This document shows, one piece after another, positions 1-64,000 of a stretch of DNA of 64,000 nucleotides (the first letter of the stretch is position 1; the number at the start of each line of letters is the position of its first letter). The translations under genes and the position numbers were made by a program. Below the pieces are notes generated by a model, which saw only the letters and a list, made by a program, of their open reading frames with translations, made no database searches and was not told the origin of the DNA. Source of the DNA: Bacteroidia bacterium (GTDB taxonomy: Bacteria > Bacteroidota > Bacteroidia > UKL13-3); the NCBI GenBank assembly GCA_025454975.1, contig JALONK010000001.1, forward strand, positions 62,001 to 126,000, read 5' to 3'.

Positions 1-605
1 TCATTTAACCTGTGGTATTCACCTAATTTACCTAAAAGTTTTATCAGTATTTGTTTCTCGTTTATGGTTAAGTTACCTGTTACACTTTTAGATGCCATAC
101 TCATTTTTTCATAGGATTTAAGGATTACCTTTTTGCCTTTATCTGTTATTTTAATCAGTTTGCTTCTTTTATCGTCAGGATTATTCATTTCTTTCACTAA
201 GCCACCTGCGATTAAGCGTCTGATGATATCGGTGCCTGTTGTTTTACCATCCATTGTTTTGCTTATTAACTCCGATTTTGTCATTTGGGTAAAGGTTGAT
301 AACTGCGCTAAATAGCCAAACTCGTCAACAGTATTTACAGGTAAGTCTTCTAATACAATCTTGGAATAATGCCTTGCATACTTATTTAAAAGACCTAAAA
401 GTATTCCAATTCCATTATCTAATTCTTCAACTTTTTTCGTGGCCGATTTATCGTCGTTACCCATATTAATTTGTTTGGCTACATTAATTTCCTGTTCACT
501 TTTTAAGAGCCATACAGCAAAATCAGACGTGCTTACTTTTCTATGGGTTTGCTCATAAACTTGAAATTGGCTTATTAAATCTGCAATCACCTGTGTATTA
601 GACAT
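1..605 (-). CDS. MarR family transcriptional regulator, 3' end beyond window
   Basis: About 201 residues are visible from the ATG at 605 down to the window edge, with no stop, so the C-terminus is missing. The protein starts MSNTQVIADL. A winged helix-turn-helix lies at about residues 100-155, with the wing signature DDKRSKLIKITDKGKK that is typical of MarR proteins. MarR regulators are dimeric repressors or activators that bind short palindromes and often respond to small aromatic ligands. The gene is divergent from the TonB receptor, and a palindrome lies between them. MarR genes commonly sit beside carotenoid clusters in Bacteroidota, so control of the crt genes is a reasonable inference, not shown. 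Confidence 0.88.
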   Translation of the reverse strand, partial: MSNTQVIADLISQFQVYEQTHRKVSTSDFAVWLLKSEQEINVAKQINMGNDDKSATKKVEELDNGIGILLGLLNKYARHYSKIVLEDLPVNTVDEFGYLAQLSTFTQMTKSELISKTMDGKTTGTDIIRRLIAGGLVKEMNNPDDKRSKLIKITDKGKKVILKSYEKMSMASKSVTGNLTINEKQILIKLLGKLGEYHRLN

Positions 606-658
606 AAAGTACTTTTTTTAATTTTTTATAAAACAAAATTGTATTAAAAATCATTATA

Positions 659-676
659 TTGTACAAAAACGTACAA
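659..676. promoter_or_regulatory. Palindrome TTGTAC-N6-GTACAA, candidate MarR operator
   Basis: The sequence shows a perfect 6-bp inverted repeat with a 6-nt spacer, located 54 bp upstream of the MarR start and 120 bp upstream of the TonB receptor start. MarR operators are usually palindromes of 16-20 bp in such divergent regions, so autoregulation is inferred. No experiment supports it here. Confidence 0.45.
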
Positions 677-795
677 AATGAATTTTATCATACAAGGGGT
701 ATTACAACCAATTAAGGTTTTAACCTATTTAATAAAAGGTATAATAAAAACTATTTTGTATCATTTTATGTAATTATATACAATCTTGAACATTT

Positions 796-3231
796 ATGAA
801 ACAACTTTACAGATTATTTAGTTTGCTAATTTTATTCAACACCGCCGCTAATGCCCAAAATAGTGGTGTAATTACGGGTGTAATTCGCGACAAGAATACA
901 CAGGAAGAGTTAGTAGGAGCGTCTGTTTCACTGGAAGGAACAGGTTTAGGTTCACAAACAGATGCAGAGGGAAAGTTTAAAATAACCAATGTTCCACCTA
1001 AGTCATATAACATTAAGATACAATATGTCGGGTATGTATCAAAAACATTGTACAATGTTGTAGTTACTTCAGGTAACATACAAAATTTCTCAATTGAGCT
1101 TGATCCTGAAACTAAATCACTGAATGAAGTTGTGATTCAAACTCGCACATTTGGAAAAAAGGCTGAAACACCTTTATCGGTGCAGAGTTTAACTGCCGAA
1201 GAAATTAAGAGCAATCCTGGCGGGAATTTCGATATCAGCAGGGTTATTCAAGCCTTACCAGGAGTTGGGGGAGCAACCGGTGGTGGGGCATTTAGAAACG
1301 ATATTGTTATTCGCGGAGGAGGGCCGAGTGAAAATGTATTTTATTTAGATGGTATTGAAATTCCTGTGATTAATCACTTTAGTACACAAGGTGCAAGCGG
1401 TGGCCCTCAGGGCATTTTAAATGTAAGTTTTATTGAAGATGTAACCTTAAGCAGCAGCAGCTTTAAGTCAAATATTGATAATGCGTTATCATCTGTGTTA
1501 AGTTTTAAACAACGTGATGGAAATAATGTACGTTTACAAGGAAATCTTCGATTAAGTGCCTCTGAGTTCGGACTGACGTTAGATGGGCCGTTAACTAAAA
1601 ATACCACCTTTTTAGCATCTGCCAGACGCAGTTATTTACAGTTTTTATTTCAAGCATTGGATTTGCCGATACGACCGGATTATTGGGATTTTCAATACAA
1701 AACAACTACTAAAATTAATGATAAAACCAGTTTAGTAACCATAGGTGTTGGAGCAATAGATAGGTTTAGGTTTGAAGTGCCTACCAATGCAACCCCTGAT
1801 GATGAATATGTTATTAGGGCCAATCCGATTATTAACCAGTGGACGTACACAATAGGCGCTGTGTTAAAGCGTAAAATTGATAAAGGATTTATGAATATTT
1901 CGGCAAGTAGAAATATGTTCGAGAATAGATTAGACCGATTTAGGGATGGAAGAACCAACGATGAAACTGCGCGTATTTTGCGTTTAAAATCACAAGAAAT
2001 TGAAAACAAATTTAGGATTGACGTGAATAAATTTTCCGGTAAATGGAAGTACAGCTATGGAGGTGTTTTTCAGTATGTAAAGTTTAACAATGATGGTTTC
2101 ACACAATTGGTTAATCCTATTTTAGGTGTGAACGGCAATGATAGCATACCGGGTGTAGCTATTAATTTTAACACGGCTATTGAATTTTTTAGGTACGGAA
2201 TTTTTGCTGATGTAGCAAGAAAGTTTTTAAATGATCGCCTTTCATTAACGTTTGGGATTAGAGCCGATGGCAACTCGTTTACTAATAACGGAAACGAATT
2301 GTGGCGAACCTTATCACCACGCTTGGCAAGTTCTTATGCTGTAACCAGTTCATTTAATATTAATGCAACAATAGGCAGGTATTATCGTTTGCCGGGCTAC
2401 ACACTACTTGGCTTTAGAAATAATAATGGCGAGTTGGTTAATAAGTCAAATGAATACATAGGCGTTGATCATATTGTAGCCGGCTTCGAATACTTGCCAA
2501 CAAAAACCACAAGAATAACCGTTGAAGGTTTTTACAAATCATACTTTAATTATTCGGTAAGTACATTATCCGGTATTTCTTTGGCTAATCAAGGCACTGA
2601 GTTTGGTGCCATAGGAAACGAACAAGTGAACTCTACCGGTAAGGGCGAGGCTTATGGATTTGAAATATTTTTACAACAAAAGTTGACCAAGAATTTTTAT
2701 ACAACCGTATCATACACTTATTTTCATTCAAAATTCAGTGGTGCTAATGGTAAATTCTTACCATCTGCATGGGATAATCGTCAGTTGATATCAGCCATTG
2801 CGGGATACAAATTTAAAAAGGGATGGGAATTGGGTATAAAACATCGGTTTGCGGGCGCATCTCCTTTCACTCCATTTGATGAGGATGCCTCGAGGCGCAA
2901 TTATTTGTTAACAGGGAATGGAACAGCCGATTTTAATAGATTAAATTCATTACGATTGAGTGCAGGCTTTAACCAAACGGATGTTAGGGTAGACAAAAAG
3001 TGGAACTTTAAAAAGTACACTTTAGATGTTTTCTTAGATATTCAAAATATTTTAAGAGTGAAAAGTCCTGCTTTCCCAAGCTATAATTTCCAAAGAAATG
3101 CTGATAATTCTGGATGGGCAACAACCGATGGTCAGCCCTTACGTATAGATGGTTCGAATGGTATTCCTATTATTAGAGAAAACTTTAATGATACCTTTTT
3201 ACCAACCTTCGGATTTATAGTTGAATTTTAA
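796..3231 (+). CDS. TonB-dependent receptor with carboxypeptidase-like regulatory domain
   Basis: An 811-residue outer-membrane receptor. A signal peptide ends near AANA-QNS (about residue 20). Residues 24-105 form a carboxypeptidase-regulatory-like domain (GVIRDKNTQEELVGASVSLEG), residues 110-235 a plug with the usual IRGGGPSENVFYLDGIEIP segment, and the rest a 22-strand-type barrel ending in Phe (TFGFIVEF), as outer-membrane proteins do. There is no SusD partner next to it, so it is not a classical polysaccharide-utilisation pair. The ligand cannot be read from sequence. It lies between the MarR gene and the carotenoid operon, on the same strand as the latter, 76 bp upstream of crtI. Confidence 0.93.
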   Translation: MKQLYRLFSLLILFNTAANAQNSGVITGVIRDKNTQEELVGASVSLEGTGLGSQTDAEGKFKITNVPPKSYNIKIQYVGYVSKTLYNVVVTSGNIQNFSIELDPETKSLNEVVIQTRTFGKKAETPLSVQSLTAEEIKSNPGGNFDISRVIQALPGVGGATGGGAFRNDIVIRGGGPSENVFYLDGIEIPVINHFSTQGASGGPQGILNVSFIEDVTLSSSSFKSNIDNALSSVLSFKQRDGNNVRLQGNLRLSASEFGLTLDGPLTKNTTFLASARRSYLQFLFQALDLPIRPDYWDFQYKTTTKINDKTSLVTIGVGAIDRFRFEVPTNATPDDEYVIRANPIINQWTYTIGAVLKRKIDKGFMNISASRNMFENRLDRFRDGRTNDETARILRLKSQEIENKFRIDVNKFSGKWKYSYGGVFQYVKFNNDGFTQLVNPILGVNGNDSIPGVAINFNTAIEFFRYGIFADVARKFLNDRLSLTFGIRADGNSFTNNGNELWRTLSPRLASSYAVTSSFNINATIGRYYRLPGYTLLGFRNNNGELVNKSNEYIGVDHIVAGFEYLPTKTTRITVEGFYKSYFNYSVSTLSGISLANQGTEFGAIGNEQVNSTGKGEAYGFEIFLQQKLTKNFYTTVSYTYFHSKFSGANGKFLPSAWDNRQLISAIAGYKFKKGWELGIKHRFAGASPFTPFDEDASRRNYLLTGNGTADFNRLNSLRLSAGFNQTDVRVDKKWNFKKYTLDVFLDIQNILRVKSPAFPSYNFQRNADNSGWATTDGQPLRIDGSNGIPIIRENFNDTFLPTFGFIVEF

Positions 3232-3307
3232 AAAAAGATGACAATTGCAGTAAACATTTCACCCCCAATTGTGTTTAAGTATTTATCGTAAATAGTTAAA
3301 CAAAATC

Positions 3308-4801
3308 ATGACAAAACAAACGGCTATTGTAATAGGTTCAGGTGTTGCAGGATTAAGTGCCGCTGCATATTTGGCGAAAGCCGGATTTGAAGTTAAGGTT
3401 TTGGAGAAAAACAGTATGCCCGGCGGCAGAGCACGTAAGTTTGAGGCAGAAGGATTTATGTTTGACATGGGGCCGAGTTGGTATTGGATGCCTGATGTTT
3501 TCGAAAAGTTTTATGCCGATTTTGGTTATACCACAAAAGATTTTTATGACTTAATCCGTCTTGAACCAAGTTATCAGATTGTAGGTAAAGATGGAGTAGG
3601 AGTAGACATACCGGCAAACATGGACGAACTTGAGCAACTTTTTGAGCGCTTTGAGCCCGGGAGTAGTTTAAAACTTCGCCAGTTTCTTAAAGAGGCTGCT
3701 TATAAATACGATGTTGGTATTAATGATTTGGTTTATAAGCCAGGACTTAGTTTATCGGAATTCGCTGATATAAGATTATTAAAAGGCTTACTTAAAATGG
3801 ATGTTTTAACGAGCATGAAAAAACATGTTCGTCAGTTTGTATCACACCCATTTTTACTGGAATTATTAGAGTTCCCTATATTATTTTTAGGTGCGTTACC
3901 GAAAAATACACCTGCTTTATATAGCTTGATGAATTATGCAGACATGGCATTGGGTACTTGGTATCCTATGGGCGGTATGCATAAAATTATTGAAGCATTT
4001 GTTAGCATAGCCAAGCAACAGGGAGTTACCTTGCTGATGAATGAAGAAGTGATTGGATGTAAAACCAACCAAGGTAAAATTGTTGCGGTACAAACCGTTA
4101 ATGGAACTTATCACGCTGATGTAATTGTTGGAGCCGGCGATTATCATCATATTGATCAACAGTTATTACCTGTTGAAGACAGAAGTTATACTCCCAAATA
4201 TTGGGATAATAGAAAAATGGCTCCTTCTTGCTTATTATATTACATAGGTGTAAATAAACGCATTCCCAATTTGCGTCATCACAATTTGTTTTTTGATACA
4301 GATTTTATGCATCATGCCGAACAAATTTATACAATGCCGAATTGGCCGGATCAGCCATTGTTTTATGTATCCGCCCCAAGTGTTACCGATAATTCGGTTG
4401 CACCATCGGGGTCGGAAAATTTGTTTTTACTAATTCCGGTTGCTCCCGGATTAGTAGAAGACGAAAACATTAAAGAAAAGTATTTTCAACAAATTATTTC
4501 TCGGATAGAACAATTCACCGGAACAACAATAAAAGAACATATTGTTTATAAACGTGCTTATGGCTTTACTGATTTCGTAACAGACTATCATGCTTTCAAA
4601 GGGAATGCTTATGGTTTAGCCAACACGCTCGACCAAACAGCAATTTTAAAACCTCGCATGAAAAGTAAGCGTATTTCAAATTTGTATTATACAGGACAAT
4701 TAACAGTGCCCGGACCGGGATTGCCACCTTCAGTTATCAGTGGTAATGTAGTTTCGGGATTAATAGCTCATGAATTTAAAAAACAACAAACTCATTCATA
4801 A
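3308..4801 (+). CDS. crtI: Phytoene desaturase (CrtI family)
   Basis: A 497-residue FAD-dependent desaturase that removes hydrogens from phytoene towards neurosporene or lycopene at the membrane. The N-terminus carries the dinucleotide-binding motif GSGVAGLSAAAYLAKAG followed by PGGRA; the C-terminus has the CrtI signature YTGQLTVPGPGLPPSVISG at about residues 457-475. Length matches the family (about 490-510). It is the first gene of a tight same-strand set with crtB, an unknown protein and idi; crtB starts 5 nt after its stop. A diapophytoene or ketolase-type relative of the family cannot be excluded by eye, but the crtB partner supports phytoene as substrate. Confidence 0.92.
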   Translation: MTKQTAIVIGSGVAGLSAAAYLAKAGFEVKVLEKNSMPGGRARKFEAEGFMFDMGPSWYWMPDVFEKFYADFGYTTKDFYDLIRLEPSYQIVGKDGVGVDIPANMDELEQLFERFEPGSSLKLRQFLKEAAYKYDVGINDLVYKPGLSLSEFADIRLLKGLLKMDVLTSMKKHVRQFVSHPFLLELLEFPILFLGALPKNTPALYSLMNYADMALGTWYPMGGMHKIIEAFVSIAKQQGVTLLMNEEVIGCKTNQGKIVAVQTVNGTYHADVIVGAGDYHHIDQQLLPVEDRSYTPKYWDNRKMAPSCLLYYIGVNKRIPNLRHHNLFFDTDFMHHAEQIYTMPNWPDQPLFYVSAPSVTDNSVAPSGSENLFLLIPVAPGLVEDENIKEKYFQQIISRIEQFTGTTIKEHIVYKRAYGFTDFVTDYHAFKGNAYGLANTLDQTAILKPRMKSKRISNLYYTGQLTVPGPGLPPSVISGNVVSGLIAHEFKKQQTHS

Positions 4802-4806
4802 CTCTT

Positions 4807-5643
4807 ATGAAAGCAATGTTTGATCATATTTCTGAAAGAACCAGTAAAATGGTTACCAACTCCTACAGTACCTCATTTTCATTAGGAGTGAAGTTTTTAG
4901 CAAAGAAATTTCATAATCCTATTTATGCTATTTATGGATTTGTGAGGTTTGCAGATGAAATTGTAGATAGTTTCCACGATTTTGATAAGAAAAAACTATT
5001 GAACGATTTTAAGGCAGATACGTATCGTGCAATTGAAGATGGTATCAGCTTGAATCCAATACTTAATAATTTCCAACAAGTGGTTAATCAATACCAAATT
5101 GAAAAATGGTTGATTGATACATTTCTACAAAGTATGGAAATGGATTTAACTGAACAAACTTACGACCAAGAACAATATGAAAATTACATTTTAGGCTCGG
5201 CAGAGGTGGTGGGGTTAATGTGTTTACGTGTTTTTGTTGAAGGCGACGATGCAGCTTATAATAAGTTAAGATACAATGCCATGAAGTTGGGTTCGGCATT
5301 TCAGAAAATAAATTTTTTAAGAGATTTTAAAGCGGATGTTGAAGGTTTAGGTAGGATGTATTTTCCTCAACTTTTAAATGGTGAATTTAATGAAGCTACT
5401 AAACGTGAAATTGAAGCTGATATTCTACAGGATTTTCAAACCGGATTTGAGGGGATAAAACAGTTACCTAAAGACGCTCGCTTCGGAGTTTATGTTGCCT
5501 ACATTTATTATTTTAATTTGTTCAAAAAAATAATGGATACTCCGGTTTCAAGAATTATGCACGAACGTATTCGTATTCCGGATAATCAGAAGTATGCTTT
5601 GTTTTTTGGTTCGTATTTGCGCCATAGTTTTAATTTATTGTAA
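4807..5643 (+). CDS. crtB: Phytoene synthase
   Basis: A 278-residue squalene/phytoene synthase that condenses two geranylgeranyl diphosphates to phytoene. Both Asp-rich substrate-binding motifs are visible: FADEIVDSFHD near residue 40 and FLRDFKADVEGLGRMYFP near residue 172. Length is normal for bacterial CrtB. Its TAA stop overlaps the ATG of the next gene (TAATG at 5641-5645), which suggests translational coupling. No geranylgeranyl diphosphate synthase is in this window. Confidence 0.93.
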   Translation: MKAMFDHISERTSKMVTNSYSTSFSLGVKFLAKKFHNPIYAIYGFVRFADEIVDSFHDFDKKKLLNDFKADTYRAIEDGISLNPILNNFQQVVNQYQIEKWLIDTFLQSMEMDLTEQTYDQEQYENYILGSAEVVGLMCLRVFVEGDDAAYNKLRYNAMKLGSAFQKINFLRDFKADVEGLGRMYFPQLLNGEFNEATKREIEADILQDFQTGFEGIKQLPKDARFGVYVAYIYYFNLFKKIMDTPVSRIMHERIRIPDNQKYALFFGSYLRHSFNLL

Positions 5644-6137
5644 TGTTATCATTATTAACCGTATTGTTTATGTTGCAAACAAGTTCATCAACCTATAATC
5701 TCAGTATTTTCAGGGAAGGCATTGAACTTGCATCCAATAGCGAACAAATTACACTTGAATTATTAGATAAACTGGATAACCCGACCAATTATACTTTATT
5801 GGGCTACAAAGGCGTTTTAACCATCATCATGGCAAAACATTATTACAGTCCGTTTAAGAAAATGGAGGCTTTTGATACAGGAAAAGCGTTGCTTGAACGA
5901 GCCATTTTATCAGAACCAAACAATATTGAACTTCGTTATTTACGTTTCACTATTCAATGTAATACCCCATCATTTTTGAAGTATAATACATCAATACAGC
6001 CGGATAAAACTTTTTTGTTAAGTCGAATTGAAACATGTGGAGATAAAGATTTAAAGAAAAGGATAATTCTGTTTTTATTACAATCTGAACAAATAAGTCA
6101 ACAAGAAAAACAACCCCTAAAGAAATTACTCCCATAA
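5643..6137 (+). CDS. Unknown protein coupled between crtB and idi
   Basis: A 164-residue protein I do not recognise. The N-terminus (MLSLLTVLFMLQTSSSTYN) is hydrophobic and could be a signal peptide or a short membrane anchor. The remainder looks helical and TPR-like around residues 78-105 (GKALLERAILSEPNNIELRYL). It starts at a TAATG overlap with crtB and ends at a second TAATG overlap with idi (6135-6139), so it is clearly part of the carotenoid operon. The context suggests a role in carotenoid synthesis, assembly or membrane placement, but nothing in the sequence names a reaction. Confidence 0.85.
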   Translation: MLSLLTVLFMLQTSSSTYNLSIFREGIELASNSEQITLELLDKLDNPTNYTLLGYKGVLTIIMAKHYYSPFKKMEAFDTGKALLERAILSEPNNIELRYLRFTIQCNTPSFLKYNTSIQPDKTFLLSRIETCGDKDLKKRIILFLLQSEQISQQEKQPLKKLLP

Positions 6138-6670
6138 TGAAAGCTCAACAACAAACACTCGCCCACGACCATGTCGTGTTGGTTGATGAATCAAACAATG
6201 AACTGGGTACCATGGAGAAAATGGAAGCTCATGAAAAAGCGTTATTACATAGGGCTTTCAGCGTTTTTATTTTTAATGACAAAGGAGAATTGTTGTTGCA
6301 GCAAAGGGCTTTTCATAAATATCATAGTGCCGGTCTTTGGACAAACACATGTTGCAGTCATCCGCGTGCTGGTGAATCATTAATGGAAGCAGTACAACGC
6401 AGGTTGCAAGAAGAGATGGGCTTTACTTGTGAAGTTCGGGAAAAATTTAAGTTTATTTATAAAGCTCCATTTGATAATGGACTTACCGAGCACGAACTTG
6501 ATTTTATTTATACAGGAACCTATAATTTAGATCCTGTAGTTAATCCTGACGAAGTTAATGCTTATAAATGGATGAGGTTGGATGATATTATAGCAGAGGT
6601 TTATCATAAACCCTACTTATATACAGAGTGGTTTAAGATTATCTTAAAACAATACGTAAGTAACTTATAA
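6137..6670 (+). CDS. idi: Isopentenyl-diphosphate delta-isomerase, type I
   Basis: A 177-residue Nudix-fold isomerase interconverting isopentenyl and dimethylallyl diphosphate, the supply step for carotenoid precursors. The catalytic Cys is in TNTCCSHP (about residue 74) and the metal-binding glutamates are in the RLQEEMGF segment near residue 95; the C-terminal HELDFIY segment is also typical. It is the last gene of the crt operon and is followed directly by a strong terminator. Confidence 0.95.
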   Translation: MKAQQQTLAHDHVVLVDESNNELGTMEKMEAHEKALLHRAFSVFIFNDKGELLLQQRAFHKYHSAGLWTNTCCSHPRAGESLMEAVQRRLQEEMGFTCEVREKFKFIYKAPFDNGLTEHELDFIYTGTYNLDPVVNPDEVNAYKWMRLDDIIAEVYHKPYLYTEWFKIILKQYVSNL

Positions 6671-6681
6671 AGTATAAAAAT

Positions 6682-6712
6682 GCGGCTACTTCAATTGGTA
6701 GCCGCTTTTTTT
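6682..6712. terminator. Bidirectional rho-independent terminator between idi and ndk
   Basis: A perfect 8-bp stem, GCGGCTAC at 6682-6689 with GTAGCCGC at 6698-6705, is followed by seven T on the plus strand and preceded by AAAAA, so it can serve both the idi operon and the convergent ndk gene, whose stop codon lies in the T tract. Confidence 0.9.
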
Positions 6713-7133
6713 AATGGTGCATTTCAAAGGCACTAAAAAAGAATGTTGCTTCTCTCCATGCATTTTCATCGCTATCGCTTCCGTGAATAGCATTTGCATC
6801 TATTGATTTTGCATATAAATTTCTAATCGTACCTGCTTCAGCTTTTTGCGGATCAGTTGCTCCTATTGTAGCACGAAAATCGGCAACTGCATTATCTTTT
6901 TCAAGAACAGCAGCAACAATAGGACCTGATGTCATAAAGCTTACCAAGTCGTTAAAGAATGGACGTTCGCGATGGATATCATAAAATTCACCTGCTTTCT
7001 CAGCCGAAAGTTTGGTGTATTTCATAGCTACAATCTTGAAACCTTTTTGAATAATGTGATCAATAATTTTCCCGGTGTGGCCGTTTGAAACAGCATCGGG
7101 TTTAATCATGGTGAATGTGATTTTTCCGCTCAT
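6711..7133 (-). CDS. ndk: Nucleoside diphosphate kinase
   Basis: A 140-residue kinase that transfers the gamma-phosphate between nucleoside triphosphates and diphosphates through a phospho-histidine. The active-site signature NAIHGSDS is present near residue 118, and the N-terminal [10 protein letters not shown] strand is typical. The reading frame is open upstream to 7166, but the start at 7133 ([14 protein letters not shown]) matches the family start and gives the usual length of about 140. Confidence 0.95.
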
Positions 7134-7154
7134 GTAATGTTGAATTTCGGGGCG

Positions 7155-7162
7155 CAAAATTA
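7155..7162 (-). promoter_or_regulatory. Candidate -7 element TAATTTTG for ndk
   Basis: On the minus strand the octamer fits the Bacteroidota TAnnTTTG consensus exactly and would give a short leader of about 15 nt before the ndk ATG. A clear TTTG box at -33 is not visible, so the call is tentative. Confidence 0.4.
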
Positions 7163-7235
7163 ACAATATCTTTCGATTTTGAGTATTATTTCATCTTTAT
7201 CTTACAAGTTTATGGTATATGTTTAACTTCGTATC

Positions 7236-8396
7236 GTGGAATTTTTAACTCAATTACATACTAAAATTGGTATTATCGGTGGCGGTCAGCTAGGCCGAAT
7301 GATGATAGAAGAGGCATTAAGGCTGAACATACAATTTAATATTTTGGATTCGGCTGACTGTTCATGTGCTTCTTTGGCTAATCAGCACATTATTGGAAAA
7401 TTAACCGATGGTTCGGCTATCCGACAATTAGCTGGAATAAGCGATGTGCTTACTTATGAAATAGAACATGTAGATGTTCAAACTTTGCTGGAATTAGAAA
7501 AAGAGGGAAAACTAATTATTCCTTCACCGAAAGTGCTTCAGATTATTCAAGATAAGGGTGCGCAAAAACAATTCTTCGAGCAACATCAAATTCCAACTGC
7601 TCCATTTAGTTTGGTTGATAAACCCGAGGATTGGCCTCAGGCTGCAGTTTCTTTGGGGGGTGAAAAATTAGTTGCGAAAACCAGAAAAGATGGTTATGAT
7701 GGGAAAGGTGTTACAATTTTTAATGTATCAACTGTACATCAACCTCCATTTCAGGTGCCATCAGTTATAGAAAAGTTTATTCCATGTGAAAAAGAAATCT
7801 CAGTAATGGTAGCACGAAACCAACATGGCGAATTACGCACATGGCCAATTGTTGAAATGGTTTTTGATCCTGAGGCTAATTTGGTAACCTTTCTTGATTG
7901 TCCGGCTAACTTATCGGAAGCAATTGAAGAAAAAGCCACCGGGTTGGCTATAAAAACAATTGAGTCGTTGCAAGGTATTGGTGTATTTGCCGTTGAGATG
8001 TTTTTAACACATGCAGGAGAAGTTTTGGTTAATGAAGTAGCTCCTCGCCCTCACAATTCAGGTCATCACACGATTGAAGCATGTTATACTTCGCAATTCG
8101 AGCAACTCGTACGTATTTTGGCACAACTTCCATTGGGCAGCACCGAGCTTATTCAACCGGCAGTTATGATGAATTTACTTGGAGCCAACGAATTTAGCGG
8201 CAATTACCGATTAGATGGTTTATCTGAAGTTATGCAGATGGAAGGGGTTTATATTCATTTATATGATAAAAAAGAAAGTAAACCTATGCGTAAAATGGGC
8301 CATGTAACTGTTGTTGCGAATGATTTATCATCGGCAAAATCTAAGGCATTAAAAGTGCACCAAATGCTTAAATTTGTACCATACAAACCTTTATAA
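7236..8396 (+). CDS. purK: N5-carboxyaminoimidazole ribonucleotide synthase
   Basis: A 386-residue ATP-grasp enzyme that makes N5-CAIR from AIR, bicarbonate and ATP in purine synthesis. The N-terminal [12 protein letters not shown] and the C-terminal [20 protein letters not shown] are PurK signatures. The start is a GTG at 7236; no in-frame ATG lies just upstream, because the frame is closed by a stop. purE begins one nucleotide after its stop, so the two are one operon. Confidence 0.95.
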
Positions 8397-8397
8397 T

Positions 8398-8904
8398 ATG
8401 CAAAAACAAGTAGGAATAATCATGGGAAGTGATAGTGATTTGGAGGTGATGAACCAAGCAGCAGTTATTTTAGATGAATTTAAAGTTGAATATGAAATTA
8501 CAGTTGTTTCGGCTCATCGCACACCCGAACGCATGATGGAATATGCGAGTAGTGCCTACAACCGCGGTTTAAAGGTAATTATTGCCGGTGCCGGAGGTGC
8601 AGCACATTTGCCGGGTATGGTGGCTTCTATAACCACGTTACCGGTAATCGGTGTTCCTGTTAAACTAAAAGCTTTGGATGGAATGGATTCATTACTTTCT
8701 ATTGTGCAAATGCCCGGAGGTGTTCCTGTTGCAACAGTTGCTATTAATAATGCAAAAAATGCGGGATTGCTAGCCGTTCAAATGTTGGCAATTGCTAATC
8801 CCGAGCTTCATGATGCTTTAGTTGCCTACAAGTTAAAGATGAAAAATGAAGTACTTGAAAAGGCAAGTAAGGTAGAACAAGGACGCAAAAAAATTGGTTT
8901 TTAG
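8398..8904 (+). CDS. purE: N5-carboxyaminoimidazole ribonucleotide mutase
   Basis: A 168-residue class I PurE that converts N5-CAIR to CAIR. Visible signatures are [13 protein letters not shown] at the N-terminus, [10 protein letters not shown] and the glycine-rich [14 protein letters not shown] loop. The frame opens earlier (8374, inside purK), but the ATG at 8398 directly after the purK stop gives the normal family start. Confidence 0.95.
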
Positions 8905-8908
8905 TTTC

Positions 8909-9781
8909 TTATTTCAACCCAATCCATTGCATACTTTGATTGTACAAATCATATAGATAGGCAGTATTTTTTGATAACGAGTGAGGGGTTACCTGTTCTT
9001 CATTCTTCCATGATTTACCAGATGGATAGTTGGGGCTTGTAACTAAGAATAGCAGCTCTTCAGCAGCCTTTTGAGGCGATTTAATAATACCAATTTTTGC
9101 CTCTATTAATTTTATAGGAAGTAATGGAAGTCGCCACAAACCTATGTCCCTGTAATTTAAATTTGTATTTACTGTGCCTGGATTAATGCCTGCAAACAGC
9201 ACATTGGGATATTGTTCGGCCAATTTAATGCACATCAGTTGCTGAGCAAGTTTGCTCTCTGCATAACATTCTTTTGGATGAAAATCGCGCTTATTTTCAG
9301 GTTTTGCTAAGGTGATTAATTTGTCTAATGAATCAACAGTTCCATTTAAAGCAGCCTTATCATCTATAAAAATTACTCTTGCACTTTTGCTATTGTTTAA
9401 ACTCGGCATCAGCAGTTGAGTCAACAAAAATTGCCCTAAATAATTAACTTGGAAATGAGGTTCAAATTTTTGTTGAGTTAAATATAATCCCTTTGTTTTT
9501 ACTCCGGCATTACAAATAAGTACATCTACTTGCGGATAAAGATTAATAATGTGATGAGAAGCTTGTCTGATTGAATGAAGGTTGTTTAGATTTATAGGAA
9601 TAAAATCAACCTGCCCTTTTTTATTTACTCTACAATTATCATTTACTTCTTTAATAATTAACCGATTCATTTCATTATCTCGACATAAGGCAATGATATG
9701 ATTGCCCATGTCGGCTAATAATTGTGTAGTAGCCAAACCTATGCCACTATTGGCTCCGGTAATTACGATTGTAAGGTTCAT
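8909..9781 (-). CDS. Short-chain dehydrogenase, retinol-dehydrogenase-like
   Basis: A 290-residue NAD(P)-dependent SDR. The cofactor motif TGANSGIG is at residues 8-15, the structural CNAG motif near residue 91, and the catalytic YAESK near residue 164, all as in the retinol-dehydrogenase-like group. The segment that usually carries the catalytic Ser (VSS) reads VIFIDDKAAL, so that residue appears to be replaced. It is convergent with purE, 4 nt apart. The substrate is unknown. Confidence 0.85.
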   Translation of the reverse strand: MNLTIVITGANSGIGLATTQLLADMGNHIIALCRDNEMNRLIIKEVNDNCRVNKKGQVDFIPINLNNLHSIRQASHHIINLYPQVDVLICNAGVKTKGLYLTQQKFEPHFQVNYLGQFLLTQLLMPSLNNSKSARVIFIDDKAALNGTVDSLDKLITLAKPENKRDFHPKECYAESKLAQQLMCIKLAEQYPNVLFAGINPGTVNTNLNYRDIGLWRLPLLPIKLIEAKIGIIKSPQKAAEELLFLVTSPNYPSGKSWKNEEQVTPHSLSKNTAYLYDLYNQSMQWIGLK

Positions 9782-9980
9782 TTTTATATAAACAAATATG
9801 CTAACTAATTTTGATAAAATATAACTACAACAATAAATTTATGCTAAACCTAGCTATTGTTATTTCAACATTAGTGGTTTTGCCTCCATTAGCTGCATAA
9901 AATTTTTAAAGGGTATAATGTGAGTATTTTAAAAGCGATATGAAGAATAACTAACTAATAAAACAAAACATGAACTAGTA

Positions 9981-10014
9981 TAAAAAAGCCGATAATGGTG
10001 TTAATTATCGGCTT
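9981..10014 (-). terminator. Rho-independent terminator of the menD-menB operon
   Basis: A perfect 11-bp stem (9986-9996 with 10004-10014, loop of 7) is followed by a T run on the minus strand, 54 bp past the menB stop. The rest of the 286-bp gap 9782-10067 holds only a 19-codon hydrophobic frame on the plus strand at 9841-9900, which I do not consider a gene. Confidence 0.9.
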
Positions 10015-10067
10015 GTATAAAAAAGTAGTGTTAAATATTAACCATACAATATTATTTCATTGGCAGG

Positions 10068-10892
10068 CTAAGGAAACTTTGGATAATCTTTAAAGTTTGG
10101 TTTTCTTTTTTCGAGAAATGCATTCTTACCTTCTTTTGCTTCATCACTTAAATAATATAGCAAGGTGCTGTTGCCTGCTAATTCTTGAATTCCGGCTTGT
10201 CCGTCGAGTTCAGCATTAAATGCGCTTTTTAGCATACGTAGGGCAAGCGGACTTTTTTCCATCATTTTTCGGCACCATTCAATAGTTGTATCTTCTAATA
10301 TTTCTAAAGGCACAACTTTATTTACCAATCCCATTTCTAAAGCTTCTTGTGCATTATATTGGTCGCATAAATACCAAATTTCTCTGGCTTTTTTCTGCCC
10401 TACGATTCTGGCCAAATAACTGGCACCAAATCCTCCGTCAAAACTTCCCACCTTTGGCCCTGTTTGTCCGAATCGAGCATTTTCAGCAGCAATACTCAAA
10501 TCACAGATAACATGCAATACATGTCCGCCACCTATTGCCCAGCCCGCAACCATTGCAATAACAGGTTTAGGAATTCTTCTGATTTGCATCTGTAAATCCA
10601 GTACGTTTAACCTTGGTACACCGTCATTGCCAACATATCCACCATGTCCTCTAACACTTTGATCACCTCCACTACAAAATGCATTTCCTCCTTCACCTGT
10701 TAAAATCACACAAAGCACTTCTTCATCTTGTCGTGCAAGTTCCATTGCTTCACTCATTTCTTTAACTGTGAGAGGTGTAAATGCATTATGTTTTTCAGGT
10801 CGGTTGATACTAATTTTAGCTATTCCTTCAAAAAAGCTAAACTTAATTTCTTGATATTCTTTAATGGTTTTCCAAGGATATTTACTATTCAT
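10068..10892 (-). CDS. menB: 1,4-dihydroxy-2-naphthoyl-CoA synthase
   Basis: A 274-residue crotonase-fold enzyme that closes the naphthoquinone ring from o-succinylbenzoyl-CoA in menaquinone synthesis. MenB features are the disordered-loop region [20 protein letters not shown], the [21 protein letters not shown] oxyanion segment (split here only for reading) and [20 protein letters not shown]. The frame extends upstream to 10964, but [18 protein letters not shown] at 10892 is the standard start. This start overlaps the end of menD by 8 nt, which indicates coupling. Confidence 0.95.
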
Positions 10893-12588
10893 TTGTGATA
10901 AAATTAATTGATGTGAATTTTTTATAAAAAGTATGAAATGTTTCGTCATTAAATTCCAACTCAAGTATAGAGGCTTTGCCTAAAGGAGATGAAAATTTCT
11001 TAAATTTTTTCTCTAATTCATTCATATTTCGGCAAAGGTAATGTTCTAAACCAAATGCATTGGCTAATTCTTGCACATTTACTTTTACAGGAGTCGTAAA
11101 ATAGGATAAATATTCAGGATGTGTATTCGGACCATCAATCAGTTTAAATATGCCACCTCCATGGTTATTTATAACAATAATTCTTAACTGAGGTGGTAGG
11201 TTCAACCTCCACAATGCATTGATATCATAGCCAAAACTTAAATCACCTAAGATGCAAAATGTTAACCGTTGATTGATTATTGCTGCACCTAGTGCAGTGC
11301 TTAAACTGCCATCAATTCCACTTGTACCGCGGTTAGCAAATAACTGCCAGCCATTGCTATTGTTACCTGTATTAGCAAACAATCTGATGGCGCTGCTGTT
11401 TCCTAATTGAATAGCACAAACTTGAGGTAATTCTTTTTTAATATAATCTATTGCACTAATCTCATTCCAATTTGATTTACTTATAAGTTTATTCTTATAT
11501 TGTTCGATTTGTTTATCCAGTGTAATAAATTTTTGAACATATTGTTGTTCTTGGGTATTATCAAACAACTGTATAGCTGCAATTTCATTGAAAACAGTTG
11601 CCGGTTGTAAACTTAATAAATGAGTGAGGTTCCCGTAGGTGTTAATAGTTTCAGGTTCTTGATTAATTCGAAAATGCCATTGTGGGTTGCATCCTGTTAA
11701 CCATTTTTTTAGTGGTTTTGATAGTAATGGTCCACCCAACGACAGGATAAAATCAGGTTTGTTCTCCTCCTTAATACTTAGTGCTTGTATAATTTGATCA
11801 ATATGACAGATGGAAGCAAATTGATGAAAGTTTGATGTTACATCTGCAATTATAACCGCCTGATTATTTTCATGAATGGTTTTAAGTGCCTGCCAACAAG
11901 TATAATCCATATGTTGTGTACCAATAAGGATTATTCTTTTTTTACTATTCACCCAAGCAAAAGTAAGTTCATCTAACTCCTCATTAGTTGGAGAAGTTGC
12001 AGATCTTATCAGGTGTTTATTTAGCCACTTGCCAATTTGTTGTTTTAGTTGAACAGTTTTATTTAAGTTATTTAGTTGGTATAAGGGTTCAACAAATGGA
12101 AAGTTGATATGAACCGGACCTTTTACCGGAAAACAGCTTTTGGCAATTGCCTCTGCCAGTATTGTAACAGTGTGTTTGCTTTTATCAGGATTAACCGACA
12201 TTTGATAAAACGCACGAACATGACTACCAAATAATTGTTGTTGATTAATCATCTGCCCATCTTGTTGGTGAAGAAGTTCAGGTGGTCGGTCGGCTGTTAA
12301 AAGTAGCAACGGAATACGTTGGTAAAACGCCTCACAAACAGCCGGATAATAATTTGCTGCAGCAGTACCGCTGGTGCAAATAAGTACGACAGGTTTTTGC
12401 AACTGCTGTGCCATGCCCATTGCTTGATAAGCAGCACTTCTTTCATCTATGGCTATGTGAACTTCAAAATCCGGATCGTTTGTAAAGGCAAACACAAGTG
12501 GAGCCGATCTTGAGCCCGGACTTAAAACAACATGTTTAACATCAAGTAATTTGCAAGTTAATGCGGCAGAAAATGCGGGTTCGTGCAT
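10885..12588 (-). CDS. menD: SEPHCHC synthase (MenD)
   Basis: A 567-residue thiamine-diphosphate enzyme that joins 2-oxoglutarate to isochorismate in menaquinone synthesis. [14 protein letters not shown] at the N-terminus is a MenD signature; the TPP-binding segment is [12 protein letters not shown]...[10 protein letters not shown] near residues 450-485. Length fits the family. It is the promoter-proximal gene of a two-gene operon with menB; menF, menH, menC and menE are not in the window. The menaquinone it helps to make would serve the type II NADH dehydrogenase encoded at 17.7-19.0 kb. Confidence 0.95.
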
Positions 12589-12673
12589 GTGAAAAATAAT
12601 CCTATATATAGAAAACCTTTATCCTTTCGTTTAGTTTAATAAACAACGTACAAAAATATCGTTTACAATCAGG

Positions 12674-12703
12674 TTTGAAAAACAAAATGATTTTCTATTT
12701 TTG
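12674..12703 (+). promoter_or_regulatory. Bacteroidota-type promoter
   Basis: TTTG at 12674-12677 and TATTTTTG at 12696-12703 are separated by 18 nt and match the -33/-7 consensus (TTTG, TAnnTTTG) without mismatch. It lies 40 bp upstream of the ATG of the exported protein. Confidence 0.65.
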
Positions 12704-12742
12704 GCAATTGATATTTAACGCTTAAAGGTATAAGAGTTGGCA

Positions 12743-13426
12743 ATGAAAAAAGCATTATTAGTATTGATTCTTGGCATGTGGAGCGGAATGGCTTTCGCAC
12801 AAATTCAAAATCCGGAAGAAAATTCGGGTGGTTTTGGTTCAGAAGAACCTGATACAGCCGCAATTCAATATGATGAAAATGGTAATCCTATAGAAGCCGT
12901 TGATTCGGCATCTATGGCAAAACCATTCAAAAGAATTGAACTGTATATTGATTCGGTGACAAATTTAATTTCTTATCTTGGTGTTGTAGAGCAGGAGGAA
13001 ACAAACTCTGATTCTCTGTATACCCGTGCAAAACGTTGGGCTAACAATAAATTTGGTAAACTTTCGAAGGTGCTTTTTGAGATTGATAAAAAGAATAATA
13101 AGCTGGTAATTAATGGTGTTATCAATGCTTATGTTTATAATTCAAAAAATACAAAACGAATGATTGGTACTCATCAGTTTAAAATGACTGTTTGGCTTAA
13201 AGAAGGTCGTTACCGCTATCAAATAACTAATTTGGTTCATGAAGGTTTAAAACCTAATAACGGAAGCCCGGTGCGTAATTATTTCGAATATTATTATACC
13301 TCTACCAAATTGGTGAAAAATAATGATAAAATATTAAGAGATGCAGATGCTGACATAACGAAGCTTATAGCTGATTTTGTTAAGAATATGAAAGATCCTA
13401 TCATTGTTGATGAAGAGGATTGGTAG
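12743..13426 (+). CDS. Exported protein, DUF4468-like
   Basis: A 227-residue protein with a signal peptide ending MAFA-QIQ. The region DSLYTRAKRWANNKFGK, followed by a strand-rich stretch and the GRYRYQITNL motif, resembles the DUF4468 domain (TBP-like fold) common in Bacteroidota; this is recognition by eye. An Asp/Glu-rich linker (residues 25-55) precedes it. An upstream TTG at 12737 is in frame, but the ATG at 12743 has the better signal-peptide start. The function of the family is unknown, and the location is periplasmic or outer surface. Confidence 0.8.
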   Translation: MKKALLVLILGMWSGMAFAQIQNPEENSGGFGSEEPDTAAIQYDENGNPIEAVDSASMAKPFKRIELYIDSVTNLISYLGVVEQEETNSDSLYTRAKRWANNKFGKLSKVLFEIDKKNNKLVINGVINAYVYNSKNTKRMIGTHQFKMTVWLKEGRYRYQITNLVHEGLKPNNGSPVRNYFEYYYTSTKLVKNNDKILRDADADITKLIADFVKNMKDPIIVDEEDW

Positions 13427-13460
13427 ATTTTTTTAACAGCATCAATTAAAACATCTAAAA

Positions 13461-14363
13461 TCATTCGTGCGAAGTTTTTTCGTTAACACTCTTCTTACTT
13501 ACCATAAATACTCCGATAAAGATAACTAACATACATATTAGTTTTAGGGTGGTTAGTTGGTCTTTCCCGGAAATGAGGGCAATAATAGCAGCTAAAACCG
13601 GCTGCAAATAAATATAACTTCCAACTAATGATGAGCTCGCTTTTTGGAGCGCGTATGCATTTAAAACATAAGTTAAAAATGTTGAACCAATGGTAATAAA
13701 GGCTATACCCAGCCAAATTTCGGCAGGTAATTCAAGAAAATTAATTGCCATAAACTCGTTAGCACCAAAAGGTAATACTACTAAAAAGCCAAACATAAAG
13801 CTCCACATCGTTACTGTAAGTGGATGATATTTTTGCATCAACGACTTCGCATATACAAGATAAAAAGCATAAATGATAGCATTTGCAGTTACCATCAAGT
13901 CACCTGCTAGGGTTTGATTGCTAAATGAAAAGGAGTTTCCTCCCATTAATACTAATGCACCGCCGGCTGCAATAATTATTCCTGCAATTTTTGTTGTGCT
14001 TATTTTTTCTTTTAGATAGACAGAAGCGAAAATGGCTACAAAAATTGGTGTGTTTAACATCAGAACAGCACCATTAATAGGAGTAGTTATACTTAAGCCT
14101 TTAAAAAAAAGCAACATATTAAATGCTACGCCAAATAAGGCACTAATACCTAGTTGTAAAAAGTCTTTTTTATCTGTGATTTTCTTTTTTACAAAGATCG
14201 AATGAAAGATGAAAATAAACACAGCAGCAACACTTACCCTCATTAAAATAAAGGCAAAAGGTTTTACATATAAAGGCATAACCTGTTTAGCAATAGTAAA
14301 AGTTGCGCCGTAAATAAGCGAAACCATAAACAAGGCCAAGTGAACTTTAAGTGAAGTTTTCAT
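13461..14363 (-). CDS. EamA/DMT family transporter
   Basis: A 300-residue membrane protein with ten predicted helices arranged as two EamA repeats; the start of the first reads SLIYGATFTIAKQVMP and GAVLMLNTPIFVAIFASVYLKEKIS is characteristic. Such proteins export metabolites or amino acids; the substrate cannot be predicted. The ATG at 14363 lies 10 nt after the MATE transporter stop, so the two are probably co-transcribed. Confidence 0.88.
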   Translation of the reverse strand: MKTSLKVHLALFMVSLIYGATFTIAKQVMPLYVKPFAFILMRVSVAAVFIFIFHSIFVKKKITDKKDFLQLGISALFGVAFNMLLFFKGLSITTPINGAVLMLNTPIFVAIFASVYLKEKISTTKIAGIIIAAGGALVLMGGNSFSFSNQTLAGDLMVTANAIIYAFYLVYAKSLMQKYHPLTVTMWSFMFGFLVVLPFGANEFMAINFLELPAEIWLGIAFITIGSTFLTYVLNAYALQKASSSLVGSYIYLQPVLAAIIALISGKDQLTTLKLICMLVIFIGVFMVSKKSVNEKTSHE

Positions 14364-14372
14364 ACACAAATA

Positions 14373-15725
14373 TTAGTCGGTATGCTCTTTAAGCACGTCA
14401 AACATTTTTGATTCTTTTAAAAAGCGATAGGTTAACATGAATGCCGAAAAGGTTAAACCAACAGATAGGCCAAACCAAATTCCGTATAGTCCTAAGTTAA
14501 ATGTTGTTGCCAACATCCAGCCAACAGGTAAACCTATGATCCAATAAGCGATAACAGTTACAAATGTTGGAATTTTAGTATCAGCTATACCTCTTAAAAT
14601 ACCTAAGCTTACAGCTTGTATGCCATCACTTAACTGAAATAGTGCTGCAATAAGTAAAAGGTTAGAGGCAAGCGGACCAACCACATTGTCATTTATATAA
14701 AGGGCAACTAAGTATTTGTTGCAACATGCAAATAAAATGGCTGTAAAGCCCATAAACAAGGTACTCATTAACAAGGCTGCTCTGCCCGAACGAATCAAAT
14801 CGGTTTTGTTTTTTCGTCCCCAGGCATCACCAACAGCAATGCCACCTCCAGCCGAAATGCCGGTTGCAACCATATAAGTTACTGATGCGAGGTTGATTGC
14901 AATTTGATGGGCTGCTAATTGCTCTTTACCAAACCAGCCAATAACAACCGCTGCTGATGCAAAAGCACCAACCTCAAAAAAATATTGTAAACCGGATGGA
15001 AATCCAACTTTAAATATTTGAATTAGATATTGGCTTCTTTGAAGTGTTGTTTTAATATGAATCCATTTTTTATATAGTGGATTATACCAAACATAAACAA
15101 TCATCGCAATGGCCATAACCATTCTAGTTAAAGTAGTTGCGTAACCTGCTCCATCTAAATAGTATGCTGTAAAACCGAATTTGCCATAAATTAATATCCA
15201 ATTCCAGAAAACATTAAAACCTAAGCCTAATAGGGTAATAATTGCCGAAGGTTTAGTAATTGATAATCCATCACTGAATTGTTTGGCAGCCATAAACAAT
15301 AACATGAAAACGGTACCTGCATTAAGAATATGCAAATAAGATTTAGTTAAGTTTGTTACTTCTTGTTCTTGTTTAAACCAATCGAGGTTAATGGTAAGTA
15401 TCCAAACAACAGTGCTAATGAAAGCACTTAATAATAATGCTGCTTTAAGAGATTGTTTAAATAATACGGAGGTGGTTTCTGAATCATCGGCACCTTTAGC
15501 CTTAGCTACCAATGGTGATACTGCTGTTAAAGTGCCAATACCGATAATGGTTATCAAAAAATAAACAGAGTTCGCCAGTCCGCCGGCTGCTAAATTTGCA
15601 GCACTTAATTTACCAATCATCACCACATCAGCAACACCCATAAGAACAATCCCGACTTGACCTATAATAATAGGGTAGCTTAATGATAAAATATTTTTAA
15701 AATAAGGAATATATGATTTAAACAT
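14373..15725 (-). CDS. MATE family efflux transporter
   Basis: A 450-residue, twelve-helix transporter of the NorM/DinF type that exports cationic drugs or metabolites using a sodium or proton gradient. The early segment SLSYPIIIGQVGIVLMGVADVVMIGKLS is the usual MATE opening (two segments joined here by SYPII), and the second half repeats the layout. It is followed closely by the EamA gene. The 226 bp upstream (15726-15951) hold no gene that I can support. Confidence 0.92.
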   Translation of the reverse strand: MFKSYIPYFKNILSLSYPIIIGQVGIVLMGVADVVMIGKLSAANLAAGGLANSVYFLITIIGIGTLTAVSPLVAKAKGADDSETTSVLFKQSLKAALLLSAFISTVVWILTINLDWFKQEQEVTNLTKSYLHILNAGTVFMLLFMAAKQFSDGLSITKPSAIITLLGLGFNVFWNWILIYGKFGFTAYYLDGAGYATTLTRMVMAIAMIVYVWYNPLYKKWIHIKTTLQRSQYLIQIFKVGFPSGLQYFFEVGAFASAAVVIGWFGKEQLAAHQIAINLASVTYMVATGISAGGGIAVGDAWGRKNKTDLIRSGRAALLMSTLFMGFTAILFACCNKYLVALYINDNVVGPLASNLLLIAALFQLSDGIQAVSLGILRGIADTKIPTFVTVIAYWIIGLPVGWMLATTFNLGLYGIWFGLSVGLTFSAFMLTYRFLKESKMFDVLKEHTD

Positions 15726-15951
15726 ATCTATAAAACGCTGCGAATATATTGTAATATCTTTACCTTAATTCCGGTTTCTTTTAATAAGCAGTATGCGAAA
15801 TGAATATCAGGTGGCTAAAACTAATAAAGAGTTTGATTAAGTCTAATGTAAATATGCACTCATAAGGAATGGTGAATTGAAGAATAAGAATCAGTAATCA
15901 ATTTCTTTGTTTATTTAAATGGTAAAGAAACTCATTTTGTCATGAAGATGT

Positions 15952-17694
15952 TTATCTGCGTTCACCTATTTGTTGTCGCCACATCGCGTAGTATAATCCT
16001 TTTTCAGCAATAAGATTTTCATGCTTCCCTGTTTCAATAATTTTTCCTTTTTCAAGTACATAAATTCGATCAGCATGCATAATGGTTGAAAGACGATGTG
16101 CGATTAAGACTGTGATTACTTGTTGTGTTGAACTTATTTCTTTTATAGTTTCGGTAATAGCCTCTTCTGTTAGTGAATCTAAAGCAGAGGTTGCTTCGTC
16201 GAATATTAATAGATTTGGTTTTCTTAAAATGGCTCGCGCAATAGAAAGGCGTTGTTTCTCACCACCGCTAAGTTTTAAGCCGCCCTCTCCAATGATTGTA
16301 TCAAGCCCGTTTCCACTTCTTTCAATAATATTCATACATCTTGCTTGTTGCAATGCGGTTGTAAGTTCGGAATCATTGGCATTTGGTTTAACAAATAATA
16401 AATTATCCTTAATACTGCCGGCAAAAAGTTGGGTATCTTGTGTTACAAATCCCAGTTGTTGTTGTAGTTCTGTTTTGTCGGTTTTTAATGCATTTATACC
16501 ATTATAATTTATTATTCCTTCAACCGGTTTGTATAAACCGACTAATAGTTTTACTAATGTACTTTTTCCACTTCCGCTTGGACCAACAAAAGCAATGGTT
16601 TCTCCATGGTTAATGGTAAAGCTTACGTCACTAATGGCAGGAAATTGCGATGAAAGATGTTTAAAAGTAACATTCTCAAAAGCCAACGACTTAATATGTC
16701 CTAAGGGCACAGGTTGTAATGGACGTTCTTCGATGGGAGTATTTAAAATTTTCATCAAATTCTCCATTGATGCTTCTGTTTCGCGGAAACTTATTAATAC
16801 ATTACCAAGTTCTTGAAGCGGACCAAAAATAAAAAATGAATAAAACTGTAAAGTGATAATTTCGCCTACGCTTAATACTTTGTTAAAGCAAAGGTATAAC
16901 AACATAAATAGTATGGTTTGACGTAGTAGATTAACGAGTGTACCTTGGATAAATGCAATACTTCTTATATCTCTTACCTTCTTTAGTTCAAGTTGTAAAA
17001 TTCGCTTTGTGGCTAAATTAAGTCGGTGTGTTTCCTGATTTATTAATCCTAAACTTTTAACTAATTCTATATTTCTTAAGCTTTCTGTTGTACTCCCTGC
17101 AAGCAACTTGGTTTCACTAAGAATTCGCTGTTGCACCTTTTTAATTTTTTTTGATAATACATTCATCACTAAGCCCAAAACAATGCATGCAATTACATAT
17201 ACAATGATTAATCCTGAGTAAACATTTATAGCATACATAATTACAAAAACGATTCCTATTACTGAGGTAAATAAAACATTGATAAATTGGTTAATGAATT
17301 TCTCTGCATCACTTCTTACTTTTTGTAAAATATTTAATGTTTCTCCGCTTCTTTGGTCTTCAAATTTTTCATAAGGGATAAGTAGAGTGTGTTTTAGACC
17401 TTCGGTATAAATATCTGCACCACTTTTTTGAATGAGTAGGTTCATGGTATAATCTTGAAAGGCTTTGGCAATCCTGCTAATCATAGCAACTCCTATTGCT
17501 GCACTAATCAACAATAAAGTTCCCTTTATAAATTCATCTGATGTGTATTCGTCGGGATTTTTGGCGTACTTATCAATAATTTTTCCATAAATCATCGGGT
17601 CAAGCAATGAGAAACATTGATTTATGGTGGCAAACAGTAAAGATAATAAAGCTAGTTTTTTGTAACGTTTTATATATGCTAATAATATATTCAT
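15952..17694 (-). CDS. ABC exporter, fused membrane and ATPase domains
   Basis: A 580-residue half-transporter. Six membrane helices fill residues 1-320. The ATPase domain (340-575) has Walker A GPSGSGKST, the Q-loop region, signature LSGGEKQRLS, Walker B LLIFDEATSALD and the switch His in IAHRLST, so it should be active. The layout is of the MsbA/multidrug lipid exporter type and works as a homodimer or with a partner. No partner ABC gene is adjacent. The substrate is unknown. Confidence 0.92.
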   Translation of the reverse strand: MNILLAYIKRYKKLALLSLLFATINQCFSLLDPMIYGKIIDKYAKNPDEYTSDEFIKGTLLLISAAIGVAMISRIAKAFQDYTMNLLIQKSGADIYTEGLKHTLLIPYEKFEDQRSGETLNILQKVRSDAEKFINQFINVLFTSVIGIVFVIMYAINVYSGLIIVYVIACIVLGLVMNVLSKKIKKVQQRILSETKLLAGSTTESLRNIELVKSLGLINQETHRLNLATKRILQLELKKVRDIRSIAFIQGTLVNLLRQTILFMLLYLCFNKVLSVGEIITLQFYSFFIFGPLQELGNVLISFRETEASMENLMKILNTPIEERPLQPVPLGHIKSLAFENVTFKHLSSQFPAISDVSFTINHGETIAFVGPSGSGKSTLVKLLVGLYKPVEGIINYNGINALKTDKTELQQQLGFVTQDTQLFAGSIKDNLLFVKPNANDSELTTALQQARCMNIIERSGNGLDTIIGEGGLKLSGGEKQRLSIARAILRKPNLLIFDEATSALDSLTEEAITETIKEISSTQQVITVLIAHRLSTIMHADRIYVLEKGKIIETGKHENLIAEKGLYYAMWRQQIGERR

Positions 17695-17729
17695 TTGATA
17701 GGGGTGGTATTAGGAAAAACTATAAACAA

Positions 17730-19007
17730 TTATGTTGTTGAATTCGGTTTAAATGGTCTGATGATGATTCTAATTGCTCCTTGATAGTTGATATAATTCC
17801 AAAGCCAATTAAAGAACACAATAAATCTGTTTCTAAGTCCTAAAATTAAAATTAAGTGTACGAACATCCATACTAACCATGCGAGATAACCTTGGGTTTT
17901 CATTCCGAAAATTTCCAATACGGCTTTATGCCGACCAATAGTTGCCATACTACCTAAGTTTAAAAACTTATAAGGTTTTAAAGGTTTATGTTGAATTATA
18001 TGAAGCAGGTTTTTTGCTAGTAATCGCCCTTGTTGTTGGGCTACTGTTGCAACCATAGGATGTCCATTTGGATATGCCGGGTCAGCGTCTATAAATGCCA
18101 AATCACCAATTACAAAAATGTTTTCAAATCCTTTTAATCTATTATATTCATCACAAATGTATCTGTTATTTTTAGTGATTAGCGATTCCGGTATCCCATC
18201 AATTGTTTTACCTTTCACTCCTGCACTCCAAATTACCGTATTGGTATAAAGTTTTTCTCCTGAACTTAGGGTTAATTCACCTGATTCGGGTTGATAGTTT
18301 ATTACAGAAGTTTTAACAAGTACTTTTACGCCTAATTTTTCAAGAAATTCTTTTGCTTTTTTTGAGGATATTTCGCTCATAGAAGCTAAAATTCCGTGTG
18401 AAGCTTCTATCAAATACACCTGCATCATTGAAGGATCAAGTTCTTTGTAATCTTTGGGTAAAGCGTTCTTTTTAATTTCGGCCAAGGCCCCTGCAGTTTC
18501 AACTCCTGTTGGTCCGCCTCCAACCACTACAAAATTTAAGTGTTTATTAGCCTTATCCAATTGATTGTTAAGGTTAATTGCTTCTTCAAATTCTTGTAAA
18601 ATATCACTTCTTAAATCTAAGGCATCCGGTATCGACTTTAATTGCATTGCATATTGCTCAATTATTTTATTCCCGAAGAAATTGGTTTGAGCCCCTGTTG
18701 CTAAAATCAGGTAATCGAAAGTAATCTCACCAATATTGGTAATTAGTATTTTATCAGTAATGTTTATTTTCATCACTTCCGCCATTCTGAAAACAACATT
18801 TGGCATTCTGCCAATTAATTTTCTAAGAGGGTAAGTAATAGCATCAGGTCCAAGTTCACCTGAAGCAACCTGATACATCAGAGGTTGAAAATTGAAATAA
18901 TTATTTTTATCAATAACAGTAACCTGAACAGTTTTTTTATTAATTCCTTTAATGAATTCTAGTCCTGCAAAACCTGAACCAATAATTACAACATGTGGTG
19001 TTAGCAT
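17730..19007 (-). CDS. Type II NADH dehydrogenase
   Basis: A 425-residue FAD enzyme that passes electrons from NADH to the quinone pool without pumping protons. FAD motif GSGFAGLEFIKG at residues 9-20, the NDH-2 signature NNYFNFQPLMYQVASGEL, NAD motif VVVGGGPTGVETAGALAE near residue 160, and a hydrophobic C-terminal segment (about 375-410) that anchors it to the membrane. Menaquinone is the probable acceptor because men genes lie nearby and Bacteroidota use it. Confidence 0.93.
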   Translation of the reverse strand: MLTPHVVIIGSGFAGLEFIKGINKKTVQVTVIDKNNYFNFQPLMYQVASGELGPDAITYPLRKLIGRMPNVVFRMAEVMKINITDKILITNIGEITFDYLILATGAQTNFFGNKIIEQYAMQLKSIPDALDLRSDILQEFEEAINLNNQLDKANKHLNFVVVGGGPTGVETAGALAEIKKNALPKDYKELDPSMMQVYLIEASHGILASMSEISSKKAKEFLEKLGVKVLVKTSVINYQPESGELTLSSGEKLYTNTVIWSAGVKGKTIDGIPESLITKNNRYICDEYNRLKGFENIFVIGDLAFIDADPAYPNGHPMVATVAQQQGRLLAKNLLHIIQHKPLKPYKFLNLGSMATIGRHKAVLEIFGMKTQGYLAWLVWMFVHLILILGLRNRFIVFFNWLWNYINYQGAIRIIIRPFKPNSTT

Positions 19008-19069
19008 TTACTTTATAATAAGTTAAGTGAGCGAAAAATCAGGTGTGATGCTTTTAATATCAACACCTG

Positions 19070-22000
19070 TCAAAAGTCCATACTTAAAGAAATATGATAA
19101 ATTGGTTTTTCAGAAACCTCTCTATCTTGAATTGCCCAAGCTGCATCAAATCTAACATAATAACCTAGAAGTTTACTTCTTATGCCCGGACCAAAGCCTG
19201 CAACAATAGGTTCCCTCACATTAATTACAGTTGCTCTTAAATATTTTACTTCAATTATTTTTTGATTGAATGTATTCTCATCACTGTATGGGCCTGAACC
19301 TGTCCATGCTGTACCAACATCAAAAAATGGCATAAGCATAAGGTTGTTTAAAAATTCAGAACGAATTGGTCGGTTGGCTAAATAGGTGATAATTGGAATA
19401 CGTAATTCAACATTAGCAACTGCAAAAGTACTTCCATTTCTTATGTTTTGTTTAAATCCTCTCATGTTTGTAGCAATCGCCTGAAAGGCGTATTCTTCGC
19501 TTGTCGGAACGTTGTTATTCGATTCAGTTTGAGGGAACACCCAATTATCAACTCCGCCTAAAACATATTTTACTTTTCTTTTTCCCCACGAAGTATTTGC
19601 TGTTAAGCGAATACAAAATACAATGTTTCTATGCACCGGTTCGTAATGTCTGAAATCAAATCCTGCTGCATTCAGTTGGATATCTCTGTTTTGAAAATTT
19701 ATGTATTGTTCATAAAATAATTTAAAACGCGTACCATTCAATAAATTTAATCCTTTTGGAATGGTGTTATCGAAAACTAATTCAGCCTTATAACCAGTCC
19801 ATAAAGTTAAATTATCTTCTCTTCTTAATGTAGTAGCATTTATTCCTTTAAACACATCTCGATCAACCCTTCCAAATACCTGACCTCTTATACTCCATAC
19901 AGGATTAAATGGAAATTTCATTTCGTATCTCAACTCATGTGAGGTACTTTTTACTGTTGTTCCTTCTGCTGCGCCTTCTCTGCTTTGTCTGAATAAGGTT
20001 AATTTATGGTCCACTCTACGACGCAGAGCTTCGTATGTTAGAAACAAATCAGCGCCACTTAAGTTAAACGGCATTCTAAATCCACCTGTTAGTCGGTAAT
20101 CTTCAAATAAATCTACTAAGCCGAACTTAAACATACCATTAAGTCCGGGGTTAAATAAATTTTCTCCACCGGGAGTTATTGGCTGGTAGTATGAATTGAT
20201 AACTGTATTATCTAATTGAGTTACTAATTTATCAGCAAAGAAGGTTGTTGAATAGAATCTCGCAGAACTTACCTTCATTGTTTTTAACTCTTGTTTTGGT
20301 GGTTCTTTAAATGTAGGTTTTATATCCTCCGCTTTAAAGGTTGAAGGAGTGAAATCTGTAATAAAATAAAATGGATCGGTTATAACAGAATCCTTAGTTT
20401 CTGTTGTTTTAGATGGTAGGGTTTTTGAGCGCAAGGCCGGCATATCTCTGGCTTCAAATACTGCTGCTCCGGGCACGAACGGTTTATTTACTATTCCACT
20501 TTTTAAACGAAACATGTTGGGGTAGGTTTCAGTTTTATTACCCTGCTCAACAATTTGTTGTTCAAGTGCGGAGTGAAAAATGCGAAACTTTTTTTCAGTT
20601 AAAATGAAGTCATAAATCTTTTTAGTTTGTTTGCTCACATCATGCGCTAATATACTTCTGGTGTAATTCGTAAGTGGATAAGTAAAAACAACATCTTTGG
20701 TATGGATGATGGTATCAATTTTTTGTACATCATCACCTAATGTAATTGTACGGCCATCGTATTCAAATACACGACCTTTATCTTCAAGTGTTTCGAAATA
20801 CAATGTATCTATTGTTCCAATGGAATCTTTTCTAAAAATTTGCAGTTCAGTAAAATCATATTGTTCTTCAACGCGAACCGCATAACGATTAATGATGCCA
20901 TTATATTCGGTTAGGTAGCTGTAATAGTTATTATTGTATTCAATTGGTTGTGTTTCATTAATATCCTCAGTTTTACTTAAGCGTTTAAGGGCTTTGGGTT
21001 GACCAATTTTTTCAAGGTCGTATAAATAAATATCAAGATTATTTCCAGGCGATAAAGTTAATCCGGCAGCGGCTCCGAGTTTATCACTGTTTCGGTTCGA
21101 ACTAAACAGAATTGCACTGCCACCATCAACAAATACCGGGTGTAGGTCGTCAAATGGGTCATTTGTAATTTGTCTTTCTTTTCTGCTTTGCATATCATAC
21201 AAATACAAATCGGTTTGACCTTTTCTAATGGCAGATATAATTAAAGTATTTCCATTATCGGAATAGGAAAATGAGGTAATTTTATCAAACTTGGTAAATA
21301 ATATTTTACTCCTTTTCTTAAAAACTAAGTCAATGGTTGTAATATAAATTTTACCTTTTTTCTCATGCACATAGCTTACTTTTTCTCCACCCGGATGCCA
21401 AGCTATTATTGGAAATGATTTATCTAATTCTTTTTGATAATATTTTACACCGCCTTTATGGATGCGTTTGTGTTTTCCTTTTTTAATGTTTAGCAACCAA
21501 ACTTTATATTTTCCATTTTTATTGGTGGTAAATGCTAGATAATCACCTTTAGGTGATACCTTTAGTTTAGGTTCAATGTACGGTGTAAGGCGTCGTTTTA
21601 TTTTAATGTACTCAAGAGGTAATGTACGTTGATTGTCTTCTTTAGCATATTGTTCTTGATAATAATTGAACCAATCTTTTCCTGCAATTTTTAAATCAAT
21701 TCCTGTTACATAAATCAACGCTGTTTCATAATTACGGCTTAGTCTGGTAATATAAAGCATATTACTAATGACATCAGTTCCGTATTTATCAACCAAAAAT
21801 CTCCAAAACGAGTGGCCTGCTAATTTGGGCTCTTTAAACAATAGGCGATTAAATTTTTTCAATTTACCGGTTAAGAAAATATCTTTCAGCTTATTATCAT
21901 TTTGAACATTCCAACTTTCACCAATGTAAGCAGTTAAGCCATATAAAAACCAATCAGGTAGATTTAATAAAGCAGCATTTTGTAATCGCTCTTGAATATT

Positions 22001-22468
22001 ACCTCCGAATAACAGCTCGTTAATTAATACTAATGCAAGACCTTCTTTAATTTGTCTTTCAAAGTCTTCGCGATTACCATTGAAATAAACAAAAAAACGA
22101 TTCGCAGTAACTTGAGTTGTGCCGCCTAAGTTGGCCGGTTGATCAGAGAAGCCAAAATTAGCTTGTTTATATTCTTGTTGGGTATTATAACAAATTATTT
22201 CTACACGATTATTTAAGCGATGGTCAATCGTTTTTTCTATCATTGATAATTGTTCTTCAGCAGTTCTTGCTGCAAAATTTGCGAGCTCTTTGCCCCCGGA
22301 ATAGAAGTAGGCGCTAAAATTTTCAGAACGTACGAAACTCCAAATGAACTTGCCATATTGAACTCGGTTTTGTCCAAATTGTGTGTACATACCTTGGGCC
22401 AATGATTGACTTACAAATAGAAAAGCACAACTAACTAACAATAAACAATAACGAATGAGGCTATTCAC
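19070..22468 (-). CDS. Surface protein: peptidase-MA-like domain, PD40 propeller, beta-barrel
   Basis: An 1132-residue exported protein with a signal peptide ending SLAQ-GMY. Residues about 35-290 resemble a peptidase MA-like (gluzincin) domain, but the expected HExxH zinc site reads LINELLFGG, so it is probably not catalytic. Residues about 290-520 contain TolB/PD40-type propeller repeats (SPKGDYLAFTTNKNGKYKVW, DDLHPVFVDGGSAILFSSNR). The C-terminal third (about 740-1132) looks like an outer-membrane beta-barrel of the BamA/surface-antigen type, ending in Phe (ISLSMDF). This architecture recurs in Bacteroidota, with unknown function. It appears to be transcribed alone. Confidence 0.82.
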   Translation of the reverse strand: MNSLIRYCLLLVSCAFLFVSQSLAQGMYTQFGQNRVQYGKFIWSFVRSENFSAYFYSGGKELANFAARTAEEQLSMIEKTIDHRLNNRVEIICYNTQQEYKQANFGFSDQPANLGGTTQVTANRFFVYFNGNREDFERQIKEGLALVLINELLFGGNIQERLQNAALLNLPDWFLYGLTAYIGESWNVQNDNKLKDIFLTGKLKKFNRLLFKEPKLAGHSFWRFLVDKYGTDVISNMLYITRLSRNYETALIYVTGIDLKIAGKDWFNYYQEQYAKEDNQRTLPLEYIKIKRRLTPYIEPKLKVSPKGDYLAFTTNKNGKYKVWLLNIKKGKHKRIHKGGVKYYQKELDKSFPIIAWHPGGEKVSYVHEKKGKIYITTIDLVFKKRSKILFTKFDKITSFSYSDNGNTLIISAIRKGQTDLYLYDMQSRKERQITNDPFDDLHPVFVDGGSAILFSSNRNSDKLGAAAGLTLSPGNNLDIYLYDLEKIGQPKALKRLSKTEDINETQPIEYNNNYYSYLTEYNGIINRYAVRVEEQYDFTELQIFRKDSIGTIDTLYFETLEDKGRVFEYDGRTITLGDDVQKIDTIIHTKDVVFTYPLTNYTRSILAHDVSKQTKKIYDFILTEKKFRIFHSALEQQIVEQGNKTETYPNMFRLKSGIVNKPFVPGAAVFEARDMPALRSKTLPSKTTETKDSVITDPFYFITDFTPSTFKAEDIKPTFKEPPKQELKTMKVSSARFYSTTFFADKLVTQLDNTVINSYYQPITPGGENLFNPGLNGMFKFGLVDLFEDYRLTGGFRMPFNLSGADLFLTYEALRRRVDHKLTLFRQSREGAAEGTTVKSTSHELRYEMKFPFNPVWSIRGQVFGRVDRDVFKGINATTLRREDNLTLWTGYKAELVFDNTIPKGLNLLNGTRFKLFYEQYINFQNRDIQLNAAGFDFRHYEPVHRNIVFCIRLTANTSWGKRKVKYVLGGVDNWVFPQTESNNNVPTSEEYAFQAIATNMRGFKQNIRNGSTFAVANVELRIPIITYLANRPIRSEFLNNLMLMPFFDVGTAWTGSGPYSDENTFNQKIIEVKYLRATVINVREPIVAGFGPGIRSKLLGYYVRFDAAWAIQDREVSEKPIYHISLSMDF

Positions 22469-22540
22469 AGAAAAAAATTATTAAACAAATTACACTATTC
22501 GAGTTCATAAATACAACATAAAAGAGTGGAAAGAGTTCAA

Positions 22541-22582
22541 AAAAAAAGCTAATCCGGGGCTCGGGCGAGCCCCAAAATTAGC
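22541..22582 (-). terminator. Terminator hairpin in repeat copy 1
   Basis: Read on the minus strand the palindrome is followed directly by nine T, giving the form of a strong rho-independent terminator: a 6-bp outer stem, an internal mismatch and an 8-bp GC-rich inner stem with a 2-nt turn. No protein gene upstream on the minus strand needs it. Confidence 0.75.
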
Positions 22583-22610
22583 CTGTATAACCATTAAACC
22601 CCACGAGGGC
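22541..22610. repeat. 70-bp direct repeat, copy 1
   Basis: Identical base for base to 22657-22726. It consists of seven A, a long imperfect palindrome (GCTAAT/ATTAGC outside, GGGGCTCG/CGAGCCCC inside) and a 28-bp tail ending CCCCACGAGGGC. It is much richer in G and C than its surroundings. The two copies lie 46 bp apart in the gap between the large surface protein and gluQ. Confidence 0.95.
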
Positions 22611-22656
22611 AAATCAAGTGGATTGCTTTTAAGCCGCAATCAAGGCTTCGGACGTT

Positions 22657-22698
22657 AAAAAAAGCTAATCCGGGGCTCGGGCGAGCCCCAAAATTAGC
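22657..22698 (-). terminator. Terminator hairpin in repeat copy 2
   Basis: Same structure as copy 1, followed by seven T on the minus strand. Two identical terminators in tandem suggest short transcripts, or insulation of the surface-protein gene from upstream reading. Confidence 0.75.
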
Positions 22699-22726
22699 CT
22701 GTATAACCATTAAACCCCACGAGGGC
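22657..22726. repeat. 70-bp direct repeat, copy 2
   Basis: Second identical copy. The 46-bp spacer between copies carries its own small inverted repeat (GATTGC/GCAATC). The remaining part of this 497-bp gap, 22727-22965, shows no further gene; a possible minus-strand promoter (TTTG, 19 nt, CAACTTTG) lies around 22825-22860. Confidence 0.95.
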
Positions 22727-22965
22727 GTATCCGAGCTGTTGTTTCATACCAAAAACTTTGTTTTCGAAATGTTGTAGCAACAGGTAATTGATAATTTTAA
22801 AGAACTTTTACTTACAATTACTGATACAAAGTTGTTGTTTTTTTCATTAAAGACAAATTAATTTAATAAAAATTCTATAAGTTGATTCTACATAGCATTG
22901 GTTAACCTTTTTTTGCTTTAAGTTGCAAACCAAATAACAGGCGAGTCAAATATTACTCAAATCAA

Positions 22966-23868
22966 ATGATTCAACAGCCTAATATACCAATAAAATCGAG
23001 AATTGCACCAACGCCAAGTGGATTTTTGCATTTGGGTAATGCTGTCAATTTTTTACTCATCTATTTACTTGTTGATTTAAATAAGGGTAATTTATTATTG
23101 CGAATTGATGACATTGATATGGATCGTGTTCGTGAGGATTATGTCTCGGATATTTTTGATCAATTAAAGTGGCTCGGTATAACATGGAACTTCGGTCCTC
23201 AGCATATCAAAGAATTTCCTGATTACTCACAACATAAACGCTTGCAACGATATAGCTGTGCTTTAGAAACCTTATGGCAAGCGGGTCAATTATTTGTATG
23301 CAATTGTTCCAGAAAACAGTTACAACATTCTGATGCACATTCTTGCCCTCATCATATTACAAACTACAATAAAACCGATGGGCTGCGTTTGAAATCTCCT
23401 TATCCTATACAATCGTGGTATGATTATTATTTGGAGGAGGTGATTAATTTACACAAGAGTGATCAACTCTTTGAGCCGATTATCTGGCGCAAACATGTTG
23501 CTTTGCCTTCTTATCAACTGGCTTGTGTTGTTGACGATATTGAAGATGATATCAACTTAATTATTAGGGGATATGATTTATTAAGAGCTACGGAGTGTCA
23601 GTTTTTTTTGGCTGAAAAACTTGAGTATTCAGAGTATAAATATATTAAGTTTTTGCACCATCACTTAATAACTGATGAATACGGTAATAAACTTTCTAAA
23701 TCCGCTGGTAGTACTTCTTTAAAACAATACCGATTAAACAATAGCATAAGTGATTTTTACCGTTATTTTTCTCGTTGGGCAAAATTACCAAATGCAGCAG
23801 AAATAAATGACTTGTCGGAATTAAAACATGTATTTCAATTACATTATTCCGATTTTCGATTTACATAA
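22966..23868 (+). CDS. gluQ: Glutamyl-Q tRNA(Asp) synthetase
   Basis: A 300-residue paralogue of the catalytic domain of glutamyl-tRNA synthetase that attaches glutamate to queuosine in tRNA-Asp. The class I signatures are PTPSGFLHLGN (HIGH equivalent) and KLSKSAGS (KMSKS equivalent). The short length and the absence of an anticodon-binding domain set it apart from GltX, and the CxC...C zinc site (FVCNCSRKQ, then SCPH) matches GluQRS. The last 25 nt overlap the convergent MscS gene. Confidence 0.92.
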   Translation: MIQQPNIPIKSRIAPTPSGFLHLGNAVNFLLIYLLVDLNKGNLLLRIDDIDMDRVREDYVSDIFDQLKWLGITWNFGPQHIKEFPDYSQHKRLQRYSCALETLWQAGQLFVCNCSRKQLQHSDAHSCPHHITNYNKTDGLRLKSPYPIQSWYDYYLEEVINLHKSDQLFEPIIWRKHVALPSYQLACVVDDIEDDINLIIRGYDLLRATECQFFLAEKLEYSEYKYIKFLHHHLITDEYGNKLSKSAGSTSLKQYRLNNSISDFYRYFSRWAKLPNAAEINDLSELKHVFQLHYSDFRFT

Positions 23869-24938
23869 ATGGTTTGTGTAGGGTAGGCAAATTCGCATCC
23901 GTTTTGTTCAATTATTTGCATGATTTTCAAATTAATTTCCTCCTTTGTTTTTATCATTAAATCATATTCATTGCTCATTACAAAATAGATAATTAAAATA
24001 GTTAATGAACTGCTGTCAAAGTCTGTGAATCGTACCGTAAAGTCATTACTTATTTTTTCGTGCGCACTTAATTCATTTTTGATGTCGTCTATTATGGATA
24101 GTAGTTGGTTCGACTTACTGCCATAAGTTAGTGATAAAGTAAATCTTACCCTCCTTGCTTCGCTTAGTGTTATATTATTTAATGCGGTATCAATAAGTTT
24201 TTTATTTGGAACGGTTAGTAAACTTTTTTCCATGGTTCTAATTCTGGTACTTCTGAATCCTACATGTTCAACAGTACCTTTTATGTCGGTTGTTTCTATG
24301 AAATCTCCCACTTTAAATGGCTTATCTAAATAAATTACAAATGAGCCTAATAAATTAGATAATGTATCTTGAGCAGCTAGGGCAACAGCTAAACCACCTA
24401 TACCGAGTGAAGCAATGAGTGCTGTAAGGTTAACATCAAAAATCATTCTTAAGGCAGCAAAAAAGCTAAGTACTATCACAAGTACTTTCATCAGTTCTTT
24501 TAAAAAATTGCCCAGTTGTTCGCTAATAGGAAGTGTTTCTCTGTTTATTAATACATAAGTGAAAAAGTCGGTACTTCTTAATAATATTCTGGTTATGGTT
24601 ATAAAAAATGCTATTTGCCAAAGAACAAGAATCACTTTACGAATGCCAAATTCATTAACATCTGCAATATTCCAACTGTTTGGAAATTGTAATTTATGAA
24701 ATGCTAAGTACAGTACACCGATAAATAAGAATTGTTCGATTGGTTTTTTGAGCAGTTCAACGAATACTTCACCAAATTGATTTTGAGAAAATGCTTTTAC
24801 TATTCGGAATGACTGTTTACTAAGTACTCTAGCTACGAAGCGTTTAAATAAAAGTCCGGTTAAAATAATACCTACAAACCAAAGGATGTTAATCAGGCTG
24901 TTTTCAAGAAACATGATTTGGTTAAATTGTAATTCCAT
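23844..24938 (-). CDS. MscS-family mechanosensitive channel
   Basis: A 364-residue inner-membrane channel that opens under membrane tension to release solutes. Four or more helices are followed by the MscS pore helix ALIASLGIGGLAVALAAQDTLSNLLGS and the conserved beta-domain segment FKVGDFIETTDIKGTVEHVGFRSTRIRT (each cut here at will). The ATG at 24938 lies 2 nt after the SDR stop, so it is read from the SDR transcript. An upstream TTG is in frame but inside the SDR gene. Confidence 0.92.
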   Translation of the reverse strand: MELQFNQIMFLENSLINILWFVGIILTGLLFKRFVARVLSKQSFRIVKAFSQNQFGEVFVELLKKPIEQFLFIGVLYLAFHKLQFPNSWNIADVNEFGIRKVILVLWQIAFFITITRILLRSTDFFTYVLINRETLPISEQLGNFLKELMKVLVIVLSFFAALRMIFDVNLTALIASLGIGGLAVALAAQDTLSNLLGSFVIYLDKPFKVGDFIETTDIKGTVEHVGFRSTRIRTMEKSLLTVPNKKLIDTALNNITLSEARRVRFTLSLTYGSKSNQLLSIIDDIKNELSAHEKISNDFTVRFTDFDSSSLTILIIYFVMSNEYDLMIKTKEEINLKIMQIIEQNGCEFAYPTQTIYVNRKSE

Positions 24939-24940
24939 AT

Positions 24941-25672
24941 TTACCAAGGTAAAGATTGGTTGCCAAACATAAATTTACCGTTATAAGTTGTAGTTGGTTC
25001 TAAAGCAAGTGTAACGCCGGTTTCAGCACCTTGTTCTGTTTCAAGTGGTGCCATTTCTCCACCTAAATCCGTTTTCACCCAACCGGGATGCACTGAAGAT
25101 ACTGCATGAACAGTACCTTCAAGATAATGAGCGAGGTGTATGGTAAATTGGTTTAACGCTGTTTTAGAGGCATCATAAGCAAAGGGTTTAACATGTCTGA
25201 TATCGCTATCAGGTTGAATATGCAAGGCCATTGAACCCATAATACTTGATATGTTAACTATTCTTGCGCCTGTACTTTTCATTAACAATGGGAATAATTG
25301 CTGGGTGAGTTCAACGGTGCCGAAGAAATTAACAGCAAAAGTATTTTCCAAAACACTTCTATTTACTTCTAAGGTATTATTACCTGCCCAAATTCCATCA
25401 AGATGAATACCGGCATTATTCACTAAAATATCTATACTTGAGTATTTAGAGGATATATTTTTGGTAAACTGTTTAATTGAATTAGCGTCTGATAAATCAA
25501 GTAGTTGAAAAGAAATGCTTGTTTCTTTTTTAAAATGTTCAAGCGCATGATCTATATTTTGTTGCGAACGTGCCGTTCCAATTACATTAATACCTGCTTC
25601 ACACAATTTTTTTGCAGTAGCTAAACCTATTCCTTTATTAGCTCCGGTTACAATAGCTGTTTTCATTTTCAT
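24941..25672 (-). CDS. Short-chain dehydrogenase/reductase
   Basis: A classical SDR of 241-243 residues with all key sites: TGANKGIG, NNAG, SSIMGS (catalytic Ser) and YDASK (catalytic Tyr and Lys). Two close ATGs (25672 and 25666) are possible starts; a TTG at 25699 is in frame but unlikely. The substrate is unknown; such enzymes reduce carbonyls with NADPH. It lies directly upstream of the MscS gene. Confidence 0.88.
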   Translation of the reverse strand: MKMKTAIVTGANKGIGLATAKKLCEAGINVIGTARSQQNIDHALEHFKKETSISFQLLDLSDANSIKQFTKNISSKYSSIDILVNNAGIHLDGIWAGNNTLEVNRSVLENTFAVNFFGTVELTQQLFPLLMKSTGARIVNISSIMGSMALHIQPDSDIRHVKPFAYDASKTALNQFTIHLAHYLEGTVHAVSSVHPGWVKTDLGGEMAPLETEQGAETGVTLALEPTTTYNGKFMFGNQSLPW

Positions 25673-25709
25673 TTTTTTTAGAATAGCATTATCACGCAAA
25701 ATATTTTAG

Positions 25710-25783
25710 TCGGAATGGGGAGATTCGAACTCCCGACCTCTTGCACCCCATGCAAGCGCGCTACCGGGCTACGCTACATCCCG
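25710..25783 (-). tRNA. tRNA-Pro (anticodon GGG)
   Basis: A full cloverleaf can be folded: acceptor CGGGATG/CATTCCG with one G-U pair, anticodon arm CTTGC-ATGGGGT-GCAAG with GGG in the 34-36 positions, T arm GGGAGTTCGAATCTCCC (with usual TTCGAAT loop). The CCA end is not encoded (the discriminator A is followed by CTAAAAT). Confidence 0.95.
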
Positions 25784-25879
25784 ATTTGATTGCAATGTTA
25801 TACATCATAAAGATGAAATGCAACTCTAAGGATATGAATATTTAATCGAATTTCATATATTTAAATAAATTTACTAATC

Positions 25880-26572
25880 ATGAAAACATCCTATAACTAC
25901 TTTTTTATTCTACTTCTAACTATAAATTTTCTGATGCTAACAAGTTCTTGTAGCAAACGTTATGGCTTTCGTAAAACCATACGAACGGATTATAGCCGAA
26001 ATGATAGAAAGGTTGAAGATATTGATAAGAAATCACCTAAGGCTGAGGATAAACCGGTGCAAGAAGTAACAAGTGGCGCACCATTAAATACACCTTCAAC
26101 GGCAAATTATTCCTTAAACAGCAATTTGCTAAACGGCTCTTTAAACATTAATGACACGCTTCAGATGCAAGAGTCAACTATATCAATTAATAAGAATTAT
26201 TCACCATCACTTGAACCTGAGATTGATGATAAAAATATCAAACCTATTATTCCTCCCACCGATTCCGAATCAAAAAAGAAAGGCGATAGTGAATCAAAAA
26301 ATGCTATCGTAAGTATCATTCTTACCATGGCTGCATTCCTTTGTTTTTCCTCAATTTTTATTCTTCCAATCATATCACCATTGCTTATATCGTTAGTACT
26401 GTTTGTTTTAGCAATTGTTTATGCAGGTCGTTCGCTTAACCGAGATGAAGAGTTAGAATGGTTGGCTTATCTTTCTCTTTCCTTGTCAGTTATTGGTCTT
26501 GTGTTAGCACTTTTATTAATGTTTTTAATCGCCTTAACTATTGCTATTTTTAGTGGAATAGGTGGTTCATAA
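25880..26572 (+). CDS. Lipoprotein with C-terminal membrane segments, paralogue 1
   Basis: A 230-residue protein with a lipobox LTSSC (lipidated Cys at about residue 24). Directly after it comes SKRYGFRKTIR. A polar, low-complexity linker (30-145) leads into three hydrophobic helices (about 148-225) of the DUF4190-like type. The neighbour at 26628 has the same order: lipobox, RYSFRKKIK, linker, membrane helices. I know no function for this pair. Confidence 0.8.
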   Translation: MKTSYNYFFILLLTINFLMLTSSCSKRYGFRKTIRTDYSRNDRKVEDIDKKSPKAEDKPVQEVTSGAPLNTPSTANYSLNSNLLNGSLNINDTLQMQESTISINKNYSPSLEPEIDDKNIKPIIPPTDSESKKKGDSESKNAIVSIILTMAAFLCFSSIFILPIISPLLISLVLFVLAIVYAGRSLNRDEELEWLAYLSLSLSVIGLVLALLLMFLIALTIAIFSGIGGS

Positions 26573-26627
26573 TACTTTCTTACCATATATTTTCATTTTC
26601 AAATTATAGAATAACTTCATTTACCTT

Positions 26628-27365
26628 GTGCAAAATGTAGGTATTAGATTCTCAAACAACATACATATTCTGTTATTCATAACGTTAGTGTGCGCATTGG
26701 TTACATCGTGCAACCAACGTTATTCATTTCGTAAAAAGATAAAGGTTAAGAGTGAGGTAAGTAATAAAGAGCAGCCGGATGCTAAACAGATGATGCAACG
26801 AGATAAAAAACCAGAATTAATTTCAGAATTTCAAAATGGAAAGGAAGGTAAACAGCATTTAGATTATAATAACATAGAGAAGAAGAATTACACAAGTAAG
26901 GAGATAAATTCGAATAATTTAATTGATTCTCCAATTGGGCCTAAACCTAAGAGGGTTTACAACTTTGATGATTTGCCGGGTGCTACAAAAGCCACCCAGC
27001 CGGATAGTATTCGACATTCAAAAACAAATAAGGTAATCAAGTATAAACAAAGTCAAACTTCCTATTCTGCTTTGATCGGGTTATTATTTACGTTTTTAAC
27101 TTTTTTGTTTGTTTTGATTTTGATTGCTTCAGCAATGCCCTCTTTTTTTATACGTATGGATGATTATCTAATGGTGCTGTTAATAACCTATTTTATTTTT
27201 CCGTTAACTATAGCTTTAGCATTTTATTTTAGCATAAAAGCGATTACACAAAAGGAAAAACTACGAGGTTTAGCATACTTTGTTATATTTATTAATTCTG
27301 TAATAGGATTCATTTATTTAATTTTCGCTTTACTCCTGCTTTTATATCCTCCCTATTATGGCTAA
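26628..27365 (+). CDS. Lipoprotein with C-terminal membrane segments, paralogue 2
   Basis: A 245-residue protein starting at a GTG (no in-frame ATG near). The lipobox LVTSC is followed by NQRYSFRKKIK, very like paralogue 1. A charged linker precedes three hydrophobic helices (about 145-240). Its stop overlaps the stop of the convergent polA gene by 4 nt. The tandem arrangement suggests a local duplication that then diverged strongly outside the RYxFRKxI motif. Confidence 0.75.
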   Translation: MQNVGIRFSNNIHILLFITLVCALVTSCNQRYSFRKKIKVKSEVSNKEQPDAKQMMQRDKKPELISEFQNGKEGKQHLDYNNIEKKNYTSKEINSNNLIDSPIGPKPKRVYNFDDLPGATKATQPDSIRHSKTNKVIKYKQSQTSYSALIGLLFTFLTFLFVLILIASAMPSFFIRMDDYLMVLLITYFIFPLTIALAFYFSIKAITQKEKLRGLAYFVIFINSVIGFIYLIFALLLLLYPPYYG

Positions 27366-30166
27366 TGTGCCTCTAACCAGTTTTTCCCGATTCCTGTTTC
27401 TGTAACCACCGGCACTTTCAAAGGCATTGCTTTTCCCATTTCTTCTTGAACTAAATTTCGCATGAAGTCAATTTCGCTATAGTGCACATCAAATAATAAT
27501 TCATCATGTACTTGAAGGATCATTTTAGATTTTGTGATACCTTCATTTTTTAGGCGTCTATCAATATTTATCATAGCACATTTTATCATGTCTGCTGCAC
27601 TACCTTGAATAGGAGCATTAATCGCATTTCGTTCTGCAAATCCTCTCACAGTAAAATTAGCAGAATTTATATCTCTTAAATATCTTCTTCTTCCCATTAA
27701 TGTTTGCACATATCCGTGTTCTTTGGCAAAGTTAATGGTGTTATTCATGTAGGTTTTTATCATAGGATACTGTGCAAAATAGGCATCAATAATTTCTGCC
27801 GCTTCCTTCCTGGATATGCCAAGGTTTTGCGATAAACCAAATGCTGACTGGCCATAAATAATTCCAAAATTTACTGCTTTAGCATTCCGTCTTTGTTCTG
27901 ACGTAACCTCATCTATAGAAATACCATACACTTTAGAAGCAGTAGCCGTGTGGATGTCAATCCCCTGATTAAATGCGGCAATCATATTTTCTTCTTCAGC
28001 AATAGATGCAATAATGCGCAATTCAATTTGTGAATAATCAGCACTTAATAAAACATATTCTTCGTTTTTTGCTATGAATGCCTTTCTTACCTCTTTTCCT
28101 TTATCCGTTTTAATAGGTATGTTTTGTAAGTTAGGATTGTTTGAACTTAATCGGCCGGTTGCTGCTACGGCTTGATTAAATGAAGTATGCACACGTCCGG
28201 TAGTTTTATTTATTAATTCAGGTAAAGCATCAACATAAGTTGATTTTAGTTTTTGTAGTTGCCTAATTTCAAGAATCGCACGTACAATTTCATGTTCGGT
28301 AAGTCCATTTAATACTTCTTCTCCTGTTTGATATTGACCTGTTTTTGTTTTTTTAGCTTTCGGGTCAAGCTTTAACTTATCGAATAATACTTCTCCTAGT
28401 TGACGTGGAGATGCGATGTTAAATGTAACTCCGGCTAAGTCAATAATTTTTATTTCTAATGATTGAATTTCTTCTTGCAATTCGATTGAATAGGCACGCA
28501 GAAAGTTTTCGTCAACATGAATACCTTCATATTCCATAGCTGCCAATACCGGTATTAAAGGTTGTTCAAGCTCAAACAATAATTTTTCTGCTTCACGTTC
28601 TTTTAACTGAGGTGCTAATATTTGTTTTAATTGTAAGGTGATGTCAGTATCTTCTACAGCGTATTCTTTTACCTTTTCTAAATCAACATTTCGCATACTA
28701 AGCTGATTTTTTCCTTTTTTGCCAATCAACGTTTCAATGCTTACCGGTTCATAGTTAAGGTAGGTATCTGATAAATAATCCATGCCATGTCTTAAGTCAG
28801 GTTCAATTAAATAATGGGCCAGCATGGTATCAAATACAGGTCCTTTGAAGTCTAATCCATACAACCTTAAAATGCTTAAATCGTACTTTAAGTTCTGACA
28901 AATTTTGGTGATATTTTCGCTTTCAAATACAGGTTTAAAAAAAGCTAATCTTTGTTTAGCCTCATCGAAATTTTCCGGACAAGGGATATAATAACCATGG
29001 CCTTTTTTATAACTAAAGCTAAAACCAACAATATCGTTGTCTATTTTATCCAACCCAGAGGTTTCGGTATCAAAACATACTTCTTTTTGTTGCATTAATT
29101 CTTGTAGAATGGCCGACCACTGTGTAGGGTCATCAACCAAAATATATTCATGTTCAGTGTTGGTAATATTTTGTTTGGAGGTGGCGATATGTTCAACCTG
29201 TTTAACAACCTGATCCGGTGCAGGATTAAATAAATCATATCCACTTTTAATGGTCGTATTTCCTCCAATCGCTGATTGTTGTTCCGGCTCATTACCTAAT
29301 ACCCTTTTCAATAATGTTTTAAACTCCAATTCATTAAATAATGCTTCTAAAGCATTTTTATCGGGTTCCTCTATTATGAGTTTGTCTTCTTCAAATGGAA
29401 TTGGAACGGCAATATCTATTGTTGCTAAACGCTTACTTAAAAATGCTTGCTCTTTATTTTGCTCAACATTTTCTTTTTGTTTACCTTTTAGTTGATGAAG
29501 GTTTTCATATAAACCTTCCATATTACCAAATTTTTGCACCAGGGCTTTTGCGGTTTTTTCCCCAATTCCAGGTATTCCCGGAATATTATCAACCGCATCA
29601 CCCATCATCCCTAATATATCAATTACCTGACTTACATCTGTTATTTCCCATTTGCGCAGCACCTCATTAACTCCCATAATTTCATAGCTATTGCCCATGC
29701 GTGCAGGTTTGTATATGAAAATATGCTCGCTAACTAATTGACCAAAATCTTTATCCGGAGTCATCATATATACATCAAATCCTTTTTGTTCGGCCTGTTT
29801 AGCTAACGTGCCAATGATGTCATCAGCCTCGTAACCATCCATAATCAGCAATGGAATATTCATGGCCTCTGTAATCTTTAATATATACGGCAACGATCGT
29901 GTAATATCTTCCGGTTGCTCTTGACGATGTGCTTTATAAGCTTCAAATTCTTCATGTCGCGCTGTTGGAGCTGAGGTATCGAAACTTACACCAATGTGTG
30001 TAGGTTTTTCTTTTTTTAGGATGTCTAACACCGTATTTACATATCCAAAAATTGCAGAAGTGTTAAATCCATAAGAGGTTACTCTTGGGTTTTGACTAAA
30101 CGCAAAATAAGCTCTATACACCAAGGCCATGCCATCTAACAGAAATAATTTTTTACGTTGCTCCAT
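27362..30166 (-). CDS. polA: DNA polymerase I
   Basis: A 934-residue three-domain polymerase for Okazaki-fragment processing and repair. Residues 1-290 are the 5'-3' exonuclease (KLFLLDGMALVYRAYFAF; GMMGDAVDNIPGIPGIGEKTA). Residues about 340-530 are the 3'-5' proofreading domain with the metal ligands kept (CFDTETSGLD; YAVEDTDIT), unlike Bacillus-type enzymes. The polymerase domain has motif A DYSQIELRIIAS, motif B RRNAKAVNFGIIYG and motif C QVHDELLFDV. It lies 7 nt downstream of the HAD gene in the same direction. Confidence 0.97.
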   Translation of the reverse strand: MEQRKKLFLLDGMALVYRAYFAFSQNPRVTSYGFNTSAIFGYVNTVLDILKKEKPTHIGVSFDTSAPTARHEEFEAYKAHRQEQPEDITRSLPYILKITEAMNIPLLIMDGYEADDIIGTLAKQAEQKGFDVYMMTPDKDFGQLVSEHIFIYKPARMGNSYEIMGVNEVLRKWEITDVSQVIDILGMMGDAVDNIPGIPGIGEKTAKALVQKFGNMEGLYENLHQLKGKQKENVEQNKEQAFLSKRLATIDIAVPIPFEEDKLIIEEPDKNALEALFNELEFKTLLKRVLGNEPEQQSAIGGNTTIKSGYDLFNPAPDQVVKQVEHIATSKQNITNTEHEYILVDDPTQWSAILQELMQQKEVCFDTETSGLDKIDNDIVGFSFSYKKGHGYYIPCPENFDEAKQRLAFFKPVFESENITKICQNLKYDLSILRLYGLDFKGPVFDTMLAHYLIEPDLRHGMDYLSDTYLNYEPVSIETLIGKKGKNQLSMRNVDLEKVKEYAVEDTDITLQLKQILAPQLKEREAEKLLFELEQPLIPVLAAMEYEGIHVDENFLRAYSIELQEEIQSLEIKIIDLAGVTFNIASPRQLGEVLFDKLKLDPKAKKTKTGQYQTGEEVLNGLTEHEIVRAILEIRQLQKLKSTYVDALPELINKTTGRVHTSFNQAVAATGRLSSNNPNLQNIPIKTDKGKEVRKAFIAKNEEYVLLSADYSQIELRIIASIAEEENMIAAFNQGIDIHTATASKVYGISIDEVTSEQRRNAKAVNFGIIYGQSAFGLSQNLGISRKEAAEIIDAYFAQYPMIKTYMNNTINFAKEHGYVQTLMGRRRYLRDINSANFTVRGFAERNAINAPIQGSAADMIKCAMINIDRRLKNEGITKSKMILQVHDELLFDVHYSEIDFMRNLVQEEMGKAMPLKVPVVTETGIGKNWLEAH

Positions 30167-30173
30167 ATCGTTA

Positions 30174-30791
30174 TTAAATTGAATTTAGGTTTTGTTTTAT
30201 AAAAGGAATCAATTGGTTTTTTCTCACCCAAAAACCTTGTTCGGCTAGATTCATCATAGGTAGGTCTGATGCACTGTCGCTATAGGCTGCAACAATACGA
30301 TAGGGTTCTTTCATCTGTTGGTTTAACCGATTAATTTTTTCGTATCCTTTGCAATTGATACCCATATTTAATTTGTTTTCGTTAAAAGTTAAAGTAGTTC
30401 CGATTATTTCTAGGTTATTGTTGTTAATAAACGCTGCCTTCACCAATATTTCAGGTGAAGCTGTAATTATTATTATTCTGCAACCTTCATTAATTAATCT
30501 TTTCCATTCCTTAACCAGGTTGTCGTTAAAATACTTGCGATGATTATCCCAAAATGCATCTATATATTTTTGTAATTGCGACGGTGAAGTGAGTGTTAAA
30601 TAAGAAAGGAATATAGATTTAAATTTTTGTGTTGATATTAATTTTAGCCTCCATCCAATAAAAGCTATAAGATGTATGTGCATATGTGCAGCAAATCTCA
30701 AATTACTTTTAATAAGGAATAAATAAAATCGTTGTGTGCAATCATAACGATACAAGGTTTTGTCGAAATCAAATAGTGCCAACTTAACCAT
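30174..30791 (-). CDS. HAD-superfamily phosphatase (class IB)
   Basis: A 205-residue HAD hydrolase with motif I DFDKTLYRYD at residue 7, motif II IIITASPE and motif III YSDSASDLPMM. It overlaps the end of the UbiA gene by 8 nt, so the two are translated together. HAD phosphatases paired or fused with UbiA-type enzymes are common and probably dephosphorylate the polyprenyl-linked product, for example polyprenyl-phosphate 5-phosphoribose. Its role here is inferred from that pairing. Confidence 0.85.
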   Translation of the reverse strand: MVKLALFDFDKTLYRYDCTQRFYLFLIKSNLRFAAHMHIHLIAFIGWRLKLISTQKFKSIFLSYLTLTSPSQLQKYIDAFWDNHRKYFNDNLVKEWKRLINEGCRIIIITASPEILVKAAFINNNNLEIIGTTLTFNENKLNMGINCKGYEKINRLNQQMKEPYRIVAAYSDSASDLPMMNLAEQGFWVRKNQLIPFIKQNLNSI

Positions 30792-31662
30792 GTAAATAAA
30801 ATATTAATACCACAAAAATAATCCATCCTAATATGGTTATTTGAAGTGCTCTGTCGGTATAAAACATTACAGTTGGGTCTCCATCTGTTTCCTGTTTAGC
30901 ATGAATTAGGCGGATGTATCTAAAAATACCGAATACAACAAAAACGGCTGAATATTTTAGATAACTGTGTAAATGTTCAGGTATTGTTTCGGAGGTTAAT
31001 GTATATATCAAATAAGATGAAATACAAATTACTGCACATATATAAATATAAATATCTAATGTTTCTTTAGTGTAAGAAGATAGTACTTCTCTGTGTTTTC
31101 CTGCTGATTTATCGAGTAAGATAAGTTCAGATTTACGTTTACCAAAAGCAAGAAACAATGCGAGAAAAAAGGTTACCACCACAATCCAATCACTGGGTAC
31201 CACTTCAATTGCATAACATCCTGCCAACACCCTTAAAACAAAACCTGTTGCTATGCTAAAACAGTCGAGCAGGTTAATGTATTTCAGTTTAAATATATAT
31301 GCAATATTTAAGGTGAAGTAACCGATCAACACCCAAATAAAATACAATTGATTTACCCAAGCTGCCAAAATAAAAGATATTGTAAAACATAAGATAGCAA
31401 TGAGTATAGCATTACCCACACTTATTTTTTTTGATGGCAATGGTCGATGTTTTTTTCTCGGATGTAACTGGTCAGCATTTATGTCTTTTATATCATTAAT
31501 GATATAGATACATGAACTTAATAAACTAAAACATATGAATGCTGCAAATAGCTTTCCATAATATTCAACATGCAATAAGTTCATAGAAAAAACTAGTGGT
31601 GCAAACAACAACGTGTTTTTTACCCAACTTGAAACTCTAAGCAATTTTAAATATACTTGCAT
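30784..31662 (-). CDS. UbiA-family prenyltransferase, decaprenyl-phosphate phosphoribosyltransferase-like
   Basis: A 292-residue membrane protein with about nine helices. The first Asp-rich motif is NDIKDINADQLHPRKKHRPL near residue 60; the second is around DCFSIATGFVLRVLAG. This form of the first motif and the HAD partner fit the group that makes polyprenyl-phosphate 5-phosphoribose from PRPP (the mycobacterial Rv3806c type), rather than the quinone-pathway MenA, although I cannot rule that out. It is divergent from the GT-C gene, with only 30 bp between their starts. Confidence 0.8.
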   Translation of the reverse strand: MQVYLKLLRVSSWVKNTLLFAPLVFSMNLLHVEYYGKLFAAFICFSLLSSCIYIINDIKDINADQLHPRKKHRPLPSKKISVGNAILIAILCFTISFILAAWVNQLYFIWVLIGYFTLNIAYIFKLKYINLLDCFSIATGFVLRVLAGCYAIEVVPSDWIVVVTFFLALFLAFGKRKSELILLDKSAGKHREVLSSYTKETLDIYIYICAVICISSYLIYTLTSETIPEHLHSYLKYSAVFVVFGIFRYIRLIHAKQETDGDPTVMFYTDRALQITILGWIIFVVLIFYLHG

Positions 31663-31692
31663 GTGGTGCGAATATAAGTATCCACCTGATAA

Positions 31693-33399
31693 ATGAACAA
31701 GATAAATAACAGAACCGATTTTGATTTCAATAACTTCATGTTGTCGGTTGGGTTATTATTATTGATGTGGCCTGTCTTTCTTTATTATACAGCTTCATTT
31801 CAGCACCTTGTGTCAATTTCAATTCAAAAATTCCAATTAATCTATATTTCTGTTGTCTATCTTTTGTTGTTTTTGTTGATTAAGTATTATTATACAAAAT
31901 CGTATTTTTCATTAACAACCATAAGTGCTTGGGTTATATTTACATCAATCGTTTGGTTTTTTATTGCGCATCATCGTTTGGTTTTTGATAACAGTTACGA
32001 TGGTATTTGGTATCATCAGGAAGCGGTTCTAACATTGGCGAAGGGATGGAACCCGTTTCACCGATTAATGGAGCAAAGTGAAGGTTCGCAATTTGGCTCT
32101 TTCTATGTTAATCATTACCCAAAGGCAGCATGGACAGCCGAGGCTGTTATTTATGCATTCACCGGCTTTTTACAAAGTGCTAAAGCAGTTACTTGGATAT
32201 TCATGTCGGGACTCTTTTTTGTTTCTGTTTATGCCATAAAAAAACTAATCGCCTGTAATTGGCTGTTAGCGTGTGTTGTTGCTTTGTTAATTGCCGCAAA
32301 TCCCATTGCTATTACACAAACCTATAGTTTTTATGTGGATGGACAACTTGGAATAACCTTAACTGCGATGATAGTATTATTAATGTTACACGCAACTACA
32401 GGAGGGAAAGCATACTTTTATTTGGCATTAGCCATGTTTGGGTATGCTTCCAATTTAAAGTTTACAGGGCTTATTTATTCTTCAGTAATTGGGTTAGGAT
32501 ATGTGATTTATTTATTTGTATCTAAGAATAAACAATTAGTTAATTTACTTGCGATAATGAGTATCTGTGGTATGTTTTCGGTAGGTTTTTTGGGATACCC
32601 TACCTATGTTACAAATACCATAAATGCCAAGCATCCTTTTTTTCCAATTATGGGTCCCGAGTCGTTTGGCGACGTTATTGCTAAAATCCCGCGGCCTGCT
32701 GACTTTGAAGGGATGAACCGTTTTGAGAAATATTATAAAGGAATACTAGCAAACCCGGTTTATTGTAGAGCACCTTTAACTACTGCACCTAAACAATTGT
32801 TTAAGCCATTACCGGACAAGTACTATTTTACTCGAGCTGATTATGAAATAAGCGGTAATGGGCCATATTTTGCCGAGATTTTTTACTTTTGGATTCCTTT
32901 ATTATTAGCTTTTTTATGCTTACCGTTTAAGCATAAAAAATGGTATTTGTTTACAGTTTTTGTTATACTATTATCGGCCATTATTAATGAAGAATTTTGG
33001 TACGTACGCTATGCACCCCAACTATGGTTGTTGTATCTGGTTCCTGTTATTGCGTTGCTTTCTCATCCATACTTACGTTACTATAGTTATTTAATGGTAA
33101 TTATGTTATTAGTTAATGTTATGCAATTGGGCTATTGGAATTATTCAACGCATATTGCCGAATCAAATATGAATAGAAAGATCATGCAAAAATTGGCTAA
33201 GCTTAACCGACCGGCTAAGGTTTGGTTAGGTTGGCAAGTTACATTCCCGGTTTTAGCAAAGGAATTTAACCTTCCTATCCAAGTTGAGAAAGTACCAATG
33301 GATACAGAAAAATTTGGTGCATTTCATGGATTTAAAGAGGGAGAGTGGGGCATGTATTACAAAGCTGATTTATTAGAGGCAGAACAAATGGAGAAATAA
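31693..33399 (+). CDS. Integral membrane glycosyltransferase-like protein (GT-C type)
   Basis: A 568-residue protein with about twelve hydrophobic helices. An early extracytoplasmic loop carries acidic residues in DNSYDGIWYHQEAVLTL (about residue 98), as GT-C glycosyltransferases that use lipid-phosphate sugars do. I cannot assign a family or acceptor. The gene starts 30 bp from the divergent UbiA gene, so it could use the polyprenyl-phosphate sugar made there; this is inference. Confidence 0.65.
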   Translation: MNKINNRTDFDFNNFMLSVGLLLLMWPVFLYYTASFQHLVSISIQKFQLIYISVVYLLLFLLIKYYYTKSYFSLTTISAWVIFTSIVWFFIAHHRLVFDNSYDGIWYHQEAVLTLAKGWNPFHRLMEQSEGSQFGSFYVNHYPKAAWTAEAVIYAFTGFLQSAKAVTWIFMSGLFFVSVYAIKKLIACNWLLACVVALLIAANPIAITQTYSFYVDGQLGITLTAMIVLLMLHATTGGKAYFYLALAMFGYASNLKFTGLIYSSVIGLGYVIYLFVSKNKQLVNLLAIMSICGMFSVGFLGYPTYVTNTINAKHPFFPIMGPESFGDVIAKIPRPADFEGMNRFEKYYKGILANPVYCRAPLTTAPKQLFKPLPDKYYFTRADYEISGNGPYFAEIFYFWIPLLLAFLCLPFKHKKWYLFTVFVILLSAIINEEFWYVRYAPQLWLLYLVPVIALLSHPYLRYYSYLMVIMLLVNVMQLGYWNYSTHIAESNMNRKIMQKLAKLNRPAKVWLGWQVTFPVLAKEFNLPIQVEKVPMDTEKFGAFHGFKEGEWGMYYKADLLEAEQMEK

Positions 33400-33476
33400 C
33401 ATTAAAGTTTTTGCAGTGATAAGTACTTAATTACTCATATTTGTAAACCACAACTAGGAAGTGAAAATCATTTTTT

Positions 33477-34640
33477 ATGAGTTCAGACAAATACATGAAA
33501 AGAGGCGTTTCTTCTCAAAAAGAAGATGTACATGCTGCAATTAAAAATATTGATAAAGGGTTATTCCCACAGGCTTTTTGCAAAATTGTACCTGATTTTT
33601 TGGGAGGAGATGAGCAGTATTGTAATTTAATGCATGCTGACGGTGCAGGTACAAAAAGCAGTTTAGCTTATTTATATTGGAAAGAAACCGGTGATTTAAG
33701 TGTGTGGAAGGGGATTGCGCAAGACGCAATCGTGATGAACACTAATGATTTACTTGCCGCAGGAGTTTATCAAGATATATTAATATCGAGTACTATTGGC
33801 AGGAATAAAAATTTAATTCCGGGTGAAGTTATACAAGCCATTATTGAGGGTACAGAAGAGTTTATAGAGATGTTGAGAAGTTATGGCATAAATATTTATT
33901 CAACAGGAGGCGAAACAGCCGACGTAGGTGATTTAGTGCGCACCATAATTGTGGATAGCACTGTAACGGCAAGAGCTAAGCGCAACAGTATCATAGATAA
34001 TAGACATATTAAACCGGGGGATGTAATTGTTGGTTTTGCAAGTTTTGGTGAAGCTAAGTATGAGCACGAATATAATGCAGGGATGGGTAGTAATGGATTA
34101 ACAATGGCCAGGCATGATGTACTTCATGGTGATTATAAAAAAGTATCAGAAAGTTTTGATCCTTTGGTTCCAGAAGAGTTTGTATATACAGGTGGATTAA
34201 AGTTAACCACACAATTAGAAGGTCATCCGCTTACGGTTGGTAAAATGATTTTATCACCCACACGAACTTTTTCGCCACTTATAAAAACTGTTTTTCAGGA
34301 GTATTTTCATCATATACATGGCATGATACATTGCACGGGAGGTGCGCATACAAAGGTATTACATTATACCAATGGTTTAAGAATTGTAAAAGATGGCATG
34401 TTTGAAACACCTCCTTTGTTTAGGATGATTCAGGAGCAAAGTAATACTGAATGGTACGAAATGTATAAGGTGTTTAATATGGGAAGTTTGCTTGAGTTTT
34501 ATACTGATGAAATAACTGCGGGTGGACTTATACAAATCGCTAATTCCTACAATATCAACGCTCAAATTATAGGATATGTTGAGGCTGCTGAAAGCAAACA
34601 GGTAGTTGTTAAAACACCTCATGGCATTTTTGAGTATTAA
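33477..34640 (+). CDS. purM: Phosphoribosylformylglycinamidine cyclo-ligase
   Basis: A 387-residue AIR synthase, the long form usual in Bacteroidota. Signatures: KYMKRGVSSQKEDVHAA at the N-terminus, HADGAGTKSSLAYLYWK and AQDAIVMNTNDLLAAGVY for the ATP-grasp-unrelated PurM fold, and CTGGAHTKVLHYTNGLRI near residue 288. It is apart from purK-purE at 7-9 kb. A weak promoter candidate (TTTG at 33410, CATATTTG at 33436) lies upstream. Confidence 0.93.
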   Translation: MSSDKYMKRGVSSQKEDVHAAIKNIDKGLFPQAFCKIVPDFLGGDEQYCNLMHADGAGTKSSLAYLYWKETGDLSVWKGIAQDAIVMNTNDLLAAGVYQDILISSTIGRNKNLIPGEVIQAIIEGTEEFIEMLRSYGINIYSTGGETADVGDLVRTIIVDSTVTARAKRNSIIDNRHIKPGDVIVGFASFGEAKYEHEYNAGMGSNGLTMARHDVLHGDYKKVSESFDPLVPEEFVYTGGLKLTTQLEGHPLTVGKMILSPTRTFSPLIKTVFQEYFHHIHGMIHCTGGAHTKVLHYTNGLRIVKDGMFETPPLFRMIQEQSNTEWYEMYKVFNMGSLLEFYTDEITAGGLIQIANSYNINAQIIGYVEAAESKQVVVKTPHGIFEY

Positions 34641-34718
34641 ATTGTTGTTTCCTTTGGGAATTTCATCCTATTTTATGGCTGAATATTTTTATCTTGCGTG
34701 CCATTCAACTCACAGTAC

Positions 34719-35753
34719 ATGAAAGTATTAGTTACCGGAGGTGCCGGTTTTATTGGTTCGCATACCGTTGTAGAACTGCAACAGGCAGGCTACGATGTGG
34801 TTGCCATTGACAATTTTGAGAATTCAAGTAAGGAAGTTTTTCAATCTATTCAACAAATTTCAGGTAAGCCATTTATTGGTATTGAAGCCGATATCAGGGA
34901 TAAAAATAAATTAAATGAGGTATTTACAGCTTACCCTGACATTGAAGCTGTTATTCATTTTGCTGCTTATAAAGCTGTTGGCGAGTCGGTTGAAAATCCT
35001 TTAGCTTATTATGAAAATAATGTAGGAGGAACAGTAAATTTATTGGAGGCGATGAGAAATCACAGCGTAAAACATTTGGTGTTTTCTTCAAGCTGCACTG
35101 TATATGGTGATGTTCCTGCCGAAGCCCTTCCTATTACCGAAAGTTCACCTGTAGTTAAGGCAAATTCTCCTTATGGAAATACTAAAAAGGTATGTGAAGA
35201 GTTATTGTTTGATGTGTCGAAATCATCAGAAGTAAAAATTGTTGCCTTAAGATACTTTAATCCGATTGGTGCGCACGACAGTGCATTGATTGGTGAATTA
35301 CCTAATGGTGTACCGAATAATTTAATACCATTTGTTACCCAAACAGCCATTGGTATTCGCGAAAAACTAACAGTATTTGGTAACGATTATCCTACACGTG
35401 ATGGTAGTTGTATCCGTGATTTTATACATGTGGTTGATTTAGCAAAGGCACATGTAAAAGCCATTACATATTTAGCAAATACAAAGCGTAAGTTTGAAGT
35501 GTTTAACGTTGGAACCGGCAATGGGAATACTGTATTGGAGGTAATAACAGCCTTTGAAAAAGTAAGTGGCAGAAAATTAAATTACCAAATAGGCGGAAGA
35601 AGAGAAGGTGATGTTGTTCAAATTTTTGCTTCTTGTGATAAGGCTGAACAAGAGCTAGGATGGAAAGCAGAACGCACGTTAGAAAATGCTTTGGAAACAG
35701 CTTGGAAGTGGGAATTACACTTAGCTGACGTAAAAAAAAATCAAACAAATTAA
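34719..35753 (+). CDS. galE: UDP-glucose 4-epimerase
   Basis: A 344-residue extended SDR that interconverts UDP-glucose and UDP-galactose. NAD motif TGGAGFIGSHTV at residues 7-18, SSSCTVYG with the catalytic Ser/Thr, and YGNTK for Tyr and Lys near residue 150. The ATG at 34719 (MKVLVTGGAG) is chosen over an upstream in-frame ATG at 34698, because GalE proteins begin just before the Rossmann motif. It opens a set of sugar-nucleotide genes. Confidence 0.93.
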   Translation: MKVLVTGGAGFIGSHTVVELQQAGYDVVAIDNFENSSKEVFQSIQQISGKPFIGIEADIRDKNKLNEVFTAYPDIEAVIHFAAYKAVGESVENPLAYYENNVGGTVNLLEAMRNHSVKHLVFSSSCTVYGDVPAEALPITESSPVVKANSPYGNTKKVCEELLFDVSKSSEVKIVALRYFNPIGAHDSALIGELPNGVPNNLIPFVTQTAIGIREKLTVFGNDYPTRDGSCIRDFIHVVDLAKAHVKAITYLANTKRKFEVFNVGTGNGNTVLEVITAFEKVSGRKLNYQIGGRREGDVVQIFASCDKAEQELGWKAERTLENALETAWKWELHLADVKKNQTN

Positions 35754-35776
35754 GAACTAATAAATACATAACAATT

Positions 35777-36833
35777 ATGGCGCACAAAAAAATTCTTATT
35801 ACCGGAGGTGCCGGGTTTATCGGATCTCATGTAGTGAGGCTGTTTGTGAATAAATATCCCGATTATCATATTTATAATTTAGATAAGTTAACATACGCGG
35901 GCAACCTTAAGAATTTAACAGATATTGAACAAGCTTCAAATTATACTTTTATAAAGGCTGACATTGTAGATGCATCAAGCATTCAACAATTGTTTGAGCA
36001 ATATGGCTTTACCGACGTCATCCATTTAGCAGCAGAAAGTCATGTTGACAGAAGCATTGCTAATCCATTAGAGTTTGTTATGACTAATGTGGTAGGAACA
36101 GTGAATTTGCTTAATGCCGCTAAACATGCATGGAAAGATGAGTTGAACAACCATCTTTTTTATCATGTGTCAACTGATGAAGTATATGGAAGTTTGGATG
36201 ATGGAGGATTTTTTTTAGAGACCACTCCTTATGATCCGCAAAGCCCGTATAGCGCAAGTAAGGCATCTAGCGACCATTTTGTAAGGGCTTACCATAATAC
36301 TTAAATTAAGGGTAGTGCTAAGTAATTGTTCAAATAATTATGGTCCAAATCAATTTCCTGAAAAGTTAATTCCTTTATTTATAAACAATATCAGAAATAA
36401 TAAACCATTACCGGTGTATGGAAAAGGTGAGAATGTACGTGATTGGTTATATGTTGTTGATCATGCAAGGGCTATTGATGATGTGTTTCACAAAGGAAGA
36501 AATGGTGAAACTTACAATATTGGTGGATTTAATGAATGGGAAAACTTGGCCTTGATAAAGGTAATTTGCAAAACAATGGATGAAAAATTAGGACGTGAAA
36601 TCGGAACATCCGAACAACTCATAACCTATGTTACCGATAGGGCAGGGCATGATTTAAGATATGCCATAGATGCCAATAAAATTATGAATGAACTGGGGTG
36701 GCAACCATCCTTACAGTTTGAAGAGGGAATTTCGAAAACTATTGATTGGTATATGCAAAATCAACAATGGATGGATGAGGTTACAAGTGGAGATTATCAG
36801 AAATATTATTCAAACATGTACGCTAACCGATAA
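35777..36833 (+). pseudogene. rfbB: dTDP-glucose 4,6-dehydratase, frameshifted by 2 nt
   Basis: The N-terminal part (175 residues to the stop at 36304) has TGGAGFIGSHVV, STDEVYG and the catalytic YSASK. The C-terminal part continues in another frame with VVLSNCSNNYGPNQFPEKLIPLF to YYSNMYANR at 36833. At 36299-36308 the sequence reads ACTTAAATTAAGG; restoring one TA gives ACT TAT AAA TTA AGG and joins the parts as NTYKLRVVLSNCSNNYG, which is the normal RmlB sequence. Everything else is intact. The lesion is either a recent mutation or an assembly/sequencing error; rfbA follows 3 nt later. Confidence 0.92.
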
Positions 36834-36836
36834 AAA

Positions 36837-37706
36837 ATGAAAGGAATTATTTTAGCAGGGGGCAGTGGAACCAGGTTACATCCCTTAACATTAGCTGTTA
36901 GTAAACAACTGATGCCGGTTTATGATAAACCCATGATTTATTATCCGCTTTCAGTATTGATGTTGGCAGGTATCAAAGAAATTTTAATTATATCAACACC
37001 ACACGACTTGCCGGGTTTTAAAAAATTACTAGGCGATGGTAGTCAGGTTGGTTGTAGGTTTGAATATGCCGAACAACCTAGTCCGGATGGTTTAGCTCAG
37101 GCTTTTATCATTGGCGAATCCTTTATTGGTGATGATAAAGTTGCTTTGATTTTAGGCGACAATATATTTTTCAGTGCAGGTTTAAGTCAGTTATTAAGGG
37201 CAAATAATAACCCGGATGGCGGTGTGGTTTTCGCTTATCATGTTTTAGATCCTGAGCGATACGGTGTAGTTGAATTTGATTCTGATATGAATGCCATAAG
37301 TATAGAAGAAAAGCCAACAGAACCTAAATCGAATTATGCTGTTCCCGGCTTATATTTTTATGATAACGACGTGGTTGAAATTGCAAAAAACATAAAACCA
37401 TCCCCGCGCGGTGAACTTGAAATTACAGATGTAAATAAGGTATATCTGGAGCGTAAAAAATTAAAGGTTGGTGTTTTACAACGAGGCACGGCATGGCTTG
37501 ATACGGGCACTTTTCAATCGCTTATGCAAGCCGGGCAATTTGTGCAAGTGATTGAAGAAAGACAGGGTTTGAAAATTGGTTGTATTGAGGAAATCGCATA
37601 TAAAAATGGGTGGATCAATGAACAACAACTTGAGCAACAAGCACAACATTTAATGAAAAGCGGATACGGAAAATATTTAATAAGTTTAATAAAAAAGAAA
37701 AAGTAA
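36837..37706 (+). CDS. rfbA: Glucose-1-phosphate thymidylyltransferase
   Basis: A 289-residue nucleotidyltransferase that makes dTDP-glucose, the substrate of RfbB. The signature [18 protein letters not shown] is at residue 8, then [11 protein letters not shown] and ILGDNIFF. The C-terminal helices match the RmlA short form. rfbC and rfbD are not in the window, so the final sugar (rhamnose or another 6-deoxy sugar) cannot be stated. Confidence 0.95.
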
Positions 37707-37711
37707 TAGAT

Positions 37712-38689
37712 ATGAACGAACAACACGAAGCATTAAAAAAATTTAGCTATCAGATTAATTATGCGATTAATAATTATCAATCGCACGGACTAAAAGCTAC
37801 AGATTTTAATAACATTATTATTGCAGGATTAGGTGGAAGTGGTATTGGTGGTCAATTGGTGAAATCAATTTTCAGCAATCAATCACCTGTTCCGGTTTCA
37901 TGTGTTGCTGATTATAATTTACCGGCGTATGCCAATGAAAAAACATTGGTAATAACGGGTTCGTATAGTGGTAATACCGAAGAAACGATCTCTGTTTATC
38001 ATGAAGCCAAAAACAAAGGTTGCAAAATTTTGGCAGTTACAACCGGAGGTAAGTTGGCTGATTTAACTAAAGCAGATGGCACCTATACTTTGTTTATGGA
38101 AAAAGGTTTTCAACCTCGAATGGCGCTTGGTTTTTCATTAACATATCTTGTATTAATTATGGGCGAATTATTGGGTGCTGATACCGTTAATGAAATGAAA
38201 TCGGTAGCCAATGCATTTGAAGATTACCAACCTTTTGTTGATGATGCTAATGCAATGTTTGAATCAATTAAATCTAAAATTAAATATAAGTTTATTGTAT
38301 TAACAGATGGAGCTTGCGAGCCAATAGGAATTCGATTTGCGCAACAAATACAAGAGAATGCCAAACATGAATGTTTTGTGCATGCACTGCCTGAAATGAA
38401 CCATAATGTAATTGAAAGTTATTATGGAACGTTAGAGTCATTATTTATTTTTATCCATGCTAATTTAAACGACAGGGTTTCTGCGCGTATTAGTTTTCTT
38501 GATGGATTGCTGGAAGTTGAAGCACATAAAACAGTGCATATCGAATTAGAGCAGTTTAATTTATTATCTGTTTATGAAGTGATTTATAGATTAGATTGGG
38601 TTTCATTATTTGTTGCCGACGAACGTCGTGTTGATTCACTTAATGTTCCAAACATTATGGATTTAAAACATTATTTAGACCAAGTATAA
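37712..38689 (+). CDS. Bifunctional phosphoglucose/phosphomannose isomerase
   Basis: A 325-residue double-SIS-domain isomerase of the small archaeal type. GLGGSGIGGQLVKS (residues 32-45) and TGSYSGNTEETISVYHEA (near 88) form the sugar-phosphate site; the conserved Glu and His near EMNHNVIESY are also present. It would connect glucose-6-P, fructose-6-P and mannose-6-P and so feed both rfbA/galE and manC products. It starts 5 nt after rfbA and has a terminator behind it. Confidence 0.88.
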   Translation: MNEQHEALKKFSYQINYAINNYQSHGLKATDFNNIIIAGLGGSGIGGQLVKSIFSNQSPVPVSCVADYNLPAYANEKTLVITGSYSGNTEETISVYHEAKNKGCKILAVTTGGKLADLTKADGTYTLFMEKGFQPRMALGFSLTYLVLIMGELLGADTVNEMKSVANAFEDYQPFVDDANAMFESIKSKIKYKFIVLTDGACEPIGIRFAQQIQENAKHECFVHALPEMNHNVIESYYGTLESLFIFIHANLNDRVSARISFLDGLLEVEAHKTVHIELEQFNLLSVYEVIYRLDWVSLFVADERRVDSLNVPNIMDLKHYLDQV

Positions 38690-38712
38690 GATATATTATT
38701 AATTCATTTTAA

Positions 38713-38748
38713 AGGCAATACTCATTAAGGTATTGCCTGTTTTATTTA
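38713..38748 (+). terminator. Terminator after the sugar-nucleotide operon
   Basis: Stem AGGCAATA (38713-38720) with TATTGCCT (38731-38738), loop of 10, followed by a T-rich tail. It lies 24 bp after the isomerase stop, so the phosphatase gene behind it is partly insulated. Confidence 0.75.
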
Positions 38749-38756
38749 TAAGATTT

Positions 38757-39500
38757 ATGTTCAAACATTTGTTTTCATCACGACCAAAACTAGCATCTTC
38801 GGGGTTTATCAATCCTGTTCGTGTTGAATTACACAGTCATTTGATTCCGGCTATTGATGATGGTGTGCAAAGCTTGGAAGAAAGTATTGCTGTATTGGAA
38901 CATATGCATCATCTTGGATATAAAAAAGTGATAACCACACCTCATATCATGGCTGATTTTTATAAGAACAGCAGTGAAAATATTTTACCGGCTTTAACTC
39001 AAATAAACCAAGCGTTAAAAGAAAAGCAAATCCCATTAGTTGTTGAGGCTGCTGCCGAATATATGATTGATGATGGGTTTGAGCGAAAAATTGATCAAGG
39101 TAATTTGTTAACCTTTGGAAAAAATTATGTGTTGATTGAACTCCCATTTATGAGCGAACCACCCAACTTTAAAAGTGCATTATTCTCGTTGCGTGTAAAT
39201 GGTTACAAGCCGGTGCTTGCTCATCCTGAAAGGTATGGTTTTATGGCAATGAAACCAGATAAGTACATTGAATTGTTTGAACAAGGAGTGTTGTTGCAGG
39301 TAAATTTATTTTCTTTAATAGGATATTATTCACCTCAAATAAAGAAAACTGCTGAATGGTTATTAAAAGAAAAGGTACTTTCTTTTGTTGGCAGTGATTG
39401 TCATGGTGTTCGTCACTTGCCGGTATTAAATGATGCATTGCGTTGCAAAAACTATGAACTGCTATGCGAACAAGCGTTGTTAAATAATGAATTGATATAA
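38757..39500 (+). CDS. PHP-domain tyrosine phosphatase, CpsB/YwqE-like
   Basis: A 247-residue metal-dependent phosphatase of the polymerase-and-histidinol-phosphatase family. The metal ligands appear in order: ELHSHLIPAIDDGV near residue 27, TTPHIMADFY, a HPERYGF loop and GSDCHG near residue 215. Members in polysaccharide loci remove phosphate from the tyrosine autokinase that controls chain length; no such kinase is in this window. The ATG at 38757 is preferred over 38733, which lies in the preceding terminator. Confidence 0.88.
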   Translation: MFKHLFSSRPKLASSGFINPVRVELHSHLIPAIDDGVQSLEESIAVLEHMHHLGYKKVITTPHIMADFYKNSSENILPALTQINQALKEKQIPLVVEAAAEYMIDDGFERKIDQGNLLTFGKNYVLIELPFMSEPPNFKSALFSLRVNGYKPVLAHPERYGFMAMKPDKYIELFEQGVLLQVNLFSLIGYYSPQIKKTAEWLLKEKVLSFVGSDCHGVRHLPVLNDALRCKNYELLCEQALLNNELI

Positions 39501-39524
39501 AAAAAGCCACCTGTAAAGATGGCT
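39499..39524 (-). terminator. Terminator of slyD
   Basis: On the minus strand a short stem AGCCA/TGGCT (39505-39509 with 39520-39524) is followed by seven T. It lies 10 nt past the slyD stop and just after the stop of the convergent phosphatase. Confidence 0.7.
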
Positions 39525-39534
39525 TCTGTAATGA

Positions 39535-40014
39535 TTAATGATGATGGCCACCCGGACCATGTACATGCCCATGCGCCAGTTCTTCTGCTGTTGCCTCTCT
39601 TACTTCCAATACTTCTACATCAAAGTTTAATTCTTTTCCGGCTAAAGGATGATTACCATCTACAGTTACCATGTCGTTATTAATCTCAGTAACAGTAACA
39701 ATAAATCTTTGTTCATCCGAACCGGCTTCAAATTGCATACCTACAGTAACTTCTTGGCCACCGAATGCGCTCATAGGAACTTGTTGAACCATTTCTGAAA
39801 CATAAGCACCATACCCATTTTCCGGACTAACTTTTATTTGAAACTTATCTCCGGTAGATTTTCCTTCTAGTCCGTTTTCCATGCCGGGAATAAGGGCTCC
39901 AATACCTTGAATGTAGTTTAATGGTCCACGTCCATTGCTGGTATCTAATACAACTCCTGAATTATCAGTTAGGGTGTAATTAATAGATACCACTTTGTTT
40001 GCTGATACTTGCAT
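39535..40014 (-). CDS. slyD: FKBP-type peptidyl-prolyl isomerase, SlyD-like
   Basis: A 159-residue cytoplasmic prolyl isomerase and chaperone. The FKBP strand VVSINYTLTDNSGVVLDTS, the GALIPGMENGLEGKSTGDK core and the insert-in-flap domain (about 70-125) are visible. The tail HGHVHGPGGHHH is His-rich, like the metal-binding tail of E. coli SlyD that helps nickel handling. Confidence 0.93.
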   Translation of the reverse strand: MQVSANKVVSINYTLTDNSGVVLDTSNGRGPLNYIQGIGALIPGMENGLEGKSTGDKFQIKVSPENGYGAYVSEMVQQVPMSAFGGQEVTVGMQFEAGSDEQRFIVTVTEINNDMVTVDGNHPLAGKELNFDVEVLEVREATAEELAHGHVHGPGGHHH

Positions 40015-40031
40015 AATATAAATTTAAACCA

Positions 40032-40059
40032 CAATAATAGTTTTTATCTTGGTTTTCAA
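40032..40059 (-). promoter_or_regulatory. Candidate promoter of slyD
   Basis: On the minus strand TTG (40059-40057), 17 nt, then TATTATTG (40039-40032), which differs at one position from the TAnnTTTG consensus. It would start transcription about 10 nt before the ATG. Confidence 0.4.
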
Positions 40060-40152
40060 CTATTAAATGTTTGTGATTTTAAGCAATAGTAACCTCATAC
40101 CTATAAGCTTGATATTAGGTTTGACCTGTTTCTTTTAATTATTAAGATAACC

Positions 40153-41397
40153 TTAATGAATGCTTTCAACGGCCGGTAACTTATTTTTTATTGGAATTTT
40201 CACCCCTGAATTTATTTGAATTGGCGTTTCTTCTATTTCGGCAACAAAAGCACCTTTACCCTGATTTAACTTTGCTTGTATTAATTGTTTTATAGTTATG
40301 TATCCAATTGCATAACGATAAGCATTTCCATCATATCGGGCTAAAATTTGATGGAAATGAAAGGCCTCAAATTGTTCATCAGTTGCATATCGTACATAAA
40401 TCTTTAATAAGTGGTCATTATTAATAAAGTTTACAGGTTTCAGTTGTTGTTTAAGGTATGGATATCGGTATTGATTACTTAAGGCAAAAATATCAGCAAG
40501 TACCGCCGCAGCCGTCGGAAATCCTCCGGCTCCTTTTCCTTTTAATAACTGATTGTCATTAAAACTTCCATTAATTTCTACCGCATTAAATTCTTCATGG
40601 ATATTGTAAAGGGGGTGTTGTTCACCAATAAATTTTGGCAATACATAAGCAGCAATTCCTTTATCGGTTTGATAGGCTTGAGCAATTAACTTTATGGTTT
40701 GCTTCTTTTCTTTAGCAAATTGAATATCAAATAAAGTTAATTGAGTGATTCCAAAGTTTAATACGTCTTCCGGTTTTACTACAACACCAAATGCATGAGC
40801 AAGCAATAATATAAGTTTAAATGTTGGATCGAATGCTTCAATATCCATAGTTGGATTACTTTCGGCAAACCCTTTAAGTTGAGCCTCTTTTAAAGCAGTT
40901 TCAAAAGTTTTCGCTTCTTTAAAACATTGTGTTAAGATATAATTGGTAGTACCATTTAAGATACCATTGATGTGTGTAATTGTGTCAATGTTATAATACT
41001 CCTCTATACTTCTAATAATTGGAATAGAGCCGGCCACAGCGGCTTCATAAAGCACGGGTAAATTATATTTTTTCTGAAGCAATAAAATTTCTTCTAAATG
41101 ATTAGCCAACATTTTTTTATTGGCACTAATAACAGGTTTTCCATTTTGCAATGCAACGGTTAAGATTTTAAATGCTCCATCGGCATCATCAATCAACTCA
41201 ATTACCAAGTTAATTTCACGGTCGTTAAGAATTTCTTCTTTGTCATAAGCAAATAATTCATGGTTAATGTCTCGTGGTTTGAGTTTGTTTTTTACTACAA
41301 TTTTTTTGATGGTAGCATTAAGTTGCGGTGTTTGTTGCAACGCCTTATATAAGCCTCTGCCCACGCATCCATATCCAAAAAGTCCTATTTGTATCAT
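40153..41397 (-). CDS. hom: Homoserine dehydrogenase
   Basis: A 414-residue enzyme that reduces aspartate semialdehyde to homoserine. The NAD(P) motif GLFGYGCVGRGLY is at residues 5-17; the catalytic region carries SANKKMLA (Lys), AAVAGSIPIIRSIEEYY and GILNGTTNYILTQ; GAGGFPTAAAVLAD follows near residue 300. A C-terminal part of about 85 residues could be an ACT-like regulatory domain. It is the last gene of the metY-metX-thioesterase-hom operon and supplies the substrate of MetX. Confidence 0.93.
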   Translation of the reverse strand: MIQIGLFGYGCVGRGLYKALQQTPQLNATIKKIVVKNKLKPRDINHELFAYDKEEILNDREINLVIELIDDADGAFKILTVALQNGKPVISANKKMLANHLEEILLLQKKYNLPVLYEAAVAGSIPIIRSIEEYYNIDTITHINGILNGTTNYILTQCFKEAKTFETALKEAQLKGFAESNPTMDIEAFDPTFKLILLLAHAFGVVVKPEDVLNFGITQLTLFDIQFAKEKKQTIKLIAQAYQTDKGIAAYVLPKFIGEQHPLYNIHEEFNAVEINGSFNDNQLLKGKGAGGFPTAAAVLADIFALSNQYRYPYLKQQLKPVNFINNDHLLKIYVRYATDEQFEAFHFHQILARYDGNAYRYAIGYITIKQLIQAKLNQGKGAFVAEIEETPIQINSGVKIPIKNKLPAVESIH

Positions 41398-41404
41398 AAA
41401 TATT

Positions 41405-41816
41405 TTAGTTTAAGTGTTGAGTTGAAGGTGTAATTAAAATGCATTGGTGTGCTTTAGGTTTGCCTTTTCTAAGGGCAACAAAAGTGAAGTATGCTTCACA
41501 TATCATTGATGTTTCACCAATTGGAGTTTCTTTATAAACCAATACTTTTATTTTGATTGATGTTCGACCCAAATCAGTAATGGTAGCATTTAATTCAATG
41601 ATGTCGCCTAAATGAGCCGGTGCTTTAAAATCAACTCGTTCTAAACATGCTGTAACGGCTCCGTCACATTTGGTACCATATAAAATTCTTCTACAAGCCC
41701 TAGCTGCAACCAAATCCATTTCTGCTAATATTTTTCCGCCAAACAAATTTCCTGTATGGTTTAAATCTTCAGGGAAGATGAAAAATGAATGAGTGGTTAC
41801 AAAAGGAGTGATGATT

Positions 41817-41833
<17 letters not shown>
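41405..41833 (-). CDS. Acyl-CoA thioesterase, hotdog fold
   Basis: A 142-residue single-hotdog thioesterase of the YciA/ACOT type. The signature LNHTGNLFGGKILAEMD (residues 24-40) carries the conserved Asn, Gly pair and Asp. Its start overlaps the end of metX by 17 nt, and hom follows 7 nt after its stop, so it is co-translated inside the methionine operon. The role there is unclear; it might act on acyl-CoA linked to the acetyl-CoA-using MetX step, but this is a guess. Confidence 0.88.
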
Positions 41834-44188
<2,355 letters not shown>

Positions 44189-44225
44189 TTAATAATTGTT
44201 TGTTTGAAAATTGAAACCTTCCTTG

Positions 44226-44293
44226 AACAGTGGAAGAAACTGTATGAAAAATTTTATTGATGAGGGTACTTTCTTCCTGAAAGTTTACACCCC
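44226..44293 (-). promoter_or_regulatory. Two hairpins with alternative pairing in the met leader
   Basis: On the minus-strand RNA, hairpin 1 pairs ACUUUC with GAAAGU (44284-44279 and 44273-44268) and is extended by GGGU/ACCC; it contains the stop codon of leader peptide B. Hairpin 2 pairs ACAGU with ACUGU (44243-44227). An 8-nt segment of hairpin 1 (GGAAGAAA, 44277-44270) is fully complementary to the loop of hairpin 2 (UUUCUUCC, 44239-44232), so both cannot form with the long pairing. Such exclusive pairings are typical of attenuators. A run of five T follows hairpin 1 after 12 nt. Confidence 0.55.
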
Positions 44294-44353
44294 GAAATGA
44301 TGATGATGTTGCCCGTGTGAGCAACACATATACATGCACATGGTGCAGCACAT
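44285..44353 (-). CDS. Met/Cys-rich leader peptide B of the metYX operon
   Basis: A 22-codon frame: MCCTMCMYMCC followed by SHGQHHHHFGV and TAA. It contains four Met, five Cys and five His. The stop lies 108 nt before metY and inside a hairpin. The core MCCTMCM recurs in leader peptide A 155 nt upstream, with TGC and ACC codons here instead of TGT and ACT. Leader peptides rich in the regulated amino acid are the sensing device of ribosome-mediated attenuation. A Cys/His/Met metal-binding peptide is the alternative reading. Confidence 0.6.
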   Translation of the reverse strand: MCCTMCMYMCCSHGQHHHHFGV

Positions 44354-44362
44354 ACAACTGTT

Positions 44363-44389
44363 GTTAACGGTTGATAGAACCGAGTTAAC
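44363..44389 (-). promoter_or_regulatory. Hairpin just upstream of leader peptide B
   Basis: GTTAA-CGGTT (44363-44372) pairs with AACCG and TTAAC (44378-44382, 44385-44389) with a 2-nt bulge and 5-nt loop. It lies 10 nt before the leader B start codon, so it could affect its translation. Confidence 0.45.
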
Positions 44390-44507
44390 TAAGTTTGAAC
44401 AGATGACAGCAGGTGCTTTTGTCATTTTTGAGTTGTATGATTTTTTAATTTATTTGATTGATGTCTTTTATTGGATTTGCGAAAAGACTACGCAAAGAAA
44501 TGTGGTG

Positions 44508-44582
44508 TTAACACATACACATAGTACAACACATATGCATTCGATGCATTTCGCTATGATGATATATTTTGTGTTGTTGCAT
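44508..44582 (-). CDS. Met/Cys-rich leader peptide A of the metYX operon
   Basis: A 24-codon frame: MQQHKIYHHSE followed by MHRMHMCCTMCMC and TAA. The last eight residues are all Met or Cys except one Thr. A 6-bp hairpin (TTTGCG/CGCAAA, 44476-44496) follows the stop closely. The shared core with peptide B and their order on the same strand, upstream of metY, support a real leader. A plus-strand frame over the same bases (44334-44588) is its shadow. Confidence 0.55.
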   Translation of the reverse strand: MQQHKIYHHSEMHRMHMCCTMCMC

Positions 44583-44602
44583 GTTTAATTGAGCGCTACG
44601 AA

Positions 44603-44629
44603 AAAATGTAATCTATTTTTGTTGTGCAA
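44603..44629 (-). promoter_or_regulatory. Candidate promoter of the met leader
   Basis: TTG (44629-44627), 16 nt and TACATTTT (44610-44603; one mismatch to TAnnTTTG) on the minus strand. Transcription would begin near 44596, 14 nt before leader peptide A. Confidence 0.35.
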
Positions 44630-44698
44630 GTAAACTTTTTTAATTTACAGATAATCAATTTGTAAAAATTTTATTTTAAGGTTTATTAACTGTTAAGA

Positions 44699-44716
44699 GT
44701 ACCACAAAATTGGTAC
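44699..44716. promoter_or_regulatory. Palindrome GTACCA-N6-TGGTAC
   Basis: A perfect 6-bp inverted repeat about 70 bp upstream of the candidate met promoter, between it and the interrupted hydrolase. It has no T tract, so it looks more like a protein-binding site than a terminator. The rest of 44630-44837 shows nothing else I can name. Confidence 0.35.
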
Positions 44717-44837
44717 ACCTTTATTTTTTCTAACGTAATATTGAGCAGTGGTTATAATATTTTTCGGCAAAGGTTTTGTTTAATTTAAGTGATAAATTGA
44801 TTTGATAACGATTTGCAACTATGGGCTGCGAATAGCT

Positions 44838-45806
44838 TTAGTTGCTTAGGTGTTGTAAGAAATCGGATACGTGTTTGGTCCATTCGGTTTGGTGATGTTG
44901 CAAATAGTTTACATGTCCGGCATTTTTATAAATATGAAGTTTTTTTTCACACCTAAGTTTTTTGAAAATATCCATAATTTCTTGCTTACTCACCGTTTCG
45001 TCTTTTGCGCCGTGCATCAATAAGGTAGGGCACTTTATAGAGGATGCATATGATATTGGATTATGATTAAATGCCCAAAATCCATTAATTGCACCACCCC
45101 AAAAAACAAGAAATCCTGCAGCCGGAAACACGGGTAAATTCATATTTCTAAAACGTGCACTCACGGTTTGGTACATTGTTCCAAAAGGACATTCTAATAT
45201 GATACCATCAGGTTGAATTTTATAATCATGAATGGCTTTCATAATAGCAACTGCACCCATAGATGTGCCGAATAAATAAATATTTCCCTTCTTCTTTTGT
45301 GCGATGACATCAAAACATTTTTTTACTTGTTCAGCTTCTTTAAAGCCTATGGTGGTTTGATTACCACCGGAGCCACCGGAGCCCATAAAATCAACCAACA
45401 TCACATGGTATCCAAGGCGAATAAAAATATTTGCTCTATCCAACATTTTCGACTTATCACCACTGTATCCATGAAATCAGATGATTGTTCCTTTGCTATA
45501 TTTAGTTTTCAAAAGCCAACACTCAATGTCAACATCATGGTGGAGTGTTATGGTTTCAAATGGTTGAGTTGGTTTTCGCGAATGTTTAGGTCGTGGATTA
45601 TTAACGCCAAGTATAATTGTAGTTAATTTTTCAGTGAATGATAATTGATTTGGAGATTTGGTTTTATTGTTGATTTTATTGTTAAAGTGTGTGAATTTAT
45701 AAGCATGAATCAAAAAAATGATTTGTAATAAAACACCTAAAACTAAAAATAACCATAAGCACTTTTTTATTACGTTTTTAGTAGATGTCATAATAGGTTT
45801 AATCAT
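44838..45806 (-). pseudogene. Alpha/beta-hydrolase interrupted by an in-frame TGA
   Basis: One continuous frame of 322 codons, open except for a TGA at 45479-45477 (codon 110). The N-terminus has a membrane anchor (residues 15-35). The peptide around the stop reads GTII-stop-FHGYSGDKSKMLDRA, where a Leu is expected before the FHG oxyanion segment; TTA to TGA is one base. Downstream the nucleophile FGTSMGA, the Asp in GAKDETV and the His in NAGHVNY are intact. TGA is a normal stop elsewhere here (metY), so recoding is unlikely. A recent mutation or a sequence error fits best. Confidence 0.85.
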
Positions 45807-45910
45807 ATTTTGTTATTTAACGAATTAGTTTGTTGAACTGATACGTTAAAGATTTGTCATGCTGTTTCATGTATAAGTTGATGCAATGGCAACAGTAGTT
45901 TTTTGTTTTG

Positions 45911-46042
45911 AAGTGAGGTTCCGGCTTAGGGACAGCAGTGAAAAGCCCGGAGCGAGGCACGAGCGAGGACTTGTAACGAATGGCCCGACCCGAGCGCAAC
46001 TGGTGGGCTTTGTGCAGGAGGGTGAAGTGAAGGGGAAGCCCC
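45911..46042. other. GC-rich intergenic island
   Basis: About 130 bp clearly richer in G and C than all neighbouring DNA. It contains a short near-repeat (GAGCGAGGCAC then GAGCGAGGAC at 45951-45970), an inverted pair AAAGCCC (45942-45948) and GGGCTTT (46005-46011), and GGGGAAGCCCC near 46032. Both strands have open frames of about 70 codons, but they show no domain and look like by-products of base composition. It could be a dispersed repeat or a structured RNA. Confidence 0.5.
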
Positions 46043-46074
46043 AAATTTTAAGCGTTAATTACATTAAGGATTTG

Positions 46075-46308
46075 TTATACTTCATCTAAAAGTTTAGCTA
46101 GTTGATAATCTTTTTCGGTGATGATATTTCCTGCATCATGTGTGCGTAAGGTAACATGCACTTTGTTGTAAATATTTGTCCATTCGGGATGGTGATTAAA
46201 TTCATCAATTATTGCTGAGGCCTTATACATCCAGTTGATGGCATCGGTGAAGGTGTTAAACTTAAAGGTTTTTTGTAAGGCGTAATCTTTTTCTTCCCAG
46301 TTTTCCAT
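46075..46308 (-). CDS. 4a-hydroxytetrahydrobiopterin dehydratase-like protein
   Basis: A 77-residue pterin-4a-carbinolamine dehydratase. The active-site motif HHPEWTNIYNKVHVTLRTHD fills residues 39-58, and the preceding helix is FTDAINWMYKASAIIDE. The enzyme recycles the pterin cofactor of aromatic amino-acid hydroxylases. It is shorter than usual (about 95-110) at the N-terminus. No hydroxylase gene is in this window. Confidence 0.9.
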   Translation of the reverse strand: MENWEEKDYALQKTFKFNTFTDAINWMYKASAIIDEFNHHPEWTNIYNKVHVTLRTHDAGNIITEKDYQLAKLLDEV

Positions 46309-46340
46309 ATTTTGTTTAAATTGTATCTAATCGTATTTAT

Positions 46341-48338
46341 ATGAACCACAAACTTATTGTTTTTATATTAACCTTTTTTGGTTTTGTATCTGTTATTGAT
46401 GCTCAAAATACTTGGTTACGAAATTTTGGATCGTCGCAATTTGATTTATTGGATAAGGTTGGTGCCGACGATGATGGTAATGTTTATGTTGCAGGAAGGA
46501 TTAGGGGAAACACTCAATTAGGGGATACTTTGATTACTAAAATTGGCGCTGCCAGTTATAATTATATTTTAGTGAAAATGGATGAGCGTGGGAATTATCT
46601 TTGGGTTGTTAACTTTTATCAGAACTCGGCTGCTATTGACGAGGTTAGTGGGATTGATATAGATAAACAAGGCAATGTTTATGTGGCCATACTAAAGCCA
46701 GGTATTTTATTTAAGTATAGCAATAGCGGAGTGAAATTATTTGAAAAAGTTTTTCAAGCCTGGAATGCAAGGTTAGGTAATGTAATTGTAGATGATAGTA
46801 ATTTTGTATGGACATGCGGTTCGTTTAGTCAGAATAATTTTAGCTTAGATGGTTTACCACCGATGTTGCATCATGGTGGCACTTCATTATATGTAGCTCG
46901 TTTAGATAGTACCGGAAGGGCTAGGCAAGTATTTCCGGTTGGCTCTAACAGTTTAAGTGGAAGGGTTGCTGATATTGCCTTGCGAGATAGTATTGTGGTG
47001 TTAAGTGCATTTGGGTTGTTTAATGTTTACATTAAAAATGATACTTTTTTTAACAACAAAGCACTCACAATTACATTTAAAAGAAATGGTGATTTATTAT
47101 GGGCTAAACCTATTCAAGTAATTAATGGAACCGGGGTAATAGCCAATCAAGCTTTAACTATCCTAAATACCGGTGAGGTAGCGATAGCAGGCAACTTTAC
47201 TGAGCCCATAAATATTAGTGGAACGGTATTAAGCAATCCGAATGATCGAGAGAATTTTTTTATGGCCTTATATAATCGTGATGGTAGTTTAGCTTGGGCA
47301 AGGCAAGCCAATTCGAGTTATGCAACAACCTATGAAATGCAAACTACGGCTGATAATAAAATTGCAGTAAGTTTTGATTATAATTTTTCTTTTTCATTTG
47401 GTGGCAAATCGGTAGGGGATGGCCTAAGTAATAAGCGCTATGCCGGTGTAATGAGTGTTTTGCCAAATGGCAGTGCCGAGTGGATTAAGGCTTTTGGTCA
47501 ATCGGATTGGACTTATGCAAGGGGATTTGCCATTGATGGTAAAGGGAATTGGTACACCGGAGGCAATTTTCAAAGTACTACCACCAACAATATTGATGGT
47601 AATTTGGTAACAGCAGTTGGTGAATCAGACTTTTATGTAATTAAGAATTTCAAATTACCTGAACCGGGTATTGGTAACAGTAAATTTTGCAGCAATTCAA
47701 CCAGCCAGGTGATACAGGCTACAGGCACAAACGTTAGGTGGTATGCTGATTCATTGTTGACCAATTTGTTGTTTAGTGGAAATAATTACGCTGTAAATAT
47801 TGATAGTTCATTGCTCCTTTTTGTTACACAAAATCAGGGTGGCGCAGTAAGTAATCCAAAAAAAGTTTTAGTTAACCGATATCATTTGCGCACGGTTCAA
47901 TTGGTTAAGTCGGGCGATTCGTTAATGATATCACCAATGATTGGTAGCACCTTCAGTTGGTATAAAGATAAGGTTTTACAACAGGGCAACACAGGTATTT
48001 TTAGGGTAACACAATCGGGGATTTATCATGCTGTTGTGCTTGATTCGAATGGGTGTACGTTGTTCACAGATAGTATGAATATTATAGTTTCGGGCTTAGT
48101 GGATAAGTATATTGACGAGAACAATATAAATATTTTCCCGAACCCGGCTGCCGGCGTGGTATACATTGAATCGGAAATGCCGATACAACACTTGTTGTTA
48201 TACAATAATTTGGGTCAGCTTATAGCTACCGGAACTGATAATGAATTAGACATAAAGGATGCAGCAAATGGTTTGTATTGGATAAGGGTAATTTATGAAA
48301 GTGGAAGTTATACGCAGAGGTTAATTATTGGTCGGTAA
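46341..48338 (+). CDS. Secreted protein with T9SS type A sorting domain
   Basis: A 665-residue protein with a signal peptide ending VIDA-QNT. Residues about 20-435 form repeated strands of the SBBP/beta-propeller type (GADDDGNVYVAGRIRGNTQLGD and similar about every 55-60 residues). An Ig-like segment spans about 440-570. The C-terminal 80 residues, from INIFPNPAAGVVYIESEMP to GLYWIRVIYESGS and RLIIGR, are a type A sorting domain recognised by the type IX secretion system and removed at the surface. The function is unknown. Confidence 0.88.
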   Translation: MNHKLIVFILTFFGFVSVIDAQNTWLRNFGSSQFDLLDKVGADDDGNVYVAGRIRGNTQLGDTLITKIGAASYNYILVKMDERGNYLWVVNFYQNSAAIDEVSGIDIDKQGNVYVAILKPGILFKYSNSGVKLFEKVFQAWNARLGNVIVDDSNFVWTCGSFSQNNFSLDGLPPMLHHGGTSLYVARLDSTGRARQVFPVGSNSLSGRVADIALRDSIVVLSAFGLFNVYIKNDTFFNNKALTITFKRNGDLLWAKPIQVINGTGVIANQALTILNTGEVAIAGNFTEPINISGTVLSNPNDRENFFMALYNRDGSLAWARQANSSYATTYEMQTTADNKIAVSFDYNFSFSFGGKSVGDGLSNKRYAGVMSVLPNGSAEWIKAFGQSDWTYARGFAIDGKGNWYTGGNFQSTTTNNIDGNLVTAVGESDFYVIKNFKLPEPGIGNSKFCSNSTSQVIQATGTNVRWYADSLLTNLLFSGNNYAVNIDSSLLLFVTQNQGGAVSNPKKVLVNRYHLRTVQLVKSGDSLMISPMIGSTFSWYKDKVLQQGNTGIFRVTQSGIYHAVVLDSNGCTLFTDSMNIIVSGLVDKYIDENNINIFPNPAAGVVYIESEMPIQHLLLYNNLGQLIATGTDNELDIKDAANGLYWIRVIYESGSYTQRLIIGR

Positions 48339-48339
48339 T

Positions 48340-48903
48340 TTATTTTATGTTATAAAAGTTCATTGTGCGTTCAAGTCCAATTTGGGTAAATGATTCGATA
48401 GCTTCTACGCTATGGTTTATTAATTGGGGCAGGGTTACCTGTTCTTCACTGTTCCATTTACCTAGCACAAAATCTACTTGCCGTCCTTTAGGAAATTGAT
48501 TACCGATACCAAACCTGAGTCGAGGATATTGTTGTGATTGAAGCACCTCATTAATGTTTTTAAGGCCATTATGTCCGGCATCGCTTCCATTCGCACGAAT
48601 TCTAATTTTGCCGAAGTCAATGGCAAGGTCATCTACCAGCACAAAAATTTTTGACGCTTCGATGTTAAGTGTTTGCATCCAATAGCGTACTGCTTTTCCA
48701 CTTAGGTTCATGTAGGTGGTAGGTTTAATTACGTGAACTTGTTTCCCTTTTATCGAGCATTGGGCGTAGTAGGCGTATCTATCATTATTAAAATTTGATT
48801 GGTGTTTAGCAACAAGTGCATCAGCGATATCAAAACCAATATTATGGCGTGTATGAGCGTATTCAATACCTATATTTCCTAGTCCTACGATTAAAAATTT
48901 CAT
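48340..48903 (-). CDS. pth: Peptidyl-tRNA hydrolase
   Basis: A 187-residue hydrolase that frees tRNA from stalled peptides. Signatures: GLGNIGIEYAHTRHNIGFDIAD with the catalytic His (residue 20), PTTYMNLSGKAVR, and VDDLAIDFGKIRIRANGSDAGHNGLKNI (in two parts DDLAIDFGKIRIR and GSDAGHNGLKNI). It follows rplY in the same direction, as in many bacteria, but a terminator lies between them. Confidence 0.95.
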   Translation of the reverse strand: MKFLIVGLGNIGIEYAHTRHNIGFDIADALVAKHQSNFNNDRYAYYAQCSIKGKQVHVIKPTTYMNLSGKAVRYWMQTLNIEASKIFVLVDDLAIDFGKIRIRANGSDAGHNGLKNINEVLQSQQYPRLRFGIGNQFPKGRQVDFVLGKWNSEEQVTLPQLINHSVEAIESFTQIGLERTMNFYNIK

Positions 48904-48971
48904 ACTACAAATGTAATCAGTTGTTTTGTTGCGAGGGTATGTTTAGTGAGTATTAATAATATGTATAAAAC

Positions 48972-49005
48972 AAAAAAAATCCCAACCTGAATAAGGAAGG
49001 GATTT
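48972..49005 (-). terminator. Terminator of rplY
   Basis: On the minus strand AAATCCC pairs with GGGATTT (49005-48999 with 48983-48977), followed by a run of T. It lies 22 bp after the rplY stop, upstream of pth. Confidence 0.8.
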
Positions 49006-49026
49006 ATATGTGATGTTAAGTTTAAA

Positions 49027-49611
49027 TTACTTCTTTTTACCGGTTTCTGCCGCTGCTGCGCTTTGTAACGCGCGGGTAGTTTTAACAGTAACAATAGGAT
49101 TGTTTGGCGAATCAAGTATTGCATATTCTTGGCTCGGGAGTTCGCCTACTCTAATTGATTTACCGATTTCTAAGGTATCAATGTTTACCTCAACGAAATC
49201 AGGTAATTTAGAAGGTAATGTTTTAACGCGTAGTTTTTGAACTTTCACGATAAGTTTACCACCGGCACGAACACCAACTGAATTACCAACAATTTTAATT
49301 GGAACTTTAACCTCAACCGGGGTATCATCATTTATGCCTAAGAAATCGGCATGAAGGATAGAATCATTAACCGGATGATATTGGATGTCTTTAAGTACTG
49401 CCTTGTAGATGTTTCCATCAATATCAAGTTGTACTTTGTAAGTGTTGGGAGTGTACACTAAGTTTTTGAAGTCTTCAGCATACATTGAGAAATTTACATT
49501 CTCTTTAACGCCATACAATACACACGGCACTTTACCCTCGTTTCGAAGTGATTTGGTAGATGATTTACCAACTCCGTCCCGCAAATAACCAAACATGGCA
49601 AGTGTTTTCAT
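49027..49611 (-). CDS. rplY: 50S ribosomal protein L25, long (CTC) form
   Basis: A 194-residue 5S rRNA-binding protein. The N-terminal L25 domain (GVGKSSTKSLRNEGKVPCVLYG) is followed by the TL5/CTC C-terminal domain (PVEVKVPIKIVGNSVGVRAGG, LPDFVEVNIDTLEIGKSIRV). A short Ala/Lys-rich tail ends the protein. It lies between prs and pth, the usual order prs-rplY-pth. Confidence 0.95.
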   Translation of the reverse strand: MKTLAMFGYLRDGVGKSSTKSLRNEGKVPCVLYGVKENVNFSMYAEDFKNLVYTPNTYKVQLDIDGNIYKAVLKDIQYHPVNDSILHADFLGINDDTPVEVKVPIKIVGNSVGVRAGGKLIVKVQKLRVKTLPSKLPDFVEVNIDTLEIGKSIRVGELPSQEYAILDSPNNPIVTVKTTRALQSAAAAETGKKK

Positions 49612-49697
49612 TTTGTTTTTCTTTTTGTTTTGTAAAACTCGGGTTGGCTCGCTTAACCTTTGTTTTACGTGATATATAAATTTATGCGAGTTCTAAC

Positions 49698-50639
49698 TTA
49701 AACACTGAATAAGGAGCTGATGCTACTAAATTCAGTTACGTTTTTGATGGCTTTTGCAAAAAGGTCTGCAACAGTTAATACTTTTATTTTGCTGCTTTGT
49801 TTTTGAAGAGGGATAGTATCGCATACCACCAGTTCATCAATTACGCTATTTTCTATTGTTTCGTAAGCTTTGCCTGAGAGCACCGGATGCGTACACATGG
49901 CACGCACGCTTAATGCGCCTTTATCTTTAAGCATTTGTGCTGATTTGGCTAATGTATTTCCGGTATCAATGATATCATCAATAAGGATAACATCTTTTCC
50001 GGTAACATCACCAATCAGGGTCATGCTTGCGATTTCGTTGGCTCGTTTACGTTCTTTATCGCAAATAACCATATCCAAGTTTAACGCACGTGCAAAGGTT
50101 CTTGTTCGGTTTGACGAACCCATGTCGGGCGATGCTAGAATAAGGTTACTTTCATTAAGGTTGCGAATATATGGAATAAAAACGACAGATGAGTCAAGAT
50201 GGTCAACAGGAATTTCAAAAAAACCTTGAATTTGGGGTGCATGAAGGTCCATAGTCATAACCCTACTTACACCGGCAGCTTTTAACATATCGGCAACTAC
50301 TTTACTTCCGATACTTACGCGGGGTTTATCTTTACGGTCTTGACGTGCCATACCGAAATAAGGAATTACTGCGGTAATATAATGGGCTGAGGCTCTTTTT
50401 GAGGCATCAATCATCAGGATTAATTCCATTAAATTATCTGCGGGTGCGAAAGTTGACTGAATTAAAAACACATCGCATCCCCTTACACTTTCATTAATAC
50501 TTGGTTGAATTTCACCATCACTAAATTGGCTGATGGTGATATCGCCTAAGGGTTGTCCGTACGACTTGGCGATTTGTTCGGCAAGGTACATAGAGTTACG
50601 ACCGGAGAAGAGTTTAACCTCGTTGCGCAGTGCAGGCAT
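49698..50639 (-). CDS. prs: Ribose-phosphate pyrophosphokinase
   Basis: A 313-residue class I PRPP synthase. Signatures: FSDGEIQPSINESVRGCDVF, the ATP-loop region MARQDRKDKPRVSIGSKVV, MDLHAPQIQGFFEIPVDHL, and the PRPP-binding loop DVILIDDIIDTGNTL. Its product feeds the purine genes here and would be the substrate of a UbiA-type phosphoribosyltransferase. Confidence 0.96.
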   Translation of the reverse strand: MPALRNEVKLFSGRNSMYLAEQIAKSYGQPLGDITISQFSDGEIQPSINESVRGCDVFLIQSTFAPADNLMELILMIDASKRASAHYITAVIPYFGMARQDRKDKPRVSIGSKVVADMLKAAGVSRVMTMDLHAPQIQGFFEIPVDHLDSSVVFIPYIRNLNESNLILASPDMGSSNRTRTFARALNLDMVICDKERKRANEIASMTLIGDVTGKDVILIDDIIDTGNTLAKSAQMLKDKGALSVRAMCTHPVLSGKAYETIENSVIDELVVCDTIPLQKQSSKIKVLTVADLFAKAIKNVTEFSSISSLFSV

Positions 50640-50670
50640 AATTGTAGATTTAAGTGTATGAATGTGGTTT

Positions 50671-50707
50671 AAAAAAAAAGTCGGGCTTTAATAATTTAAA
50701 ACCCGAC
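50671..50707 (-). terminator. Terminator of tRNA-Gln
   Basis: GTCGGG (50680-50685) pairs with CCCGAC (50702-50707), extended by TTT/AAA; nine T follow on the minus strand. It lies 20 nt after the tRNA and 30 nt before the prs start. Confidence 0.88.
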
Positions 50708-50726
50708 ATTTCTCTTTCGTTTTTTG

Positions 50727-50799
50727 TTGTCCGACTAGGGGTCGAACCTAGACTCTTCTGAACCAAAATCAGACGTGTTGCCTATTACACCATCGGACA
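50727..50799 (-). tRNA. tRNA-Gln (anticodon TTG)
   Basis: Acceptor TGTCCGA/TCGGACA, anticodon arm TCTGA-TTTTGGT-TCAGA with TTG as anticodon, T arm CTAGGTTCGAACCCCTAG. Discriminator A at 50727; CCA is not encoded. Confidence 0.95.
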
Positions 50800-50900
50800 G
50801 CAATAAGTGGGTGCAAATATAAGGGTGTTCTGTTTTTACGCAAATCATTTTTTAAAAAAGTAAAAAATTTTTATCAGGTATAAATTGATATTTTTTTCTA

Positions 50901-52841
50901 CTATTTAAAAACTCTTTTCAATTTAAACTCTTTAGCAGGTGCAATAACCATTGGTACTTTTTCTATGGTAACTGAACTTGTATCTAAGCCAAATGCTTTT
51001 TCTTCGCTTAATGACAGTTTATCCAGAACGCTGTAGGCATCCATTAATAAACTTTCATACACACTTAATTCATTTTCATAACTCAGGTGACGTTTCAATA
51101 CCACGAATCTAAAATCGCCGGTAATGTTTAATTTGCTTAAAGAGGCATATCGGCTGGTGACATCCACCTCATGATTTTTCATTAGTTCCTCTACAACCTT
51201 TCTGAAATAGAAATTAATTTTTTGTTCTACCCTAAATCCAAGTCTAAATTCAATTTTAATCACATCATGACTGGCGATGTGGTCAACTTTATATTCCATT
51301 GTATAAGGTTTGTCATCAACATGAATATGCACAAACCAATAGATATCGGCGCGTTTGGGCTGTTTTTGCAGGATACTGTAGATGACTTTATTTTCTACTT
51401 CCATTAAATTATCGGCACTGGTTAAATAAACCAGATGGGTAGCATATTTAGGAATGGAAGAATCGTTGCTCAGTTGTTGTAAGATTGGTATATAATCTCG
51501 TAGTTTAACAAATTCGGTCAGGCGATTTTTAATTTTACGGCCTTTGTACCAAGCCCACATAACTACCACAAAAATAACACTAACCAACAAGGTCATCCAT
51601 CCACCATGTGGAATCTTAACCACATTGGCCATAAAAAAGCCACTTTCAATAAACAAATAAATAAAGGTAATGGCTAATACAATAAACTTTGGTGTTTTAA
51701 TTTTACGCAGGTAGCTGCTTAACAACAGGGTTGTCATCATCATGGTGGTGATAATGGCTAGGCCATAAGCAGCTTCCATTTTAGAAGACTCTTTAAAATA
51801 AAGTACAATTACGATGCAACCGATCCACAATAACCAATTCACGGAAGGAACATAAATTTGACCTTTAGCTTCGGTTGGGTATTTTATTTTTACTTTTGGC
51901 CAAACGTTCAAACGAATGGCTTCACTGATAAGCGTAAATGAACCGCTAATCATGGCTTGACTGGCAATGATGGTAGCAAGTGTGGCAATAATAATCCCGG
52001 GAATCAAAAACCATTTAGGCATAATGGCATAAAATGGGTTAAGGTTGGCGTTTGTTGCACCAATACTATTAATAACCCAAGCTCCTTGTCCGAAATAATT
52101 AAGCAATAAGGTTGTTTTAACGAATATCCAACTGATTCGAATGTTTTGTTTACCGCAATGACCCATGTCGGAGTATAAAGCCTCGGCACCGGTGGTACAT
52201 AAAAACACAGCACCTAATAGCCAAAATCCTTCCGGATAGTGTGTAAGTAATTGATATGCAAATACAGGATTCAATGCTTTTAAGACTTCGGGGTGAGTAG
52301 TAATACTGGCAAATCCTAGAATTCCTAGCATCAGAAACCACACCAACATAATTGGTCCAAACATTTTACCAACAATACTTGTACCTACTCGTTGTAATAA
52401 AAAGAGGGTAGTGATGATAGTAATTACGATAGGAATGGTTGGGATATCACTGTTTAAAATTAACAAGCCTTCAATTGCAGAAGAAACAGATATTGGAGGA
52501 GTAATCATTCCATCGGCAAGCAGGGCGCAGCCACCAATGATTGCAGGAAAAATAAGATAAGGTCTTCTTCTTCTAATTAATGCGTATAAGGAAAAGATTC
52601 CACCTTCACCATTGTTATCGGCGCGTAATGCGAGGATTACATATTTTATGGTGGTTTGCAAAGTGATGGTCCAAAAAATACAAGAGAGCCCTCCGTAAAT
52701 GAGTTCTTCTTCTATTTTTCGTCCGGCTACAATCGCTTTAAACACATAAAGAGGGGAGGTACCGATATCGCCAAAAATGATACCTAATGCAACAAGCAAT
52801 CCGGCTAGGGATACTTTGTTAATATGATTATGATCGCTCAC
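50901..52841 (-). CDS. kup: KUP-type potassium transporter
   Basis: A 646-residue potassium uptake protein. The family opening LGIIFGDIGTSPLYVFKAIV is at residue 18, followed by DNNGEGGIFSLYALIRRRRP and about twelve helices; the cytoplasmic C-terminal domain (about 440-646) is present. It is probably a proton symporter. Confidence 0.95.
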   Translation of the reverse strand: MSDHNHINKVSLAGLLVALGIIFGDIGTSPLYVFKAIVAGRKIEEELIYGGLSCIFWTITLQTTIKYVILALRADNNGEGGIFSLYALIRRRRPYLIFPAIIGGCALLADGMITPPISVSSAIEGLLILNSDIPTIPIVITIITTLFLLQRVGTSIVGKMFGPIMLVWFLMLGILGFASITTHPEVLKALNPVFAYQLLTHYPEGFWLLGAVFLCTTGAEALYSDMGHCGKQNIRISWIFVKTTLLLNYFGQGAWVINSIGATNANLNPFYAIMPKWFLIPGIIIATLATIIASQAMISGSFTLISEAIRLNVWPKVKIKYPTEAKGQIYVPSVNWLLWIGCIVIVLYFKESSKMEAAYGLAIITTMMMTTLLLSSYLRKIKTPKFIVLAITFIYLFIESGFFMANVVKIPHGGWMTLLVSVIFVVVMWAWYKGRKIKNRLTEFVKLRDYIPILQQLSNDSSIPKYATHLVYLTSADNLMEVENKVIYSILQKQPKRADIYWFVHIHVDDKPYTMEYKVDHIASHDVIKIEFRLGFRVEQKINFYFRKVVEELMKNHEVDVTSRYASLSKLNITGDFRFVVLKRHLSYENELSVYESLLMDAYSVLDKLSLSEEKAFGLDTSSVTIEKVPMVIAPAKEFKLKRVFK

Positions 52842-52863
52842 TTAGGGAACTTATTTATTGCGG

Positions 52864-52871
52864 CAAACTTA
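52864..52871 (-). promoter_or_regulatory. Candidate -7 element TAAGTTTG for kup
   Basis: Exact match to TAnnTTTG on the minus strand, 23 nt before the kup ATG, in the short gap behind recQ. The -33 box is weak. Confidence 0.4.
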
Positions 52872-52884
52872 TATATTTTTTTTA

Positions 52885-55074
52885 CTAAAAGGCGAACTCA
52901 GATATAAAGTGTAGTCTTAACAACTGTACATCTTCTTTACTGAAGTCGTTACTGAATTCATTGATGGCTGCGTCAAGGTCATCTTGTTGGGCACTTCTGA
53001 AATAGTCCATCACTTCATCAATTAAATCCTCGTCGGCAATTTCGTTGGCATAACTTTTAAGGTTTAGCTTTGTTCCACTCAGCAAGATGTTTTCCATCTC
53101 AAGAAGTAATTCATCAAGTTTAAAACCTTGAGAGCGGGCTATATCTGATAAGCTTACTTTTTTATCAATGTTAGTAATAATGGCAATCTTTTTGGCTGAT
53201 TTATTAACCACAGATTTCATCACCATATCTTCCATCTTTTCAATATCGTTTTCTTTCACATATTGATCAATCAATTCAATAAATGCTTTACCGAATTTGA
53301 TGGCTTTACTTTTATTAACACCGGTAATTTTGGCTAGTTCATCCATGGTGGTTGGATACTTACTTGCCATTTCTTCAAGGGAAGGTTCTTGGAAAATAAC
53401 ATAAGGAGGCAGGTTCTGTTGTTTGCCTACTTTTTTCGTAAGGTCTTTAAGCATGGCAAACAGAACTTCGTCGTATACATTTTCAACTTCTACTTCGCGT
53501 TCTTCATCATCAGTTACCTTCTCAAATTTTTGGTCAAGTGCCATTTCAACTTTAACCGGTTTTTTAATGAAGTTTTCTCCTTTTTCACTTACACTTAACA
53601 AGCCATAGTTTTCGATGTTTTTGGTAATATAACCATTAAGCAAAAGCACCCTGATCAATGATTTCCAATAATTCTCTTCTTGTGAAGAGCCTTTGCCGAA
53701 GAATTCTAATTTTTCATGACCACTTAAGGTAATTTCATGACTTTTTTTCCCTATGAGTATGTCTACAATATGACTGAGTACATATTTACCTTTAATCGTT
53801 TGAATGGTTTTTAAAACTAAAGTAGCTTCAGCTTTTGCATCAATTTTAGTTTTAGGATGTCGGCAGTTATCGCACATGTTTGTGCACTTTTTATCATCGT
53901 ATTCTTCACCGAAATAATGCAATAAAAATTTCCTTCTGCATGCGCTTGATTCGGCAAATGCCTGAGTTTCGAAAATAAGTAGTTCGCCAATTTCTCGTTC
54001 TGCTACCGGCTTATCTTTCATGAATTTTTCCAGTTTATCAATATCAGCCGGATTGTAGTATAATACACATTCGCTTTCAATACCATCTCGGCCGGCCCTT
54101 CCGGTTTCTTGGTAATATCCTTCTATACTTTTCGGAACGTCATAATGAATTACGAATCGAACATCCGGTTTATCAATACCCATACCAAAGGCAATGGTAG
54201 CAACAATTACATCACATTCCTCCATTAAAAATGCATCTTGATGAGAAGCCCTGGTTTTAGCATCTAATCCGGCATGGTAAGGCAATGCTTTGATGCCATT
54301 TGCTTTAAGTACCCCTGCAATTTCTTCAACCTTTTTGCGGCTTAAACAATAAATAATTCCGCTTCTGCTTTTTTTACTTTTTATATACGAGACAATGTCT
54401 TTCAGAACATCATTTTTTTTGCCTTTTTGACGAACTTCGTAATAAAGATTGGTACGGTTGAAAGAAGATTTATACACCAAAGCATCATTCATTTGTAAGT
54501 TTTTCTGAATGTCTTGCTGTACCTTAGGTGTTGCAGTGGCTGTTAGTGCCATCATCGGCACATCTTTAATCTCCTTTATCATTTGTTTGATGCGGCGATA
54601 TTCAGGTCTGAAATCATGGCCCCACTCCGAAATGCAATGTGCTTCATCAACCGCTACAAAAGCAACAGAAATAGATTTCAAGAATTCAATAGTCTCATCC
54701 TTTTTTAAAGTTTCAGGAGCGATGTATAGCATTTTAGTTTTGCCTTCGGTAACATCCTTTTTTACTTTGGCAATTTCTGTTTTACTTAATGATGAGTTTA
54801 AGAAATGTGCGGTGTTTTCCGATCCGAAAGAGCGGATTTGATCAACCTGATTTTTCATTAAAGCAATTAGCGGCGAAATGATAATACTTACACCAGGAAG
54901 CATTAATGCGGGTAATTGGTAGCATAAACTTTTACCACCACCTGTGGGCATGATAACAAAAGTGTCTTCACCTTTGAGAACACTATTCACAATTCGCTCT
55001 TGATCGCCTTTGAAACTATCGAATCCGAAAAATTCTTTGAGGCTTTCTTTTACACTTTTCTTTGCGGCTTTCAT
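52885..55074 (-). CDS. recQ: RecQ-family DNA helicase
   Basis: A 729-residue helicase that unwinds recombination intermediates. Walker A PTGGGKSLCYQLPA and DEAH box VDEAHCISEWGHDFRPEY lie in the first lobe; TGRAGRDG in the second. The zinc cluster CRRKFLLHYFGEE...CTNMCDNC, an RQC domain and an HRDC domain (YVIFQEPSLEEMASKYPTTM, about 605-680) follow, plus a C-terminal extension. The frame is open to 55266, but the start MKAAKKSVKESLKEFFGF at 55074 fits the family; the part before it lacks homology and overlaps the manC start. Confidence 0.95.
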   Translation of the reverse strand: MKAAKKSVKESLKEFFGFDSFKGDQERIVNSVLKGEDTFVIMPTGGGKSLCYQLPALMLPGVSIIISPLIALMKNQVDQIRSFGSENTAHFLNSSLSKTEIAKVKKDVTEGKTKMLYIAPETLKKDETIEFLKSISVAFVAVDEAHCISEWGHDFRPEYRRIKQMIKEIKDVPMMALTATATPKVQQDIQKNLQMNDALVYKSSFNRTNLYYEVRQKGKKNDVLKDIVSYIKSKKSRSGIIYCLSRKKVEEIAGVLKANGIKALPYHAGLDAKTRASHQDAFLMEECDVIVATIAFGMGIDKPDVRFVIHYDVPKSIEGYYQETGRAGRDGIESECVLYYNPADIDKLEKFMKDKPVAEREIGELLIFETQAFAESSACRRKFLLHYFGEEYDDKKCTNMCDNCRHPKTKIDAKAEATLVLKTIQTIKGKYVLSHIVDILIGKKSHEITLSGHEKLEFFGKGSSQEENYWKSLIRVLLLNGYITKNIENYGLLSVSEKGENFIKKPVKVEMALDQKFEKVTDDEEREVEVENVYDEVLFAMLKDLTKKVGKQQNLPPYVIFQEPSLEEMASKYPTTMDELAKITGVNKSKAIKFGKAFIELIDQYVKENDIEKMEDMVMKSVVNKSAKKIAIITNIDKKVSLSDIARSQGFKLDELLLEMENILLSGTKLNLKSYANEIADEDLIDEVMDYFRSAQQDDLDAAINEFSNDFSKEDVQLLRLHFISEFAF

Positions 55075-55252
55075 ATTATGCTTGATGTTAACTAATTGAT
55101 TTTTTGCTAAAAGGGGCGCTAATTTACTATTCAAATTCCATTTTTTGAATAATTCAAGATTAAAATCTTTATTTGCACTCGTTAATGTAAAAAAGAGATG
55201 AATAATGTGAGTAGGGTAAGGCATTAGCATGAATATGATTTTTATCAACAGC

Positions 55253-56350
55253 ATGGAAAAAAACAAGAATCATTACGCCATAATCATGGCAGGGGGAATT
55301 GGAAGCAGGTTTTGGCCATATAGCAGAACACAAAAACCAAAGCAGTTTTTAGATATTCTCGGTACAGGCAAAACTTTGATTCAATCAACTTATGAAAGAT
55401 TTTTGAAACATTTTGATGCGAATAATATCATTATTGTAACCAACCAAACCTATCTTCCTTTGGTTAAGGAACAACTGCCGGAGGTTCCTGAACATTGTAT
55501 GCTGGGCGAGCCTGTAGCGAAAAATACTGCTGCTTGTATTGCTTATGCTTGTAATAAAATCCATAAACAAAATACACATGCTTTGTGTGTAGTAGCTCCA
55601 AGTGATCATTTAATTTTAGATGATGCTGCATTTATGCAAAATGTGAAAATGGGGCTTGATTACGCTCAAAAACATGACGCATTAATAACTCTTGGAATCC
55701 GTCCAAGCCGGCCGGATACCGGATACGGCTACATACAATACATTGACGAACAAGATGAACAAGGTATTTATAAAGTAAAAACATTTACCGAAAAACCAAC
55801 AATTGAATTGGCACAAACTTTTATAGAAAGTGGTGACTTTTTATGGAATGCCGGAATTTTTATTTGGAGCACTTCATCAATCAGAAATGCATTTAAAGTG
55901 TACATGCCTGAGTTTTATGAACTATTTCAATCGGCCAATAAAGTTTTAAATACGCCTGATGAACGAACGGTTATGCAAGGTGTGTATGAACAAAGCAGAT
56001 CGATTTCGATTGATTACGGGGTGTTGGAAAAAGCATCAAATGTATTGGTTATTCCAAGTAATTTTGGCTGGAGTGATTTAGGTACATGGACTTCATTATA
56101 TGAAAATGCTTCCAATAAAGATAATTTAAGGAATGTATTCGATGGTAAAGGAATTCATGCTTATAATACAAGTGATTGTATGGTGAGCGCTCACGGAATA
56201 CCAGGAAAATTGGTGGTGCTTAACAGTGTAAAAGATTTAATTGTGGTTGAAACCAACGACGTACTGTTGATTTGTGATAAAAATAAGGAACAGGAAGTAA
56301 AACAGTTGGTTACTGATATCAAATTAAAGTACGACGAAAAATATACATAA
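55253..56350 (+). CDS. manC: Mannose-1-phosphate guanylyltransferase
   Basis: A 365-residue enzyme making GDP-mannose. The pyrophosphorylase signature MAGGIGSRFWPYSRTQKPKQ is at residue 11, then GEPVAKNTAACIAYA, VAPSDHLI and FTEKPT. It is a short form without the C-terminal isomerase domain; the separate phosphoglucose/phosphomannose isomerase at 37.7 kb could provide the mannose-6-P. MEKNKNHYAIIMAGG at 55253 is taken as start over 55229. It is divergent from recQ. Confidence 0.94.
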   Translation: MEKNKNHYAIIMAGGIGSRFWPYSRTQKPKQFLDILGTGKTLIQSTYERFLKHFDANNIIIVTNQTYLPLVKEQLPEVPEHCMLGEPVAKNTAACIAYACNKIHKQNTHALCVVAPSDHLILDDAAFMQNVKMGLDYAQKHDALITLGIRPSRPDTGYGYIQYIDEQDEQGIYKVKTFTEKPTIELAQTFIESGDFLWNAGIFIWSTSSIRNAFKVYMPEFYELFQSANKVLNTPDERTVMQGVYEQSRSISIDYGVLEKASNVLVIPSNFGWSDLGTWTSLYENASNKDNLRNVFDGKGIHAYNTSDCMVSAHGIPGKLVVLNSVKDLIVVETNDVLLICDKNKEQEVKQLVTDIKLKYDEKYT

Positions 56351-56353
56351 TAA

Positions 56354-57271
56354 ATGTCGCACCTCACTTCCCCAGAATGGCTGAAACCCGGTGATGAAGT
56401 TGCCATTGTAGCAACCGCTCGAAAAGTAAGTAAAGAAGAAATGATGCCCGCCATCAACATCTTTACGGAATGGGGTTTAACTGTTCGAGTTGATGATGAT
56501 TTATATGCCGATGAAAACCAATTTGCAGGAAATGACAAATTAAGAGCGGCAGCTTTGAATAGGGTACTGGCGAATGAAAAAATTAAGGCGGTATTTATTG
56601 CTCGAGGGGGTTACGGAACAGTTAGGATGGTTGATTTGGTTGATTGGGATTTGTTAAGGAAAAATCCTAAGTGGATTATTGGATTTAGCGACATTACAGT
56701 ATTACACAGCCATATTCATCAACACCTGCAGCTTTGCACCATTCATGCACCAATGCCAATTAACCTGCAACCACATTTGGTGAATATTAAGGTGGTTCAT
56801 GCTTTAAAAGAAAATCTTTTAACCGGAATTTGTAGGTATCCGGATATTGTTAAACATGCATTGAACAGATCCGGAAAGGGCGAAGGCGTACTAATCGGGG
56901 GGAACCTTTCTGTGCTATATAGTTTATTAGGCTCTTCAAGTGATGTAGACACAAATGGGAAAATTCTATTTATAGAAGACTTAGACGAATATCTTTATCA
57001 TATCGACAGAATGATAATGGCTTTAAAAAGGGCCGGAAAACTTAGTGGTTTGGCTGGTTTAGTGGTTGGAGGAATGAGTGATATGAAAGATAATACCATC
57101 CCATTTGGACAAAGTGCAGAACAAATTATTGCTGATGCAGTAAAAGAATATTCATTCCCTGTATTATTTAACTTTCCTGCCGGGCATCTTCCTGATAATT
57201 ATCCCCTTGTATTCGGAAGAAAATATCAATTAACAATTTATAAGGAACATGAAATTTTGCTAATGCTGTAA
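56354..57271 (+). CDS. LD-carboxypeptidase, S66 family
   Basis: A 305-residue serine peptidase that removes the terminal D-alanine from tetrapeptides during cell-wall recycling. LKPGDEVAIVATARKVS opens the fold, ARGGYGTVRMVD is a family mark, the nucleophile Ser is in IGFSDITVLHSH (about 113), and a Glu (IEDLDEYLYHIDRM) and His (PAGHLPDNYPLVFG) complete the triad. The ATG lies 3 nt after manC, so they share a transcript. Confidence 0.93.
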   Translation: MSHLTSPEWLKPGDEVAIVATARKVSKEEMMPAINIFTEWGLTVRVDDDLYADENQFAGNDKLRAAALNRVLANEKIKAVFIARGGYGTVRMVDLVDWDLLRKNPKWIIGFSDITVLHSHIHQHLQLCTIHAPMPINLQPHLVNIKVVHALKENLLTGICRYPDIVKHALNRSGKGEGVLIGGNLSVLYSLLGSSSDVDTNGKILFIEDLDEYLYHIDRMIMALKRAGKLSGLAGLVVGGMSDMKDNTIPFGQSAEQIIADAVKEYSFPVLFNFPAGHLPDNYPLVFGRKYQLTIYKEHEILLML

Positions 57272-57419
57272 TTTGCTACACTTGTTTCTGATATTGTTTA
57301 CAAATATAATCAAGGGCTAAATTTTCATCTGTATTTTTTGTTTTAATTAAAAATTTGATAATATTGTGATACAAAGTTTACAATAAAGTGAAAAATAGCC
57401 ATCTTCAAATAATCAAAAT

Positions 57420-57449
57420 GAGTTGTACTTCTAAACCATGGTACAACTC
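57420..57449. promoter_or_regulatory. 9-bp inverted repeat GAGTTGTAC-N12-GTACAACTC
   Basis: Perfect arms at 57420-57428 and 57441-57449, 120 bp before the start of the giant T9SS protein. The inner hexamers TTGTAC and GTACAA equal the half-sites of the palindrome near the MarR gene, but with 12 instead of 6 nt between them. No T tract follows. The remainder of 57272-57569 is AT-rich and shows nothing else. Confidence 0.45.
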
Positions 57450-57569
57450 TACTGTTTGGAATATATAATATCGCCGAACATATCCGCCTGCCTAAGTTAC
57501 ATTCGATTTTCTACTCCTTCCCTTTCAGGGTTGAATTGTTTTAAAAAAAAACCAAAAACAAAAATAAAT

Positions 57570-60500
57570 ATGAAAGGAAAATTACAACAATTTAATTGGC
57601 GAATGCTTTATGTGTTCCCAATGGTATTTCTACTAACGGGGTTAGTAGGGAATGATTTATTCGGCCAATCGGTCACAGATTATATTTTTTCAACATCTAC
57701 TGGAACTACGCTTAATGCCATGACAGGCGCAGTTGCTTTATCTCCAACAGATAGAGATGATGGGGTTTCGGCAGTTCAAAATATAGGTTTTAACTTTACC
57801 TATGAAGGTACTGTGTATACTCAATTTTCTGCTTCAGTTGATGGATTTATTCGATTAGGAGGAACTCAAGCTTCTGCGCAGTTTAGTAACCTCATTACCA
57901 GTACTACTAATATTCCTAAAATTTTTCCTTATTGGGATGATTTAGCTTTAGGAACAAATGGAACATTACGCACGGCATTAGTTGGAACAGCCCCAAATCA
58001 AATTAGAGTTGTTGAGTGGTTCGTAACAGTTCCAAGGAATACCGCTGGAACAGCTAATTCTACATTTCAATTATTTATATACGAAACTACTAATTTAATA
58101 GAGTTTAGATATGGCACTATGTTAGGTCCAACTATTAGTGCATCAATTGGTTTAAGAGGAGCTGTGGCAACACCTGCTGCTTTTCATAGTGTAACAGTAA
58201 CAACAAATACTACATCAACTACAACGGCTAACAATGCTAATACAGCAGTGCCTGCCTCAGGTAGAATGTATACATTTGCACCTCCGGTTCCCTGCACAGG
58301 CACTCCTGTTGGCGGTACAGCTGTTTTAGGAAACATACCAGGATGCGGTACCGGTAACTTTAATTTAAGCGTTAATGGAGCTACTGTTGCTCCAGGTATA
58401 TCTTATCAATGGCAATCGTCGCCGGACTCTATTAACTGGACTAATTTACTTAATGATACTTTAGTTGGCTTGTCTGGAGCTCCTGTTTCAACACTAACAT
58501 ATTTTAGAAGAATAACTACTTGTAACCCTTCTTCACAATCATCAAATAGCGGATTTACATCAGTAAAACCTGTTTATGGAGGAGTTGCCAGTGCCACAAC
58601 TCCAGTTTGTGGTGACAGTTTAACTTTAAGTTTAACTTCAATCTCTGCAAATATTTCAGCAATTCAATGGGAGTCGTCAACCGATAATATTGTGTTCACT
58701 CCAATTTTTGGTGCAACCCTCACCACTCAAAAAGTGCCTACTCCATTAGCAAATACTTGGTATCGTGCTGTTGTAACTTGTACCGCATCTTCTTCAACTG
58801 ATAACTCAGTTTCAGTTGCAGTTAGACCTGCTAGAGGAGGAACAACAAGTTTAGTTTCCTCATTTTGCTTGGATAGCACTACTTTGAATTTGACTAATGC
58901 ATCTACCGGCCCGGTTACTTATTCGTGGTTAAGTTCGGTTGATAGTATAACTTGGGTACCAATGAATATTACTACTGCAACGGCAAGATTTGCCTCTCCA
59001 ACTGCAACTCGTTTTTATAGATGCGTGGTAGCTTGTGGAACTGCAACTGACACTTCTATTGCTTTGAGAGTTAACGAGCCTTGCCAAGGATTCGGTCCAT
59101 ACAGCATTACAAGAAACACCGGTGTTACATTTACGTCAATTCAATCAACAGGAACAACGTTTAACTGGTCAGGCACAAGCGCAGATGACGACCGTACATT
59201 ACCGGTTTATTTCCCTGCTGGTTTTAATTTTTCATACGCAGGTGCAGTTCGCCCGGCATTTTATATTTCAACCAACGGTTGGTTAAGTTTTGATACATCA
59301 GTTATATCAACCACTTTTACTAATGATTTAAATTCGACAGTTCCAAGATTGGTGTTAGCTCCATTCTGGGATGATTTATTTTCATTGGGTGGATCATTTA
59401 CCAACAGAAACAATTTAATTAGATATAGCGTTACAGGCACAACTCCTAATAGAGTTATGACTATTGAGTGGGCAGAAATGGAGCTATGGTCTTACCCTGC
59501 GCCTAGTATAAACTTTCAAATAAAACTGTACGAAGGTTCAAATAATATTGAATATGTGTATGGAAGAATGCAACCATTTGATGGCACCGGAACAGGTGGA
59601 TTCTCATATTCAATTGGAATGAATGGTAATTCGCCATTATTTGGACAACGTTTATCATTGTTATTAGAAAACTCTAGAAACTTTTCAACAACAACTGTAA
59701 ATAATAACCTGACAATTGCACCTTTATGTAATACATCTTATTTGTTTACATCCGGAGCAGCCTTTAATCCATCAAATACTTCCCCAATTCCAGCAAACGA
59801 CAGTTCATTGGCTCCTGTATTATTGTCAGTAAATCCAATCCCTTGTACTGATGCTTGTGGAACTTATTATTCTACAAGAGGAGCATCAGCTTCAGGTTCA
59901 ACAATCGCACCTGTATCAGGTAATGCAGATGACGATGTTTGGTTCTCATTTGTTGCACCAACAAGCGGACAAGTTAATGTATCAATAGTTGGAAGTCCAG
60001 GTTTCGACCCTGCGTTTATGGTAATGAACAATTTGTTCGATACTGTTGGTTTAGGAGCGGCTGCATCTCGCAACGCTAATACAACTGCTATTGAATCGGT
60101 TCAAGCAACAAATTTAACCGCCGGTTCAACTTACCTTGTTAGAGTATTTAATGCAGGAGTAGGTTCAGGTTCAACAAGTGGATCATTCTCCATTTGCGTA
60201 AATGAAATTATTCCTCCACCAGCAAATGATGATACTTCTGGTGCTGTAGTACTAACAGTAGGTACTGCATGTAATCCAACTACCGGAACAACAATAGGTG
60301 CCTCGGCTAGTTCACAAGCGGTTTGTGGCGGTTTAGCTGATGATGATGTGTGGTATCGTTTTACCCCAAGTGCTTCAGTTGATACAGTTACTGTAAATGG
60401 TACCGGTACATTTAGAGCTCATGTGCAAGTGTTAACCAGACTATTAACCTCTATTTCATGTGTTAATACGACCGTGAATGCAGGTACAGTAAAAATAACA

Positions 60501-62741
60501 TTAACTAACTTATTAAAAGATTCTACTTATTATATCAGAGTTTATCATACAAATGCAGGTACTGCATCCGGTGGGTTTAATATTTGTGTTAATGGAGTTC
60601 AAGCTACTGCTCCTATTGTTACTACGGGAACAAAAACAAATGTAATCACTACTTCGGCAACTGTAGCTGGAACAATTAGTGACGGAGGCTTTGCTGTTAC
60701 TTTAAGCGGTATTGTTTATAGCACAACGCCTGCACCGGTTTTAAATGGTGTTGGAGTGGTTGATTCTACAAATAATCCGGTGATTACAAATGGTTCATTT
60801 AGTAGAAACATAGCAGGTTTATTACCAGCAACTACCTACTATTATAGAACATACGCCAGAAATGTGATAGGAACCACTTATGGACCTGATAGTTCATTTA
60901 CAACTCTTGCTTCAGCTATTCCTCCAATAGTTTCAACACTTTCAGCAATTAACCTTTCTACTGTAACAGCAACTGTTCGAGGAAATATTTCAAGCAATGG
61001 TGGTGACCCGGTTACAGCAAGTGGTGTGGTTTACAGTACAAGTGGTATTCCTACAATAGGTGCTCCTGGTGTTATTGATTCAACAACCAATCCGCTTGTA
61101 ACAGCAAATAACTTCAGCCTTAACTTAGCCGGACTTACTCATTCAACCAAGTATTACTTTAGAGCTTATGCTACCAATACGGCCGGAACAGGTTATGGAG
61201 CCCTAGATAGTTTTACTACCTTACCGATTATTTCTACCTTACCATACACCGAAAATTTTGATGGTGCAACTACGCCTTGGGTAGCATCTTCAGTAAATTT
61301 AGGAACAAACTCATGGGTTAGAGGTACTCCTGCAAAAACATTTATTAATGGTGCATTTTCTGCCCCTAATGCTTTTGTGACTACCTTAACAGGCAGTTAT
61401 CTTGGTTCGGAGAATTGTGCGGTAACTTCACCTCAATTTGATTTTACTTCATTTACTACTGATCCTATCATTCGCTTTAGAAATAAATTTAAAACTGACA
61501 TTGACCCTGATTGGGATGGTGGAGTTTTAGAAATTTCGATAAACAATGGTCCATGGTCTAGATTAGATTCAATCACCGGAACTGCTACAAACTTCAACAC
61601 TACTAACAGTCATGCATGGTATAACAATGCTGCTGCTAATGGAACATTAAGTGCACATAAGTTCAATGGTATCAGTTCAAGTTACAGCTCTGCAACGAAT
61701 GGTTGGGTTGAATCAGCAACTCGTTTAACAGGTGCTGCCGGACAAAACAATGTTAGGGTACGTTTCCGCTTCTGGGCGGATGGTCTTGTTGATGAAGGAT
61801 GGGCGATTGATAACATAGAAGTTGTTGAGGTAGTTGCTCCTACAGTTGCTGCTAGCGCTGTTACCGCAACTCCGGGTAATACTAACGCTTTGGTGAATTT
61901 TACAGCAGGTAATGGACAAGGACGTTTAGTTGTTGCTCGTTTAGCAACAACTACTGCCGTTGCACCTACTAATAATACCTTATATACTGCTAATGCAGTT
62001 TTCGGTTCAGGTTCAACAACTGGTACAGGTAACTTTGTGGTGTTTAGTGGTAGTGGTACTAGTGTAAATATCACCGGCCTTACTCAATTAACAGGTTATC
62101 AATTTGATGTTTATGAATACAATGGACGTTACATGCACATTCAATTTGCTCCTGTTGCGAATGGAAATACAACTACCTTACCGGTAAATTTAGTTTCATT
62201 CAATGGAAGAAATAACAAAGGTGATGTTAAATTAAATTGGACTACAGCAGGCGAACGTAATAACAGAGGTTTCTACGTTGAACGCAGCATTGATGGAAAA
62301 TCATTCACTGAGGTTGGTTTTGTAAAAGGAAATATCACTACTGCTGTTGTTACTAACTATACACATACTGACGAACAAGCATTTGTAATCAACAACACGA
62401 ATAAATTGTTCTACAGGTTACGTCAGGTTGATTTAGATGGTAAATTTAACTATTCAAATGTGATTGTTGTATTGGAAGAAGCATCAGATAAATTCGCAGT
62501 ATCAGCTTATCCGGTGCCATTTACAAATGAATTAAGTATCAATGTCAACTCAACCTCTACAGATGCAATAACTGTTGAAGTTTATGATGTACAAGGAAGA
62601 TTATTGTTAAATCAAGTTCAAGAAACCGTAATCAATAATGTGATTAACGTGAATAATATTAATCAATTGCAATCAGGTGTTTATCTTGTTAAAGTATCAC
62701 AAGGAGGCACGCAACAAACTATTAGAATTGTAAAGCAATAA
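57570..62741 (+). CDS. Giant modular secreted protein with T9SS type A sorting domain
   Basis: 1723 residues. The signal segment is MLYVFPMVFLLTGLVG...FGQ after a basic N-terminus; the frame is open to 57438, but MKGKLQQFNWRMLY at 57570 fits secretion. Order of modules (rough): beta-sandwich 50-240 (GFNFTYEGTVYTQF), three Ig-like units 240-500 (YQWQSSPDSINWTNL), a second copy of the first module 502-735 (GFNFSYAGAVRP), two PPC-like domains 742-1010 (DDVWFSFVAP; DDVWYRFTPS), two FN3-like repeats 1013-1217 (TTYYYRTYARN; TKYYFRAYATN), a choice-of-anchor-J-like domain 1220-1417, another FN3-like unit, and the sorting domain 1642-1723. Probably an adhesin or matrix protein. Confidence 0.9.
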   Translation: MKGKLQQFNWRMLYVFPMVFLLTGLVGNDLFGQSVTDYIFSTSTGTTLNAMTGAVALSPTDRDDGVSAVQNIGFNFTYEGTVYTQFSASVDGFIRLGGTQASAQFSNLITSTTNIPKIFPYWDDLALGTNGTLRTALVGTAPNQIRVVEWFVTVPRNTAGTANSTFQLFIYETTNLIEFRYGTMLGPTISASIGLRGAVATPAAFHSVTVTTNTTSTTTANNANTAVPASGRMYTFAPPVPCTGTPVGGTAVLGNIPGCGTGNFNLSVNGATVAPGISYQWQSSPDSINWTNLLNDTLVGLSGAPVSTLTYFRRITTCNPSSQSSNSGFTSVKPVYGGVASATTPVCGDSLTLSLTSISANISAIQWESSTDNIVFTPIFGATLTTQKVPTPLANTWYRAVVTCTASSSTDNSVSVAVRPARGGTTSLVSSFCLDSTTLNLTNASTGPVTYSWLSSVDSITWVPMNITTATARFASPTATRFYRCVVACGTATDTSIALRVNEPCQGFGPYSITRNTGVTFTSIQSTGTTFNWSGTSADDDRTLPVYFPAGFNFSYAGAVRPAFYISTNGWLSFDTSVISTTFTNDLNSTVPRLVLAPFWDDLFSLGGSFTNRNNLIRYSVTGTTPNRVMTIEWAEMELWSYPAPSINFQIKLYEGSNNIEYVYGRMQPFDGTGTGGFSYSIGMNGNSPLFGQRLSLLLENSRNFSTTTVNNNLTIAPLCNTSYLFTSGAAFNPSNTSPIPANDSSLAPVLLSVNPIPCTDACGTYYSTRGASASGSTIAPVSGNADDDVWFSFVAPTSGQVNVSIVGSPGFDPAFMVMNNLFDTVGLGAAASRNANTTAIESVQATNLTAGSTYLVRVFNAGVGSGSTSGSFSICVNEIIPPPANDDTSGAVVLTVGTACNPTTGTTIGASASSQAVCGGLADDDVWYRFTPSASVDTVTVNGTGTFRAHVQVLTRLLTSISCVNTTVNAGTVKITLTNLLKDSTYYIRVYHTNAGTASGGFNICVNGVQATAPIVTTGTKTNVITTSATVAGTISDGGFAVTLSGIVYSTTPAPVLNGVGVVDSTNNPVITNGSFSRNIAGLLPATTYYYRTYARNVIGTTYGPDSSFTTLASAIPPIVSTLSAINLSTVTATVRGNISSNGGDPVTASGVVYSTSGIPTIGAPGVIDSTTNPLVTANNFSLNLAGLTHSTKYYFRAYATNTAGTGYGALDSFTTLPIISTLPYTENFDGATTPWVASSVNLGTNSWVRGTPAKTFINGAFSAPNAFVTTLTGSYLGSENCAVTSPQFDFTSFTTDPIIRFRNKFKTDIDPDWDGGVLEISINNGPWSRLDSITGTATNFNTTNSHAWYNNAAANGTLSAHKFNGISSSYSSATNGWVESATRLTGAAGQNNVRVRFRFWADGLVDEGWAIDNIEVVEVVAPTVAASAVTATPGNTNALVNFTAGNGQGRLVVARLATTTAVAPTNNTLYTANAVFGSGSTTGTGNFVVFSGSGTSVNITGLTQLTGYQFDVYEYNGRYMHIQFAPVANGNTTTLPVNLVSFNGRNNKGDVKLNWTTAGERNNRGFYVERSIDGKSFTEVGFVKGNITTAVVTNYTHTDEQAFVINNTNKLFYRLRQVDLDGKFNYSNVIVVLEEASDKFAVSAYPVPFTNELSINVNSTSTDAITVEVYDVQGRLLLNQVQETVINNVINVNNINQLQSGVYLVKVSQGGTQQTIRIVKQ

Positions 62742-62762
62742 TCGGTTTTGCTTAAATTTTTT

Positions 62763-62794
62763 AAGCCCATCAGGTACGCCTGATGGGCTTTTTT
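62763..62794 (+). terminator. Strong terminator after the giant T9SS gene
   Basis: A perfect 12-bp stem (62763-62774 with 62779-62790) with a TACG tetraloop and a T run. It lies 21 bp after the stop codon. Confidence 0.95.
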
Positions 62795-62834
62795 GTTGTC
62801 ATTTTATTCTTAAAATATCTTAAATTTTAAATTT

Positions 62835-62900
62835 ATGAGAAACATCATAATTTCATTAACGCCTCTACTGGTAACATATACTGCTCAAGCCGCTGCCTGA
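62835..62900 (+). CDS. Possible 21-residue signal-like peptide
   Basis: An ATG frame MRNIIISLTPLLVTYTAQ-AAA and stop. It looks like a signal peptide with a cleavage site (AQA) directly before the stop, and nothing follows in any frame that continues it. It may be a remnant of a lost secreted gene or a chance frame. Confidence 0.2.
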   Translation: MRNIIISLTPLLVTYTAQAAA

Positions 62901-62990
62901 GTTAAGAAAAATTAAGTAAAATATTATAAAAAAATTACCATACTGTTTTTATTTTATTTAAATTGAATTAAAAATCTAATAAAAACCCAT

Positions 62991-64000
62991 ATGAAAAAAC
63001 TATGTACACTATTGCTTGTTTTGCTGTGGTTAACGTTTGATGTAGGCGCTCAAACAAAGCTATCTCAAAACTTTTCAAGCACAACCTTTCCTCCAACCAA
63101 TTGGACTTTAACTGGTGCAACAGCCTTAATTAGCAGAGATGCTGCTGTAAATGGTTACGCACAACCTGCACCAAATGGCGCTGTAAAATCAGATAACTAT
63201 AGCTATAATGCACCAACAATTGCGCAATTAACTACACAAACTTTTGCTGCCTCAGTTGCGGGTGACTCATTAAAGTTCGACGTTTCTCACGCAACATATC
63301 CTCCGAATTATGTTGATAGTTTATACATTTTTGCTTTTGACGGCACAAATTTCATTCAACTTCGCGCTTGGGGATCAAGTCAAAGCATTGATACAGGAAT
63401 AACAACTGTAGCCGCGCAAAATGGTGGTTTTACTCCAACATCAGCAATTGAATGGCGAACCAAAGGCATTGCCTTACCAATAGGTACCACTCAAATTAGA
63501 TTTGTGTTTTCTTCAGGTTATGGAAATAATTTATATATAGACAATGTATTTGTTGGACAGCCTGCTCCTGCTTGTACCGGTACACCAACCGCAGGAACAG
63601 GTCCTTCTTCAATATTAGTTTGTAGCGGAAGTGCTACCTCTATTGCATTTACAGGTGCAACCGAAGGACAAGGTACAACATACCAATGGCAACAATCATT
63701 AGATAATGGCGTACTCGACCCTTGGGCTAATGTTACCGGTGGTAGTGGAGCAACTACCGTAAATTATGGTACACCAAATATCACATTCGGTAGATTTTAC
63801 AGATTAGTTGTAACTTGTACAAATAGCACTCAAACCATCAACTCTCCAAGTGTATTTGTTGGTTTAGATAGCTTCTATAATTGCTACTGCGCTCCTTCGG
63901 GAGGTTCTTGTTGGAATGGCAGCATCAATAACGTTTCAATTACTAATGGAACAATAAATAATGCTAGTACTTGCGCTTCTCCTTTTTATTCAAAATATGG
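62991..64000 (+). CDS. Modular secreted protein, 3' end beyond window
   Basis: At least 336 residues with no stop before the window edge. The signal peptide ends DVGA-QTK. Residues about 22-185 resemble a choice-of-anchor-J/MAM-like beta-sandwich (SQNFSSTTFPPTNWTLTGA; IRFVFSSGYGNNLYIDNVFVG). Residues about 188-285 form an Ig-like unit (TTYQWQQSLDNG) very like those in the giant protein upstream, starting with the same PACTGTPT pattern. A T9SS sorting domain is expected beyond the edge but is not visible. The two genes are paralogous neighbours separated by a terminator. Confidence 0.85.
   Translation, partial: MKKLCTLLLVLLWLTFDVGAQTKLSQNFSSTTFPPTNWTLTGATALISRDAAVNGYAQPAPNGAVKSDNYSYNAPTIAQLTTQTFAASVAGDSLKFDVSHATYPPNYVDSLYIFAFDGTNFIQLRAWGSSQSIDTGITTVAAQNGGFTPTSAIEWRTKGIALPIGTTQIRFVFSSGYGNNLYIDNVFVGQPAPACTGTPTAGTGPSSILVCSGSATSIAFTGATEGQGTTYQWQQSLDNGVLDPWANVTGGSGATTVNYGTPNITFGRFYRLVVTCTNSTQTINSPSVFVGLDSFYNCYCAPSGGSCWNGSINNVSITNGTINNASTCASPFYSKY

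Follow-up and report, generated by a model that had tools for sequence, protein, structure and literature searches.

How does a Bacteroidia bacterium decide when to make methionine? The question is raised by the window, the 64,000-nucleotide stretch of DNA analysed here, in which the region upstream of metY carries two Met/Cys-rich short ORFs and the gene order is metY-metX-(thioesterase)-hom. The operon lies on the minus strand and comprises metY, encoding an O-acetylhomoserine sulfhydrylase (42851-44176; TIGR01326, 665.9 bits against a cut-off of 495.1), a metX-like homoserine O-acetyltransferase gene (41817-42854; TIGR01392, 334 bits, under the cut-off of 500), a gene for a 4HBT-family thioesterase (41405-41833; PF03061), and hom, encoding homoserine dehydrogenase (40153-41397; NF004976, 316 bits, cut-off 205). 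Together, metY, metX and hom account for the conversion of aspartate semialdehyde to homoserine and then to homocysteine, one step short of methionine. Directly 3' of the operon lies a gene for an FKBP/SlyD-like protein with a His-rich tail (HGHVHGPGGHHH; 39535-40014, minus strand).

Both Met/Cys-rich frames reported by the first-pass annotation are present on the minus strand upstream of metY. ORF1 (44508-44582) encodes MQQHKIYHHSEMHRMHMCCTMCMC and ends in a stop codon; Met/Cys-rich ORFs align with it in relatives. The second frame, first read as 44353-44285 on the minus strand (MCCTMCMYMCCSHGQHHHHFGV, then a stop), stands as a frame, and its start does not. Because an in-frame GTG sits at roughly the corresponding position in relatives, the start is most likely ATG 44425, so that ORF2 (44285-44425, minus strand) would encode 46 amino acids, MTKAPAVICSNLVNSVLSTVNNSCMCCTMCMYMCCSHGQHHHHFGV, ending in CMCCTMCMYMCCSHGQHHHHFGV before the stop. 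Just 5' of ORF1, a promoter-like site of the Bacteroidota type (TTG ... TACATTTT; 44603-44629, minus strand) is predicted by eye from the window sequence and its alignment; the strict TAnnTTTG promoter motif has no match in the window. The locus has what leader-peptide attenuation calls for at its start: a short ORF near the putative promoter, in which codons for the amino acid made by the pathway are clustered. Farther upstream are an alpha/beta-hydrolase-like gene (44838-45806, minus strand), which an in-frame TGA at 45477-45479 appears to interrupt, and an intergenic element of about 63-70 nt (45925-45995) with 13 copies in the genome.

The seven-codon cores of ORF1 and ORF2 differ, as had been claimed, at third positions only, in four places (TGT/TGC three times, ACT/ACC once). 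In the whole 3.4-Mb genome, an exact match to the pattern TGYTGYNNNATGTGYATG is found nowhere but in these two ORFs, and no comparable leader was found at a second Cys/Met-metabolism gene there. The heptapeptide MCCTMCM common to both ORFs is specific to the window, its exact string being absent from relatives. What relatives share is Met/Cys-richness together with the motifs MHxM...MCC in ORF1 and CC..MMRMCCS in ORF2, so that duplication is not a necessary explanation of the repeat.

Chance ORFs in AT-rich intergenic DNA would be the simplest explanation, and one that the counts leave with practically no probability. When the 450-nt upstream region was dinucleotide-shuffled 20,000 times, no shuffle gave even one ORF in which seven of eight residues are Met or Cys, the window's score. 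Of 112 different Bacteroidota sequences upstream of metY, 52 contain an ORF with at least six Met or Cys residues in eight, against zero in shuffles and zero on the reverse strand; at five in eight, the figures are 62 regions against 0.2 (shuffles) and 2 (reverse strand). With such conservation across the phylum, chance is already refuted. Cysteine codons in the leaders are mixed (TGT 270, TGC 178; both used in 63 of 73 leaders), a mixture that points to selection acting on the peptide or its codons and away from a simple DNA repeat.

Conservation extends to the tandem itself. A close metY is found in only 9 of 64 family genomes (an order-level search covered the same 64), and the same tandem occurs in six family relatives besides the window: loci L003, L004, L005, L007, L008 and L010. 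There ORF1 ends at about -290 to -350 and ORF2 at about -95 to -155 from metY, and in L003, L004, L005 and L008 the ORFs align with the window's leaders. Tandem leaders also appear in L138 and L140, from another family, and in L131, whose second leader was missed by the threshold and seen by eye. Of the two remaining family members with a close metY, L009 has no leader, and neither do several other Bacteroidota metY genes; in L006, metY does not open its operon, and a thioesterase gene similar to the window's 4HBT gene lies directly and closely ahead of it. The tandem Met/Cys leader peptides proposed for this methionine operon are thus kept in relatives, where Met/Cys-rich frames recur in metY upstream regions. 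This clearly contradicts the refuting condition set by the first-pass annotation, namely that relatives would lack such frames. Judged from sequence, leader-peptide control of the metY operon is very likely.

A metal-sensing role through the His stretches had also been left open, and the Cys, His and Met content of the ORFs, with HHHH in the window, could suggest that they encode functional metal-binding peptides. However, the leaders of relatives keep neither the HHHH run nor most of the other His residues, so metal sensing through them finds no support. Peptide lengths and non-core parts vary as well, the ORFs have no Pfam or NCBIfam match, their position before metY is fixed, and terminators are tied to the codon run. 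Functional metal-binding peptides are accordingly a highly improbable explanation.

These terminators provide the structural evidence for attenuation. A strong intrinsic terminator follows each of both leaders in L007, L010, L131, L138 and L140, and an equally strong class of terminator follows the single leader of L048 and of L067; for L138, the second of the two was identified by eye in the sequence and is included in the antiterminator scoring. In these relatives an antiterminator strand starts 0-11 nt after the last core codon and pairs with the 5' half of the terminator. Scored against dinucleotide shuffles, the 12 leader-terminator pairs give a combined p of 1.8e-8, with six of the 12 below 0.05 on their own. 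This layout of leader, terminator and competing strand is the one expected of ribosome-mediated attenuation, which is therefore structurally supported in the relatives.

The window's own subgroup is built differently. On its operon strand the window shows no recognisable intrinsic terminator, and none directly follows the leaders of L003, L004, L005 and L008; weaker terminator-like hairpins occur near metY in L004 and L005. Trp-like attenuation, backed by terminators and antiterminators in relatives, is thus a candidate mechanism for the window itself. What the five sequences have in common is two hairpins. P1 (GUUGCUC-ACAC-GGGCAAC; 44308-44325, minus strand) overlaps the final Cys codons of ORF2; in all five it is paired, with one-sided changes only. 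P2 (44263-44293, minus strand) lies around or just after the ORF2 stop codon, which in the window sits in its internal loop. Five of its six inner pairs show compensatory changes on both sides among the five sequences, and its outer stem pairs in every one despite differing sequences. The P2 loop is AGGAA in the window and AGGA(A/U) or UGGAA across the set. A further pairing, between UUUCUUCC downstream (44232-44239) and the loop and 3' arm of P2, is possible in the window and not in all five species, and was rejected for that reason.

The position of P2 suggests how it could read the ribosome. With a 12-nt footprint assumed, a ribosome at the stop codon is predicted to cover the 5' arm of P2 in all five sequences, and one stalled in the core to leave P2 free; P2 is the likely candidate for the antiterminating structure of the subgroup. 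In L004 a long alternative stem can be built with the 3' arm of P2 and runs into a U tract some 24 nt ahead of metY, which fits P2 as an antiterminator; the window shows no terminator of this kind. In all five species the sequence after P2 holds more C than G, which fits Rho loading and is a weak indication that makes Rho a candidate terminating factor here.

Alternatively, the window's version may act on translation, leader stalling altering access to the metY start codon as at mycobacterial polycysteine uORFs (Canestrari 2020, as cited in PMC13236596). That precedent and the window's want of an intrinsic terminator speak for it. A Cys/Met run is present in the window ORFs. The predicted openness of the metY start is nearly equal between ribosome positions in all five species, which speaks against control of metY translation and led to the rejection of start occlusion; relatives, moreover, have transcription terminators. 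Translational control is thus unlikely, though less so than the other rivals.

Could P1 and P2 instead form a small metabolite-binding riboswitch, with the ORFs secondary? The covarying structure and the conserved AGGA(A/U) loop are compatible with one. Against it, there is little conservation outside the loop beyond the coding constraint on P1, the structure is confined to five genomes, and other lineages retain leaders without P1/P2, all of which makes a riboswitch very unlikely. A P1/P2 model, R1, gave strong matches within the order only in the five input genomes, with weak ones elsewhere, and P1/P2 was rejected as a wider RNA family since strong matches are so confined. No Rfam RNA, including the SAM-I riboswitch and the T-box, reaches its gathering score in the window; the sole lax match, a eukaryotic snoRNA on the other strand (E 4.3), was rejected as a known family.

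Control of the metY-metX-hom operon by two ribosome-sensing leader peptides in series is therefore the probable explanation. A ribosome would translate each leader. A shortage of Met- or Cys-charged tRNA would make it stall in the run of Met/Cys codons, leaving the RNA just 3' free to form the antiterminating structure, and RNA polymerase would read on. With a good supply, the ribosome would reach the stop codon and block the antiterminating structure, and transcription would end; in the window's subgroup, Rho or a non-canonical terminator may stop it. Two gates in a row should tighten control. On this evidence from sequence, ribosome stalling at Met/Cys codons most likely decides whether methionine is made. 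The model draws on the tandem's conservation in family relatives and other lineages, the 52 of 112 upstream regions with leaders against none in shuffles, the terminators after both leaders with their antiterminator strands, the match of leader codons to the pathway's product, and a covarying P2 with a 5' arm predicted to be accessible while the ribosome is stalled and masked once it sits at the stop. Against it stand the window without a recognisable intrinsic terminator, a set of antiterminators of which half are individually significant, and the leaderless metY of L009 and other genomes.

Across the phylum, metY control follows a broader pattern. At 71 scanned loci, which are most of the other Bacteroidota metY loci, a SAM-I riboswitch lies 5' of metY, and at 39 of these a leader follows it, usually ending in Cys codons. 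The leader ATG lies 8-11 nt 3' of the aptamer at 26 of the 39, a fixed spacing that suggests the aptamer may gate leader translation. L020 (2127-2375), L030 (2110-2375) and similar loci, with metY at 2501, show this order: SAM-I, a polycysteine leader starting 8-11 nt on, then metY. No convincing terminators were found downstream of the Cys leaders at riboswitch-bearing loci. L019, L020, L027, L029 and L030 share a stretch 3' of the Cys leader, CAGCAACA ... CTGCC..GTGACAGG, the first part of which is complementary to the Cys codon run; it may be a structured RNA, with no intrinsic terminator.

No SAM-I riboswitch was found at tandem loci, and five genomes searched, those of the window, G055, G050, G063 and G003 (not all of them complete), yielded none either. 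Within the family, 41 of 62 genomes have a SAM-I riboswitch above the cut-off; in those looked at more closely, no leader accompanies it, and the gene that it precedes is metH or a cystathionine-gamma-synthase-like one. The mean Met fraction is 0.52 for leaders that lack a riboswitch, against 0.17 where one is present (p = 4.5e-7). When phylogeny is taken into account, four independent pairs are left, and the informative ones point in the same direction without reaching significance (p = 0.25). Exchange of the SAM-I riboswitch for a leader peptide is thus a lead, not a result. Tentatively, and with rather less than even confidence, Bacteroidota metY control can be pictured as modular: a Cys or Met/Cys leader would be combined either with SAM-I, whose aptamer 8-11 nt before the leader start may gate its translation, or, as in the lineage of the window, with another leader that takes over methionine sensing, and in the window's subgroup a new covarying P1/P2 RNA would read ribosome position without an intrinsic terminator.

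Leader-peptide attenuation is barely described in Bacteroidota, the papers found offering general hints only (PMC9723704, PMC7366714), and the metY leaders offer a concrete, widespread and testable system. It joins Met and Cys sensing by leader, two serial gates, and an apparent SAM-I/leader exchange before the same gene, and many genome annotations would gain from it conserved short ORFs as well as a structured RNA that has so far gone unannotated. No published description of tandem Met/Cys leaders or of the SAM-I and Cys-leader combination was found in a search that left most subscription journals outside, so an earlier account is possible.

Among known systems, the trp, his, leu and ilv leaders are like the present ones in having a short promoter-proximal ORF with a codon run for the pathway's product, and their intrinsic terminator and competing antiterminator are matched in the window's relatives. 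They differ from the leaders here, which use Met and Cys codons, form two serial units and, in the window's subgroup, do without an intrinsic terminator. Closer in codon content are the Cys leader peptides of Actinobacteria, known without terminators (PMC1262725), and the polycysteine uORFs of mycobacteria (Canestrari 2020, cited in PMC13236596). Like the window's leaders, they place a Cys codon run near the stop, upstream of sulfur genes, often with no obvious terminator. Unlike them, they belong to another phylum and other genes (the cys operon, cbs) and use Cys rather than Met and Cys, and no tandem is reported in the text consulted. In Rhodobacterales, cysS is preceded by uORFC-8-2 (PMC8632094), which resembles the leaders here in its tandem Cys codons followed by an intrinsic terminator, and differs in having two Cys codons, a single unit, and another gene and phylum. 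The SAM-I (S-box) riboswitch, RF00162, lies upstream of metY in most other Bacteroidota examined, many at about the distance of ORF1; in the window, whose genome has no detected copy, a leader occupies its place.
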